Source: Clostridia bacterium
GTDB taxonomy: Bacteria; Bacillota; Clostridia; Christensenellales; Aristaeellaceae
NCBI GenBank assembly: GCA_017936375.1
Contig: JAGBFR010000071.1
Coordinates: 1-46,071, forward strand
Length of the DNA stretch: 46,071 nucleotides
Direction: 5' to 3'
Position numbers and translations under genes: made by a program
Shown here: positions 1 to 46,071 of the stretch, in pieces
Layout: every line of letters begins with the position of its first letter
How positions within the stretch are numbered: position 1 is the stretch's first letter
The notes under the pieces: model-generated
Told to the model about the DNA's origin: nothing
What the model saw: the letters and a program-made list of their open reading frames with translations, nothing else
Databases searched by the model: none

Positions 1-1
1 C

Positions 2-352
2 ACCATGCGCTACATCAAGCCGAAGATCCGCACGGTGTGCCTTGGCATGGCTGCGTCCATGGGCGCGTTCCTGCTGATGGCGGGCGAGCCGGGCATGCGC
101 CTTGCGCTGCCCAACAGCGAGGTCATGATTCACCAGCCCAGTGGCGGCGCGAGCGGTCAGGCGACCGACGTGCAGCTGCACGCGCAGTGGCTGCTGCGCA
201 CCAAGAACAAGATGAATGCCCTGATGAGCGAGATGACGAAGCAGCCGCTCGAGCGCATCCAGAAGGATGTGGAGCGCGACTACTTCATGACCGCCGAGGA
301 GGCGCTCGCCTACGGCATCATCGACGAGATCTATCAGCCGCGCAAGAAGTAA
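2..352 (+). CDS. clpP: ATP-dependent Clp protease proteolytic subunit ClpP (5' end missing)
   Basis: Serine peptidase subunit that forms the barrel of the cytosolic ClpXP protease. Only the C-terminal part (about 115 residues of the usual ~195) is in the window; the reading frame is already open at base 2, so the methionine at base 5 is internal. The nucleophile serine lies in [13 protein letters not shown], the catalytic histidine in MIHQP and the aspartate in VERDYFM, so all three catalytic residues are seen. The C terminus ([18 protein letters not shown]) is the normal family end. clpX follows after 97 bp, the usual clpP-clpX order, with an 11-bp hairpin between them. Confidence 0.97.
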
Positions 353-374
353 TTAAGTCCATTCATGTGCATCC

Positions 375-403
375 TTTCTCCCTCCTGTACCGGGAGGGAG
401 AAA
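375..403 (+). repeat. Intercistronic hairpin between clpP and clpX
   Basis: TTTCTCCCTCC (375-385) and GGAGGGAGAAA (393-403) form a perfect 11-bp stem with a 7-nt loop. No T-run follows on either strand, so it does not look like a full intrinsic terminator. It may adjust the clpP/clpX ratio by RNA processing or stability (inference). Confidence 0.6.
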
Positions 404-449
404 TTGATGACACGGAAAACGGGAAAGACTGTTTAATCTGAGGTGCCAA

Positions 450-1766
<1,317 letters not shown>

Positions 1767-1774
1767 CGATACAG

Positions 1775-1806
1775 CCCGCGGGGAGCAATCTCCGCGGGTT
1801 TTCTTT
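1775..1806 (+). terminator. Intrinsic terminator after clpX
   Basis: CCCGCGGGGA (1775-1784) pairs with TCTCCGCGGG (1789-1798) with one wobble; the loop is 4 nt and the T-rich tail runs from 1799. Confidence 0.85.
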
Positions 1807-1853
1807 CTGCTGTGCCCGTTGGCTGCTGGCTGCTTTTGGTCAGCGGGGCCGTG

Positions 1854-1882
1854 TTGCAAAACGGGGTGCATTCGGGTATAAT
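1854..1882 (+). promoter_or_regulatory. SigA-type promoter of lon
   Basis: TTGCAA (1854-1859), a 17-bp spacer and a perfect TATAAT (1877-1882). The start of lon is 56 bp downstream. Because clpX ends in a terminator, lon has its own transcription start. No clear CIRCE or CtsR heptad repeat was seen. Confidence 0.8.
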
Positions 1883-1891
1883 GAAAAGCGT

Positions 1892-1917
1892 CGGCCCGGA
1901 CGCAGAAAATCGGGCCG
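1892..1917 (+). repeat. Leader hairpin of lon mRNA
   Basis: CGGCCCG (1892-1898) pairs with CGGGCCG (1911-1917) around a 12-nt A-rich loop. It begins about 10 nt after the -10 box and ends 4 nt before the AAAGGAGG ribosome site at 1921. Possible 5' stabiliser or translational control element (inference). Confidence 0.5.
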
Positions 1918-1937
1918 GGTAAAGGAGGAATCAACCA

Positions 1938-4349
1938 TTGGCCAAGCCTAAGAAGAAGCGCACGCAGCCGGTCAGCCTGCCGATGCTGCCGCTGCGGGGA
2001 CTGATGGTCTTCCCGTATATGGTGCTGCATTTTGACGTGGGCCGCAAGAAGTCCGTCGCCGCGCTGGAGCAGGCGATGCTCGGCGACCAGCGGATCTTCC
2101 TCGTCGCCCAGCGCGACATGGAGATCGACGATCCGGACGTCGATGACATTTACCACGTGGGCACCATTGCGGTGATCAAGCAGGTGCTCAAGCTCCCGGG
2201 CGACAACATCCGCGTCCTCGTGGAGGGCAAGAACCGCGCGATCCTGCGCGCTGTGACGCAGGAGGAGCCGTACTTCATCGGCGCGCTCGATGAGATCATC
2301 CCGCAGGGGACGGTCGTCTCCATCGAGACGGACGCGCTGCTGCGCACGGCGCATACCTGCTTTGAGGAATACTGCAAGATGAGCGGCCGCGTGTCGATGG
2401 AGACGATGCAGTCGGTCATGGAGATCGAGGACCCGGGTCAGCTGTCCGACGTGATCGCGGCGAACGTGCTCACCAAGGTGGAGGACCGCCAGGAGGTGCT
2501 CGAGGAGTTTGACGATGTGACGAGGCTGGAGAATGTCTGCGCGATCCTTGTGCGCGAGACGGAGCTGGCTGGCGTTGAAAAGAAGGTTCAGGCGCGCGTC
2601 CGCCGTCAGATCGAGCAGAACCAGAAGGATTACTACCTGCGCGAGCAGATCAAGGCGATCCAGACGGAGCTGGGCGATAAGGACGCCACGGATGTGGAGG
2701 AGCTGCGCGAGCGGCTGGATAAGACGCCGATGAACGACGAGGCGAGGGAGAAGACCGAGCGCGAGCTTGAGCGCCTCTCCCGCATGGCCCCCGGCAGCCC
2801 GGAGATCGGCGTCAGCCGGACGTACATCGAGTGGATGCTCGACCTCCCGTGGGGCAAGAACACCCCGGACAACCTCGACCTCAAGCGCGCCCGCCGCGTG
2901 CTGGCGGAGGATCACTACGGCCTTGAAGAGGTCAAGGAGCGCGTGATCGAGTATCTGGCCGTCTGCCGGATCAAGAACAACATGCGCGGCCCTGTGCTCT
3001 GCTTTGTCGGCCCGCCGGGCGTGGGCAAGACGTCCATCGCCAAGTCGATCGCCCGCGCGCTGGGCAGGAAGTTCGTGCAGATGTCGCTGGGCGGCGTGCG
3101 CGACGAGGCGGAGATCCGCGGCCACAGGCGCACCTATATCGGCGCGATCCCGGGCCGGATCATCTCCTCCATCAAGCAGGCGGGGATGCTCAACCCGGTG
3201 TTCCTCTTTGACGAGATCGACAAGATGGCGTCCGACGTGCGCGGCGATCCGGCAAGTGCGATGCTCGAGGTGCTCGACAGCGCGCAGAACAACGCCTTCC
3301 GCGATCACTATCTGGAGTGCCCGTTCGACCTCTCCGGCGTGATGTTCATCACCACGGCGAACTCGGTCGATACCATCCCGCGCCCGCTGCTTGACCGCAT
3401 GGAGGTCATCGAGGTCAGCGGCTACACGGAGGAGGAGAAGCTCAACATCGCCAAGCGCCACCTGCTCCCGGGCCAGATCAAGGAACATGGCCTCGCGCCG
3501 AAGAGCGTGCGCATGACGGAAAAAGTGATGCGCAGCCTGATTCAGGGCTACACCCGCGAGGCGGGCGTGCGCCGGCTGGAGCGGACGATCGGCAAGGTCG
3601 TGCGCAAGAGCGCGGTCATGATGATCGATGAGGAACTGGAGACCGTGAGCGTGACGCAGGAGCGGCTGGAAAAGTTCCTCGGCGCGCCGCGCTATCATTA
3701 TGAAAAGGCCGGCAAGAAGCCGGAGGTCGGCGTGGTCAACGGCCTTGCGTATACCGTCGTGGGCGGCGATACGCTGCAGATTGAGACGACGATCATGCCG
3801 GGCACCGGCCAGCTGGAATTGACGGGCAGCCTCGGCGACGTCATGAAGGAGAGCGCCCGCGCGGCGAAGTCCTATGTCCGCGCGCATGCGCTGGAGCTGG
3901 GCGTCGCGCCGGACTTCTATAAGACGCAGGACATCCACATCCACGTGCCGGAGGGCGCCGTGCCCAAGGACGGCCCGAGCGCGGGCGTGACGATGACGAC
4001 GGCGCTGGTTTCCGCGCTGACGGGCATCGCCGTCAGGCAGAACGTGGCGATGACGGGCGAAATCACGCTGCGCGGCCGCGTGCTGCCCATCGGCGGGCTG
4101 AAGGAGAAGCTCCTCGCCGCGCACAGGGCGGGCATCGACACCGTGCTCATTCCCAAGGAGAATGTCAAGGACCTGGAGGAAGTGCCGCAGAACGTGCTGG
4201 AGGCCATCACCATCATCCCCGCCGCAGAGATCGGAACCGTGCTGCGCACGGCGCTGTGCGAGACGCCGGGGCCGAAGGCGCAGACTGCCGCACCCGCCAT
4301 GCAGCCCCTGACGCAGGGCGCTGCCAGCGGCGCAGGGCTGCAGGCCTGA
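1938..4349 (+). CDS. lon: ATP-dependent protease Lon
   Basis: Cytosolic AAA+ serine protease that degrades misfolded and regulatory proteins. The 803-residue LonA layout is complete: N-terminal substrate domain (about 10-200), coiled coil (200-290), AAA+ module with Walker A GPPGVGKT (358-365) and Walker [10 protein letters not shown] (421-429), then the protease domain. Catalytic Ser680 lies in PKDGPSAG and Lys723 in [14 protein letters not shown], matching the E. coli spacing. Translation starts at TTG 1938, placed well behind AAAGGAGG; no closer ATG fits the family N terminus. The last ~25 residues (alanine/proline-rich) extend past the domain. engB follows 25 bp later and is probably co-transcribed. 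Confidence 0.97.
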
Positions 4350-4374
4350 GCGCCATCAAGCAAAGGAGAAAACC

Positions 4375-4992
4375 ATGATTGTCAAACGCGCAGACTTTAT
4401 CACCTCGATGAAGGACTATGGCGAGTTCGCCACAAAGGGCTGTCCGGAGGTGGCCTTCGCGGGCAAGAGCAACGTGGGCAAGTCCTCGATGATCAACAAG
4501 ATCACCAACAGGACCAAGCTGGCGCGCACCAGCGCCACGCCGGGCAAGACGAGGCTCATCAACGTCTATCAGATCAACGAGGAGGTCAACTTCATCGATC
4601 TGCCGGGCTATGGCTTTGCCAAGGTCAGCAAGACGGAGAAGATGTCCTGGGGCAAGATGATGCAGGATTACTTCGCGACGACGGAGGACCTGTGCCATGT
4701 GTTCCATCTGGTCGACATCCGCCATGAGCCGACGCAGGAAGACAAGGAGATGAACCTCTTCCTGCGCCAGTCCGGCATCCCGTTCACGGTCATCGCGACC
4801 AAGGCGGACAAGATCAGCCGCGGCGCGAGGCTCAAGCATCTCGCGCCGATCTGCCGCGCGCTGTTCGTGCAGCCGTGGCAGGTGATCCCCTTCTCTGCGG
4901 AGGATGGGACGGGCCGCGAGGAGATCCTCGCCAAGATCGAGGAAACCTGCTATACCGTCGAGGAGCAGGAGGACGAGGCGCCGCAGGCGTGA
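4375..4992 (+). CDS. engB: Ribosome biogenesis GTP-binding protein EngB/YsxC
   Basis: TrmE-Era-like GTPase needed for 50S subunit assembly. The 205 residues carry G1 GKSNVGKS (30-37), G2/switch I ATPGKTR, G3 DLPGYGF (from 75) and G4 TKAD (142-145). ATG 4375 follows AAAGGAG at normal spacing. Linkage to lon/clpX is a common Firmicutes arrangement. A symmetrical terminator lies after the stop. The acidic tail (EEQEDEAPQA) is short and unremarkable. Confidence 0.96.
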   Translation: MIVKRADFITSMKDYGEFATKGCPEVAFAGKSNVGKSSMINKITNRTKLARTSATPGKTRLINVYQINEEVNFIDLPGYGFAKVSKTEKMSWGKMMQDYFATTEDLCHVFHLVDIRHEPTQEDKEMNLFLRQSGIPFTVIATKADKISRGARLKHLAPICRALFVQPWQVIPFSAEDGTGREEILAKIEETCYTVEEQEDEAPQA

Positions 4993-5013
4993 CCTTCTAT
5001 CGGATCATATGAA

Positions 5014-5053
5014 AATCCCCGGAGAGCAGCGATGCTTTCCGGGGATTCTTTTT
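5014..5053. terminator. Bidirectional terminator between engB and the carboxypeptidase gene
   Basis: AATCCCCGGA (5014-5023) pairs perfectly with TCCGGGGATT (5038-5047). CATATGAAAA before the stem and TTTTTCATATG after it give A/T tracts on both sides, so it can stop engB (plus) and the convergent gene (minus). Confidence 0.85.
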
Positions 5054-5075
5054 CATATGCGGCGGCTGCGCGGGA

Positions 5076-6554
5076 TCAGCCCAGGCGCGTCGTCTTTTCC
5101 TTCTGCAGATCCGGGGGCTTGGGCCGCTTCTTCCTGTGCCGGCGGATGAAACGGGCGAGCATCATCAGCAGGAGCAGCAGCGCACCGGGCGGGATGAGCA
5201 GGTCCCATGTGAAGCGGGGGAATGGATTCTCGTCCGCCATCGTGTACGCCTCGATCTGCTCAAGGGTCAGCGGCGCGTTTTCGCGCGCGGCGATGGAGCG
5301 CGTGGCGACGAGCTCGTATTCTGCGGTTTCGCCGGATTCGGCATAGAAGGTCAGCCTGCCGATGACCTCGCCCACCTCGATGGGTGCGCGGAATTCCTTG
5401 ACCCAGTTGATCGTGGAGATCTGGCTGAAGTTTTCGCGCAGCAGATCGATCTTGGCCTTGTTGCCGATGATGGTCATGTTCCTGCTCTCATCCACGGCGC
5501 GGATGCCGAGGGTGAGCTCGCCGTGGTTCGCGTCGTGGGGATCAAAGCCGGAGATCTCGATGACGCGCGGCTCCTCGGCGTAGAGGGATTCGGGGCTGAT
5601 CGATTCGATCTGGGTGAAGCCGTACTCGAAGAGGCGGCGGGTATCCAGCCAGCGGCGCGTATCGCCGGAATACATGACCACGGCGATCAGGTCGATGCCG
5701 CCGCGGCGGGCATAGCCGACGAAGCAGTAGCCGGCGGGGACGGTGTAGCCCGTCTTGCCGCCGATACAGGAGCGGAAGTAATAGTCGCTTTCGGGATTGA
5801 GGATGGGCGTGTTGCCCACGACGGTGCGGCGCGGATGGCCGCCTGCGCTGCCCTCGCCGCTGGTCGCATCCATCTCATAGGAGGTGCGGCCGATGATGTC
5901 CATGAATCGCTCGTCCTGCATGGCGGCGCGGGCGATGATCGCCATATCGCGCGCGGTGGTGTAGTGCGTCTGCTCGTGCAGGCCGGAGGGGTTGGAGAAG
6001 TTGGTGTAAGGGGAGCAGCCGAGCATCTGCGCGGTCTGATTCATCAGGGAGGCAAAGCCGGAGATCGTGCCGCCGAGGTATTCGGCGATGGCGTTGGCAG
6101 CCTCGTTGCCGGAGCGGACCAGCATCGCGGCGATCAGGTCGTCCATGGGCACCTGCTCGCCGACGTTGAGCGGGATCTTCTGATAGCCGCGGGGGACGAG
6201 GTCGACCGCGTTCTGGGAGACGGTGACGATGTCGTTTTCAAGATCGGCCATCTGCAGGGCGATGTAGCCGGTGAGGATCTTCGTTGTCGAGGCGGGGTAC
6301 ATGATTTCATCCGCGTTTTTTTCGAAGATGACCTCGCCCGTGCTGGCCTCCACCAAAATGGCGCTGAGGGCATAGATCATGTCCTCGTCGAGGAACTCAG
6401 GGTGCTCGTCGTCATAGGGGATGGCGTCCGGCGGGAGCGTCGGGGCGACGAATCGCTCCTCCTCTTCCTCCTCGGCCATAGCCCGCGGCGAAAGCACCGG
6501 ACAGGCTATCATAAAAAACGCTGCGCACAGCAGCGCGAACAGTCGCTGGGGCAA
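5076..6554 (-). CDS. D-alanyl-D-alanine carboxypeptidase (DacF/PBP5 family)
   Basis: Membrane-anchored serine peptidase that removes the terminal D-Ala of peptidoglycan stem peptides. With the start chosen here (TTG at 6554, behind GGAGGG with a 6-nt gap) the protein has 492 residues and begins with a signal peptide (PQRLFALLCAAFFMIA...AMA). An in-frame ATG at 6617 exists but has no ribosome site and would add 21 residues in front of the signal. Active-site motifs are STTK (about 89-92), SGN (148-150) and KTG (267-269). A PBP5 C-terminal beta domain follows, then one transmembrane helix (LLIPPGALLLLLMMLARF) and a basic tail. It is convergent with engB. Confidence 0.93.
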   Translation of the reverse strand: MPQRLFALLCAAFFMIACPVLSPRAMAEEEEEERFVAPTLPPDAIPYDDEHPEFLDEDMIYALSAILVEASTGEVIFEKNADEIMYPASTTKILTGYIALQMADLENDIVTVSQNAVDLVPRGYQKIPLNVGEQVPMDDLIAAMLVRSGNEAANAIAEYLGGTISGFASLMNQTAQMLGCSPYTNFSNPSGLHEQTHYTTARDMAIIARAAMQDERFMDIIGRTSYEMDATSGEGSAGGHPRRTVVGNTPILNPESDYYFRSCIGGKTGYTVPAGYCFVGYARRGGIDLIAVVMYSGDTRRWLDTRRLFEYGFTQIESISPESLYAEEPRVIEISGFDPHDANHGELTLGIRAVDESRNMTIIGNKAKIDLLRENFSQISTINWVKEFRAPIEVGEVIGRLTFYAESGETAEYELVATRSIAARENAPLTLEQIEAYTMADENPFPRFTWDLLIPPGALLLLLMMLARFIRRHRKKRPKPPDLQKEKTTRLG

Positions 6555-6752
6555 GGGATTCCCTCCATCATCTAGAGCGGTTGATCGGAACACATCATGG
6601 GATATGCGGATCTTCATAGCTATACAGCATTACTATACCACTTTTTCTTTCAATTGTACAGAGCGCATGCATCCGGCAGCGGGAGAAGCGAAAAAATGCA
6701 GAGAATACTGCCTGAAAATGTTAAGAAGCGAAATAAAAATGTGTCAGAACTC

Positions 6753-6782
6753 TTGATTTTTGTTGGTAGTATGCGTTACAAT
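6753..6782 (+). promoter_or_regulatory. Promoter of the two-component operon
   Basis: TTGATT (6753-6758), 18-bp spacer, TACAAT (6777-6782). The response-regulator start lies 98 bp downstream. The region 6555-6752 between the divergent genes is AT-rich compared with its surroundings and holds no gene that I can support. Confidence 0.65.
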
Positions 6783-6880
6783 AGGTCTATAGTTGTTCAG
6801 TGTCGGTCTTTGTGCCCATGGGCGGCATGGGGCGCGGCACACATGAAGATGATACCACAGTAAACGAGGATGAAGCGCGC

Positions 6881-7576
6881 ATGCCGAAGAAGATTTTGCT
6901 GGTTGACGACGAGCCACTGATTCTCAAGGGATTGAAATATAGTCTGGAGCAGGATGGTTATGTGACGGAGTCCGCGATGGACGGAGAGGAAGCGCTCTCC
7001 AAGTTCTTCGCCGGCAGTTACGATCTGATCCTGCTTGATGTGATGCTTCCGGGCGTCGACGGCATCGAGGTGTGCCAGAGGATCCGTGAGCGCTCCAATG
7101 TGCCGATCATCATGCTGACGGCCAAGGGCGAGGACATGGATAAGATTCTGGGCCTTGAATACGGCGCGGACGACTACATGACCAAGCCGTTCAACATTCT
7201 GGAGGTCAAGGCGCGCATCAAGTCCATCTTCCGCCGCAGCCAGCCCGCTGTGAGCGCCGTGGAGGAGAAGCGCATTGTCCGCGTGCATGATCTGGTGGTC
7301 AACTGCCAGAGCCGCACGGTGACGCTGGGCGGCGAGTCCATCCGCCTGACGGCGAAGGAGTTTGACCTGCTCCAGCTGCTCATTACCCATCGCGGCAAGG
7401 TCTACAGCCGCGAGGCGCTGCTGGAGACCGTATGGAAGTATGACTACATGGGCGATATGCGCACGGTCGACGTGCACATCCGCCGTCTTCGCGAAAAAAT
7501 TGAACGGGACAATTCCGGCCCTGAATTCATTCTGACCAAATGGGGAGTGGGTTACTATTTTACGGACAAGGATTAA
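6881..7576 (+). CDS. OmpR/PhoB-family response regulator
   Basis: DNA-binding response regulator of 231 residues. The receiver domain begins KILLVDDEP, has phospho-acceptor Asp53 (LILLDVMLPG), Thr80 and Lys102 (MTKPF). The C-terminal winged helix (about 130-229) has the usual RLTAKEFDLLQLL and RTVDVHIRRLREKIE segments. ATG 6881 is chosen because it gives the standard MPKKILLVDDE N terminus; an in-frame ATG further upstream adds 27 unlikely residues. The sensor kinase follows directly. It resembles WalR/PhoP-type regulators, but the regulon cannot be told; two GerMN genes downstream suggest an envelope role (inference). Confidence 0.93.
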   Translation: MPKKILLVDDEPLILKGLKYSLEQDGYVTESAMDGEEALSKFFAGSYDLILLDVMLPGVDGIEVCQRIRERSNVPIIMLTAKGEDMDKILGLEYGADDYMTKPFNILEVKARIKSIFRRSQPAVSAVEEKRIVRVHDLVVNCQSRTVTLGGESIRLTAKEFDLLQLLITHRGKVYSREALLETVWKYDYMGDMRTVDVHIRRLREKIERDNSGPEFILTKWGVGYYFTDKD

Positions 7577-7622
7577 CCCGTTTTACTCCGTCCGAGGAAA
7601 AATACTGATCGCTTTCCTGCTG

Positions 7623-9032
7623 GTGATCGGCGTGTCATTCTATGTGGTGGCCGCCTCGACCGTCCGGCTGGTCAGCGATTCTCTTTTTGAGGACACTGTC
7701 CGCAGGCAGACGACCGGCGTCTCGGAGATGGCGGTCATGCTCGGCGAACAGATGCAGGGGGAGACGGCTGATACGTTCTATCCAAAGCTCCTGCAGGCGG
7801 CCCGCTCCGGCGGCGGCCGCCTTTTGGTTGTGGATCGGGACGGAAAGGTGATGTTTGACACCTTCGACGAGCGCTGCGGCACGCGCCTTGCGCTGCAGGA
7901 GGTGCACAGCGTGCTCGGCGGGAAGGATGCGGATTACGGCTTCCACCTGCAGGATGGGGACGGCGCGCAGCAGGCGCCCTCCGTGCTGGACGCGGTCACC
8001 AAGCGGGACGTCCAGAAGATCTGGGTGGGCTGCTTTGTCTCCGCCATGGACGGCAGCCTGACGGGAGAGGGCGGCGCGCTGGTGCTGATCGCCTCCGTGC
8101 AGGACACGGTGGATTCGCTGATCTTCATCCGCGACAGGATGCTGCTCGTCTTTGCGGCGGCGCTGATTGCCGTGCTGCTGCTGGCGAGCCTGATCTCGCG
8201 CATCATCACCAAGCCTGTGGCGGAGCTGAGCGCGGGCATCGAGCGCATGACCAAGGGCGACTATCAGCATCGCGTGCATGTCCCCGGAAAGAGCGAGATG
8301 GCGCAGCTGGCCAGCGCATTCAATCAGATGAGCGAGCAGGTGCGCAACCTCGAGGAGGCACGCAATCAGTTTGTCTCCAACGCCTCGCATGAGCTCAAGA
8401 CTCCGCTGGCGACGATCAAGATCCTCGTGGAATCGATGATGTATGAGGATGAGATGGACCCCGGCTTGAGGCGGGAATTCCTCGGGGATATCGACAAGGA
8501 GATCGACAGGCTCTCCTCCGTCGTGGGCGATCTGCTGACGCTGGTGCATATCGACAGCCATAAGCTCAAGCTCCGGCGCGAGCGCATGATCTTTGCCGAT
8601 ACCGTGCGGGAGACGTCTGCGCGCCTGACGCCGCTGGCGAAGAAGCGCGGGCAGGAGATCACCACGCAGATCACGGACGAATGCGAGATGTTCGCCGACC
8701 CGGGCAAGCTGGCGCAGGTCTGCTACAACATCATTGAAAACGGTATCAAGTACACGCCCGACGGCGGAAAGATCCACGTCCGCCTGCGCAGGGTGGGCCG
8801 CGACGCCGTGCTGGAGATTTCGGATACCGGCGTGGGCATCCCACCGGAGGATCTGCCGCATGTGTTCGACCGCTTCTATCGGGTGGACAAGGCGCGTTCG
8901 CGCGATACGGGCGGCACGGGCCTTGGCCTGTCCATCGTGCAGCAGATTGTCAGGCTGCATGCGGGCTCGGTGACGGTGCAGTCCGAGCGGGGCAGGGGCA
9001 CGACGTTCATCGTGCAGCTGCCGGTGAAGTGA
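7623..9032 (+). CDS. Sensor histidine kinase (HAMP, HisKA, HATPase)
   Basis: Membrane sensor kinase and partner of the regulator upstream. Numbered from GTG 7623: extracytoplasmic sensor of about 150 residues, second transmembrane helix 173-192, HAMP 193-245, HisKA with His256 in SHELKTPL, and ATPase domain with N box NIIENGIKY (Asn372) and DTGVGIPPED, GGTGLGLSIV. The GTG start cuts into the first transmembrane helix. The frame is open upstream to 7536 without ATG, GTG or TTG and encodes NPFYSVRGKILIAFLL, a typical kinase N terminus. The true start may therefore be a rare codon: CTG 7605 (GAGG 7 nt before it) or ATT 7572 overlapping the regulator's stop. Confidence 0.93.
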   Translation: MIGVSFYVVAASTVRLVSDSLFEDTVRRQTTGVSEMAVMLGEQMQGETADTFYPKLLQAARSGGGRLLVVDRDGKVMFDTFDERCGTRLALQEVHSVLGGKDADYGFHLQDGDGAQQAPSVLDAVTKRDVQKIWVGCFVSAMDGSLTGEGGALVLIASVQDTVDSLIFIRDRMLLVFAAALIAVLLLASLISRIITKPVAELSAGIERMTKGDYQHRVHVPGKSEMAQLASAFNQMSEQVRNLEEARNQFVSNASHELKTPLATIKILVESMMYEDEMDPGLRREFLGDIDKEIDRLSSVVGDLLTLVHIDSHKLKLRRERMIFADTVRETSARLTPLAKKRGQEITTQITDECEMFADPGKLAQVCYNIIENGIKYTPDGGKIHVRLRRVGRDAVLEISDTGVGIPPEDLPHVFDRFYRVDKARSRDTGGTGLGLSIVQQIVRLHAGSVTVQSERGRGTTFIVQLPVK

Positions 9033-9057
9033 CGGATGAAAGCGATGGGGGAATCGG

Positions 9058-10080
9058 ATGAAGAAGGCTGTCGTATGCCTGCTGCTTGCGCTGACGCTGA
9101 GCGTGCTGTGCCAGAGGCAGGTGATCGATGCGCTGATGACCGCCGCGCGCGGCGTGATCAGCCAATACATGCCCGCGCAGGAGCAGCCTGCGCCGGATGC
9201 GCCGACCTACGCGCAGCAGCTGGGCGATTCGGCGGCGCATGACACGCTGCCTGCGACGCTGTATTACCGCTTTGCGGGGACGCGCCTGCTGGGCGCGGAG
9301 CAGATCCTGCTGGATATCCGCAGGGAGGAGACGGTGGCGCGCAGCATTGTCGACGCGCTGATTGAAGGACCGAGTGCGTCGCATGCCCGGCTGACGGGCC
9401 TCTTCCCGCAGGGCACACGCGTGATCTCCGTGACGGGCGAGGGCAGCACGGCCTTTGTCACGCTCAGCCGGGGATTCCTCGGCCGACCGGACGGCGCGCC
9501 CGCCGACTGGGAGGATATCGAATACTGGCAGGAGGAGGCGACGCTGCGCCGGTATCTGGCGATGCAGTCGATCGTCCTTTCGCTCACGGAGGAGGGCCGC
9601 TATCAGCGCGTGCAGCTCTATGTGGCGGATAATGACGACGAAATCCCCGAGCGGCTGGAGCTGTACTGGTTTGACAGGACGCAGGAGGATCTCTCCGTCG
9701 TGCTGGGCGCCTGTGCGCGCGATGCGCAGGCGATGCTCACCCCGGAGCGCACGCTGGATATGGCGCTCGCCGCGTGGCAGGAGCGCGACTGGGAGACGCT
9801 CTATCTCTTCCTTGCGGCGCAGGAGGATGAGCAGCTGCCGTCCTACAGCGTCTTTGAGGCGGAGATGAAGGAGCGGGATATCTCCCTGCTCGAGTACGCG
9901 ATCTCCGGCGGGACGGTCGGCATGGACGGGCGGAGCGCCACGCTGGTGCTGGATGCGGCGCTGCGCTCTGTCGACGGAGGCGACGCGCAGATTGTGCGCG
10001 AATCGGTCCTCCTCACGCGCGTGACGGACAACTGGACGATCTCGCCGAAGACGCTGGAGGACCTGATGATCCGCGACTGA
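9058..10080 (+). CDS. Exported GerMN-domain protein
   Basis: 340-residue protein with an N-terminal signal or membrane anchor (KKAVVCLLLALTLSVLC). Residues about 60-190 match the GerMN pattern: hydrophobic strand, R-V-A-R-ALIEGP helix region, LFPQGTRVISV, then AFVTLSRGF. The rest (190-340) has no family I recognise. GerMN domains occur in the spore germination/sporulation protein GerM and in other envelope proteins; their biochemical role is not settled. It starts 25 bp after the kinase and 40 bp before another GerMN gene, so all four genes are probably one operon. Assignment to a germination function would be a guess. Confidence 0.8.
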   Translation: MKKAVVCLLLALTLSVLCQRQVIDALMTAARGVISQYMPAQEQPAPDAPTYAQQLGDSAAHDTLPATLYYRFAGTRLLGAEQILLDIRREETVARSIVDALIEGPSASHARLTGLFPQGTRVISVTGEGSTAFVTLSRGFLGRPDGAPADWEDIEYWQEEATLRRYLAMQSIVLSLTEEGRYQRVQLYVADNDDEIPERLELYWFDRTQEDLSVVLGACARDAQAMLTPERTLDMALAAWQERDWETLYLFLAAQEDEQLPSYSVFEAEMKERDISLLEYAISGGTVGMDGRSATLVLDAALRSVDGGDAQIVRESVLLTRVTDNWTISPKTLEDLMIRD

Positions 10081-10120
10081 CGAGCAGAATGACGGAATAA
10101 GAAAGAAAGGAGCGGCCGGT

Positions 10121-11641
10121 ATGGGCAAAAAGAGCGGTCAAATCAGAAAACGGGCGATGCTGGCCGGGCTTCTTGCGGCAACGCTGCTGCTTGGCGGCTG
10201 CATGGCGCAGATTGAGGAGCGGCCGATGGCGGACGTCTCCGCGACGCCGGTGGACAGCGGCGTGCAGGCCCCTGCGGAGGATGCGTATGCCGCGTCGGAG
10301 CGGACGGTCACGCTGTATTTTCTCACGGAGGACGGCACGGCGCTGCGGCCTGTTGTGCGCCGCATGGAGGCACCGGGCAGCATGAGCCGCGCGGAGGCGG
10401 CCTTCTGCGCGCTGATGGAGGGGCCGGAGGCGGATGAACACGCCTTCTGGCCGGAAATGGGAAATCTGAACGCCGTGCGGGCGATCGAGATCTCCGGCGA
10501 TGTGGCGACGGTCGATCTGCCTGCGCGCGTGCGCGAGCTGCCGCAGGAGAGAATCTTTGCCGTGCGTCAGGCGATTGCCAACACGCTGACAGAATTTACG
10601 GAAATCTCCTATGTGAACGTGCTCATCGGCGGGCGGGAGGAGGGCCTTGACCTCGGCGCGCAGCTGCCGGTCGGCACGCTTACCCGGATGGGCGATATGG
10701 ATATGGGCGCGGCCTATACGCGCCTTGATGAGCAGCGCCAGAGCGAGCAGGGCGTCACCCGGCTGACGACGCTGTATTTCCCGACGGAGGACGGAAGATT
10801 CGTGCTGCCCGAGGTGCGCACGGTCTCTTATGGAGCGGTATCGCCGATTGAATACCTCTATCAGCTTCTTGCCGAGATGGGCAAGGAATCAAAGCGCGCA
10901 TCCGGCGTGCCTGCGCCGATGCGGTATATCACCGAGATGCCGGAGATCGTGCGCACGCAGGACGGGGCATACCGCGCCATTGAGATCCGGTTCGATGTGT
11001 CGCTCGACGAGGCGCTGGCGGAGGCGGGGCTGACCCGGGGCATCTACATGGCCATGCTGACGGACACGCTGATGGGCTTTGTCCCGGGCGTGGAGGGCCT
11101 GCAGGTGAGCATCGGCGGCGAACTGCTGACAGGCCTTGCGGCGGAGCACACGCCGGACGGAACAGAGCTCCCCTTTGCGCACAGGCTGGCGACGCGGGAG
11201 GACTTTGCGGCCTATGCCGGCGCGCCGGTGACGCTCTATACGCAGGCGGACGGCGCGGGCGGCCTCGTGCGCACGGCGTATATCCTCGCGCAGGCGCGGC
11301 AGAATGACCTTCGTGCGCGGCTTGAGGCGCTGATGAGCTTTGACGAGGACGGGGAAAGATACGCGCTGCCCTCCGGTCTGACGGCGGCGGATGTGCTCGC
11401 CGTGCGCGCGCAGGATGATGAGATTGCGGTCAATCTTTCCGAACATTTTGCATCGCGGCTGCGCACGCTCTCCCCGCGTGAGGAGCGCACGGCGATCTAC
11501 GCCATGGTCAACACGCTGACGGAGGATATGCATGCGCAGCGGGTGCGCTTCTTCTTTGAGGGGGAGCAGATTGAGATGCTCTCCGGCGAATTGGAGATGC
11601 GCGGCGCCTTCCTGCGCAATCCCGGAATGGTGGTGGAATGA
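10121..11641 (+). CDS. Lipoprotein with three GerMN-like units
   Basis: 506 residues. The N terminus is a lipoprotein signal with lipobox LLGGC (Cys27), so it is likely tethered outside the membrane. Three successive stretches share the same plan: TLYFLTEDG...ALMEGP...NTLTEF...VNVLIGG (about 61-185), TLYFPTEDG...VSIGGELL (about 214-345) and TLYTQADG...ALMSF...NTLTED...FEGEQIEML (about 368-500). The first and third are clear GerMN matches, the middle one is weaker. ATG 10121 follows AAAGGAG. The stop overlaps the holA start (ATGA). Likely part of the two-component operon. Confidence 0.82.
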   Translation: MGKKSGQIRKRAMLAGLLAATLLLGGCMAQIEERPMADVSATPVDSGVQAPAEDAYAASERTVTLYFLTEDGTALRPVVRRMEAPGSMSRAEAAFCALMEGPEADEHAFWPEMGNLNAVRAIEISGDVATVDLPARVRELPQERIFAVRQAIANTLTEFTEISYVNVLIGGREEGLDLGAQLPVGTLTRMGDMDMGAAYTRLDEQRQSEQGVTRLTTLYFPTEDGRFVLPEVRTVSYGAVSPIEYLYQLLAEMGKESKRASGVPAPMRYITEMPEIVRTQDGAYRAIEIRFDVSLDEALAEAGLTRGIYMAMLTDTLMGFVPGVEGLQVSIGGELLTGLAAEHTPDGTELPFAHRLATREDFAAYAGAPVTLYTQADGAGGLVRTAYILAQARQNDLRARLEALMSFDEDGERYALPSGLTAADVLAVRAQDDEIAVNLSEHFASRLRTLSPREERTAIYAMVNTLTEDMHAQRVRFFFEGEQIEMLSGELEMRGAFLRNPGMVVE

Positions 11642-12654
11642 GCATGGATCAGTGGGCGTTTTTTGACGAAATCAAGGCGGGCACGGTCCGCAATGTCTAT
11701 CTGTTTCACGGGCCGGAGGCGTTCATTCGCCGCAGCGCGATGGCTGCGCTGGAAAAGAAGATCCTGATGCCCGGATTGGAGGGCATGAACAAGACGGTGC
11801 TCGCCGCGCCGACGGCGCAGCAGGTGATCGAGAGCTGCGAGACGCTGCCGATGATGAGCGATTACAGGCTGATCGTCGTGACGGACTGCGCGCTGCTCAC
11901 CTCCGGCAAGGCGAAGGACGAGGCGCAGGAGAGCGCGCTGCTGTGCGATTATCTGCCGCGCGTGCCTGAGAGCACCTGCCTGGTCTTTGACGCAGGCGCA
12001 TCCATCGATAAGCGGAAAAAGCTGGCGCAGGCGCTGGTGAAGATGCCCGGCGCTGTCTCCTTTGACGCGCTGGATGACATGCATCTCTATAAATGGATGA
12101 ATCAGCAGCTTCGCCCGCTCTCGCGCAGCATGAGCCGCGAGGCCTGCGAGATGCTGGCCTTCACCAGCGGGCGGGATCTGACGATGCTCTCCGGCGAGCT
12201 GGCGAAGCTGGCGGCCTATACGCAGGGCAGGCAGGAGATCCTGCCGGAGGACATTGAAGCTGTCGCCACGCATACGGCGGAGTGCACGATCTTCTCCATG
12301 GTCGACGCGCTGAGCGCGGGGAATGCGCAGGAGGCGTTCTCCCTGCTGGGCGTGCTGTTATCCGGCGGCGAGGCGCGCATCGGCATCCTCGCCATGATCA
12401 CGCGCCATTACAGGCAGATGATGCACCTGTGCGCCATGCGCGAGGAGCGGGCGCAGCCGGGGCAGATCGCCAAGGCGCTGGGCGTTCCGCCCTTTGCGGT
12501 GACGCGCCTGATGAAGCAGGCGGGCCGGCGTACCTTTGAGCAGATGAAGCGGTGCGTTGACCTTTGCGTGCAGGCGGATTATGACATCAAGCGGGGCGCG
12601 ATGCGCGAGGAGGCGGCGCTGGAGCGGCTGATGCTCCTGCTGCTGCGCGGCTGA
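11638..12654 (+). CDS. holA: DNA polymerase III delta subunit
   Basis: Clamp-loader subunit that opens the sliding clamp in chromosome replication. 338 residues, normal length. The start region NVYLFHGPEAFIRRSAMAALEKK and the middle ISWMDE-like segment YKWMNQQLRPLSRSMSREACEML are typical of HolA; the C-terminal half (FSMVDALSAGNAQEAFSLLGVLL...ILAMITRHYRQMM) matches the collar domain. Two starts are possible, ATG 11638 (overlapping the previous stop) and ATG 11644. In many Firmicutes rpsT follows holA; it does not here. Confidence 0.95.
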   Translation: MSMDQWAFFDEIKAGTVRNVYLFHGPEAFIRRSAMAALEKKILMPGLEGMNKTVLAAPTAQQVIESCETLPMMSDYRLIVVTDCALLTSGKAKDEAQESALLCDYLPRVPESTCLVFDAGASIDKRKKLAQALVKMPGAVSFDALDDMHLYKWMNQQLRPLSRSMSREACEMLAFTSGRDLTMLSGELAKLAAYTQGRQEILPEDIEAVATHTAECTIFSMVDALSAGNAQEAFSLLGVLLSGGEARIGILAMITRHYRQMMHLCAMREERAQPGQIAKALGVPPFAVTRLMKQAGRRTFEQMKRCVDLCVQADYDIKRGAMREEAALERLMLLLLRG

Positions 12655-12660
12655 CCCGCC

Positions 12661-12684
12661 CGGGCGCTGCCCGTCCCCTTTTTT
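12661..12684 (+). terminator. Terminator after holA
   Basis: CGGGC (12661-12665) pairs with GCCCG (12669-12673) over a 3-nt loop; CCCC and six T follow. Short stem but a good T-run. Confidence 0.6.
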
Positions 12685-12699
12685 CAAAATGGCACAAAG

Positions 12700-12734
12700 A
12701 ATCCCTCCCGGCATAGGATGTGCTGGGAGGGATT
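12700..12734. terminator. 10-bp hairpin, possible terminator of the minus-strand CAP gene
   Basis: AATCCCTCCC (12700-12709) and GGGAGGGATT (12725-12734) form a perfect 10-bp stem. Read on the minus strand it is followed by a weakly T-rich tail, and the CAP gene ends 170 bp before it. On the plus strand the right arm supplies a GGGAGG that could be the ribosome site of the small reading frame at 12741. Confidence 0.45.
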
Positions 12735-12740
12735 ATATTG

Positions 12741-12932
12741 ATGAAAGGAAAGTCTGCTTTTTCCGGTCTGCCGGATGGCGTGATCCTGCGCCCTGCGCTC
12801 ACGCCGCTGGAGGCCTCTGTGCTGCCTGCGAGGGAGAGGCCGGGGCGTGCGGCGCTGCGCCATATCCGTATGGAGCAGGCGCGCATCCTCTGCGCACAGT
12901 GCGGTCAGCGGCAGAAGATCTGGGTCAGATAG
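12741..12932 (+). CDS. Possible small protein of unknown function (63 aa)
   Basis: Weakly supported. ATG 12741 lies 10 nt after GGGAGG and opens 63 codons with no recognised domain; a CAQC pair occurs near the end. Its 3' end overlaps the minus-strand CAP gene by 28 bp. It lies right after the holA terminator and on a hairpin arm, so it may be non-coding. I list it only because the 220 bp between holA and the CAP gene has no other content. Confidence 0.2.
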   Translation: MKGKSAFSGLPDGVILRPALTPLEASVLPARERPGRAALRHIRMEQARILCAQCGQRQKIWVR

Positions 12933-13423
12933 ACGTAGCCGTTTTCATCCGCCGCCACGCCGACGCCGGCCTTCGTGTAGCCGGCGCTCAGGATATTGCG
13001 CCGATGGCCGGGCGAGGAGATGAGCGCGGCCTGCGCCTTGTCGACGTCGCGGTGATGGGCGATATTCTCCGCAGCGCCGGCGTGCGGATAGCCAAATTGC
13101 GTCAGCATCTCGCTGACGGAGCCGTATGTCGGAGACTCATGCGCGAAATACTGATTGTCGCGCATATCCTCGGATTTGATGCGCGCGATGCGGCAAAGCT
13201 CCGGATCGAGCGTGAGCGGGCTGAGATTATAGCGGATGCGGTCAGAATTCAGAAGATTTCCGGCCTTCTGCTCTTGCACTGACAGGAAAGCTGTTGTATA
13301 ATGACCGACGAACGCGGGCGCGCCCGCTCGGGCGGAGCCTGTATGCGGCGCTGCGGCGAAAAGAAGCAGCGCGCAGAGCGTGCATACAGATTGCTTTCGT
13401 ATGGATGCGTGTTTCTTTTTCAT
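12905..13423 (-). CDS. Secreted CAP-domain (SCP/YkwD-like) protein
   Basis: 172 residues with a signal peptide (after a basic start, CTLCALLLFAAAPHTGSARA). The rest is a CAP domain: LLNSDRIRYNLSPLTLDPELCRIARIKSEDM, the YFAHESP segment, GAAENIA, and SPGHRRNILSAGYTKAGVGV ending YLTQIFCR. This is the bacterial YkwD/SafA-neighbour type; members are secreted and some are coat- or wall-associated, but no enzymatic activity is established. ATG 13423 follows a perfect AGGAGG. A strong promoter precedes it. Confidence 0.9.
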   Translation of the reverse strand: MKKKHASIRKQSVCTLCALLLFAAAPHTGSARAGAPAFVGHYTTAFLSVQEQKAGNLLNSDRIRYNLSPLTLDPELCRIARIKSEDMRDNQYFAHESPTYGSVSEMLTQFGYPHAGAAENIAHHRDVDKAQAALISSPGHRRNILSAGYTKAGVGVAADENGYVYLTQIFCR

Positions 13424-13468
13424 GGGTACCTCCTGTGGGGATCCGAAGAATCATGCAGGCATGCAGAA

Positions 13469-13497
13469 AGTGTATCGCATCTGTACCGGGGAATCAA
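13469..13497 (-). promoter_or_regulatory. Promoter of the CAP-protein gene
   Basis: Minus strand: TTGATT (13497-13492), 17-bp spacer, TACACT (13474-13469), 46 bp before the start codon. Confidence 0.65.
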
Positions 13498-13550
13498 TCA
13501 AACTGGCAGCTGGCTGCCATGGAAATATACGTCGATCAGGAGGATGGCCA

Positions 13551-13943
13551 ATGGGCTTTATCAAGTGTCCGAGATGTGAACTCAATTACATCCAGGAGGA
13601 GGAGCAGTACTGCTCCGTCTGCAAGCGTGAAATGAAGGGCGAGGCGCACGAGGATCTCTTCGAGCTTTGCTCGATCTGCAACGAGAATCCGGTCATGCCG
13701 GGCAAGGACGTCTGCCCGATGTGCTACAAGGAGATGAACCAGCAGCAGGGGCTGCGTGACGATTCCTCCGACGACGCCGAGACGCCGGATGTGAGCATCG
13801 ATATGGAAGACGTCGCCGAGATGCAGGAAATTGAGCTGGATACCCTGCCGGAGGATATGCCGGCGGAGATCGGCGAGCAGATCTCCCTTGAAGAGGAAAA
13901 GAGCAAGGAAGATTACGACGACGAGGAAGAAGAGGAAATCTGA
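13551..13943 (+). CDS. Small protein with four CxxC zinc knuckles and an acidic tail
   Basis: 130 residues. Four cysteine pairs, CPRC, CSVC, CSIC and CPMC, lie in the first ~60 residues and can form two zinc-ribbon sites. The second half is strongly acidic (DDSSDDAETPD; EEEKSKEDYDDEEEEEI). Start ATG 13551 lies behind AGGAGG (13539). I recognise no named family; zinc-ribbon plus acidic tail suggests a protein- or RNA-polymerase-binding factor, but that is speculation. A phosphoesterase gene follows 51 bp later. It is divergent from the CAP gene. Confidence 0.8.
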   Translation: MGFIKCPRCELNYIQEEEQYCSVCKREMKGEAHEDLFELCSICNENPVMPGKDVCPMCYKEMNQQQGLRDDSSDDAETPDVSIDMEDVAEMQEIELDTLPEDMPAEIGEQISLEEEKSKEDYDDEEEEEI

Positions 13944-13994
13944 GCGCGCGCGTGCCCCATTCCGCGCACCGCTGCGGGATAATGAGGTGAAGGC

Positions 13995-14702
13995 GTGAGC
14001 GTTTTTGCGATCGGGGATCTGCATCTGCCGGGCGGCGACATGAAGCCGATGGATGTCTTCGGCCCTCATTGGGAGAATCACTTCGAGCGCATCAGCGAGG
14101 ACTGGCGCGCGCGGGTGAGCGAAGAGGACATCGTGCTCATCCCGGGGGATATCTCCTGGGCGATGCAGCTTGGCGACGCGCTGGAGGATCTGCGGCGAAT
14201 CGCGCTCCTTCCCGGGCGCAAGCTCATCCTGCGCGGCAACCACGATTACTGGTGGTCCTCCCTGACGCAGCTGCGCTGTGCGCTGCCCGAGGGGATGCAC
14301 GCCGTGCAGAACGACGCGTGGGACGGCGGCGAGTATGTCTTCTGCGGCACGCGCGGCTGGATGATCCCGCCGGCGGGCGGCGCAGGCGCGCAGGATGAGA
14401 AGATCTACAAGCGCGAGGTGCTGCGGCTGAAGATGTCGCTGGAGAGCGCGGCAAAGATCGCGCAGGGCAGAAAGATCATCGCCATGATGCACTATCCGCC
14501 GCTCCTGCCGGAGAATGCGCGCACGGGAACCGGCTTTACGCAGCTGCTGAGCGAATTCGGCGTGGCCCGCTGCGTATACGGCCATTTGCATGGGCTAAGC
14601 GTACAGCGCGGCTATACGGGCCTGTACGAAGGGGTGCGCTATGATCTGGTCTCATGCGATGCGCTGGGCTTTGCGCTGCGCGATGTGACGCCGGAGGCGT
14701 AA
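13995..14702 (+). CDS. Calcineurin-type metallophosphoesterase
   Basis: 235 residues with the metal-binding motifs of the family: GDLHL (D7, H9), PGDISW (D in GD), GNHDYWW, MMHYPPL and GHLHG. These ligate two metals in phosphatases and nucleases. Substrate not predictable. The GTG start at 13995 follows GAGGTG. It is probably co-transcribed with the zinc-ribbon gene; two terminators lie downstream. Confidence 0.9.
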   Translation: MSVFAIGDLHLPGGDMKPMDVFGPHWENHFERISEDWRARVSEEDIVLIPGDISWAMQLGDALEDLRRIALLPGRKLILRGNHDYWWSSLTQLRCALPEGMHAVQNDAWDGGEYVFCGTRGWMIPPAGGAGAQDEKIYKREVLRLKMSLESAAKIAQGRKIIAMMHYPPLLPENARTGTGFTQLLSEFGVARCVYGHLHGLSVQRGYTGLYEGVRYDLVSCDALGFALRDVTPEA

Positions 14703-14753
14703 GGCGGCGGACCGGAATCGGATATTCACAGAATCAAACATACAGCGATACAG

Positions 14754-14785
14754 GGCGGCCTGCGGATGCGGGTCGTCCTTTTTTG
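14754..14785 (+). terminator. Terminator after the phosphoesterase gene
   Basis: GGGCGGCC (14754-14761) pairs with GGTCGTCC (14772-14779) using two G-U pairs, with an inner GC/GC extension, then TTTTTT. Confidence 0.75.
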
Positions 14786-14837
14786 CTGCCCGGTATACCG
14801 CCCAAGCGGTGTGCGCCGGCCCTGAAAACAGAGAGAT

Positions 14838-14891
14838 ACACGCCCGGAAGGCGCTTTTCGCGTCTTCTGCGGGCGTGTGTTTCTTTTTGTT
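14838..14891 (+). terminator. Second terminator upstream of mraZ
   Basis: ACACGCCCG (14838-14846) pairs with CGGGCGTGT (14870-14878); inside it GAAGGCGC pairs with GCGTCTTC, giving a long rod with a TTTT-rich loop. GTTTCTTTTTGTT follows. Together with the first terminator it isolates the dcw cluster. These hairpins and the mraZ promoter fill the 324-bp gene-free stretch 14703-15026. Confidence 0.8.
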
Positions 14892-14945
14892 ACGCATTTG
14901 TTACGCCCTGAAAATCGATTTAGCAAAAACTTCATTGTGAAGTGC

Positions 14946-14974
14946 TTGAAAAGTGGAGGGAAATGGTGTAAAGT
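14946..14974 (+). promoter_or_regulatory. Promoter of mraZ and the dcw cluster
   Basis: TTGAAA (14946-14951), 17-bp spacer, TAAAGT (14969-14974). It overlaps the AAAGTGG repeats described separately, as expected for an autoregulated mraZ promoter. Confidence 0.65.
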
Positions 14975-15000
14975 AATTGGGCAGAGGTGTAAAGTGGAGA
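14950..15000 (+). promoter_or_regulatory. MraZ-box operator (AAAGTGG repeats)
   Basis: AAAGTGGAGG (14950-14959), GAAATGGTGT (14960-14969), AAAGTAATTG (14970-14979) and AAAGTGGAGA (14991-15000). The first three are in 10-bp register; the last is offset by 21 bp. GGTGTAAAGT also repeats at 14965 and 14986. MraZ is known to bind such direct repeats in its own promoter; that it does so here is inference. Confidence 0.65.
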
Positions 15001-15026
15001 GTAAAAGGGAAGGAGGGGCGCCGCGT

Positions 15027-15479
15027 ATGGGTCAGTTTGCGTTTTCCGGTTCGTTTGACCATTCGCTCGACGGCAAGGGCCGTGTGATTATCCCCTCTTC
15101 TTACCGTGATTCTCTCGGCGAGAATTTTACGATCACCATCAACCCGAATAAGACGGCGGTGGCAATCTATCCCAAGGAAATGTGGGATCTGCAGCTGGAG
15201 CGCCTCTCTCATATCAACCCGATGGACAAGATCGGCCTGAAATACGAGCGCTATCTGATGAGCGTCTCCTTCTCCGGCAACAGCATGGATGCGCAGGGCC
15301 GCGTGCTGATTCCGGCGAAGCTGCGCGCCAAGCTCGGCCTCACGCGCGATATCGTCTTTGTCGGTCTGAACAATTACATCGAGATCTGGGACGCGGAGAC
15401 CTATGCGCAGATGGAAGCGCAGACGGAGGACGAGTTCGAGGATATCGCCGATTATGTGTACAAGACCTATCCGGTCTGA
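15027..15479 (+). CDS. mraZ: Transcriptional regulator MraZ
   Basis: 150-residue double AbrB-like DNA-binding protein that controls its own dcw operon. The two SpoVT/AbrB-type repeats are visible: FDHSLDGKGRVIIPSSYRD (early) and FSGNSMDAQGRVLIPAKLR (after residue 80), each with the D-x-(K/Q)GR motif. ATG 15027 follows AGGAGGGG. The operator repeats lie just upstream. Unusually, rsmH (mraW), which nearly always follows mraZ, is missing; a 9-bp hairpin and an ftsL-like gene come next. Confidence 0.96.
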   Translation: MGQFAFSGSFDHSLDGKGRVIIPSSYRDSLGENFTITINPNKTAVAIYPKEMWDLQLERLSHINPMDKIGLKYERYLMSVSFSGNSMDAQGRVLIPAKLRAKLGLTRDIVFVGLNNYIEIWDAETYAQMEAQTEDEFEDIADYVYKTYPV

Positions 15480-15486
15480 TGAGGAT

Positions 15487-15516
15487 CGCCCGGCGGCGGG
15501 ATGGAAGCGCCGGGCG
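15487..15516 (+). repeat. Intercistronic hairpin between mraZ and the ftsL-like gene
   Basis: CGCCCGGCG (15487-15495) and CGCCGGGCG (15508-15516) form a perfect 9-bp GC stem with a 12-nt loop and no T-run. It sits where rsmH would normally begin. Confidence 0.6.
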
Positions 15517-15578
15517 GCATAAGCGCCGCAAAGAGGCGGCAAAAACAGTTCTTGAGAGCAGGGTGGGTGAATACACTG

Positions 15579-16268
15579 ATGGCAGGCGCGGCAATCAGGC
15601 AGAAGAACCGCAGCACATTTACCGCGGCGGGCTACAGGGACAGCGTGCGCATGAAGGAAAAGCGCGAGCTGTATATTGCCAAATATCCGGCGGGCTCCAA
15701 GCAGGAGGAGCTGCGCGACTTCAACCGTGCAGGATACAGCCAGGCGAGGCCGTGGCATGAGTCTCCCAGGCCGGTGTTTGAATTTGAGGCGGAGAGCGGC
15801 GCAGCTGCTGTCAGCGCGCCTGTTGAGCGCCGCTACAAGCGCCAGCCGCGTGAAAACTGGATGGACTGGCTGGCCGAGGAGGCCAGAAGGGACACGAAGG
15901 ACGTCATCATCTGCGTCGTGCTGTGCGCGATGCTGGTGCTGATGGCGGCGCTTTGGGGCCAGAGGCTGGCGCAGAGCCGCTCCCTGCAGCTGGATATCCA
16001 GAAGTATGAGAACGGCACGACCGCGCTGGAGGCAAACAATGAAGTCCTCCGGGGTCAGCTGAGCCAGGCCAAGGCGGAGGACAGAATCCGCAATCTGGCG
16101 CAGAACGAGCTGGGCATGCTCCGCCCGGAGCGCGCGCAGACGAAGGAAATCTATATCCCGGCGGCCGACATGGCCAGAAAAACAACGGTACAGGAAAACG
16201 AAGAGCCCAAGTTCGAAGCGCTTGACTTCATGCTCGGGCTGCTTGATGTGTTCGGTTTCGAGGAGTGA
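15579..16268 (+). CDS. FtsL-like septum protein
   Basis: Bitopic membrane protein of the divisome, 229 residues from ATG 15579. A long basic/charged cytoplasmic part (1-108) precedes one transmembrane helix (VIICVVLCAMLVLMAALWG, about 109-127) and an extracytoplasmic coiled coil (about 134-174) ending NLAQNELGMLRPE, the FtsL/DivIC signature. Identity rests on this layout and on position between mraZ and the PBP gene. The start is uncertain: GTG 15567 and TTG 15552 are in frame and the ribosome site is weak. The N-terminal extension is longer than in E. coli or B. subtilis FtsL. Confidence 0.85.
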   Translation: MAGAAIRQKNRSTFTAAGYRDSVRMKEKRELYIAKYPAGSKQEELRDFNRAGYSQARPWHESPRPVFEFEAESGAAAVSAPVERRYKRQPRENWMDWLAEEARRDTKDVIICVVLCAMLVLMAALWGQRLAQSRSLQLDIQKYENGTTALEANNEVLRGQLSQAKAEDRIRNLAQNELGMLRPERAQTKEIYIPAADMARKTTVQENEEPKFEALDFMLGLLDVFGFEE

Positions 16269-16274
16269 GAGGGC

Positions 16275-18389
16275 TTGCGGTCAACGGGAGCCACCGTACG
16301 AAAGCGGCTGGTCCTGTTGATGGGCGGATTCTTCCTCCTTTTTCTTTGCGTTTTTGCGCGCCTTGTCCGCCTCCAGGTTGTGGAGGCGCAGGCGCTGACG
16401 CAGCGGGGCGTGCGCCAATGGACGCGCAGCGGAATCGTCGCGGCGAGACGCGGCGATATTGTGGACACAAACGGAAAGCTTCTGGCGCAGTCGGTGACCA
16501 GCTTTACGCTCAGCGCAAGGGCGCGCGATGTGGCGCAGCCGGAGGCGCTGGCGCAGATTCTTGAAAGCGAGCTGGGCGTCGACGCGCAGGCGACGATCAA
16601 AAAACTCAAGAATACGAACGCCGCGCAGGTGACGCTTGCGCGCCAGGTAGCCCGCGAGGATGCGGACAGGCTGCGCGCGCTGATGCAGCGGGAGGAATAC
16701 GCCGGCAGGCTCAAGGGGCTTGTATTTGACGAGGACGTCAGCCGGTGGTATCCTATGGGGAGCTGCCTTGCGCAGGTGCTTGGCCTGTGCAACATCGACG
16801 GCGTCGGCCAGAGCGGACTTGAACTGAGGTATGAGGACGTCCTCGCCGGAAAGCCGGGCCGGATCGTCGCGGAGGTGGACGCCGCCGCACGCACGCTGCC
16901 CGACGGCGTAACGCAGTATGTGCCCGCGCAGGAGGGGCATACGCTCCGGCTGACGATCGACAGAGAGGTACAGGCGGCTGTGGAGCGCGCCGTGCGCGAA
17001 TGCGCGCAGGTGAATGAGGCGCAGGCTGTTCAGGCGCTGGTCATGGATGTGGACACCGGCGCTGTGCTGGCGATGGCGATGTATCCGACCTATGATCCTG
17101 CGGACCCGCCGCGGGAGGATATTGATCTGCTCAATTCGCTCATGCGCGTGACGGCGCTCAGCGATGTATACGAACCGGGCTCGACGTTCAAAATGCTGAC
17201 AGCGGCAGCCGCGATTGACAGCGGCGTGACGTCCCCGGCGGACGGCTTTTACTGCTCGGGAAAGATCACGGTCAGCGGCAGCACGGTGCGCTGCTGGGGC
17301 GCGCCCCATGGCGCGCAGACGATGGCGAAGGCGCTGTGCAATTCCTGCAACCCTGTCTTCACCCAGCTGGCGCTGCGCCTTGGCAGCGAGCGGCTGTATC
17401 AGTATCTGCATGCCTTCGGCCTTGGGGAGCGGACGGGTATCGATCTGCAGGGCGAGGCTTCGGGCATACTGATCAGCCAAAAGAATGTGAAGGACGTCGA
17501 TCTGGCGCGCATCGGTTTTGGCCAGAGCGTGGCGGTCACACCGATTCAGATGATCACGGCGGCCTGCGCGGTGGTCAACGGCGGCAGGCTCATGCGCCCG
17601 TATCTGGTGGAGGCGATCGAGGACGTGGAGGGGAACCTCCTTGAGGTCTTCAGCCCGAAGGTGGCGGCCAATCCCATCTCCGCAGAGACGAGCGCGACGA
17701 TGCGGGCGCTGCTGGGCGCGGTCGTCGCCGAGGGCGGCGGAAAGAACGCACAGGTGGAAGGCTGGTCCGTCGGCGGAAAGACGGGAACGGCCCAGATCTA
17801 TAAGAACGGAAGAATCGAGGCCAATCTGCACATCGGTTCCTTTGTCGGCTTTGCCCCTGTGGAGGAGCCGGAGGTCGCCGTGCTGGTGATCGTGGACGAG
17901 GCGCAGGTGAAGCCCGATTACGGCGGAACGACGGCGGCGCCCTTTGCCGCGCAGATCCTTGGCGAAATCCTGCCGATGCTCGGCGTCGATAAGACGGACG
18001 AGGCGGCGCGGGTGCAGGTATCCATGCCGGATGTGACGGGCATGAACGTGACCGACGCGCGCGCCATCCTGCGGGAGGCCGGGCTCGACTGCGTGACCGA
18101 CGGCCTGCAGCAGACGGTGACCGGCCAGCTGCCGCCGGCGGGAACAAAGGTGACGGAGGGATTCTGCGCGATGCTCTATGTGACGGGCAGCCGCGCGCCG
18201 AAGGCCGTCGAATATACGCAGGTGCCCGACGTCATCGGGATGCCGGCGAGGGAGAGCGCGCAGGCGCTCCGGGAGAGCGGGCTTGAAATGGAAGCCCGCG
18301 GACATGGAATTGCCATCAAACAGAGCCCCGCAGCGGGCAGATACACAGCGGCAGGCGATACGGTGACCGTGACATTCGAGGTCCCGTAG
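16275..18389 (+). CDS. Penicillin-binding transpeptidase, FtsI/SpoVD type with two PASTA domains
   Basis: Class B PBP (704 residues) that crosslinks septal or spore peptidoglycan. One N-terminal transmembrane helix (about 10-32), dimerisation domain with RRGDIVDTNGKLLA (58-71), then the transpeptidase with STFK (303-306), SCN (357-359) and KTG (502-504). Two PASTA repeats (about 580-640, VTGMNVTDARAILREAG, and 645-704, VIGMPARESAQALRESG) end the protein, which fits SpoVD or PBP2x-type PBPs. The start is TTG 16275, six bases after the preceding stop and behind GAGAGGG. Whether it serves vegetative division, sporulation or both cannot be decided; it is the only class B PBP here. Confidence 0.93.
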   Translation: MRSTGATVRKRLVLLMGGFFLLFLCVFARLVRLQVVEAQALTQRGVRQWTRSGIVAARRGDIVDTNGKLLAQSVTSFTLSARARDVAQPEALAQILESELGVDAQATIKKLKNTNAAQVTLARQVAREDADRLRALMQREEYAGRLKGLVFDEDVSRWYPMGSCLAQVLGLCNIDGVGQSGLELRYEDVLAGKPGRIVAEVDAAARTLPDGVTQYVPAQEGHTLRLTIDREVQAAVERAVRECAQVNEAQAVQALVMDVDTGAVLAMAMYPTYDPADPPREDIDLLNSLMRVTALSDVYEPGSTFKMLTAAAAIDSGVTSPADGFYCSGKITVSGSTVRCWGAPHGAQTMAKALCNSCNPVFTQLALRLGSERLYQYLHAFGLGERTGIDLQGEASGILISQKNVKDVDLARIGFGQSVAVTPIQMITAACAVVNGGRLMRPYLVEAIEDVEGNLLEVFSPKVAANPISAETSATMRALLGAVVAEGGGKNAQVEGWSVGGKTGTAQIYKNGRIEANLHIGSFVGFAPVEEPEVAVLVIVDEAQVKPDYGGTTAAPFAAQILGEILPMLGVDKTDEAARVQVSMPDVTGMNVTDARAILREAGLDCVTDGLQQTVTGQLPPAGTKVTEGFCAMLYVTGSRAPKAVEYTQVPDVIGMPARESAQALRESGLEMEARGHGIAIKQSPAAGRYTAAGDTVTVTFEVP

Positions 18390-18407
18390 GCGCGGAGCGA
18401 TCCGCGC
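18390..18407 (+). repeat. Hairpin between the PBP gene and murE
   Basis: GCGCGGA (18390-18396) and TCCGCGC (18401-18407), perfect 7-bp stem, loop GCGA, no T-run. Confidence 0.5.
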
Positions 18408-18435
18408 GCATGCTGCGCTAGCAATTGGAGGAATC

Positions 18436-19914
18436 ATGATGAATCTTGCTGTACTGACGGTAGGCATGCCTGAATTGATTGAGATCACCTCTGCGCCGGA
18501 TACGCAGATCGATATGCTGACCGCGGATTCCCGCACGAAGTGTAAAAACGGTCTGTTTTTCTGCATCCGCGGCGGCACGGTGGACGCGCATAACTTTGCG
18601 CCGCAGGCCGTTGCCAACGGCTGCTGTGCGCTGGTTGTCGAGCGCAGGCTCGATATTGACGTCCCGCAGGTGGTTGTCACCGACGTGCGCGCCGCGATGA
18701 CCCGCATCGCCAGCGCGTTCAACGGGCATCCTGAGCGCAGGCTGCGCCTGATCGGCGTGACGGGCACGAAGGGCAAGACCACCACGACCTTCCTGCTCAA
18801 GTCCATCATCGAGGCGGCGGGCATGAGCTGCGGCGTCATCGGCACGACGGGCTGCATCGCCGGTACGACGAAGCTGCCCAGCCATCTGACCACGCCGGAT
18901 CCGATCGAGATGTTCGAGATCCTGCGCATCATGGCGGATGCGGGCGTGCAGGTGGTGTGCATGGAGGTTTCCGCCCATGCGCTGTATCTGCGCAAGCTGG
19001 TCGGCGTCGTCTTTGAGGCGGCGGCGTATACCAATCTCTCGCAGGATCATCTCGACTTCTTTGGCACGATGGAGAAGTACTTCGCCGCCAAGCAGCTGCT
19101 CTTCACCAGCGGCATGGCGTATAATGCGACGGTCAACGTCGACGAGGAGACGGGCGACGAGGTCTGCGAGCGGCTTTCCTGCCCGCTCCTGACCTATGGC
19201 ATCAGCGGCTCCGCCGATCTCTTCGCGCGCGATATCGAAATCACGGAGAGCGGCGTATCCTTTACGCTGAACCTGCGCAACCTGCATCGGGAGCGCATCC
19301 ATCTGCTGCTGACGGGCATGTTCAACGTGTACAACGCCATGGCGGCTGCGGCCTGTGCGCTGATCCTCGGCGTATCGATGGAGGATATCCGTAAGGGCCT
19401 TGAGGCGGTCGTGTCCGTCCCGGGCCGCGTGGAGATGCTCGGCACGCAGACGCCCTACCGCATGATTCTGGACTATTCCCACTCGCCGGACGCGCTGCAG
19501 AATATCCTGCGCACGGTCCGCGAATTCTGCCGTGGGCGGCTGATTCTGGTCTTTGGCTGCGGCGGCGACCGCGACAAGGGCAAGCGCCCGATGATGGGCG
19601 AGATTGCCGGCAGGCTGGCGGATTACTCCATCCTCACCAGCGATAACCCGCGCAGTGAGGATCCGATGGTCATCCTGCGCGCTATTGAAGAGGGCATCGC
19701 CCCCACGGGCGCAAAGTATGAGGTCATCGAGAACCGCCGCGACGCGATCCGTCAGGCGATGGAGATGGCCGTCGGCGGGGACATCATCGTCCTTGCGGGC
19801 AAGGGCCACGAGACCTATCAGGAGATCAACGGCGTCAAGCATCCCTTTGACGAGAAGGCGATCGTTGCCGAGCTGCTTGAAGAGATGAAGACGGACGACG
19901 GCAGGCGCGCCTGA
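18436..19914 (+). CDS. murE: UDP-MurNAc-tripeptide synthetase MurE (meso-diaminopimelate type)
   Basis: Cytosolic ATP-dependent ligase that adds the third amino acid to UDP-MurNAc-L-Ala-D-Glu. 492 residues. P-loop GTKGKTTT (110-117), carbamylated-lysine region and the C-terminal domain are in order. The specificity motif DNPR (403-406) in TSDNPRSEDP is the form found in mDAP-adding enzymes (Lys-adding enzymes usually have DNPA). RBS GGAGG precedes two tandem ATGs (18436, 18439). The next gene is mraY, 58 bp on; the usual murF between them is absent. Confidence 0.97.
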   Translation: MMNLAVLTVGMPELIEITSAPDTQIDMLTADSRTKCKNGLFFCIRGGTVDAHNFAPQAVANGCCALVVERRLDIDVPQVVVTDVRAAMTRIASAFNGHPERRLRLIGVTGTKGKTTTTFLLKSIIEAAGMSCGVIGTTGCIAGTTKLPSHLTTPDPIEMFEILRIMADAGVQVVCMEVSAHALYLRKLVGVVFEAAAYTNLSQDHLDFFGTMEKYFAAKQLLFTSGMAYNATVNVDEETGDEVCERLSCPLLTYGISGSADLFARDIEITESGVSFTLNLRNLHRERIHLLLTGMFNVYNAMAAAACALILGVSMEDIRKGLEAVVSVPGRVEMLGTQTPYRMILDYSHSPDALQNILRTVREFCRGRLILVFGCGGDRDKGKRPMMGEIAGRLADYSILTSDNPRSEDPMVILRAIEEGIAPTGAKYEVIENRRDAIRQAMEMAVGGDIIVLAGKGHETYQEINGVKHPFDEKAIVAELLEEMKTDDGRRA

Positions 19915-19972
19915 ACGCGCCAAAGTGCGATTGAAATGACGAATCGGATGATTCAGGATTCGGAGGATTGAC

Positions 19973-20947
19973 ATGCAAAGGATGATGATGACTGCGATTC
20001 TGGCCTACGTCATCGGCGTTGTGCTGGGAAAGCTGCTGCTGCCGATGCTTACAAGGCTCAAGCTTGGCCAGAATATCTATGAGCTGGCGCCCGAGGCGCA
20101 CAAGAAGAAGCAGGGCACGCCGATCATGGGCGGCCTGATCTTCGCCGGCGCATGTCTGATTGCCACGCTCCTGATGCACGGACGCGGCGTGCCGCTGCGC
20201 GAGAATATGGCGCTGGCCATGCTGCTGATGGCGGCGGGCAATATGCTCATCGGCTTTGCGGATGATATGACCAAGATCCGCGGCGGCAAGAACGCCGGCC
20301 TCACGCCCAAGCAGAAGATGTTCTTCCAGGCGATTCTGGCGCTGGCGTTCTCGCTCTACTGCTATTTCCATCCGCTGGTGGGCTCTGCGATCAAGATCCC
20401 GTTCCTGCGGGCGGAGCTTGATCTGGGGCTGCTCTATATCCCGGCGATGATGTTCGTCATCGTCGGCACGACCAACAGCGCGAATCTGCTGGACGGCCTG
20501 GACGGCCTGTGCACCAGCGTCTCCATCATGGACTTCCTGACGCTGGCGATCCTCGCCGGCGCGGCGGGCCTTGGCGGCGATCTGGGCGTGTGCTGCGCGG
20601 GCATGTGCGGCGGCCTGATGGGCTACTGGTTCTATAATGTTCACCCGGCGAAGGTTTTCATGGGCGATACCGGCTCCATGTTTATCGGCGGCGCGGTCGT
20701 CGCCGCGGCGATGCTGCTGCGCCAGCCGCTGATCCTCGTGCTCATCGCCTTCTGGATGCTCATGAGCAGCCTGTCGGTGATGATCCAGGTGACCTACTTC
20801 AAGAAGACCGGCGGCAAGCGCATCTTCAAGATGTCGCCGATCCACCATCACTTTGAACTGTGCGGCATGAGCGAATTCCGCATTGTGGCCATGTATATGA
20901 CGACCACGGCGATCCTCTGCCTGATTACCCTGATGGGCGTGCTGTGA
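19973..20947 (+). CDS. mraY: Phospho-N-acetylmuramoyl-pentapeptide transferase MraY
   Basis: Integral membrane enzyme that makes lipid I from UDP-MurNAc-pentapeptide and undecaprenyl phosphate. 324 residues, about ten transmembrane helices. The conserved HKKKQGTPIMGG region (about 34-45), DDMTKIRGGKNAGLTPKQK, the NLLDGLDGLCT segment and the HHHFE motif near the end are all present; these hold the Mg and catalytic aspartates. ATG 19973 follows GGAGG. murD starts 26 bp after the stop. Confidence 0.97.
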   Translation: MQRMMMTAILAYVIGVVLGKLLLPMLTRLKLGQNIYELAPEAHKKKQGTPIMGGLIFAGACLIATLLMHGRGVPLRENMALAMLLMAAGNMLIGFADDMTKIRGGKNAGLTPKQKMFFQAILALAFSLYCYFHPLVGSAIKIPFLRAELDLGLLYIPAMMFVIVGTTNSANLLDGLDGLCTSVSIMDFLTLAILAGAAGLGGDLGVCCAGMCGGLMGYWFYNVHPAKVFMGDTGSMFIGGAVVAAAMLLRQPLILVLIAFWMLMSSLSVMIQVTYFKKTGGKRIFKMSPIHHHFELCGMSEFRIVAMYMTTTAILCLITLMGVL

Positions 20948-20973
20948 GCGCGCCCGACGACGGAGGCGATACG

Positions 20974-22338
20974 ATGGACGTAGCGAACAGGCGCGTGCTG
21001 GTCTGCGGCATGGCGCGCAGCGGCATCGCCGCGGCGAAGCTGCTGCGGGAGATGGGCGCGCAGGTGACCATCAGCGATCTCAAGAAAGAAGAAGACTTCG
21101 GCGGCGCATTGGATGACCTGCGCCGCCTTGGCTGCCGTTTTGGCCTTGGTCAGCCGCCGGAAGTGTATTTTGACGATACGGATCTGCTGGTCATGAGCCC
21201 GGGCATTGCCTATGCCAAGCCCTTTATTCAGGAGGCGCTTGCGCGCGGCATCGAGGTCGTGGGCGAACTGGAGCTGGGCGCGCGGCTGACGCGCGGCGAT
21301 CTGGTCGCCATCACCGGCACCAACGGCAAGACGACGACCACCACGCTGGTGGGCGAGATCTTCCGCGCGGCGGGCAGGACGACGCATGTCGTTGGCAATA
21401 TCGGCTACCCGATCACGGCCTCCGCAGGCGTATCGACGCCGCAGGACATGACCGTGGCGGAGGTGAGCTCGTATCAGTGCGAGTCCATCAGCCGCTTCCA
21501 TCCGTGCGTGGGCGCGGTGCTCAATATCACGGAGGATCACCTCGCGCGCCACGGCACGATGCAGGTGTATATCGACATGAAGCGCCGCATCTTTGCCAAT
21601 CAGACGGCGGAGGATGCAGCGGTCTTTAACTGGGACGATCCGACCTGCCGGGAGATGGCGAAGGGGCTCGCCGCGCGCGTGCTCTGGTTCTCCCGGAAGG
21701 AAATGGTGGAGCAGGGCGCGTGCGTCAGGGACGGCGTGATCGTCCTGCGGATGGACGGGGAGGAGCGCGAGGTCTGCCGGACGGACGAGGTGCGCATCCC
21801 CGGCCCGCACAATCTGGAAAACGCGCTGGCGGCTGTGGCGATCACGGGCGCGGCGGGCGCTGCGCCTGCTGTGATGCGCGAGGTGCTGCGCACATTCGGC
21901 GGCGTGGAGCACAGGATTGAGACCGTGCGCGTATTGGACGGCGTGACCTACATCAACGACTCCAAGGGCACCAATGTCGACTCTACGCTCAAGGCGATCG
22001 ACACCATGACCCGACCGACGGTGCTCATCCTCGGCGGCAGCGACAAGAAGACGTCCTTCGCCCCGCTGGCGGAGCGCATTGCGAAAGCGCCGATGATCCG
22101 CCACTGCGTGCTCATCGGCGATACGGCGGAGCAGATCCGCGCGGCGCTGGAGGCGGCGGGCTATACGGACTATACGATGACGGGCTATGACTTCGACCTG
22201 TGCCTTGCCGCGTGCAGGGAGAGGGCGGAGGCGGGCGGCTGCGTGCTGCTCTCGCCGGCCTGCGCGAGCTTTGATATGTTCGTGGATTATGAGCACAGGG
22301 GCCGTGTCTTCAAGGAGAAGGTCATGGCCATGGCGTAA
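20974..22338 (+). CDS. murD: UDP-N-acetylmuramoylalanine-D-glutamate ligase MurD
   Basis: Cytosolic ligase that adds D-Glu to UDP-MurNAc-L-Ala. 454 residues from ATG 20974 (GGAGG 7 nt before). N-terminal Rossmann motif VLVCGMARSGIAAAKLL, ATP-binding GTNGKTTTT near 115, NIGYPI, EVSSYQCE, NITEDHLARHGT, the NDSKGTN motif and the C-terminal LLSPACASFDMF(V)DYEHRG are typical. An in-frame ATG 38 codons earlier lies inside mraY and is rejected. Confidence 0.97.
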   Translation: MDVANRRVLVCGMARSGIAAAKLLREMGAQVTISDLKKEEDFGGALDDLRRLGCRFGLGQPPEVYFDDTDLLVMSPGIAYAKPFIQEALARGIEVVGELELGARLTRGDLVAITGTNGKTTTTTLVGEIFRAAGRTTHVVGNIGYPITASAGVSTPQDMTVAEVSSYQCESISRFHPCVGAVLNITEDHLARHGTMQVYIDMKRRIFANQTAEDAAVFNWDDPTCREMAKGLAARVLWFSRKEMVEQGACVRDGVIVLRMDGEEREVCRTDEVRIPGPHNLENALAAVAITGAAGAAPAVMREVLRTFGGVEHRIETVRVLDGVTYINDSKGTNVDSTLKAIDTMTRPTVLILGGSDKKTSFAPLAERIAKAPMIRHCVLIGDTAEQIRAALEAAGYTDYTMTGYDFDLCLAACRERAEAGGCVLLSPACASFDMFVDYEHRGRVFKEKVMAMA

Positions 22339-22425
22339 CGCGCCGGATACCATATACGCAAGATACATACGGGCGGCTTCCCGCGCTGCGAAGGATGACA
22401 AAACGGCGTGAGGGGGAATGCTGCT

Positions 22426-23577
22426 GTGCAGAGACGACTGCCCGTAAGGCGGAGCTGCGACAAGCGCGTGATTGTGATCATGATCCTTTTGCTGGTCATG
22501 GGCACGATCACGCTCTATTGCGCGACTTATTACCAGAGGACGGCGCAGGGCGATCCGCTGTCGGCTGTGAAGAAGCAGCTGCTCGGCGTGGCGCTGGGCG
22601 CTGCAGCCTGCTTTGTCCTCTCGCGCGTGCCCTACAGGGTGTACAGGCGGCCGCGGGTGATGCTTGCGCTGCTTGCCGCAAGCGCGCTGCTTCTGATCCT
22701 TGTGATCATTCCGGGGATCGGCGTGAGCATCAACGGCTCGCGGCGGTGGCTGAACCTCTTTGGCCTGAGCATGCAGCCGTCGGAGTTTGCCAAGTATGCG
22801 ATGGTCATCTTCATGGCCGGGGCGCTTGACAGGCGGGCGGAGCATCTGGGCAGCCTGTTTGGCGGGGTGGTTCCGCTGCTGGTCGTGCCGGGGGTCATGT
22901 TCCTTTTGATTCTGGAGCAGCCCAATCTCTCGACCGGGGGCAGCATCCTGATCTGCGCGCTGGCGATGCTCTTCTGCGCGGGCCTCAAAAAGCGGCACAT
23001 GGCGCTGCTGACGGCCGGCGGGCTGGCGCTGGGCGGCTTCTATGCCTGGAGCGCGCCGTATCGGCGGGCTCGGCTTCTGTCCTTCCGCGATCCCTTTGCG
23101 AAGATGAGCGACGAGGGCTATCAGCTCTCCCAGTCGCTGATCGCGCTGGGGTCGGGCGGGCTCTTTGGTATGGGCATGGGGCAGGGAAAGCAGAAATTCG
23201 CCTACCTGCCGTATCCGGAATCAGACTTTATCTTTGCCATCGTGGGCGAGGATTTCGGGCTGGCGGGCTGCACGCTGGTGATCATCCTGTTTGCGGCGTT
23301 TGTGTATGAGGGGCTGCGCATCAGCCTCTCGTGCGCGGATCGATACGGCTGCCTGCTGGGCGCGGGCATCACGACGATGATCGGCATGCAGGCGTTCATC
23401 AACATGGGCGTGGTCACGGGCATGCTGCCCACGACGGGCCTGCCGCTGCCCTTTTTCAGCGCGGGCGGCACGTCGGTGACGATGATCATGGCGGCGGTCG
23501 GCGTGCTGCTGAATATCTCCCGCACGGCGGGCTACGCGATTGTAACGGAGCAGAAGGAGCGGAGGAAGACGCAATGA
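22426..23577 (+). CDS. ftsW: FtsW/RodA/SpoVE-family peptidoglycan polymerase
   Basis: SEDS-family membrane glycosyltransferase that polymerises lipid II with its cognate class B PBP. 383 residues, about ten transmembrane helices. Diagnostic stretches: GSRRWLNLFGLSMQPSEFAKYAMVIF, DEGYQLSQSLIALGSGGLFGMGMGQGKQK, YLPYPESDFIFAIVGEDFGLAG and GLPLPFFSAGGTS. The start is GTG 22426, 9 nt after AGGGGG; GTG 22408 is in frame but lies before that site. Placement between murD and divIB points to FtsW or SpoVE rather than RodA. murG, common next in this cluster, is not here. Confidence 0.94.
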   Translation: MQRRLPVRRSCDKRVIVIMILLLVMGTITLYCATYYQRTAQGDPLSAVKKQLLGVALGAAACFVLSRVPYRVYRRPRVMLALLAASALLLILVIIPGIGVSINGSRRWLNLFGLSMQPSEFAKYAMVIFMAGALDRRAEHLGSLFGGVVPLLVVPGVMFLLILEQPNLSTGGSILICALAMLFCAGLKKRHMALLTAGGLALGGFYAWSAPYRRARLLSFRDPFAKMSDEGYQLSQSLIALGSGGLFGMGMGQGKQKFAYLPYPESDFIFAIVGEDFGLAGCTLVIILFAAFVYEGLRISLSCADRYGCLLGAGITTMIGMQAFINMGVVTGMLPTTGLPLPFFSAGGTSVTMIMAAVGVLLNISRTAGYAIVTEQKERRKTQ

Positions 23578-24401
23578 AGCGAAAGAAACGGAATAAGGCG
23601 GCGGCCCGAACGATGACGATGGCCGTCGTTGTGGTCGCCGCGCTCGTTTTGCTGACGGTATTCCTATGCAGTCAGGTGCTGGTGATCCGCGGCATTCTGG
23701 TCGTGGGCAACAGGGCGCTGCTGGCGGAGGAGGTCATCACCCAGAGCGGCGTGGAGGTCGGCGATCACATGCTCGGCCGCGAGGTCGCCGCGATGGAGGA
23801 GAACCTGGAAAAGAACCGGTACATCATCTATAACGGCAAGGACTTTGACTACAACGGCAACCTGACCATCCGCATCACCGAGCGCATGGGCAGGGCGGTG
23901 ATCAACGGATTCGGCATCTACTATGTGACGGATGAGGACGGCGTGGTGCTCGAGTGCACGGGCAAGAGCTATCCGCTCAATGTCGCCGGGCCCGAGGTCA
24001 CGGGTTTCAAATTCGTGAACAATGCGCGTTTTGTCAACGGCGCGGTCATCCCGATCCGCGACGCCGTGAAGCTGGAAAAGATGCAGGCCATCCTGGAGGC
24101 GCTGGACAGGACGAACATGCTGGCCCGCGTCTCCGAGGTGAATGTGGAGCTCTTTGACAACCTCTACGTCATGACGACGGAGGGAACAAAGATCGAGCTG
24201 GGCAGCGACGAATTGCTTGTGCAGAAGCTGCTCATCGCGCGCGAGGTCATCGGCGAGCTTGGGGCGACATGGAACATGACGGGCACGAAGATCGACGTAT
24301 CCAACGGCAGGGATGCGCACTGCATCCCGCCGGTGCTGCCCACGCCCACGCCGGAGCCGACGGCGACGCCAACCATCTCTCCCGAGCCCACGCCGAGATG
24401 A
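23574..24401 (+). CDS. divIB: Cell division protein FtsQ/DivIB
   Basis: Bitopic divisome protein, 275 residues. Basic N terminus (KRKKRNKAAAR), one transmembrane helix (about 15-33), POTRA domain (about 36-110, from VIRGILVVGNRALLAEEVI) and FtsQ beta domain with EVNVELFDNLYVMTTEGTKIELG. It ends in a Pro-Thr-rich tail (PTPTPEPTATPT...), probably an extracellular linker. ATG 23574 overlaps the ftsW stop (ATGA), so the two genes are translationally coupled. Confidence 0.92.
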   Translation: MKRKKRNKAAARTMTMAVVVVAALVLLTVFLCSQVLVIRGILVVGNRALLAEEVITQSGVEVGDHMLGREVAAMEENLEKNRYIIYNGKDFDYNGNLTIRITERMGRAVINGFGIYYVTDEDGVVLECTGKSYPLNVAGPEVTGFKFVNNARFVNGAVIPIRDAVKLEKMQAILEALDRTNMLARVSEVNVELFDNLYVMTTEGTKIELGSDELLVQKLLIAREVIGELGATWNMTGTKIDVSNGRDAHCIPPVLPTPTPEPTATPTISPEPTPR

Positions 24402-24497
24402 GCGCAGCAGCGGAATGAAAGATGGATAACACGCGAGAGTTCATGACGAAAACGACGAAAAAAAGACTGAAAATGCCAAGAATTTCTCTCAGGTGGG

Positions 24498-24526
24498 TTG
24501 AAAGAACGGACATAATCGGTTAAAAT
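24498..24526 (+). promoter_or_regulatory. Promoter of ftsA-ftsZ
   Basis: TTGAAA (24498-24503), 17-bp spacer, TAAAAT (24521-24526). A second TATAAT at 24534-24539 lacks a good -35. The AT-rich 211-bp gap between divIB and ftsA suggests that ftsAZ can be transcribed separately. Confidence 0.6.
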
Positions 24527-24560
24527 AAAATCGTATAATCATAGCAAATATAGTGAATTC

Positions 24561-24580
24561 ATCCGCCCTTTTGGGCGGAT
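24561..24580 (+). repeat. Leader hairpin of ftsA
   Basis: ATCCGCCC (24561-24568) and GGGCGGAT (24573-24580) with loop TTTT; perfect 8-bp stem about 32 nt before the ftsA start. No T-run follows. Confidence 0.5.
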
Positions 24581-24612
24581 ATACATGCGGGCAGACAGGA
24601 GCTTGAGATCGT

Positions 24613-25791
24613 ATGATGAAAAAAGCAACGGCGGTTGTGGACTTTGGAACGTCCAAAGTGCTGGTTTTGCTTGCAGAAGAGAGCGCATATCAAAAGGTGA
24701 CGATCACTTCTGCGGGAATGGCGCAGTACGACGGATTTATGAACGGCGAATGGAACGCGCCCGGCGGGGTGACGGATGCCATCGCCAGCGCGCTTGAGGC
24801 AGCCGAGAACAAGGTGGGCGCCCATATCAAGGACGTCTATGTCGGCGTGCCGGGCGAGTTTGTCCGGGTGTACGTGATTGAGACGAGCGTCGCGCTGCAG
24901 GGCGCGGACCCGAAGGTGACCAGCGCGGACGTTGAAAAGCTCCAGCGCCAGGCCACCGAGATGCTCGAGCGCCCGACCGGCGTGATCATCCACCGCTCTC
25001 CCGCCTGGTTCAAGGTGGACGGCGGGCAGAAGACGCTGGAGCCCGTGGATCTCAAGGGCTCCACGCTTGAGGGCATGATCGGCTTTGTGCTGGCGGATCA
25101 GTTCTTCATCAACGACGTCACCGAGCGCCTCAAGGAGCTGGGCGTCGAGGTGCGCGGCTTCTTCTCCACGTCCGTGGGCGAGGCCATGCAGATGATCCCC
25201 TTCGAGGAGCGCGATCACACGGCGATCCTCGTGGATGTAGGCTACCTGTCCACCGAGGTGATGGCGGTCGAGGGCGACGCACTCATCTGGCAGAAGGTGC
25301 TGCCCGTCGGCGGCGCGCATATCACGCTGGATCTGGCCTACGGCCTTGAGCGCCCGTTCGACATGTGCGAGAAGATCAAGCGCGCCTACACCTTCAACGC
25401 GCCCAAGAATACGCAGATCGAGGTTCAGGGGGAGAATGGTCAGATGGAGACCTTCTCCGGCGAGCAGGTCAGCATGATGATCGACGCGCGCGTGGACGAG
25501 CTGCTGGAGATGGTGGACGACGCGATCAAGAAGAGCGGCATCCGCCTTGGCAACTGGTCCAACGTCTACTTTACCGGCGGCGGCCTGATGCCGATGAACG
25601 GCGCGAGGGTCTACGCGGCGGGCAAGCTGGCGCGCAATGTGCGCGAGGCGGCGACCAAGACGGTCAAGCTCAAGCCGGCACAGATCTACGCCAGCGGCAG
25701 CGGCCTGCTGGAGCTGGTGTACAACACCATTGAGCAGGAAGAACAGGACGAGAGTCTGTTTGAGCGCATCAAGCGCATGTTCCGCAGGTAA
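24613..25791 (+). CDS. ftsA: Cell division protein FtsA
   Basis: Actin-like ATPase that ties FtsZ filaments to the membrane. 392 residues. Phosphate-1 motif VVDFGTSKVLVLLAE, SHS2/1C subdomain, phosphate-2 region AILVDVGYLSTEV, adenosine motif VYFTGGGLMPMNG, and a C-terminal amphipathic helix (ESLFERIKRMFRR) that acts as the membrane anchor. Starts ATG 24613 or 24616, behind GGAG. ftsZ follows 76 bp later. Confidence 0.95.
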   Translation: MMKKATAVVDFGTSKVLVLLAEESAYQKVTITSAGMAQYDGFMNGEWNAPGGVTDAIASALEAAENKVGAHIKDVYVGVPGEFVRVYVIETSVALQGADPKVTSADVEKLQRQATEMLERPTGVIIHRSPAWFKVDGGQKTLEPVDLKGSTLEGMIGFVLADQFFINDVTERLKELGVEVRGFFSTSVGEAMQMIPFEERDHTAILVDVGYLSTEVMAVEGDALIWQKVLPVGGAHITLDLAYGLERPFDMCEKIKRAYTFNAPKNTQIEVQGENGQMETFSGEQVSMMIDARVDELLEMVDDAIKKSGIRLGNWSNVYFTGGGLMPMNGARVYAAGKLARNVREAATKTVKLKPAQIYASGSGLLELVYNTIEQEEQDESLFERIKRMFRR

Positions 25792-25867
25792 GGCACGGCC
25801 TTGCGCGGGCAGATACAATGTGATTTCACGGATTTGATTCAGAGCGAAACAAAAGGGGGATTTTCCT

Positions 25868-27205
<1,338 letters not shown>

Positions 27206-27221
27206 TCCATAGAATGACATA

Positions 27222-27254
27222 AACAGGGACCGGCACAGCGCCGGCCCCTGTTTT
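27222..27254 (+). terminator. Terminator after ftsZ
   Basis: AACAGGGACCGGC (27222-27234) pairs with GCCGGCCCCTGTT (27240-27252) with one mismatch, then TTTT. End of the dcw cluster. Confidence 0.85.
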
Positions 27255-27280
27255 ATGCTTTAAGCCTTATGGGATAAGAA

Positions 27281-27304
27281 AAGACCCGCCGGAAAGCGGG
27301 TCTT
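27281..27304 (-). terminator. Terminator for minus-strand transcripts
   Basis: AAGACCCGC (27281-27289) and GCGGGTCTT (27296-27304) form a 9-bp stem. Read on the minus strand it is followed by TTCTTAT, so it stops transcription coming from 27521 and beyond. Confidence 0.7.
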
Positions 27305-27320
27305 GACTTATGCGGTGAAT

Positions 27321-27462
27321 CGTCTGACGCGGCAGACGGCAGCCTCCTCCGTCGTCGGAGGAATAAAGCGTGTTTTGTTTTGCCGCCTTCCTGCGGCATA
27401 TATATCCTATCCTGGTCTGTCCTTTCCTTACCTGGGTTTACCGTCTGGCAACCGTCTGGCAA
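27321..27462. other. Gene-free stretch with several hairpins and a tandem 11-bp repeat
   Basis: No coding frame can be supported between 27206 and 27520. Besides the two terminators it holds CGTCTG/CAGACG (27321-27338), TCCTCCG/CGGAGGA (27345-27362), GCCGC/GCGGC (27382-27397), a pyrimidine-rich run and a tandem CCGTCTGGCAA (27441-27451, 27452-27462). The repeat copies can also pair with CAGACGG at 27333-27339, so alternative folds are possible. It may be a structured 3' end of the minus-strand mRNA or a small RNA (inference). Confidence 0.5.
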
Positions 27463-27520
27463 CCATGCTTTTTCTTCCTGTTTTTCTTCACGAAGAGGGG
27501 ATATGCGCGCCGCTCGTCCA

Positions 27521-28186
27521 TCACAGGAATTCGAGCGAGGCGCGGACCTTGCGGAAGACGTACTCATAATAGGAGTACCACGCGCGCGGGGTGGTGATGC
27601 GCACCTGATAGAGCGCCTTGCCCTCGGCGACGACGATGATGCGGCCGTTCATGACATAATTCTTGACGCCGTCGTTGTACTCGGCCTTGTAGTAGCAGTA
27701 GTAGCCGTTGGAATCGCCGATGGACGCCGGGGCAATGTTGCCCGCAGTGAAGGAGGTGAAGGTCTGCTCCAGCTCGGTGAGGGCGGACTCAAGGTGGGAC
27801 TTGGCGTCCGTCGCCGTCTGCGTGAGGCCCATGTTGATCTTTTCGACGGTCAGGCGGGTCTGGTAGCCGTCCTTTTCCATCATTTCGCTCTTGGGCTCGA
27901 CGAACTGAACGGTGGTCTCCAGGTTCGTATTCGGGTTGAGCAGCCAGGTGTAGGGCACGTAGAAGGAGACGCCCATGGCCTCGTTGACATACTCGTCGTA
28001 GACGTAATTCGGCGTGGGCGCGGGGGTGGGCGTCGGCTTGTCGATGGGATCGACGGCCACAGGGGTAGCAGCCGGATCATCCAGCGTCAGGGTGCTAAAA
28101 TCGAGAACGGGCTGCCCGGCCTCGCTGGCGAGCGCGGCGGAGAAGACCGTCAGCATCAGCAGAAAGAAAAGAAGAAACCGCTTCAT
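27521..28186 (-). CDS. Exported protein of unknown function
   Basis: 221 residues with a clear signal peptide (KRFLLFFLLMLTVFSAALA, cleavage after ALA). A Pro/Thr-rich linker (KPTPTPAPTPN, about 50-60) precedes a domain with YVNEAMGVSFYVPYTWLL, a form seen in small secreted proteins with PsbP/Mog1-like beta folds; I do not assign it. ATG 28186 lies 11 nt after GGAGG; the open frame extends upstream but the signal peptide and ribosome site fix this start. It has its own perfect-spaced promoter and is divergent from the dehydrogenase gene. Confidence 0.8.
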   Translation of the reverse strand: MKRFLLFFLLMLTVFSAALASEAGQPVLDFSTLTLDDPAATPVAVDPIDKPTPTPAPTPNYVYDEYVNEAMGVSFYVPYTWLLNPNTNLETTVQFVEPKSEMMEKDGYQTRLTVEKINMGLTQTATDAKSHLESALTELEQTFTSFTAGNIAPASIGDSNGYYCYYKAEYNDGVKNYVMNGRIIVVAEGKALYQVRITTPRAWYSYYEYVFRKVRASLEFL

Positions 28187-28268
28187 ATTCAGTATGACCT
28201 CCGATCCGGAATAGATGGCGATAAGCGGGCGTGTATAACCACACGCATGTTCCCAATATGATAGTGTC

Positions 28269-28297
28269 AGTATAACAGGTCGCCATGAAAAAGTCAA
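28269..28297 (-). promoter_or_regulatory. Promoter of the exported-protein gene
   Basis: Minus strand: TTGACT (28297-28292), 17-bp spacer, TATACT (28274-28269). A hairpin GCGTGT/ACACGC (28229-28246) lies in the leader. Confidence 0.8.
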
Positions 28298-28310
28298 CGC
28301 CGCAGGGGGA

Positions 28311-28339
28311 TTGAAAGACTGGCAGGGGTGCCGTATAAT
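28311..28339 (+). promoter_or_regulatory. Promoter of the dehydrogenase-phosphatase pair
   Basis: TTGAAA (28311-28316), 17-bp spacer, TATAAT (28334-28339). Its -35 lies only 13 bp from the -35 of the divergent promoter. Confidence 0.8.
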
Positions 28340-28440
28340 AGAATAAATGGTCAATCCTGAAAGGATTGGCGCGCGGCGGCAGCCTGGAAAATCGGGCGTA
28401 TGCCCCTGCGGCAAATAATCAGGATGCGGAGGTACGGCTG

Positions 28441-29397
28441 ATGATCAGAACGGTTGTACTGGATGGATATACGACGAGCCCGGAGGATCCCGCCTTCGGC
28501 ATATACGCCGCGCTGGAGGGCGCAAGGATTTACCCGCGCACCGCGCCGGAGGAGGTTATCAGCCGGATCGGCGACGCGCAGGCCGTGCTGACCAACAAGG
28601 TCGTCATCACGCGCGAGGTGATGCAGGCCTGCCCGCAGATGCGCTATATCGGCGTGCTGGCTACGGGCTACAACGTCGTGGACATTGAGGCGGCGAGGGA
28701 GCTGGGCGTCACGGTGACGAATGTTCCGGCGTATTCCACGCAGGCTGTCGTGCAGCATGCGATGGCGCTGCTGCTGCAGAGCATGAGCCGCGTCGCGGAA
28801 TATGACGTGCAGGTCAAGGCGGGGCGATGGGCGCAGAGCAGCGACTTCTGCTTCTTTGCCGCGCCGATGGAGGAGCTGGCCGGGAAGACGATCGGCCTGG
28901 TAGGCTACGGCAATATCGGCCGCGCCATGGCAAAGGCGGCGCTGGGGCTCGATATGCGCGTGCTGGTGCACACGGGGCATCCGCCGGCAGAGGGCGCGCC
29001 GGGCGTCGAGTTTGTGGACTTTGACAGCCTGCTTGAGCGCAGCGATGTCGTTTCGCTCCACTGCCCGCTGACGGAGAAGACGCGCGGGCTGATCGGCGCA
29101 TCTTCGATTGAGAAGATGAAGGCCGGCGTGCGCGTGATCAACACGGCGCGCGGCCCGATCGTGGACTCCGCTGCGATGGCGGATGCGCTGCGGGCGGGCA
29201 GGGTCGCCTGCTACATGGCGGACGTCCTTGAGACGGAGCCGCCGCGTGCGGAGGATCCGCTGCTTACAGCGCCGAATACGATCATCACGCCGCACGTCGC
29301 ATGGGCGCCCCGCCAGACGAGGGAGCGCCTTGTGGGCGTTGCGATTGACAATCTGAAGGAATGGACAGAGGGGAGGCCTCGTAATGTCATTTGTTAA
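28441..29397 (+). CDS. NAD-dependent D-2-hydroxyacid dehydrogenase (glycerate dehydrogenase/hydroxypyruvate reductase-like)
   Basis: 318-residue cytosolic oxidoreductase interconverting a 2-keto acid and a D-2-hydroxy acid. NAD motif GLVGYGNIGRAM (GxGxxG). The catalytic set is intact: Arg in INTARGPIVD, Glu in ADVLETEPP, His in ITPHVAWAP. The DVLETEPPRAEDPLL stretch resembles the HprA glycerate dehydrogenase group, but the exact substrate is inferred. ATG 28441 follows GGAGGT. Its end overlaps the HAD gene by 14 bp. Confidence 0.9.
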   Translation: MIRTVVLDGYTTSPEDPAFGIYAALEGARIYPRTAPEEVISRIGDAQAVLTNKVVITREVMQACPQMRYIGVLATGYNVVDIEAARELGVTVTNVPAYSTQAVVQHAMALLLQSMSRVAEYDVQVKAGRWAQSSDFCFFAAPMEELAGKTIGLVGYGNIGRAMAKAALGLDMRVLVHTGHPPAEGAPGVEFVDFDSLLERSDVVSLHCPLTEKTRGLIGASSIEKMKAGVRVINTARGPIVDSAAMADALRAGRVACYMADVLETEPPRAEDPLLTAPNTIITPHVAWAPRQTRERLVGVAIDNLKEWTEGRPRNVIC

Positions 29398-30043
29398 GGG
29401 AGAGATTCTGGGCGTGGCGTTCGATCTGGACGGCACGCTGCTGGATACGGAGACGCTGTATAAGCGCTTCTGGACGGAGGCGGCGGTGCGGATGGGTTAT
29501 CCCATGCGCGAGGAGCATGCGCTTATGATCCGCGCGACGGCGGCGCCTGTGGCGGAGGCGATCCTCAAGGAGCATGTCCATCCGGACTTTGACTTCTACG
29601 GCGTGCGCGAGCTGCGCCGGGTGATCATGGAGGAGTATGTCGACGAGCACGGCGTGGAGCCGAAGGCGGGCATGACCGAGCTGCTGGAATCGCTCAGGGC
29701 GAGGGGCATCCGCATGGTCGTCGCCACGGCGACACAGCCGGACAGGGCGCGCAAATACCTCGACATGGTCGGCGCAAGCCACTATTTTGACGACATCATC
29801 TGCGCAAACATGGTGCCGCACGGCAAGCCCGCGCCGGATATCTACCTGCTGGCGGCGGAGCGCATGGGCCTGAGGCCGGATCAGGTGCTGGCCGTGGAGG
29901 ATGCGCCCAGCGGCATCCGCTCCGCGCACGCGGCGGGCATGCACCGGGTGCTCATTCCCGATCAGGATCAGCCGAGCGACGAGCTGCGCGCGCTGTGCGA
30001 TGCGGTCGTGCCTACGCTTGCGGATCTGATTGACATGATCTGA
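29384..30043 (+). CDS. HAD-superfamily hydrolase (beta-phosphoglucomutase/phosphatase-like)
   Basis: 219 residues. HAD motif I FDLDGTLLDTE (nucleophile Asp), helical cap of the phosphoglycolate phosphatase/beta-PGM type, motif II VVATATQ, motif III Lys in PHGKPAPDIYLLA, motif IV VEDAPSGIRSAHAAGM. Substrate unknown. The 14-bp overlap with the dehydrogenase implies translational coupling and a shared pathway, for example three-carbon acid metabolism (inference). Confidence 0.9.
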   Translation: MSFVKGEILGVAFDLDGTLLDTETLYKRFWTEAAVRMGYPMREEHALMIRATAAPVAEAILKEHVHPDFDFYGVRELRRVIMEEYVDEHGVEPKAGMTELLESLRARGIRMVVATATQPDRARKYLDMVGASHYFDDIICANMVPHGKPAPDIYLLAAERMGLRPDQVLAVEDAPSGIRSAHAAGMHRVLIPDQDQPSDELRALCDAVVPTLADLIDMI

Positions 30044-30089
30044 TGGGCGTGAGCTGACAGGGGATAAAGAACCTGCCAAAAAGAATCAG

Positions 30090-30117
30090 TTGATTTATTC
30101 TCAGGATTTGGTATAAT
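30090..30117 (+). promoter_or_regulatory. Promoter of the cytidylate-kinase-like gene
   Basis: TTGATT (30090-30095), 16-bp spacer, TATAAT (30112-30117). Confidence 0.7.
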
Positions 30118-30166
30118 TTAGATAGAAGAATTCATCTCAACGCAGATACAGGCAGGAGGGATCCGG

Positions 30167-30796
30167 ATGGATAACCATGTGATTACGATTGCCCGCAGTT
30201 ACGGCAGCGGCGGAAGAAAGATGGGCAAGCTTCTGGCGAAGGAGCTTGGCTATGAGTATTACGATCGTGAGATTCTGCGCATTGCGTCGGATGAGAGCGG
30301 CATCAACGAGGAGCTCTTCGGCCAGGTGGACGAGGTCAAGCGCCCGTCGATCTTCCGCATTGCCCGCGAGATGTATACCGGCGAGGTCATCCCGCCGGAC
30401 AGCGACGATTTTATTTCCAATGAGAATCTCTTCCGCTATCAGGCGAAGATCATCCGCGAGCTGGCCTCCACGCGCAACTGCGTGATCGTCGGCCGCTGCG
30501 CGAACTTCATCCTGCGCGGGCGCGAGAATGTCATCAACGTGTTCGTCACCGCGCCGGTGGTGGACTGCGTCCGCCGCGTGATGGAGATTGACGGCCTCAA
30601 TCTTGAGGAAGCGGAGAAGAAGATCAAGCGCATCGACAAGCGCCGCGCGGATTACTTCAAGTACTTCACCGGCCGTCAGTGGCATGACGCCGCGCTGTAT
30701 GATCTTTGCCTCAATACCGGCCACATGAGCGAGCAGAAGTGCGTCGACGTTGTGCGCGCGTATATGGACGCGCGATTCAGCGAGGACGAGGACTGA
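30167..30796 (+). CDS. Cytidylate kinase-like family protein
   Basis: 209 residues. The N-terminal ITIARSYGSGGRKMGKLLAKELGYEYYDREIL is the altered P-loop of the cytidylate-kinase-like (AAA_26/Cytidylate_kin2) family, followed by VIVGRCANFILRG and VRRVMEIDGLNLEEAEKKIKRIDKRRADYF. These proteins resemble CMP kinase but often serve other, unknown roles; a true Cmk has a different NMP-binding insert. ATG 30167 follows GGAGGG. A strong terminator follows the stop. Confidence 0.88.
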   Translation: MDNHVITIARSYGSGGRKMGKLLAKELGYEYYDREILRIASDESGINEELFGQVDEVKRPSIFRIAREMYTGEVIPPDSDDFISNENLFRYQAKIIRELASTRNCVIVGRCANFILRGRENVINVFVTAPVVDCVRRVMEIDGLNLEEAEKKIKRIDKRRADYFKYFTGRQWHDAALYDLCLNTGHMSEQKCVDVVRAYMDARFSEDED

Positions 30797-30804
30797 GCAG
30801 GCAT

Positions 30805-30830
30805 GCCGGGCGCAAGCCCGGCTTTTTCTT
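30805..30830 (+). terminator. Terminator after the cytidylate-kinase-like gene
   Basis: GCCGGGC (30805-30811), loop GCAA, GCCCGGC (30816-30822), then TTTTTCTT. Confidence 0.9.
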
Positions 30831-30871
30831 TGTATGGAAGAATCCGCCCGTCGGGCGAAGAAGGAGACAAC

Positions 30872-31450
30872 ATGGCGAAGCTATATTTCAGATACGGCGC
30901 GATGGGCTCGAGCAAGACGGCCAACGCCGTCATGGTGCAGTACAATTACCGCGAGCGCGGGCAGGAGGTGCTCATGCTCAAGCCGAAGCTGGAGAATCGC
31001 GACGGCGCGACGGTCGTGCGCTCCCGCTGCGGGCTGGAGACGGAGTGCCGCTACGTGGAGGATCTGCCGCAGATCGATCTGTCCGGCTATCGCTGCGTGA
31101 TCGTGGACGAGGCGCACTTCCTCACAGCGCAGCAGGTGCGCGCGCTTGTGGATATCGTGGACGACTATGATATCCCGGTCATCTGCTACGGCCTGCGTAC
31201 GGATTTCAGGGGCGAGCTCTTTGAGGGCAGCCGCGAGCTGCTGTGCTGGGCGGATACGATTGAGGAGATCAAGACCATCTGCTGGTGCGGCAGGAAGGCG
31301 ACCTTCAACGCGCGCATTCACGACGGCAAGGTTGTGCGCGAGGGCGCGCAGATTCTGCTGGGCGGCAACTCGACCTACATCAGCCTGTGCAGAAAGCACT
31401 GGAAGAGCGGCGAGCTGGGCGGCCTGCAAAACCTCAACGAAGAAGAATAA
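30872..31450 (+). CDS. tdk: Thymidine kinase (type II)
   Basis: 192-residue salvage enzyme phosphorylating thymidine. Walker A GAMGSSKT (9-16), DEAHF Walker B/lasso region (VIVDEAHFLT), the CYGLRTDFRGELFEGS substrate segment, and zinc ligands in ICWCGRKA and LCRKH. ATG 30872 follows AAGGAG. Convergent with the dehydrogenase-like gene; a palindromic element lies between them. Confidence 0.94.
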   Translation: MAKLYFRYGAMGSSKTANAVMVQYNYRERGQEVLMLKPKLENRDGATVVRSRCGLETECRYVEDLPQIDLSGYRCVIVDEAHFLTAQQVRALVDIVDDYDIPVICYGLRTDFRGELFEGSRELLCWADTIEEIKTICWCGRKATFNARIHDGKVVREGAQILLGGNSTYISLCRKHWKSGELGGLQNLNEEE

Positions 31451-31466
31451 AAAGAGAAATAGAAAA

Positions 31467-31628
31467 GGACTGTCAGGATAAACCGGACATTCTGAAACTC
31501 CCTGATACTTGCGGCCGAAGGTTTCCAAAGGGCGACCGGAAAGCCCTTTGGCGGGGCGATGGGGCAGAGCCCCATGCCTTGAAGCCGATCAGGAAGATAT
31601 TGGAATGACGGGTTGATTCTGACAGTCC
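31467..31628. mobile_element. 162-bp palindromic element with terminal inverted repeats (MITE-like)
   Basis: GGACTGTCAG (31467-31476) and CTGACAGTCC (31619-31628) are perfect 10-bp inverted ends, and weaker similarity continues inward for about 12 bp. Inside are CCAAAGGGC/GCCCTTTGG (31525-31551) and ATGGGGC/GCCCCAT (31559-31575). No coding frame fills it and no target-site duplication is obvious. It lies between convergent genes, so it may instead, or also, act as a long-range terminator (T-rich tail from 31630). Confidence 0.5.
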
Positions 31629-31651
31629 GTTTATTCTTTATGGAAAGGAAA

Positions 31652-32554
31652 TCAGCCGATCTCGGCGAGGGCGGTCTCGATATTGGCGAGCACCTTCTCG
31701 CTCAGCAGGACGAAGGCCTGCTTTGTGCGGCCGGCAGAGACGGCGGGGCAGTGCACATTGGGCAGGGAGAAGAAATCCTCGCTGACCGCGCCGGCAGCCG
31801 CCTTCGTGTCGCAGAAGAAGTAATTGCCCGGGCGGCGGACCCACGCCTCCATCTCGGCGGCGTCAAAGCCCGGTCCGATGGAGGTGTTGAAGAGGACCTT
31901 GCCGTCGCCCAGCGCCTCGAACTGCTCCTTCTGCAGCAGGAGCACATTCTTGTTGAGGCAGCAGAAGACAACCTCGCTCTCGGAGAGGAGCTCGCTCAGC
32001 GGCTTATAGGCATAGCCGGCGGCCTCGGCGTCGGCCTTCGGCGCGCGGGCGTAGTAGCTGATCTTCGCGCCGAGGAAGGAGAGCGCGTCGGCGATCATCC
32101 TGCCGGAGACGCCGAGGCCCACCACGCCGACCTTCAGGCCGTAGATCTCGACCGGCTCGTCGCGCAGCATCGGCATGCCGAAGCCGTGGAGCAGGCCGGT
32201 GAGCTCATGGAGCACATACTCCACGACGCCGCGGTCGCCGTAATCGCGGATGCCGAGCACGCGGATACCGCGCTCGCGCGCGCAGGCGATATCGACGTTG
32301 GCGCTCTCCTCGGAGTAGAGGCTGCAGCACATGCCGATATACTTCACATTCGGGCAGCGCTCGATGACCCAGCGGTTGATGCGGGAGGTATAGCTGAGCA
32401 GCACCGCGTCCGCATCGCCGATGCGGCGCAGGATCTCCTCATCGTTGGCGGGGATATCCGGGTACATGACGATTTCCTTTGCGTAGTCCTTCAGCTTCGC
32501 CTCGGCAGAGGGGACGAGGCTGACGGGCTCGATGGCAACGAGCTTATTGAACAT
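31652..32554 (-). CDS. D-2-hydroxyacid dehydrogenase-like protein lacking the catalytic Arg/Glu/His
   Basis: 300 residues with the fold of the D-isomer-specific dehydrogenases: catalytic-domain halves flanking a Rossmann domain with GLKVGVVGLGVSGRMIADAL. The active-site motifs differ. Where the family has N-x-x-R-G it has NTSIGP; the D-V-x-E-x-E-P region reads CDTKAAAG; and the T-P-H motif reads CPAVSAG. All three catalytic residues appear replaced. ATG 32554 follows AAGGAAGG; an in-frame ATG at 32584 lies before that site. It follows aspartate dehydrogenase by 42 bp, so the two are likely one operon. Function unknown: a pseudo-enzyme, a binding protein or a different reductase. Confidence 0.82.
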   Translation of the reverse strand: MFNKLVAIEPVSLVPSAEAKLKDYAKEIVMYPDIPANDEEILRRIGDADAVLLSYTSRINRWVIERCPNVKYIGMCCSLYSEESANVDIACARERGIRVLGIRDYGDRGVVEYVLHELTGLLHGFGMPMLRDEPVEIYGLKVGVVGLGVSGRMIADALSFLGAKISYYARAPKADAEAAGYAYKPLSELLSESEVVFCCLNKNVLLLQKEQFEALGDGKVLFNTSIGPGFDAAEMEAWVRRPGNYFFCDTKAAAGAVSEDFFSLPNVHCPAVSAGRTKQAFVLLSEKVLANIETALAEIG

Positions 32555-32596
32555 GGCAGGCCTTCCTTTCTGGGTAAATGACATGACCGGGAGTGA

Positions 32597-33391
32597 TCAG
32601 AAGAAGCAGACCGGGGAGGCGAGGTTGCGCAGCAGCGCGACGACGCTCCAGCCGGCGATGGCGCTGGTGCGGGAGTAGATGTCGACCACGGCCTTCACGC
32701 CGTCGATCTCCGCGGTGATCTTGTGATCGTCGCCCTGCCAGTTGGGCACGGAGTGCATGATGACACCGGTGACGTCCGGGCCGGTGGTGGCCAGGGAGGT
32801 GGCGACGGCGACATTCACGCGGCGGGGGAAGGTGGCGATGGCCTCCTTGGCGTTGCCGGTGAAGACGGTCTTCTGCTCGGTGAGCAGCGCGTCCTCCCAG
32901 ACCGGGGTGGGCATGAAGCCCTTGCAGCCGGTGTGGGTCTCGATGCCGGAGGTCTCGGGCAGGCCCTGCGCCATGGCCATGAGGGAGACGGTCTGCAGGA
33001 CGTCGAAGCCGCCGATCGCGCCGGAGGCGAGATGGATCTTCGCACCGCCCTTGACGGCAGCGGCCTTGGCCTGCTCGTAGAGCGCGCCGTCGGCGAACGC
33101 GCCGATGGAGACGAGGACGAGGTTGATGCCGCTCTCCAGGATCTTGACCGCATTCTCGCGGACGCACTCGACGGAGGCGGTTTCTACAATATAATCCGGC
33201 TTCATGGCGATCAGGGCGTCCACATCCGCGCAGCAGGCGCAGTCCGCCTTGGCGGAGGCCTTCACCGCGTCCTCCATGAGGCAGCTGTTCACGCCGACGA
33301 GCTCATAGTCCTCGAGCAGGCCCTTGCAGTATGCGTCGATGACGATGTTGCCCAGAAAGCCGCAGCCGACGACGCCGAAAGTTTTTTTCAT
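32597..33391 (-). CDS. L-aspartate dehydrogenase (NadX family)
   Basis: 264 residues. NAD(P) motif FGVVGCGFLGNIV, a VETASVECVRENA segment, and the family core LVSIGAFADGALYEQ...IHLASGAIGGFDVLQ. C-terminal SRTSAIAGWSVVALLRNL matches the end of characterised AspDHs. Such enzymes oxidise L-aspartate to iminoaspartate/oxaloacetate and can feed NAD synthesis; no nadA or nadC is near. ATG 33391 follows AAAGGAG. The next gene in the operon is the dehydrogenase-like protein with the altered active site. Confidence 0.87.
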   Translation of the reverse strand: MKKTFGVVGCGFLGNIVIDAYCKGLLEDYELVGVNSCLMEDAVKASAKADCACCADVDALIAMKPDYIVETASVECVRENAVKILESGINLVLVSIGAFADGALYEQAKAAAVKGGAKIHLASGAIGGFDVLQTVSLMAMAQGLPETSGIETHTGCKGFMPTPVWEDALLTEQKTVFTGNAKEAIATFPRRVNVAVATSLATTGPDVTGVIMHSVPNWQGDDHKITAEIDGVKAVVDIYSRTSAIAGWSVVALLRNLASPVCFF

Positions 33392-33448
33392 GATGGTATG
33401 CTCCTTTTCCGTATGTCTTCTTAATAATGGGAAAACGCTATCATTTTG

Positions 33449-33454
33449 ATTATA
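33449..33454 (-). promoter_or_regulatory. -10 element of the aspartate dehydrogenase operon
   Basis: TATAAT on the minus strand, 58 bp before the start codon. The best -35 at 17 bp (TTCCTT) is poor, so an activator may be needed (inference). The gap 33392-33682 otherwise holds only the divergent MATE promoter. Confidence 0.5.
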
Positions 33455-33554
33455 GCATGAGAAAATGAAAAAAGGAAGCGCCCAAAGGGCGATGCGGCGG
33501 CGCTTTGTCTGCATAGAATAATCGGCGTGATCGAAAATGAATGCGCAAAAGCAT

Positions 33555-33583
33555 TTGCATTTTCGGCGGAATGTGGTTATAGT
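33555..33583 (+). promoter_or_regulatory. Promoter of the MATE transporter gene
   Basis: TTGCAT (33555-33560), 17-bp spacer, TATAGT (33578-33583). A GGGCGGC/GCCGCCC hairpin (about 33603-33622) lies in the leader. Confidence 0.65.
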
Positions 33584-33682
33584 AGATAGGACATGCAAAA
33601 GCGGGCGGCTGCATGGCCGCCCGGAAGAAGAGAACGGATAAAGAACGAAATACAAACGGAAGAAAAGAGGCGAAATCCAATC

Positions 33683-35071
33683 ATGCAGATGCTGACGAAG
33701 GGGCTCACCCTGAACCGGGAGGACACGCGGCGCGTTATGACGATCGTGCTGCCGGCGCTCTTTGAGCTGGTGCTCTCTCAGCTCTTTACGATGGTGGATA
33801 CCATCATGCTCGGTCAGAGCGACATTTCCGCCGTGGCAATCGCGGCGGTCGGCCTGACCAATAATCCGCTGAATCTGACGCGCAGCATCCTCATTGCGCT
33901 CAACGTCGGCACGACGGCCGGCGTGGCCTGGGCGGTCGGCGCGAAGGAGGAGCGCAGCGCGCAGCAGATCGCGCGCAATGCGCTGATGCTCTGCGGCGTC
34001 GTCGGCCTTGCGGCGACGGCCATCGTCTACGGCTTTGCCGGGCCGATCGTCCGCTTCATGGGCGCGGGCGCGGATACGTTTGAGTATGCGCGGAATTATC
34101 TGCGGGTGGTCGCGCTGGGCCTGATCCCCCAGTCGCTGACCTTTGCCATCACGGCGTCGCTGCGCGGCGTGGGTCTGACGCGCCTGCCGATGATCTATAA
34201 CCTCGCGGCGAATTTCCTCAATGTGATCGGCAACTATGCCTTCATCTACGGCAGGCTCGGCATGCCGAAGCTTGGCGTATTCGGCGCGGGTCTTTCGACG
34301 ATGCTCTCCCAGTGCGTGGGCTGCGTGCTGGCGCTGCTGGTGATCTTCCGCTCGCATACGGTCGTGCAGCTCAGCCTGCGCGGCGGATGGCGGATGAGCC
34401 GCAAGTGGATCTCGCGCATTCTGAGCGTGGGCACCACCAGCATGCTCGAGCAGCTGCTCATGCAGATCGGCTTCGTCATCTTCGCGCGTCAGGTCTCGGG
34501 CCTTGGCACGGCGGTGTTCGCCGCGCATCAGATCGGCCTGAGCATCAACGGCCTGACGTGGATGCCGGGACAGGCATTCGGCGTCGCCGCGACGACGCTG
34601 GTCGGTCAGAGCCTCGGCGCGGGGGAGAAGGCAAAGGCGAAGGACTATATCCGCATGATCCACAGGATGAGCATGTGCGTGGCGGTGATTCTGATCGTCT
34701 TCTTCCTGACCTGCTCGCAGTACATCGTTCTGCTCTATACGAATGATCCGCAGGTCGCCGCCCTGTCTGCGGGCGTGCTCAAGCTCATCGCCCTGGGCAT
34801 GCCGGGCATCTGCACGCAGCTGCCCATCGCGGCAGGCCTGCGCGGCGCGCGCGATACGAAATTCCCGCTCTATGCGTCCATTGCGGGCATCTGGATCTTC
34901 CGCGTGGTTCTCGCCGGGCCGTTCATCTATGACTTCGGCTGGGGCCTGACCGGCGCATGGATGACCATCGTGCTGGACCAGACGACGCGCGCGGCTGTCG
35001 TCTACGCGCGATTCAAGACCGGGCGCTGGCTGCACATCGGAGAAAAGCGGGAAAACCGTCAGAATTCCTGA
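33683..35071 (+). CDS. MATE-family efflux transporter
   Basis: 462-residue inner-membrane antiporter with about 12 helices in two homologous halves (LPALFELVLSQLFTMVDTIMLGQ...; SVGTTSMLEQLLMQIGFVIFARQ...). MATE proteins export drugs or metabolites using Na+ or H+ gradients; the substrate here is unknown. ATG 33683 gives the normal N terminus; the ribosome site (AGAGG) is rather distant. Upstream in-frame codons are not family-like. rplM starts after its own promoter downstream. Confidence 0.92.
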   Translation: MQMLTKGLTLNREDTRRVMTIVLPALFELVLSQLFTMVDTIMLGQSDISAVAIAAVGLTNNPLNLTRSILIALNVGTTAGVAWAVGAKEERSAQQIARNALMLCGVVGLAATAIVYGFAGPIVRFMGAGADTFEYARNYLRVVALGLIPQSLTFAITASLRGVGLTRLPMIYNLAANFLNVIGNYAFIYGRLGMPKLGVFGAGLSTMLSQCVGCVLALLVIFRSHTVVQLSLRGGWRMSRKWISRILSVGTTSMLEQLLMQIGFVIFARQVSGLGTAVFAAHQIGLSINGLTWMPGQAFGVAATTLVGQSLGAGEKAKAKDYIRMIHRMSMCVAVILIVFFLTCSQYIVLLYTNDPQVAALSAGVLKLIALGMPGICTQLPIAAGLRGARDTKFPLYASIAGIWIFRVVLAGPFIYDFGWGLTGAWMTIVLDQTTRAAVVYARFKTGRWLHIGEKRENRQNS

Positions 35072-35090
35072 AAAAAACAGGAAAAAGGTA

Positions 35091-35120
35091 TTGACAAGAA
35101 TATTGGATTTAGGTTAAAAT
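35091..35120 (+). promoter_or_regulatory. Promoter of rplM-rpsI
   Basis: Perfect TTGACA (35091-35096), 18-bp spacer, TAAAAT (35115-35120). Confidence 0.85.
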
Positions 35121-35126
35121 ACCAGT

Positions 35127-35241
35127 TGCGTATGTTCGTCCTGTTAGCCCCGGGAGTTCGTGCGCGCGTTCTTGCGGAGCGTCTGACCAGCGCGAAGCAT
35201 CATCTGTGGATATCGTAGATATCACCATAGGAGGAATTCAC
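35127..35241 (+). promoter_or_regulatory. Long leader of the rplM mRNA (possible L13 leader)
   Basis: About 115 nt separate the promoter from the rplM start. It contains GC-rich pairing segments and a GATATC-GTA-GATATC hairpin (35209-35223) just before the AGGAGG site. Firmicutes often carry a conserved autoregulatory leader before rplM; membership of that family is inferred from position and length only. Confidence 0.4.
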
Positions 35242-35676
35242 GTGAAAACGTTTATGGCAAATGCCCAGACCGTCGAGCACAAGTGGTATGTTGTTGACGC
35301 CGACGGCATGACGCTCGGCCGCCTGGCCAGCCAGGTTGCTGCGATTCTGCGCGGCAAGAACAAGCCCACCTTCACCCCGCACTGCGACACCGGTGATCAT
35401 GTGATCATCATCAACGCGGCGAAGGTTGTCCTGACCGGCAAGAAGCTCGATCAGAAGGTGTACTATCATCACTCCGGCTACGCCGGCGGCCTCAAGGAGA
35501 CCAAGTACAGCAAGCTCATGGCTGAGAAGCCGGAGTTCGCTGTGAAGCATGCCGTTCTCGGCATGATGCCCAAGGGCCCGCTCGGCCGTCAGATGGCGCG
35601 CAAGCTGCGCGTTTATGCCGGCGCTGAGCATGAGCATGAGGCGCAGAAGCCGGAAGTGCTCGAGCTCGTGAAGTGA
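35242..35676 (+). CDS. rplM: 50S ribosomal protein L13
   Basis: 144 residues, normal length. Conserved segments [50 protein letters not shown] and [24 protein letters not shown]. Starts at GTG 35242, right behind AGGAGG. rpsI follows 23 bp later, the universal bacterial pair. Confidence 0.98.
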
Positions 35677-35699
35677 TAGCAGGAAGGAGTGTTTGACAC

Positions 35700-36092
35700 A
35701 TGGCACAGGTTCAGTATCAGGCGGTTGGCCGCCGTAAGAAGGCCATTGCTCGTGTTCGCCTCATTCCGGGCGAAGGCAAGATTGTGATCAACGGCCGCGA
35801 GATCGACAACTACTTCGGTCTTGAGACCCTGAAGATGACTGTTCGTCAGCCCCTCGCGCTGACTGCTCTGGAAGGCCGCTATGACGTTCTGGTGAACGTG
35901 TACGGCGGCGGCCTCGCCGGCCAGGCCGGCGCCATCCGCCACGGCATCTCCCGTGCGCTGGTGAAGGCTGATCCGGAGCTCCGCCCGGCGATCAAGAAGG
36001 CTGGCTTCCTCACGCGCGATCCGCGTATGAAGGAACGTAAGAAGTACGGCCTCAAGGCCGCCCGCCGCGCGCCGCAGTTCTCCAAGCGCTAA
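35700..36092 (+). CDS. rpsI: 30S ribosomal protein S9
   Basis: 130 residues. Starts [19 protein letters not shown], contains the [20 protein letters not shown] core and ends in the conserved APQFSKR tail that contacts P-site tRNA. ATG 35700 behind AAGGAG. Co-transcribed with rplM. Confidence 0.98.
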
Positions 36093-36123
36093 TCTGCTTA
36101 ACGAGTCGAGGAGGCGTAAAACT

Positions 36124-36360
36124 ATGGCGATCCTTAATGGCTTTGTCACGGTGCTCCTTGTGATCACCGCGCTGATTCTCATTGTCACCGTCCTGCTCCA
36201 GCCCGGCGAACAGAGTGGCCTGGGTGCGATTGCTGGCGGCGCCGAGACTTTCTTCGGAAAGAACAAGGCTCAGACGATGGAAGGCAAGCTGGCTCTGGCG
36301 ACGAAGGTCTCCGCGGGTGTGTTCATCATCTGCGCGCTGATCGTTGCGGTGCTTGGCTAA
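36124..36360 (+). CDS. secG: Preprotein translocase subunit SecG
   Basis: 78 residues, two transmembrane helices (about 6-25 and 57-77) separated by the conserved QPGEQSGLGAIAGGAETFFGKNKA loop. Part of the SecYEG channel. ATG 36124 lies behind GGAGG, 31 bp after rpsI. A terminator follows, then rnr. Confidence 0.95.
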   Translation: MAILNGFVTVLLVITALILIVTVLLQPGEQSGLGAIAGGAETFFGKNKAQTMEGKLALATKVSAGVFIICALIVAVLG

Positions 36361-36373
36361 ATAATCAAATGAG

Positions 36374-36406
36374 AGAGGCTGAAGCGTAGGCTTTGGCCTC
36401 TTTTTT
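36374..36406 (+). terminator. Terminator after secG
   Basis: AGAGGCTGAAGC-type arm (36374-36385) pairs with GCTTTGGCCTCT (36390-36401) using two G-U pairs, followed by T6. A second hairpin GCGCCGT/ACGGCGC (36407-36425) comes directly after. Confidence 0.8.
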
Positions 36407-36525
36407 GCGCCGTGGGAAACGGCGCGAATGGCGCGTGCCGATGGATGCGCGCAGACGAGGGCATGATGTGCGATGCAAAGGGGCATCCTGCTGCCTGAGT
36501 GTATTCGGATAGAGAGGAATGGACG

Positions 36526-38664
36526 ATGAAGAGGGACGCAAGGAAAGGCCGCTCTGCGCAGGGGCATGGAAAGCGGCGCGGTGATGTGCGCACGGGCGCC
36601 AAAGGGGAATATAAAAAGAAGAGCGTGCCCGCCGTATACAGCCGGAAGCTGTCTATCGACGAGCTGCTTGCCCCGGCGCATCAGCAGCCGATGAAGTCGG
36701 ATCAGCTGATCGAGATGGTCGTGCGGGGCATGCACAAGGGTGAAATCCGCCTTGAAGATCAGGAGAAGAACGCCTATGCCTGCCGAAAGGAGCGCGCGAT
36801 GGGCGCGCTTCACGGCGACCGCGTGCTTGCAGAGCGCATCGGGCGCGAGACAGCTGTCGTGCGTCGGGTGATTGAGCGGGCGCATCAGACGATGGTGGGC
36901 GTGCTCTTTATGAATAAGCACGGCGTCTTCCTTGAGCCGATGGAGCGCCATCTCCCCACGTCCATCGAGGTGGACGGCCCGCTGTATGGGGCGAAGGAGG
37001 GCGACGTCGTCCGCGCGGAGGTCGTCCGCTGGGAGCATGAGGGCGGCCTGCTCTGCCGCGTCGGCGGGGTGATCGGCAGCTTTGACAAGGCGAGCACGGC
37101 GCTGGATGCGCTGGTGGTCAGCGCGCACCTGCGCAGCGAATTCCCGAAGGAGGCGCTTGACGAGGCGGCTGCGCTGCGCCCTGCGCCGCACGGCATGGAC
37201 GGCGGGCGCGAGGATCTGCGCGGGCTGTTGTCCTTTACCATCGACGGGCGGGACGCCAAGGACTTTGACGACGCGGTGAGCCTGGAGGAAATGGAGAACG
37301 GGCATCTTCTCCTCGGCGTGCACATCGCGGACGTTGGTCACTATGTGCCGCAGGGAAGCGCGCTGGATAAGGAGGCATACCTGCGCGGGACGAGCGTCTA
37401 TCTGCCCGGCCGCGTGCTGCCGATGCTGCCGGAGGCGCTGTCCAATGGCGTGTGCTCCCTGCGTCCGGGCGAGGATAAGTTCACGATGAGTGCGCTGATC
37501 GAGCTGACGCGCGAGGGCGAGATTGTCGCGCACCGCGTCGTGCGCAGCCTTACCCGATCCGATGCGAGGCTGGTCTATGACGACGTCAACGCGTTCTTTG
37601 CCGGAGACGCTGTGCAGGCGCAGCGCCTTGAGGAGATGCATCCTCAGCTGGGATGCGCGCTCCAAAAGATGCGCGCGCTGGCTTCAGCGATCCGCAGGCG
37701 CAGGCAAGCACAGGGCTGCATCGATTTTGAGACGGCGGAGCCGAAGTTTATTCTGGATGATGCGGGCGAACCGGTGGAGATTGTCACGCGCGAGCGCGGC
37801 GAGGCGGAGCTGCTGATCGAGGACTTCATGCTCACGGCGAATGAATGCGTGGCGCGGATGGCCAGAGAGAAGGGCCTTCCGCTGCTTTACCGCGTGCATG
37901 AGAAGCCCGACCCGGAGAAGCTGCGCATCTTCCGCGATTTTCTCGCCGCCATCGGCGTGGACGTGCGCGTGCTGGGGCATGGCGCGAAGCCGGGCGAGAT
38001 CCGGGCGATTCTGGAGGAGACGAAGGAAAGGCCGGAGGCGATGGTCATCTCCGCGCTGGCGCTGCGCAGCATGCAGAAGGCGCGCTATGACGCGCAGCCG
38101 CTGGGGCATTTTGGCCTGGCGATGTCGGATTACTGCCATTTCACCTCGCCGATCCGCCGCTATCCCGATCTGGTGGTCAGCCGCGCGCTGACGGCTATGC
38201 TGACCGGCGGGCGGGTACCGCTCAAGGGCGATGCGCTGGCGGATGCGGCGATCCGCAGTTCCGACTGCGAACGTGCGGCGGCTGAAGCGGAGCGCATGGC
38301 GGACAAGCTGATGATGGCGCGGTATATGGCCTCGCATGTCGGCGAAAGCTATGAGGGTACGGTCAGCGGCGTGAGCGAATGGGGCGTGTACGTCAGCCTG
38401 CCCAATGGGGCGGAGGGCTTCATGCATGTGCGCACGCTTGAGGACTGGTTTGAGTATGACGAGCGGAGGATGACGCTGCGCGGCGAACGCACGGGCGCGG
38501 TCTTCTCTCTCGGGCAGGCGCTGACTGTGCGTGTGGCAGATGTGGAATTGACCGCAGGATTAATCGATCTTGAATTGACCGGACCGCTGCGCGGACCGAA
38601 CGCGAAACGAGAGAAATCCGAGCGCAAGAAGGAACGGGAGCGCATGCGCGGCTTCTCAAGATAG
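36526..38664 (+). CDS. rnr: Ribonuclease R
   Basis: 3'-5' exoribonuclease of the RNB family, 712 residues. Basic N terminus, cold-shock-like domains, then the catalytic RNB domain with TIDGRDAKDFDDAVSLE (the metal-binding aspartates), YLPGRVLPMLPEALSNGVCSL and HFTSPIRRYPDLVVSR. A C-terminal S1 domain (SYEGTVSGVSEWGVYVSLPNGAEGFMHV) and a Lys/Arg-rich tail end it. ATG 36526 behind AGAGG. secG-rnr is a common Firmicutes order; smpB, which often follows, is absent. Confidence 0.96.
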   Translation: MKRDARKGRSAQGHGKRRGDVRTGAKGEYKKKSVPAVYSRKLSIDELLAPAHQQPMKSDQLIEMVVRGMHKGEIRLEDQEKNAYACRKERAMGALHGDRVLAERIGRETAVVRRVIERAHQTMVGVLFMNKHGVFLEPMERHLPTSIEVDGPLYGAKEGDVVRAEVVRWEHEGGLLCRVGGVIGSFDKASTALDALVVSAHLRSEFPKEALDEAAALRPAPHGMDGGREDLRGLLSFTIDGRDAKDFDDAVSLEEMENGHLLLGVHIADVGHYVPQGSALDKEAYLRGTSVYLPGRVLPMLPEALSNGVCSLRPGEDKFTMSALIELTREGEIVAHRVVRSLTRSDARLVYDDVNAFFAGDAVQAQRLEEMHPQLGCALQKMRALASAIRRRRQAQGCIDFETAEPKFILDDAGEPVEIVTRERGEAELLIEDFMLTANECVARMAREKGLPLLYRVHEKPDPEKLRIFRDFLAAIGVDVRVLGHGAKPGEIRAILEETKERPEAMVISALALRSMQKARYDAQPLGHFGLAMSDYCHFTSPIRRYPDLVVSRALTAMLTGGRVPLKGDALADAAIRSSDCERAAAEAERMADKLMMARYMASHVGESYEGTVSGVSEWGVYVSLPNGAEGFMHVRTLEDWFEYDERRMTLRGERTGAVFSLGQALTVRVADVELTAGLIDLELTGPLRGPNAKREKSERKKERERMRGFSR

Positions 38665-38737
38665 GGGAATTACACCGTTTTAAGCATGGCAGAACGGGCA
38701 AAATTGGGCAAAGATGAAAATATTTCTTCATACACGC

Positions 38738-38766
38738 TTGTTTCTGCGGGGATGACCTGCTATACT
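38738..38766 (+). promoter_or_regulatory. Promoter of rex
   Basis: TTGTTT (38738-38743), 17-bp spacer, TATACT (38761-38766). No clear Rex operator (TTGTTAA-type palindrome) was seen beside it. Confidence 0.7.
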
Positions 38767-38814
38767 TGAATGGTTAGGTTGTAATACTGCAGAGCATGAA
38801 CAGGAGCGATCCAT

Positions 38815-39480
38815 ATGGCTTACAAATCGAGGGTATCCGACGCGGTTGTGCGCAGGCTGCCCATGTACTATCGTCACCTGAGGGATCTTGAAAAGGCTGG
38901 CGTCGTGCGCATTTCCTCCCAGGAGCTGGGCGAGAGGATGAATCTGACTGCGTCTCAGATCCGTCAGGACATCAACTGCTTCGGCGGCTTTGGCCAGCAG
39001 GGATACGGCTATCACGTCTCCAACCTCAAGGAGAGAATCGGCGAGATCCTCGGCCTGAATCATGAGTACCATGTGATCATCGTCGGCGCGGGCAATATCG
39101 GCCGTGCTGTGGCGAATTACGCGGGCTTTGAGCGCGAGGGCTTCCATATTCAGGCGATGTTTGACGTCTCCCCGTCGCTGGTGGGCGTCGACGTCCATGG
39201 CACGCTGGTGCAGCCGATGGACAAGCTGGAGGGCTGGATGCAGGCGCATCAGGTGGATATCGCCGTGCTGTCCGTCCCGGCGTCCTATGCGCAGGACACG
39301 GCCGACGCCCTTGTGCGCGGCGGCGTGCGCGCAATCTGGAATTTTGCGCCGGTCGACCTGGTGCTGCCGGATGGCGTGGCGGTCAACAATGTGCATCTGT
39401 CCGACAGCCTGCACATTCTGTCCTACCGCATGAATGAGAAGGAGCTCTTTGAGACGCTGGACGCCAACAGGCGCTCCTGA
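38815..39480 (+). CDS. rex: Redox-sensing transcriptional repressor Rex
   Basis: 221 residues. N-terminal winged helix (ISSQELGERMNLTASQIRQDINCFGGFGQQGYGY) and a Rossmann domain with IVGAGNIGRAVANY. Rex binds DNA when NADH/NAD+ is low and represses fermentation and respiration genes. This suggests redox-controlled anaerobic metabolism. It has its own promoter; a VanW-family gene follows 46 bp later. Confidence 0.96.
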   Translation: MAYKSRVSDAVVRRLPMYYRHLRDLEKAGVVRISSQELGERMNLTASQIRQDINCFGGFGQQGYGYHVSNLKERIGEILGLNHEYHVIIVGAGNIGRAVANYAGFEREGFHIQAMFDVSPSLVGVDVHGTLVQPMDKLEGWMQAHQVDIAVLSVPASYAQDTADALVRGGVRAIWNFAPVDLVLPDGVAVNNVHLSDSLHILSYRMNEKELFETLDANRRS

Positions 39481-39526
39481 TCCAAACGGAGTATCGACAG
39501 GACTGGTATCTTCAAAGGAGAGGAAC

Positions 39527-40978
39527 ATGGCTTTCAATCGCCGCAGAGGCAGGCGTGCAAAAGAAGAAAGAAGGCTTTTTCCGGTCTGGACGCTGCTGGT
39601 GATCGCGGGCTGCGCAGCCCTGTGGATCTATGGCGCAAAACTTTATCAGGAACGGATGGCGGCATATGAGATGTATGCCGCCATCAGTAAAGTTGCAGCA
39701 CAGACGGAGTATTACCCCGGCGTGACGGTGGACGGCGTGGATCTTGGCGGAATGAGCCGCGAGGAGGCCGCGTCGCTCTTTGCCGGGCGGCAGCAGGAGA
39801 CGGCGCAGGCCTTCTCTCTGGTCGTCGCCTCCGGGGAGAAGCGGTGGAGGATCACCTCAAACGAGGTGCCCGTGACCTTCAATGTGCAGACGGTGCTCGA
39901 GCGCGCCTATGCCGTGGGCAGGACGGGCACGCTCGAGGAGCGCTATTATCAGATCGAACAGGCGCGCACGCAGGGCGCGGCCTTCACCACGGGCTATGAA
40001 TATGACCGCACGGCTGTGCGCGCGCTGGTGGATATCATCGGCGAGAGCCTTGATGTGGAGGCGACGGACGCGACGCTGGACGCCTTTGATGTGAATGCGA
40101 GAACCTTCACCTTCACCGAGGCGAAGCCGGGCTATCGGATCGACCGGGACAAGCTGGAGCGAGATATCCTTGACGCGCTGGATGCGCGCGCATATGACAG
40201 CGTGGTCATCGTGCGCGGCGAGGCGGTCGAGGCACAGATCACGCGCGGGCAGCTGGAGGGGCTCTTTGGCAGAATCTCTTCCTTTACCACGGATACGACC
40301 CGCGACAATGACCGCAATACCAACATCGCTCTCTCGGCGGGCGCGCTCAACGGGCGCATGGTCAAGCCGGGGGAGTCGATGTCCTTCAACAGCTGCACGG
40401 GGCAGCGCACGGGCGAGAAGGGATATCGCGAGGCCGGCGCGATTGCCGGCGGCGTGCTGGTGGATGACACCGGCGGCGGCGTCTGCCAGACGTCCTCGAC
40501 GCTCTTTAACGCCGTCGTTCGGGCGGATCTGGAGATCGTGGAGCGCTCGGCCCACAGCTGGCCCTCTACCTACGTCAACAAGGGTGAGGATGCGACCGTC
40601 AACTGGCCGTCGCTGGACTTTGTTTTCCGCAATAACGGGGATTTCCCGGTATTCATCGTCGCGTGGTATGAAAACCGGAAGGTGACGGTCGAGGTCTATG
40701 GCCAGATGCTGGAAAACGGCATGACGATCGATCTGGAATCGGAGACGGTGCGGACGATCAAGCCCTCCAACGACATCAAGTACACGCTGGATGAGTCCCT
40801 CCCTGTCGGCACGACAAAGAAGGGCCGCGCGAAGAAGAACGGATACGTGGTGGATACCTACAAGGTCTACAAGGGCAGCGACGGCACTGTGCTGCGCAGG
40901 GAAAAGCTTTGGACGACCAATTATCCGGTCTATCAGGACGAGATCCTCTTCAACGACGGATCCGGCGGGGCGGAGTAA
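39527..40978 (+). CDS. VanW-family envelope protein with peptidoglycan-binding-like domain
   Basis: 483 residues. Basic cytoplasmic start, one signal-anchor helix (about 16-34), then a YoaR-like/PG_binding_4-type domain (about 60-230; YYPGVTVDGVDLGGMSREEA is its typical start) and a VanW domain (about 265-400) with KPGESMSFNSCTGQRTGEKGYREA and GGGVCQTSSTLFNAVV. VanW function is unknown; the name comes from some vancomycin-resistance clusters, and this gene alone does not imply resistance. ATG 39527 behind AAAGGAGAGG. Confidence 0.9.
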   Translation: MAFNRRRGRRAKEERRLFPVWTLLVIAGCAALWIYGAKLYQERMAAYEMYAAISKVAAQTEYYPGVTVDGVDLGGMSREEAASLFAGRQQETAQAFSLVVASGEKRWRITSNEVPVTFNVQTVLERAYAVGRTGTLEERYYQIEQARTQGAAFTTGYEYDRTAVRALVDIIGESLDVEATDATLDAFDVNARTFTFTEAKPGYRIDRDKLERDILDALDARAYDSVVIVRGEAVEAQITRGQLEGLFGRISSFTTDTTRDNDRNTNIALSAGALNGRMVKPGESMSFNSCTGQRTGEKGYREAGAIAGGVLVDDTGGGVCQTSSTLFNAVVRADLEIVERSAHSWPSTYVNKGEDATVNWPSLDFVFRNNGDFPVFIVAWYENRKVTVEVYGQMLENGMTIDLESETVRTIKPSNDIKYTLDESLPVGTTKKGRAKKNGYVVDTYKVYKGSDGTVLRREKLWTTNYPVYQDEILFNDGSGGAE

Positions 40979-41041
40979 AGGGCGCGCCGCTGCGGCGCAT
41001 AAACAGAATACAAAGCAATCTACAGGAAGGCTTGACGAGAT

Positions 41042-41761
41042 ATGAGAAAAGGCGATGCGCGCCGGGGCGAGCTGCTGGCCACAGCGGAGCGCCTGTTTTA
41101 CACCAAGGGATACGAGAAGACGTCCGTGCAGGACATCCTCAACGAGATGAATTTCTCCAAGGGCGGCTTCTATCATCATTTTGACAGCAAGCTCTCCGTG
41201 CTGGAGGCGATCTGCCAGCAGCGCGCGCAGGAGAGCTGCGAGCGCGCCGCGCAGGCCGTGGCGGGCGGGGAGCACAGCGCGGTGGAGCGGCTCAACATGC
41301 TGCTGCACAGCACGCCGCTCTGGGGCGGCGACAATCAGAATTTCGTGTCGCTCCTCATCCGCGTCGCCTACCGAGAGGATGGCGCGCTGATGCGCGAGAA
41401 GATGAAGACCAGCCAGCTGGAGGGCATGAAGCCCGTGCTGGAGGGGATCCTCGAGCAGGGATTGGCGAGCGGAGAATTCTATGTGACCGACGCGGAGGCG
41501 CAGGCGGAGATGCTCATGCGCCTGTACATGCAGTTCACGGACGAGATTGCCTTCCTCCTGGCGCAGGAGGAGAGCGAGGAGCGGCTGACGGACGCCATGC
41601 TGCGCAAGCTGGCGGTCTACCGCGCGGCGATCGAGCGGACGCTGATCGCGCCGTTTGGCTCGATTGTGCTCTTTGAGGCGAAGGAGCTGCAGCTGCTGGG
41701 GCAGGCCATCCTGCGCGAGCGCGTGCGCGCCCGGGCGGATGCGATGCTTGGGAATGGATAA
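41042..41761 (+). CDS. TetR-family transcriptional regulator
   Basis: 239 residues. N-terminal TetR helix-turn-helix: RGELLATAERLFYTKGYEKTSVQDILNEMNFSKGGFYHHFDSK. The rest is the variable ligand-binding part, so the inducer is unknown. ATG 41042 follows AGGAAGG at long spacing. It lies 63 bp after the VanW gene and ends in a strong terminator, so it could control that gene or act elsewhere. Confidence 0.9.
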   Translation: MRKGDARRGELLATAERLFYTKGYEKTSVQDILNEMNFSKGGFYHHFDSKLSVLEAICQQRAQESCERAAQAVAGGEHSAVERLNMLLHSTPLWGGDNQNFVSLLIRVAYREDGALMREKMKTSQLEGMKPVLEGILEQGLASGEFYVTDAEAQAEMLMRLYMQFTDEIAFLLAQEESEERLTDAMLRKLAVYRAAIERTLIAPFGSIVLFEAKELQLLGQAILRERVRARADAMLGNG

Positions 41762-41774
41762 ATAAACACAGATT

Positions 41775-41812
41775 GGCAGAAAAGCAATTTTCTGCCTTCT
41801 TTTGCTTTTGTT
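41775..41812 (+). terminator. Terminator after the TetR gene
   Basis: GGCAGAAAA (41775-41783), loop GCAA, TTTTCTGCC (41788-41796), then a T-rich tail. Confidence 0.9.
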
Positions 41813-41886
41813 GATCGGTGGATCGATCTGACATGGGCAATACATTGGCAGAGGAAGAATTCTTGGGAGGCTCCGAGGTGGACAGT

Positions 41887-42606
41887 ATGATGATCCGAAG
41901 CATTATCTGCGATGATGAGTTATCGGCTTGCGGTGTTTTGAAAGAACATATTGAACGGTATGAGGAAGAGAAGGGTGTGCGCTTTGACGTGTACGTCTGC
42001 CATGACAGCGCAGAGCTTCTCGCGCGACTTGATGAACAGGGGGCCGATCTGCTCTTCCTGGATATCGAAATGCCGGGCATGAACGGCATGGAGGCGGCGC
42101 GCAGAATCCGCAGAACAAACAAGGATGTTTCTATCATTTTTGTTACCAATCTGATTCAGTATGCTCTTCAGGGATATGAGGTGCAGGCGTATCGATTCCT
42201 GCAGAAGCCTGTGCTCTATCCGCAGTTTTCTGCAGCGCTGGAGGGGATTGTGGCCCGGCTGTCCCGTATGGCGGCGGACGAGATTGTGGTCAAAAACAAG
42301 GAGGGGTATGTCCGTATCCGGGCGCACAGGATAGATTACATCGAAACCTGGCAGGGGCATGTGAGGATTCATACGAAGGATGGGGAGATTGAGTGCTGCC
42401 AGAGCATGGCCTCGCTTGAAAAGGCATTGAGCGGCAGCGCATTCTTCCGATGCCATACCGCCTATCTGATCAACATGGAGCAGGTGGAGCGGCTGATGGC
42501 GAATGAACTGACGCTTTCCTGCGGCGAGTGTATTCCCGTCAGCAAACACAGACGCAAACAGCTGGCTCGGGCGATGACGGAATACTGGGGAGGCATGCTG
42601 CTGTGA
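41887..42606 (+). CDS. LytTR-family response regulator (AgrA/VirR-like)
   Basis: 239 residues. Receiver domain starts MIRSIICDDELSACGVL, with phospho-Asp in LLFLDIEMPGMNGMEAARRIR and Lys in RFLQKPV. The C-terminal LytTR DNA-binding domain covers about 140-235 (IVVKNKEGYVRIRAHRIDYIETWQGHVRIHT...FFRCHTAYLINMEQVERL). ATG 41887 lies 6 nt after GAGGTG; a second ATG is adjacent. The stop overlaps the sensor start (GTGA). LytTR proteins bind paired 9-bp direct repeats about 21 bp apart; such a repeat lies in front of the reductase gene downstream. Confidence 0.93.
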   Translation: MMIRSIICDDELSACGVLKEHIERYEEEKGVRFDVYVCHDSAELLARLDEQGADLLFLDIEMPGMNGMEAARRIRRTNKDVSIIFVTNLIQYALQGYEVQAYRFLQKPVLYPQFSAALEGIVARLSRMAADEIVVKNKEGYVRIRAHRIDYIETWQGHVRIHTKDGEIECCQSMASLEKALSGSAFFRCHTAYLINMEQVERLMANELTLSCGECIPVSKHRRKQLARAMTEYWGGMLL

Positions 42607-43940
42607 ATGTGGAAGGGTTTGGCCTGTGGACGTTTGCAAGGGCGGCCTTGCGTGCGGTTCTGCTGATCGCGTTCGTTTGGCCGATGATCGATAGAAAGCG
42701 TCGCTTTGCACGCATCCTTGCGGGAGCGGCGACGGTGATTCTGTTTGCGATGGTGCGCGCTCATCCATTCTTCAGCGGGAGTACGGCGATGGCGTTTTTC
42801 CTGCGTCAGGTGATGCAGACTGTTGGGGTGTGCCTTGCGCTTCTGCTGATGTCCACGGGGCAGAAGCTGTTCAGTGTGTATGTGGCATGCGTATTCTCTT
42901 TTGCAACAGGGATCTGGAAGAGTATCGTGAGCCCGTATTACTGGCAGGAGGAGGCCTATTCGCTGTTCAGCCTGATCCACACTGGCGTGCTTTCGGCGCT
43001 TGAGAGCACATGTGGCGAGTTTCTGCTGCATGCCGGGATTCTGCTGCTGATTCGCTCGTTCTTCCGAATGCAGCCGGATCGGCATATGCAGGGCAGTCAG
43101 GCGGCGTTGGTGCTGTTTCCGATTCTGATGAACTGGTCGGTTTTCGGCATATTTGATAGTCTGATCTATAATCAGGCGCTGCTGCCGGTGCAGACGCGCA
43201 GTGCGGTGATTGTCGTTCTTATTCTTCTGCAGGCTTCCGCGCTCTTTATAATTGCGATGGCGGAGCAGTACTTCTTTACTGTCCGGCGTCGTGAAGAGGC
43301 GGAGGTCGAAAGACACCTGCTTTCGGATGCCTGTGTGCGCATGGAGGCGCTGCGCCAGAGTGATGAGGCGCTTCGTGTTTTGCGCCACGATATGCAGAAT
43401 CACCTGTCGACGCTCATGACCATGAATCAGACGGGCGAGGATGCAGCGGGCTATATTGATGCGCTGATTGCGGAGATTGCGGGCAGTGCCCAGACGTTTG
43501 ACAGTGGGAATTCCACGGTTGACTGCGTATTGGCTCAGAAAAACGACGTCTGCCGCAGGGCGGGAATCCGGCTGGAGGCTTATGTGCGTTTTAAAGACAT
43601 GGAGTTTTTGAAGCCGACGGAAGCCTGCGTGCTGTTTGCCAATTGCCTGGATAACTGCATCGAGGCTGTCGCGTCTCTGCCGGAAGAGGAGCGGCGTATT
43701 GTCGTCAGCTGCGCCGGGATTGGCGGATGTATGGTCGCCAAATTCAGCAATCCCTGTAAAGGGGTGAGGGAATGTGAGAATGGTTTGCCCAAGACAACAA
43801 AAGCGGACGGAAGCGGCCATGGATATGGCCTTAAGAGCGTTGAGATGATCCTGCGCAGACACGCAGGCACGCTGCTTGTCGGGCAGAGGGATGGCGTATT
43901 CACGGTAACATGGATGATTCCGATGAAAGAGATGGACTGA
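42603..43940 (+). CDS. GHKL sensor histidine kinase (AgrC-like)
   Basis: 445 residues. The N-terminal half has about six hydrophobic helices, the usual AgrC-type membrane sensor. The kinase core has the phospho-His in LRVLRHDMQNHLSTL, N box NCLDNCIEAV and G box GHGYGLKSVEMILRRHAG; it lacks a separate HisKA domain as in the GHKL group. Start GTG 42603 overlaps the regulator's stop and has GGGAGG upstream. The signal is unknown; no agrD-like peptide gene was seen nearby. Confidence 0.9.
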   Translation: MNVEGFGLWTFARAALRAVLLIAFVWPMIDRKRRFARILAGAATVILFAMVRAHPFFSGSTAMAFFLRQVMQTVGVCLALLLMSTGQKLFSVYVACVFSFATGIWKSIVSPYYWQEEAYSLFSLIHTGVLSALESTCGEFLLHAGILLLIRSFFRMQPDRHMQGSQAALVLFPILMNWSVFGIFDSLIYNQALLPVQTRSAVIVVLILLQASALFIIAMAEQYFFTVRRREEAEVERHLLSDACVRMEALRQSDEALRVLRHDMQNHLSTLMTMNQTGEDAAGYIDALIAEIAGSAQTFDSGNSTVDCVLAQKNDVCRRAGIRLEAYVRFKDMEFLKPTEACVLFANCLDNCIEAVASLPEEERRIVVSCAGIGGCMVAKFSNPCKGVRECENGLPKTTKADGSGHGYGLKSVEMILRRHAGTLLVGQRDGVFTVTWMIPMKEMD

Positions 43941-43978
43941 TGCAGAAAAACTGGGTGGAAAACGCTTCTGCAGGGATG

Positions 43979-44012
43979 AAAATGTCCAGTTTTGGCCGCA
44001 AAATGACCAGTT
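43979..44012 (+). promoter_or_regulatory. Direct repeat upstream of the reductase gene, candidate LytTR site
   Basis: AAAATGTCCAGTT (43979-43991) and AAAATGACCAGTT (44000-44012) are identical at 12 of 13 positions and start 21 bp apart, two helical turns on the same face. The second ends 12 bp before the expected -35 position. Spacing and place fit a LytTR activator site; the match to the AgrA consensus is only partial. Confidence 0.55.
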
Positions 44013-44046
44013 ATCAAATAGCGTAGGATATTACAGCATCTTCCTG

Positions 44047-44052
44047 TATAAT
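44047..44052 (+). promoter_or_regulatory. -10 element of the reductase gene
   Basis: Perfect TATAAT with no recognisable -35 17 bp upstream (TAGGAT), which fits an activator-dependent promoter. Confidence 0.6.
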
Positions 44053-44098
44053 CAAATCGGCAGTTATGCCCGAAAATATTGATATGGAGGAATGTTGT

Positions 44099-45850
44099 AT
44101 GAAGAAGTTTGCTGCTCTGCTTCTGGCTCTCGTGCTGTGCATGAGCGCCCTTGGCGCGATGGCTGACACCTATGCCGGCGAAGCAACCGGCTTTGGCGGC
44201 GCAATCAAGCTCGAAGCTGAAGTGACGGACGGCACGATCGTGGCCATCAATGTGCTTGAGGCCAACGAGACCGAGACCATTGGCGGCATGGCGCTGAACC
44301 TGCTGCCGGAGATGGTTGTCTCCGCTCAGTCCACCAACATCGACGGCGTCTCTGGCGCGACCGTGACCAGCGGTGCGTTCTTTGAGGCTGTCAATGCGGC
44401 GTTGACCGCTGCTGGCCTTGATCCGGCGGCGCTCGTTCCGGTTGAGAAGTCCGGCGAGGCTGTCGAGACCGAAGAACTGAACTGTGATGTGGTTGTCGTT
44501 GGCGCGGGCGGCGCCGGTATGGCCGCTGCGCTCAAGATGAACGATCAGGGATACAACGTGATCGTGCTGGAGAAGCAGGCCTTTGTCGGCGGCGCTACGG
44601 CGATGTCCGGCGGCAGCGCGCTGGCTTCCGGCTCCAAGTATCAGGCTCTGTCCGGCGTTGAAGACAGCGCTGAGGCGTGCTTCGCTTACCTGATGGAGTA
44701 CGGCGATTATGAGAATGACGGTACCCCGGCGTGGATGCTCGCCAGCAAGTCCGGCTATGCGGTCGACTGGCTCAGCGACAGCATGGGCATTCCGTTTGCG
44801 GAGAAGATGACCGGCCGCGCGCGCAGCGCGGAGGGCGGCGGCTCCGGCCTGGCGCAGAATCTCTACAACAAGACGCAGGAGAAGAACATCCCGGTGATGC
44901 TCAACACCCGCGCGTATAAGCTGACCGATACCGAAGGCCGCGTGGACGGCGTGCTCGCCCGCGATGTGCTGACCGGCAAGGAATATGTTGTCAATGCCAA
45001 GGCTGTGCTGCTGGCGACCGGCGGCTATTGCTACGCGCCCGAGCTCCTGGGCGAGGAATTCCAGAGCCCGGCGTATGTTCTCTCCGGCTCCAAGGCCAAC
45101 ACCGCTGACGGCCTGTACATGGCGCAGGAATACGGCGCTGTGCTGCAGAACATGGATCATGTGACCATGTCCGGTGCGGGCATCAACCGCGGCGATAAGG
45201 GTCAGCATACCCGCCGCGCCACGTCCACCGTGTACTCCAAGTATGGCGCGATCCTCGTCAATCAGGACGGCCAGCGTATCTGCAACGAGGCTGACCCGAG
45301 CAAGGATATGGTTCCGGCGATGCGCAAGCAGAGGAACTCCTACATCCTGATGGATCAGGCGACGTTCGATGTTTATGCCGAGGCCTGTGTTTCCGGCGGC
45401 TACTTCAAGCAGGAGCAGCTGGATCAGTGGCTGGCTGAGAACGGCACCGGCGTTACCGTCTTCGCGCATGGCGAGACCCTTGAAGAGGTCGCTGCTGCGG
45501 TGAATGTTGACGCCGCCGGCCTGGCTGCGACGGTTGAGCGCTACAACGGCTTTGTCGCTGCGGGCGAGGATACCGACTTTGGTCATCCGGTCAGCCTGCC
45601 GATCGGCGAGGGTCCGTACTATCTGGTTGAGCAGGTCCTGCGATTCAGCACCACCATGGGCGGCCTGACCATCGACAATAACCTTCAGGTTGTTGACAGC
45701 ATGAACAAGCCGATCGACGGTCTGTTCGCTGCGGGCGAAGTGATTGGCGGCGTCTACGGCGCGCACTTCCCGTCTTCCTGCGGCGTGGGCTGGGCGATGA
45801 CCAGCGGCGTGCTTGCCGGCGAATTCATCAGCGCGTATCTCGCTGAGTAA
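44099..45850 (+). CDS. Exported flavoprotein reductase with FMN-binding and FAD domains (fumarate-reductase-like)
   Basis: 583 residues. Signal peptide (KKFAALLLALVLCMSALGAMA, cleavage near 22) without a convincing lipobox. An FMN-binding domain follows (about 24-105) with DGVSGAT (Thr88), the site where ApbE-type transferases attach FMN. The FAD domain (about 128-583) has GAGGAG (135-140) and Glu158. In fumarate and urocanate reductases the catalytic T-R-D after VNxxGxRFxNE carries Arg; here the place reads SKD. The end motif GGVHGxNRLGGN reads GGVYGAHFPSSCG, so the substrate Arg seems lost too. It is probably an extracytoplasmic reductase for an organic electron acceptor other than fumarate (inference). 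ATG 44099 behind GGAGG. Confidence 0.9.
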   Translation: MKKFAALLLALVLCMSALGAMADTYAGEATGFGGAIKLEAEVTDGTIVAINVLEANETETIGGMALNLLPEMVVSAQSTNIDGVSGATVTSGAFFEAVNAALTAAGLDPAALVPVEKSGEAVETEELNCDVVVVGAGGAGMAAALKMNDQGYNVIVLEKQAFVGGATAMSGGSALASGSKYQALSGVEDSAEACFAYLMEYGDYENDGTPAWMLASKSGYAVDWLSDSMGIPFAEKMTGRARSAEGGGSGLAQNLYNKTQEKNIPVMLNTRAYKLTDTEGRVDGVLARDVLTGKEYVVNAKAVLLATGGYCYAPELLGEEFQSPAYVLSGSKANTADGLYMAQEYGAVLQNMDHVTMSGAGINRGDKGQHTRRATSTVYSKYGAILVNQDGQRICNEADPSKDMVPAMRKQRNSYILMDQATFDVYAEACVSGGYFKQEQLDQWLAENGTGVTVFAHGETLEEVAAAVNVDAAGLAATVERYNGFVAAGEDTDFGHPVSLPIGEGPYYLVEQVLRFSTTMGGLTIDNNLQVVDSMNKPIDGLFAAGEVIGGVYGAHFPSSCGVGWAMTSGVLAGEFISAYLAE

Positions 45851-45907
45851 GCAGGCAGCATAGGATGTAATAGGAAATCTTGTCGTCTGAACGCATGAGC
45901 AACAAAG

Positions 45908-45937
45908 AAGCGGAGCAGCTTAGCTGCTCCGCTTTTT
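45908..45937 (+). terminator. Terminator after the reductase gene
   Basis: AAGCGGAGCAGC (45908-45919), loop TTA, GCTGCTCCGCTT (45923-45934), then TTTG. Perfect 12-bp stem. Confidence 0.92.
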
Positions 45938-45947
45938 GTATGAAGAA

Positions 45948-46071
45948 AACCACTCGCTAGGCGAGTGGTTCAAAAGAAGCCTTCTGGCGATGATGTAGAT
46001 GGAAAAACTCCTTTTGTTGTATAATCAAAATGCGGTCTGGCAACTGCAAAGGAAACAACAAAAGGAGGACA
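45948..46071 (+). mobile_element. Probable left end of an IS200/IS605-type element (cut by the window edge)
   Basis: AACCACTCGC (45948-45957), loop TAG, GCGAGTGGTT (45961-45970): a perfect 10-bp hairpin with a 3-nt loop, the type of subterminal hairpin recognised by TnpA. About 90 bp further is AAAGGAGG (46061-46068) three bases from the window end, so a gene, probably the transposase, starts just outside. TATAAT at 46020-46025 may be its promoter. No coding part is visible, so the call rests on hairpin form and layout. Confidence 0.4.

Follow-up and report, generated by a model that had tools for sequence, protein, structure and literature searches.

The window (the whole stretch of DNA that was analysed, 46,071 nucleotides) contains a module of three genes encoding a LytTR response regulator, a GHKL sensor histidine kinase and an exported flavin reductase (Table 1). 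As an earlier note had claimed, the regulator and sensor genes overlap by 4 bp (42603-42606), and an exported FMN/FAD reductase, borne out by its domain matches, begins 158 bp further on (gap 43941-44098). A hairpin separates the module from the TetR gene upstream.

Table 1. Features of the module and its surroundings, in window coordinates
Feature	Position	Strand	Evidence or detail
TetR regulator gene, 5' of module	41042-41761		
Terminator-like hairpin, between TetR gene and regulator	41775..41796	+	9 pairs, tail TTCTTTTGCT
LytTR response regulator (receiver + LytTR DNA-binding domain)	41887..42606	+	Response_reg 6.9e-19, LytTR 2.9e-19
GHKL sensor histidine kinase	42603..43940	+	HATPase_c_5/GHKL 6.2e-16
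Distal putative LytTR half-site AAAATGTCCAGTT	43979..43991	+	core CCAGTT 43986-43991
Proximal putative LytTR half-site AAAATGACCAGTT	44000..44012	+	core CCAGTT 44007-44012; 21 bp from distal
-10 element TATAAT, perfect	44047..44052	+	34 bp past proximal CCAGTT
Exported reductase, ATG at 44099	44099..45850	+	FAD_binding_2 1.5e-55, FMN_bind 3.8e-15
Terminator-like hairpin, 3' of reductase	45908..45934	.	12 pairs

By domain test the regulator is a LytTR two-component response regulator, with Response_reg at 68.5 bits and LytTR at 69.5 bits against curated cut-offs of 30.2 and 22.6. Its LytTR domain carries FFRCHTA, which agrees with most of the LytTR-domain motif FhRhHRS (PMC4227749) and differs at the final two positions, and a search with the regulator profile returned ComE (4cbv) as the top-scoring solved relative. 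In the kinase, alignment places the phospho-acceptor region at LRHDMQNHL, and hydropathy together with a low-confidence structure model (17-row alignment, mean pLDDT 66.7, membrane part mostly 40-70), which served only for counting N-terminal helices, gives an N-terminus of about seven helices with no extracytoplasmic domain. The locus contains small overlapping ORFs, at most candidates for a peptide precursor gene. AgrB had 0 matches in the assembly, whose 80.9% completeness leaves its absence uncertain; because the gene was not found, the earlier label "Agr-type" overstates the likeness.

The reductase consists of a signal peptide (called by eye at the N-terminus), an FMN_bind domain with the ApbE-type site DGVSGATVTS and an FAD_binding_2 domain, and so combines the signal peptide, the DxxSGATxS/T site in FMN_bind and the FAD_binding_2 domain of FMN_bind extracytosolic flavin reductases. 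The genome has one ApbE gene, and the protein is probably covalently flavinylated. Among solved structures it is closest to flavocytochrome c3 fumarate reductases and UrdA, relatives with which it shares FMN_bind plus FAD_binding_2, a signal peptide and the ApbE-type site; it differs from them in reaching 248 bits against TIGR01813, under the cut-off of 285, and in its fumarate site, where alignments show His/Arg missing at four regions that we take to hold the catalytic and substrate-binding set of flavocytochrome c fumarate reductases. The reductase of another module, L111, retains HHTMGG and GGIHAGNR, both lacking from the window protein. We rejected its identity as a flavocytochrome c-type fumarate reductase on the missing His/Arg set, and since these residues are lacking, fumarate is unlikely to be its substrate.

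In front of the reductase, the 21-bp direct repeat of the earlier note is a repeat of 13 bp: AAAATGTCCAGTT and AAAATGACCAGTT are identical at 12/13 positions, and 21 bp is their period. Even with as many as 3 mismatches allowed, the pair has no second match in the window, and 100 shuffles gave none; it is also the sole match in the whole 2.85-Mb assembly. The claim of a perfect -10 with no -35 held, no -35 placed 16-18 bp from it matching TTGACA at more than 3/6 positions, and a promoter scan of 43941-44098 listed no sigma-70-like site. On a composite architecture score that combines two half-sites, 34-36 bp and a -10, the promoter reaches 22, compared with 14 for the runner-up on either strand of the window. 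LytTR sites are described as 9-bp repeats 10-13 bp apart (PMC11347149), and the AgrA repeat pair is centred at about -60 (PMC4227749); the reductase promoter fits this description, with a pair of direct repeats of ~9 bp at such a spacing lying 5' of its -35 position. When the regulator/kinase promoter was scanned for the same layout in 14 loci, the window scored 8 (background) and the others 7-15; some of these scores come from the reductase-side site read in mirror image, and we do not claim autoregulation.

To what extent the repeat and its gene neighbourhood are kept in relatives was a check proposed earlier. With the regulator profile run against 300 family genomes, we found eight regulators above 330 bits, the next match standing at 242.6. 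Seven of the eight lie next to an FMN_bind/FAD_binding_2 reductase, and at the eighth (G023:C164) the contig stops about 20 codons into a signal-peptide ORF. Among the next 21 regulators, five lie beside an exported FAD_binding_2 protein, two of the five with a detected FMN_bind; adjacency counts are lower bounds at L250 and several other outgroup loci, which are on short contigs. None of 40 further related regulators fetched had a reductase neighbour, and beside 73 regulator relatives in named genomes we found none beyond two weak matches of 29-30 bits. On a 74-row regulator tree the reductase-linked rows require 4 label changes compared with a shuffled mean of 12.2 (0/500 as low), several of these rows being long branches; the six-row clade of the window has support of 94/78.

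The promoter design accompanies this lineage. Exact CCAGTT-N15-CCAGTT occurs in 7/8 clade loci and faces the reductase side in co-directional and divergent layouts alike. The full pattern CCAGTT-N15-CCAGTT-N33-36-TATNNT gave 11 matches in 308 family genomes versus 2 with the reversed control; clade modules account for six of the 11, including one in another genus (G262:C57) that the regulator search also recovered independently, and five lie outside the clade, among them G002:C234, which has no such genes nearby. On the architecture score, 12 of 15 loci beat 1000 Markov shuffles (p<0.02), among them another LytTR-reductase pair from the genome that contains the window, and at 10/15, the window locus included, no shuffle equalled the score; the 15 take in L112, where kinase and reductase are present and the regulator is off the contig, and L110, where the reductase is inferred from its first codons. 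As a control, the regions preceding nine other FMN_bind genes of the window's genome scored 6-11 (30 loci entered, 9 scored besides the window, the rest dropped as 5'-open, duplicate, too short or lacking a scorable -10). That the repeat is chance or unrelated sequence is extremely improbable: chance alone would give CCAGTT-N15-CCAGTT roughly once in every 2-3 Mb (33 control matches across the 29 genomes), but the identical place, spacing and orientation in the clade, and the scores that shuffles never reach, stand against it.

Across periods 12-40 compared in 14 loci, the mean match is highest at 21, and the pair centre falls at -59.5 to -61.5 in 13 loci, where TGn precedes the -10 in 11/13 and the -35 matches at no more than 3/6 positions in 9/13. 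The architecture is missing at two of the 15 loci (L112 and L250), L111 has the pair with a weak -10 (GATAAA), and the degenerate half-sites of L113, L119 and L248 were recognised with the pattern already known. Because they share ancestry, the pair-bearing loci are not fully independent. This geometry bears on the direction of control. CoxC is a LytTR repressor with repeats that overlap the -35 (PMC11347149), a precedent for a regulator that represses the reductase; here, the proximal repeat stops 34-36 bp short of the -10 and lies 5' of where a -35 would be, as for LytTR activators, and the frequently poor -35 also argues against repression, which we regard as quite improbable.

What did not hold is a fixed three-gene order around the reductase, which we rejected because 0/10 of its closest genus homologues have a LytTR neighbour. 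The module reductases are 21-31% identical to that of the window, and the closest homologue (59%, in G024) has as neighbours an OmpR-type regulator, the one response regulator found beside the ten closest homologues, and a HisKA/7TMR-DISM-like kinase. Judged from these comparisons, the conserved entity is the regulator lineage with its promoter design. TetR-like ORFs lie near 8/10 of the close reductase homologues, which raises the possibility that the window TetR controls the reductase and the LytTR/GHKL pair is a bystander. Against this, the window TetR is a core genus gene (28/29 genomes) with no LytTR module near it in 11 other loci read with 1.5-kb flanks, and a terminator stands between it and the module, on which grounds we rejected it as a module part. 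In addition, its likeness to the homologue-side TetR proteins is short (28-38% over 37-91 residues), three of those checked have a different C-terminal family, TetR_C_13_2, and the repeat search found no TetR-like palindrome at the reductase promoter, making TetR control very improbable.

Genus-wide, exact CCAGTT-N15-CCAGTT occurs 38 times versus 33 for the control in 29 genomes; elsewhere in the genus the pair is thus at chance level, with no sign of a wider regulon, and the circuit looks local, acting on one adjacent promoter. A wider regulon was rejected on placing 35 of the 38 matches, the window included (G002:C233, G023:C331 and G020:C117 being left out): six are at clade regulators, and the other 29, nine of them viewed with 1.5-kb flanks only, have no regulator-reductase pair at the site. 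L185 and L186 sit in degenerate CCCCAGT repeats, L192 has no reductase, and its regulator-kinase pair is over 2 kb away, the L194 match is inside an ORF with a weak regulator score, and at L200, where a reductase is about 1 kb away, the match is inside a long ORF.

We consider it likely that the module is a self-contained local two-component switch, running from kinase to LytTR regulator to CCAGTT pair and turning on the neighbouring reductase. The membrane GHKL kinase would respond to a cue and phosphorylate the LytTR regulator, a dimer of which would sit head-to-tail on the half-site pair, whose members are spaced by two helical turns around a centre near -60; bound there, it would recruit RNA polymerase to a promoter whose -10 is good and whose -35 is poor, and firing of this promoter would switch on the exported FMN/FAD reductase. 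The switch is read from what was observed, namely the genes, the repeats with their spacing and orientation, and the conservation seen among relatives of the regulator; binding, phosphorylation and activation we infer from known LytTR biology. That the regulator binds the repeat and activates the reductase, as the earlier note had proposed, is very probable given the conservation of repeat and neighbourhood in the regulator lineage.

The cue would most likely be the substrate of the reductase itself or an electron acceptor of related chemistry. Placed beside differing flavin enzymes, the regulator-plus-site layout looks like a reusable local switch, perhaps serving the use of extracellular electron acceptors. 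A tentative extension is that this LytTR/GHKL lineage supplies interchangeable acceptor sensors, each beside a different exported flavin reductase, with a fast-diverging membrane domain recognising the substrate of that enzyme, which would be switched on through a single common promoter arrangement (two half-sites at 21 bp, then about 35 bp, then a -10 that is usually extended). A doubtful though possible alternative is that the pair senses something unrelated to the substrate, such as a neighbour peptide, envelope stress or host compounds, with the reductase as an output, for example in detoxification. The close GHKL/LytTR systems AgrC/AgrA and ComD/ComE do sense peptides, and the 40 further regulators without an adjoining reductase favour this alternative, making reductase control one use of a broader family. 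The failure to find AgrB in the assembly speaks against it, and retention of the lineage beside varied reductases suggests a signal tied to the enzyme. Across the module kinases compared, identity to the window protein is 19-23% in the membrane part and 30-36% in the GHKL part, faster divergence that is expected if ligands differ.

The module shares with AgrC/AgrA and ComD/ComE its domains, direct repeats two helical turns apart near -60 and a suboptimal promoter; it differs in that its target is an exported flavoprotein in place of virulence, competence or bacteriocin genes, in that no AgrB was found and in that it seems to act on one local promoter. Respiratory use would be unusual for such systems according to the earlier note; LytTR control of energy metabolism has precedent in RcoM and CoxC, regulators of CO oxidation that likewise act on their target enzyme via spaced direct repeats (PMC11347149). 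Those are one-component proteins, in which LytTR is fused to a haem or MHYT sensor, and they have three repeats, whereas the module pairs a kinase with a response regulator, has two repeats and targets a flavin reductase. The LytTR repeats of LRS (HdrRM/BrsRM) are also about 12 bp apart and upstream of the -35 (PMC6193735), but in LRS the regulator lacks a partner kinase and is paired with an inhibitory membrane protein; the receiver domain and GHKL kinase led us to reject this identity. Among the papers listed by full-text literature searches, with subscription journals mostly outside them, no account of FMN_bind reductases under LytTR control turned up.

The module puts a known regulatory design to new use, widening the uses of AgrA/ComE-type regulators to extracytoplasmic redox enzymes. 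The source genome has 34 FMN_bind domain matches, and many FMN_bind-type enzymes have unknown substrates (PMC8238504). With one adjacent promoter and a readable predicted site, ligands could be sought directly by kinase/regulator/promoter reporter screening, and if the lineage does consist of acceptor sensors, those sensors would report which compound each orphan reductase uses.

The right end of the window (bases 1-46071 of contig C24; the assembly is 2.85 Mb and 80.9% complete) holds a regulator, a kinase and a reductase gene, tabulated below with features of related loci. Between the last two genes AAAATG[T/A]CCAGTT occurs twice at a 21-bp period, with TATAAT 34 bp on. The direct repeat of this period claimed by the earlier note is thus present, and the composite promoter score is 22 here versus 14 for the runner-up across the whole window on both strands. 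The extended repeat pair is unique within this genome, and a promoter scan listed no sigma-70-like site in 43941-44098.

Features of the three-gene module and of loci compared with it
Feature	Location	Coordinates	Remark
LytTR response regulator	window, right end	41887-42606	
GHKL sensor kinase	window, right end	42603-43940	
Exported reductase	window, 158 bp after kinase	44099-45850	FMN_bind + FAD_binding_2 domains
140-base repeat	window, last 140 bases	45932-46071	
Own genome's second LytTR/GHKL pair	L119, contig C57	~1456-4466	divergent from another FMN_bind protein
Leader locus	L110 (G023:C164)	8066-8615	
Locus of 59% reductase homologue	L315 (G024:C35)	5651-8193	convergent OmpR-type response regulator and HisKA kinase downstream
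Tandem reductase	L108	2095-5772	1226 residues, two FMN_bind/FAD_binding_2 units
Reductase with extra nitroreductase domain	L112 (G002:C146)	3525-5762	

We ran a regulator profile built from six sequences on 300 family genomes and found, among the matches listed, eight regulators above 330 bits (hereafter the clade), the next scoring 242.6. A reductase with both domains adjoins seven of the eight; at the remaining locus, L110, the contig stops about 20 codons into a signal-peptide ORF. The kinase's best same-genus homologues also adjoin a related reductase, save one that runs into a contig edge, and locus L112 has an additional kinase-reductase pair whose regulator lies beyond the contig. Among the 21 next-ranked regulators, five adjoin an exported FAD_binding_2 protein (L114, L246, L248, L250 and L262), of which L248 and L250 alone showed an FMN_bind domain; none of 40 further regulators has a reductase neighbour, and 73 relatives in named genomes gave no reductase match except two weak ones of 29-30 bits. 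The best regulator homologues in named genomes share at most 38% identity and come mostly from uncultured Clostridia, to which the window's host probably belongs as well. Two of the window genome's four LytTR genes adjoin an FMN_bind protein, the second being at L119, where CCGTTC and CCATTC lie 21 bp apart with TATGAT 35 bp later.

The predicted site is conserved with this lineage, a point that the earlier note had set as a test: exact CCAGTT-N15-CCAGTT occurs in seven of the eight clade loci, oriented toward the reductase side in co-directional and divergent layouts alike, and only a degenerate version, CCAGAT/CCAACC, is present in the eighth (G007:C194, L113). All seven exact pairs have a -10-like hexamer 34-35 bp past the second half-site, a weak one in L111 (GATAAA). 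Across 308 genomes, the pair plus TATNNT matched 11 times versus 2 for the reversed control, and six of the 11 are clade modules, including G262:C57 of another genus, recovered independently by the regulator search. Because the pattern was noticed first in the clade and only afterwards recognised in outgroup loci, G262 is the sole fully independent find. The promoter layout exceeded 1000 Markov shuffles (p<0.02) in 12 of 15 loci, failing in L111, which has the pair and the weak -10, L112 and L250. In 13 loci the pair centres at -59.5 to -61.5; TGn precedes the -10 in 11 of them (the window is among the two without), and -35 matches reach at most 3/6 in nine. Period 21 tops all periods from 12 to 40 (mean best match 8.86 of 12 versus 6.36-7.50; 14 loci). 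In alignment A4, Gly-His occupies one LytTR position in the six clade regulators whose CCAGTT pairs are exact and is absent from the five aligned regulators in which one or both half-sites are altered (L113, L114, L246, L262 and L119); this co-variation would fit cognate recognition, yet it is weak evidence because it follows phylogeny. At L110, some 480 bases of leader separate the paired site from the downstream ORF and include three near-identical tandem units recognised by eye; the regulator gene there has an in-frame stop.

Across the 29 genomes of the genus, exact pairs number 38 versus 33 for the reversed control, six of the 38 being modules, and give no sign of a larger regulon. Six related LytTR/GHKL pairs that are not reductase-adjacent (L251, L258, L279, L289, L290 and L300) have a 21-bp pair just 3' of the kinase, 34-36 bp before a -10, with scores of 16-18. 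In the divergent intergenic regions of L114 and L246 (G017:C15, G007:C191), a second 21-bp pair in opposite orientation (GACCAAATGGCA type) faces the regulator, a possible autoregulation.

Gene order, whose conservation the earlier note had also set as a test, is kept from the regulator's side and not from the reductase's: the window reductase's best genus homologues (59% identity in G024, then 36-39%) lack a LytTR neighbour in all 10 loci read. TetR-like ORFs lie near eight of the 10 (L316-L321, L323 and L324), with TetR_C_13_2 in three of those checked. The OmpR-type regulator at L315, whose accompanying kinase has a weak 7TMR-DISM match, may be an alternative kind of regulator for this enzyme. 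Module reductases share 21-31% identity with the window's, and unlinked paralogues in its own genome up to 35%. In an alignment with solved fumarate reductases, the L111 enzyme retains fumarate-type HHTMGG and GGIHAGNR, whose residues we take to have the active-site roles of that type; the window's has FSTTMGG and GGVYGAHF. Such low identity, differing motifs and domains (L108 and L112 included) and homologues without LytTR together argue that the regulator and promoter design outlasts individual reductases or passes from one to another. The TetR gene preceding the module belongs to the genus core (28 of 29 genomes), and no LytTR module was seen near it in 11 other loci read; the module therefore resembles an accessory insertion. 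The window's terminal repeat has four further genomic copies, all at 100% identity, with one of them matching over 117 bases. Of the five copies, four end with the fetched stretch and the other stops 92 bases beyond it, as would happen at contig edges. Each starts in the T-run that directly follows a terminator hairpin, a different one every time (CTTTTTGTATG...), which would suit an insertion element that targets terminators.

We propose that a cue would lead the kinase to phosphorylate the regulator, which would then bind both predicted half-sites and activate a promoter poor by itself, so that the reductase is expressed. In a low-confidence structure model and by hydropathy, the kinase begins with roughly seven helices and lacks an extracytoplasmic domain, and a domain search recognised no sensor family. 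Identity to the window kinase is 19-23% in the membrane part versus 30-36% in the catalytic part, the former diverging faster. The reductase product is exported with an ApbE-type FMN site, and the genome's 34 FMN_bind domain matches, against a single ApbE match, show that exported flavin enzymes have expanded greatly here. Related enzymes are reported to be extracytosolic and respiratory, many with unknown substrates (PMC8238504, in excerpt); we infer that the cue may be the reductase's own substrate.

The pair's position agrees with that at AgrA targets, where the promoter-proximal repeats are centred near -60 and promoter spacing is suboptimal (PMC4227749, in excerpt), and with LRS repeats, which strongly tend to sit some 10 bp ahead of the -35 (PMC6193735, likewise). 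The Agr-type label of the earlier note is rejected on present evidence, no AgrB being found in the 80.9%-complete assembly; LRS identity is rejected too. Respiratory use of LytTR, called unusual there, needs softer wording because RcoM and CoxC already exemplify LytTR control of an energy-metabolism enzyme (PMC11347149, as excerpted). Among the papers listed in literature searches, none describes LytTR control of such flavin reductases in its title or the opening of its abstract. The proposed mechanism is standard LytTR activator design; what is new here is a LytTR lineage retained beside exported flavin reductases.
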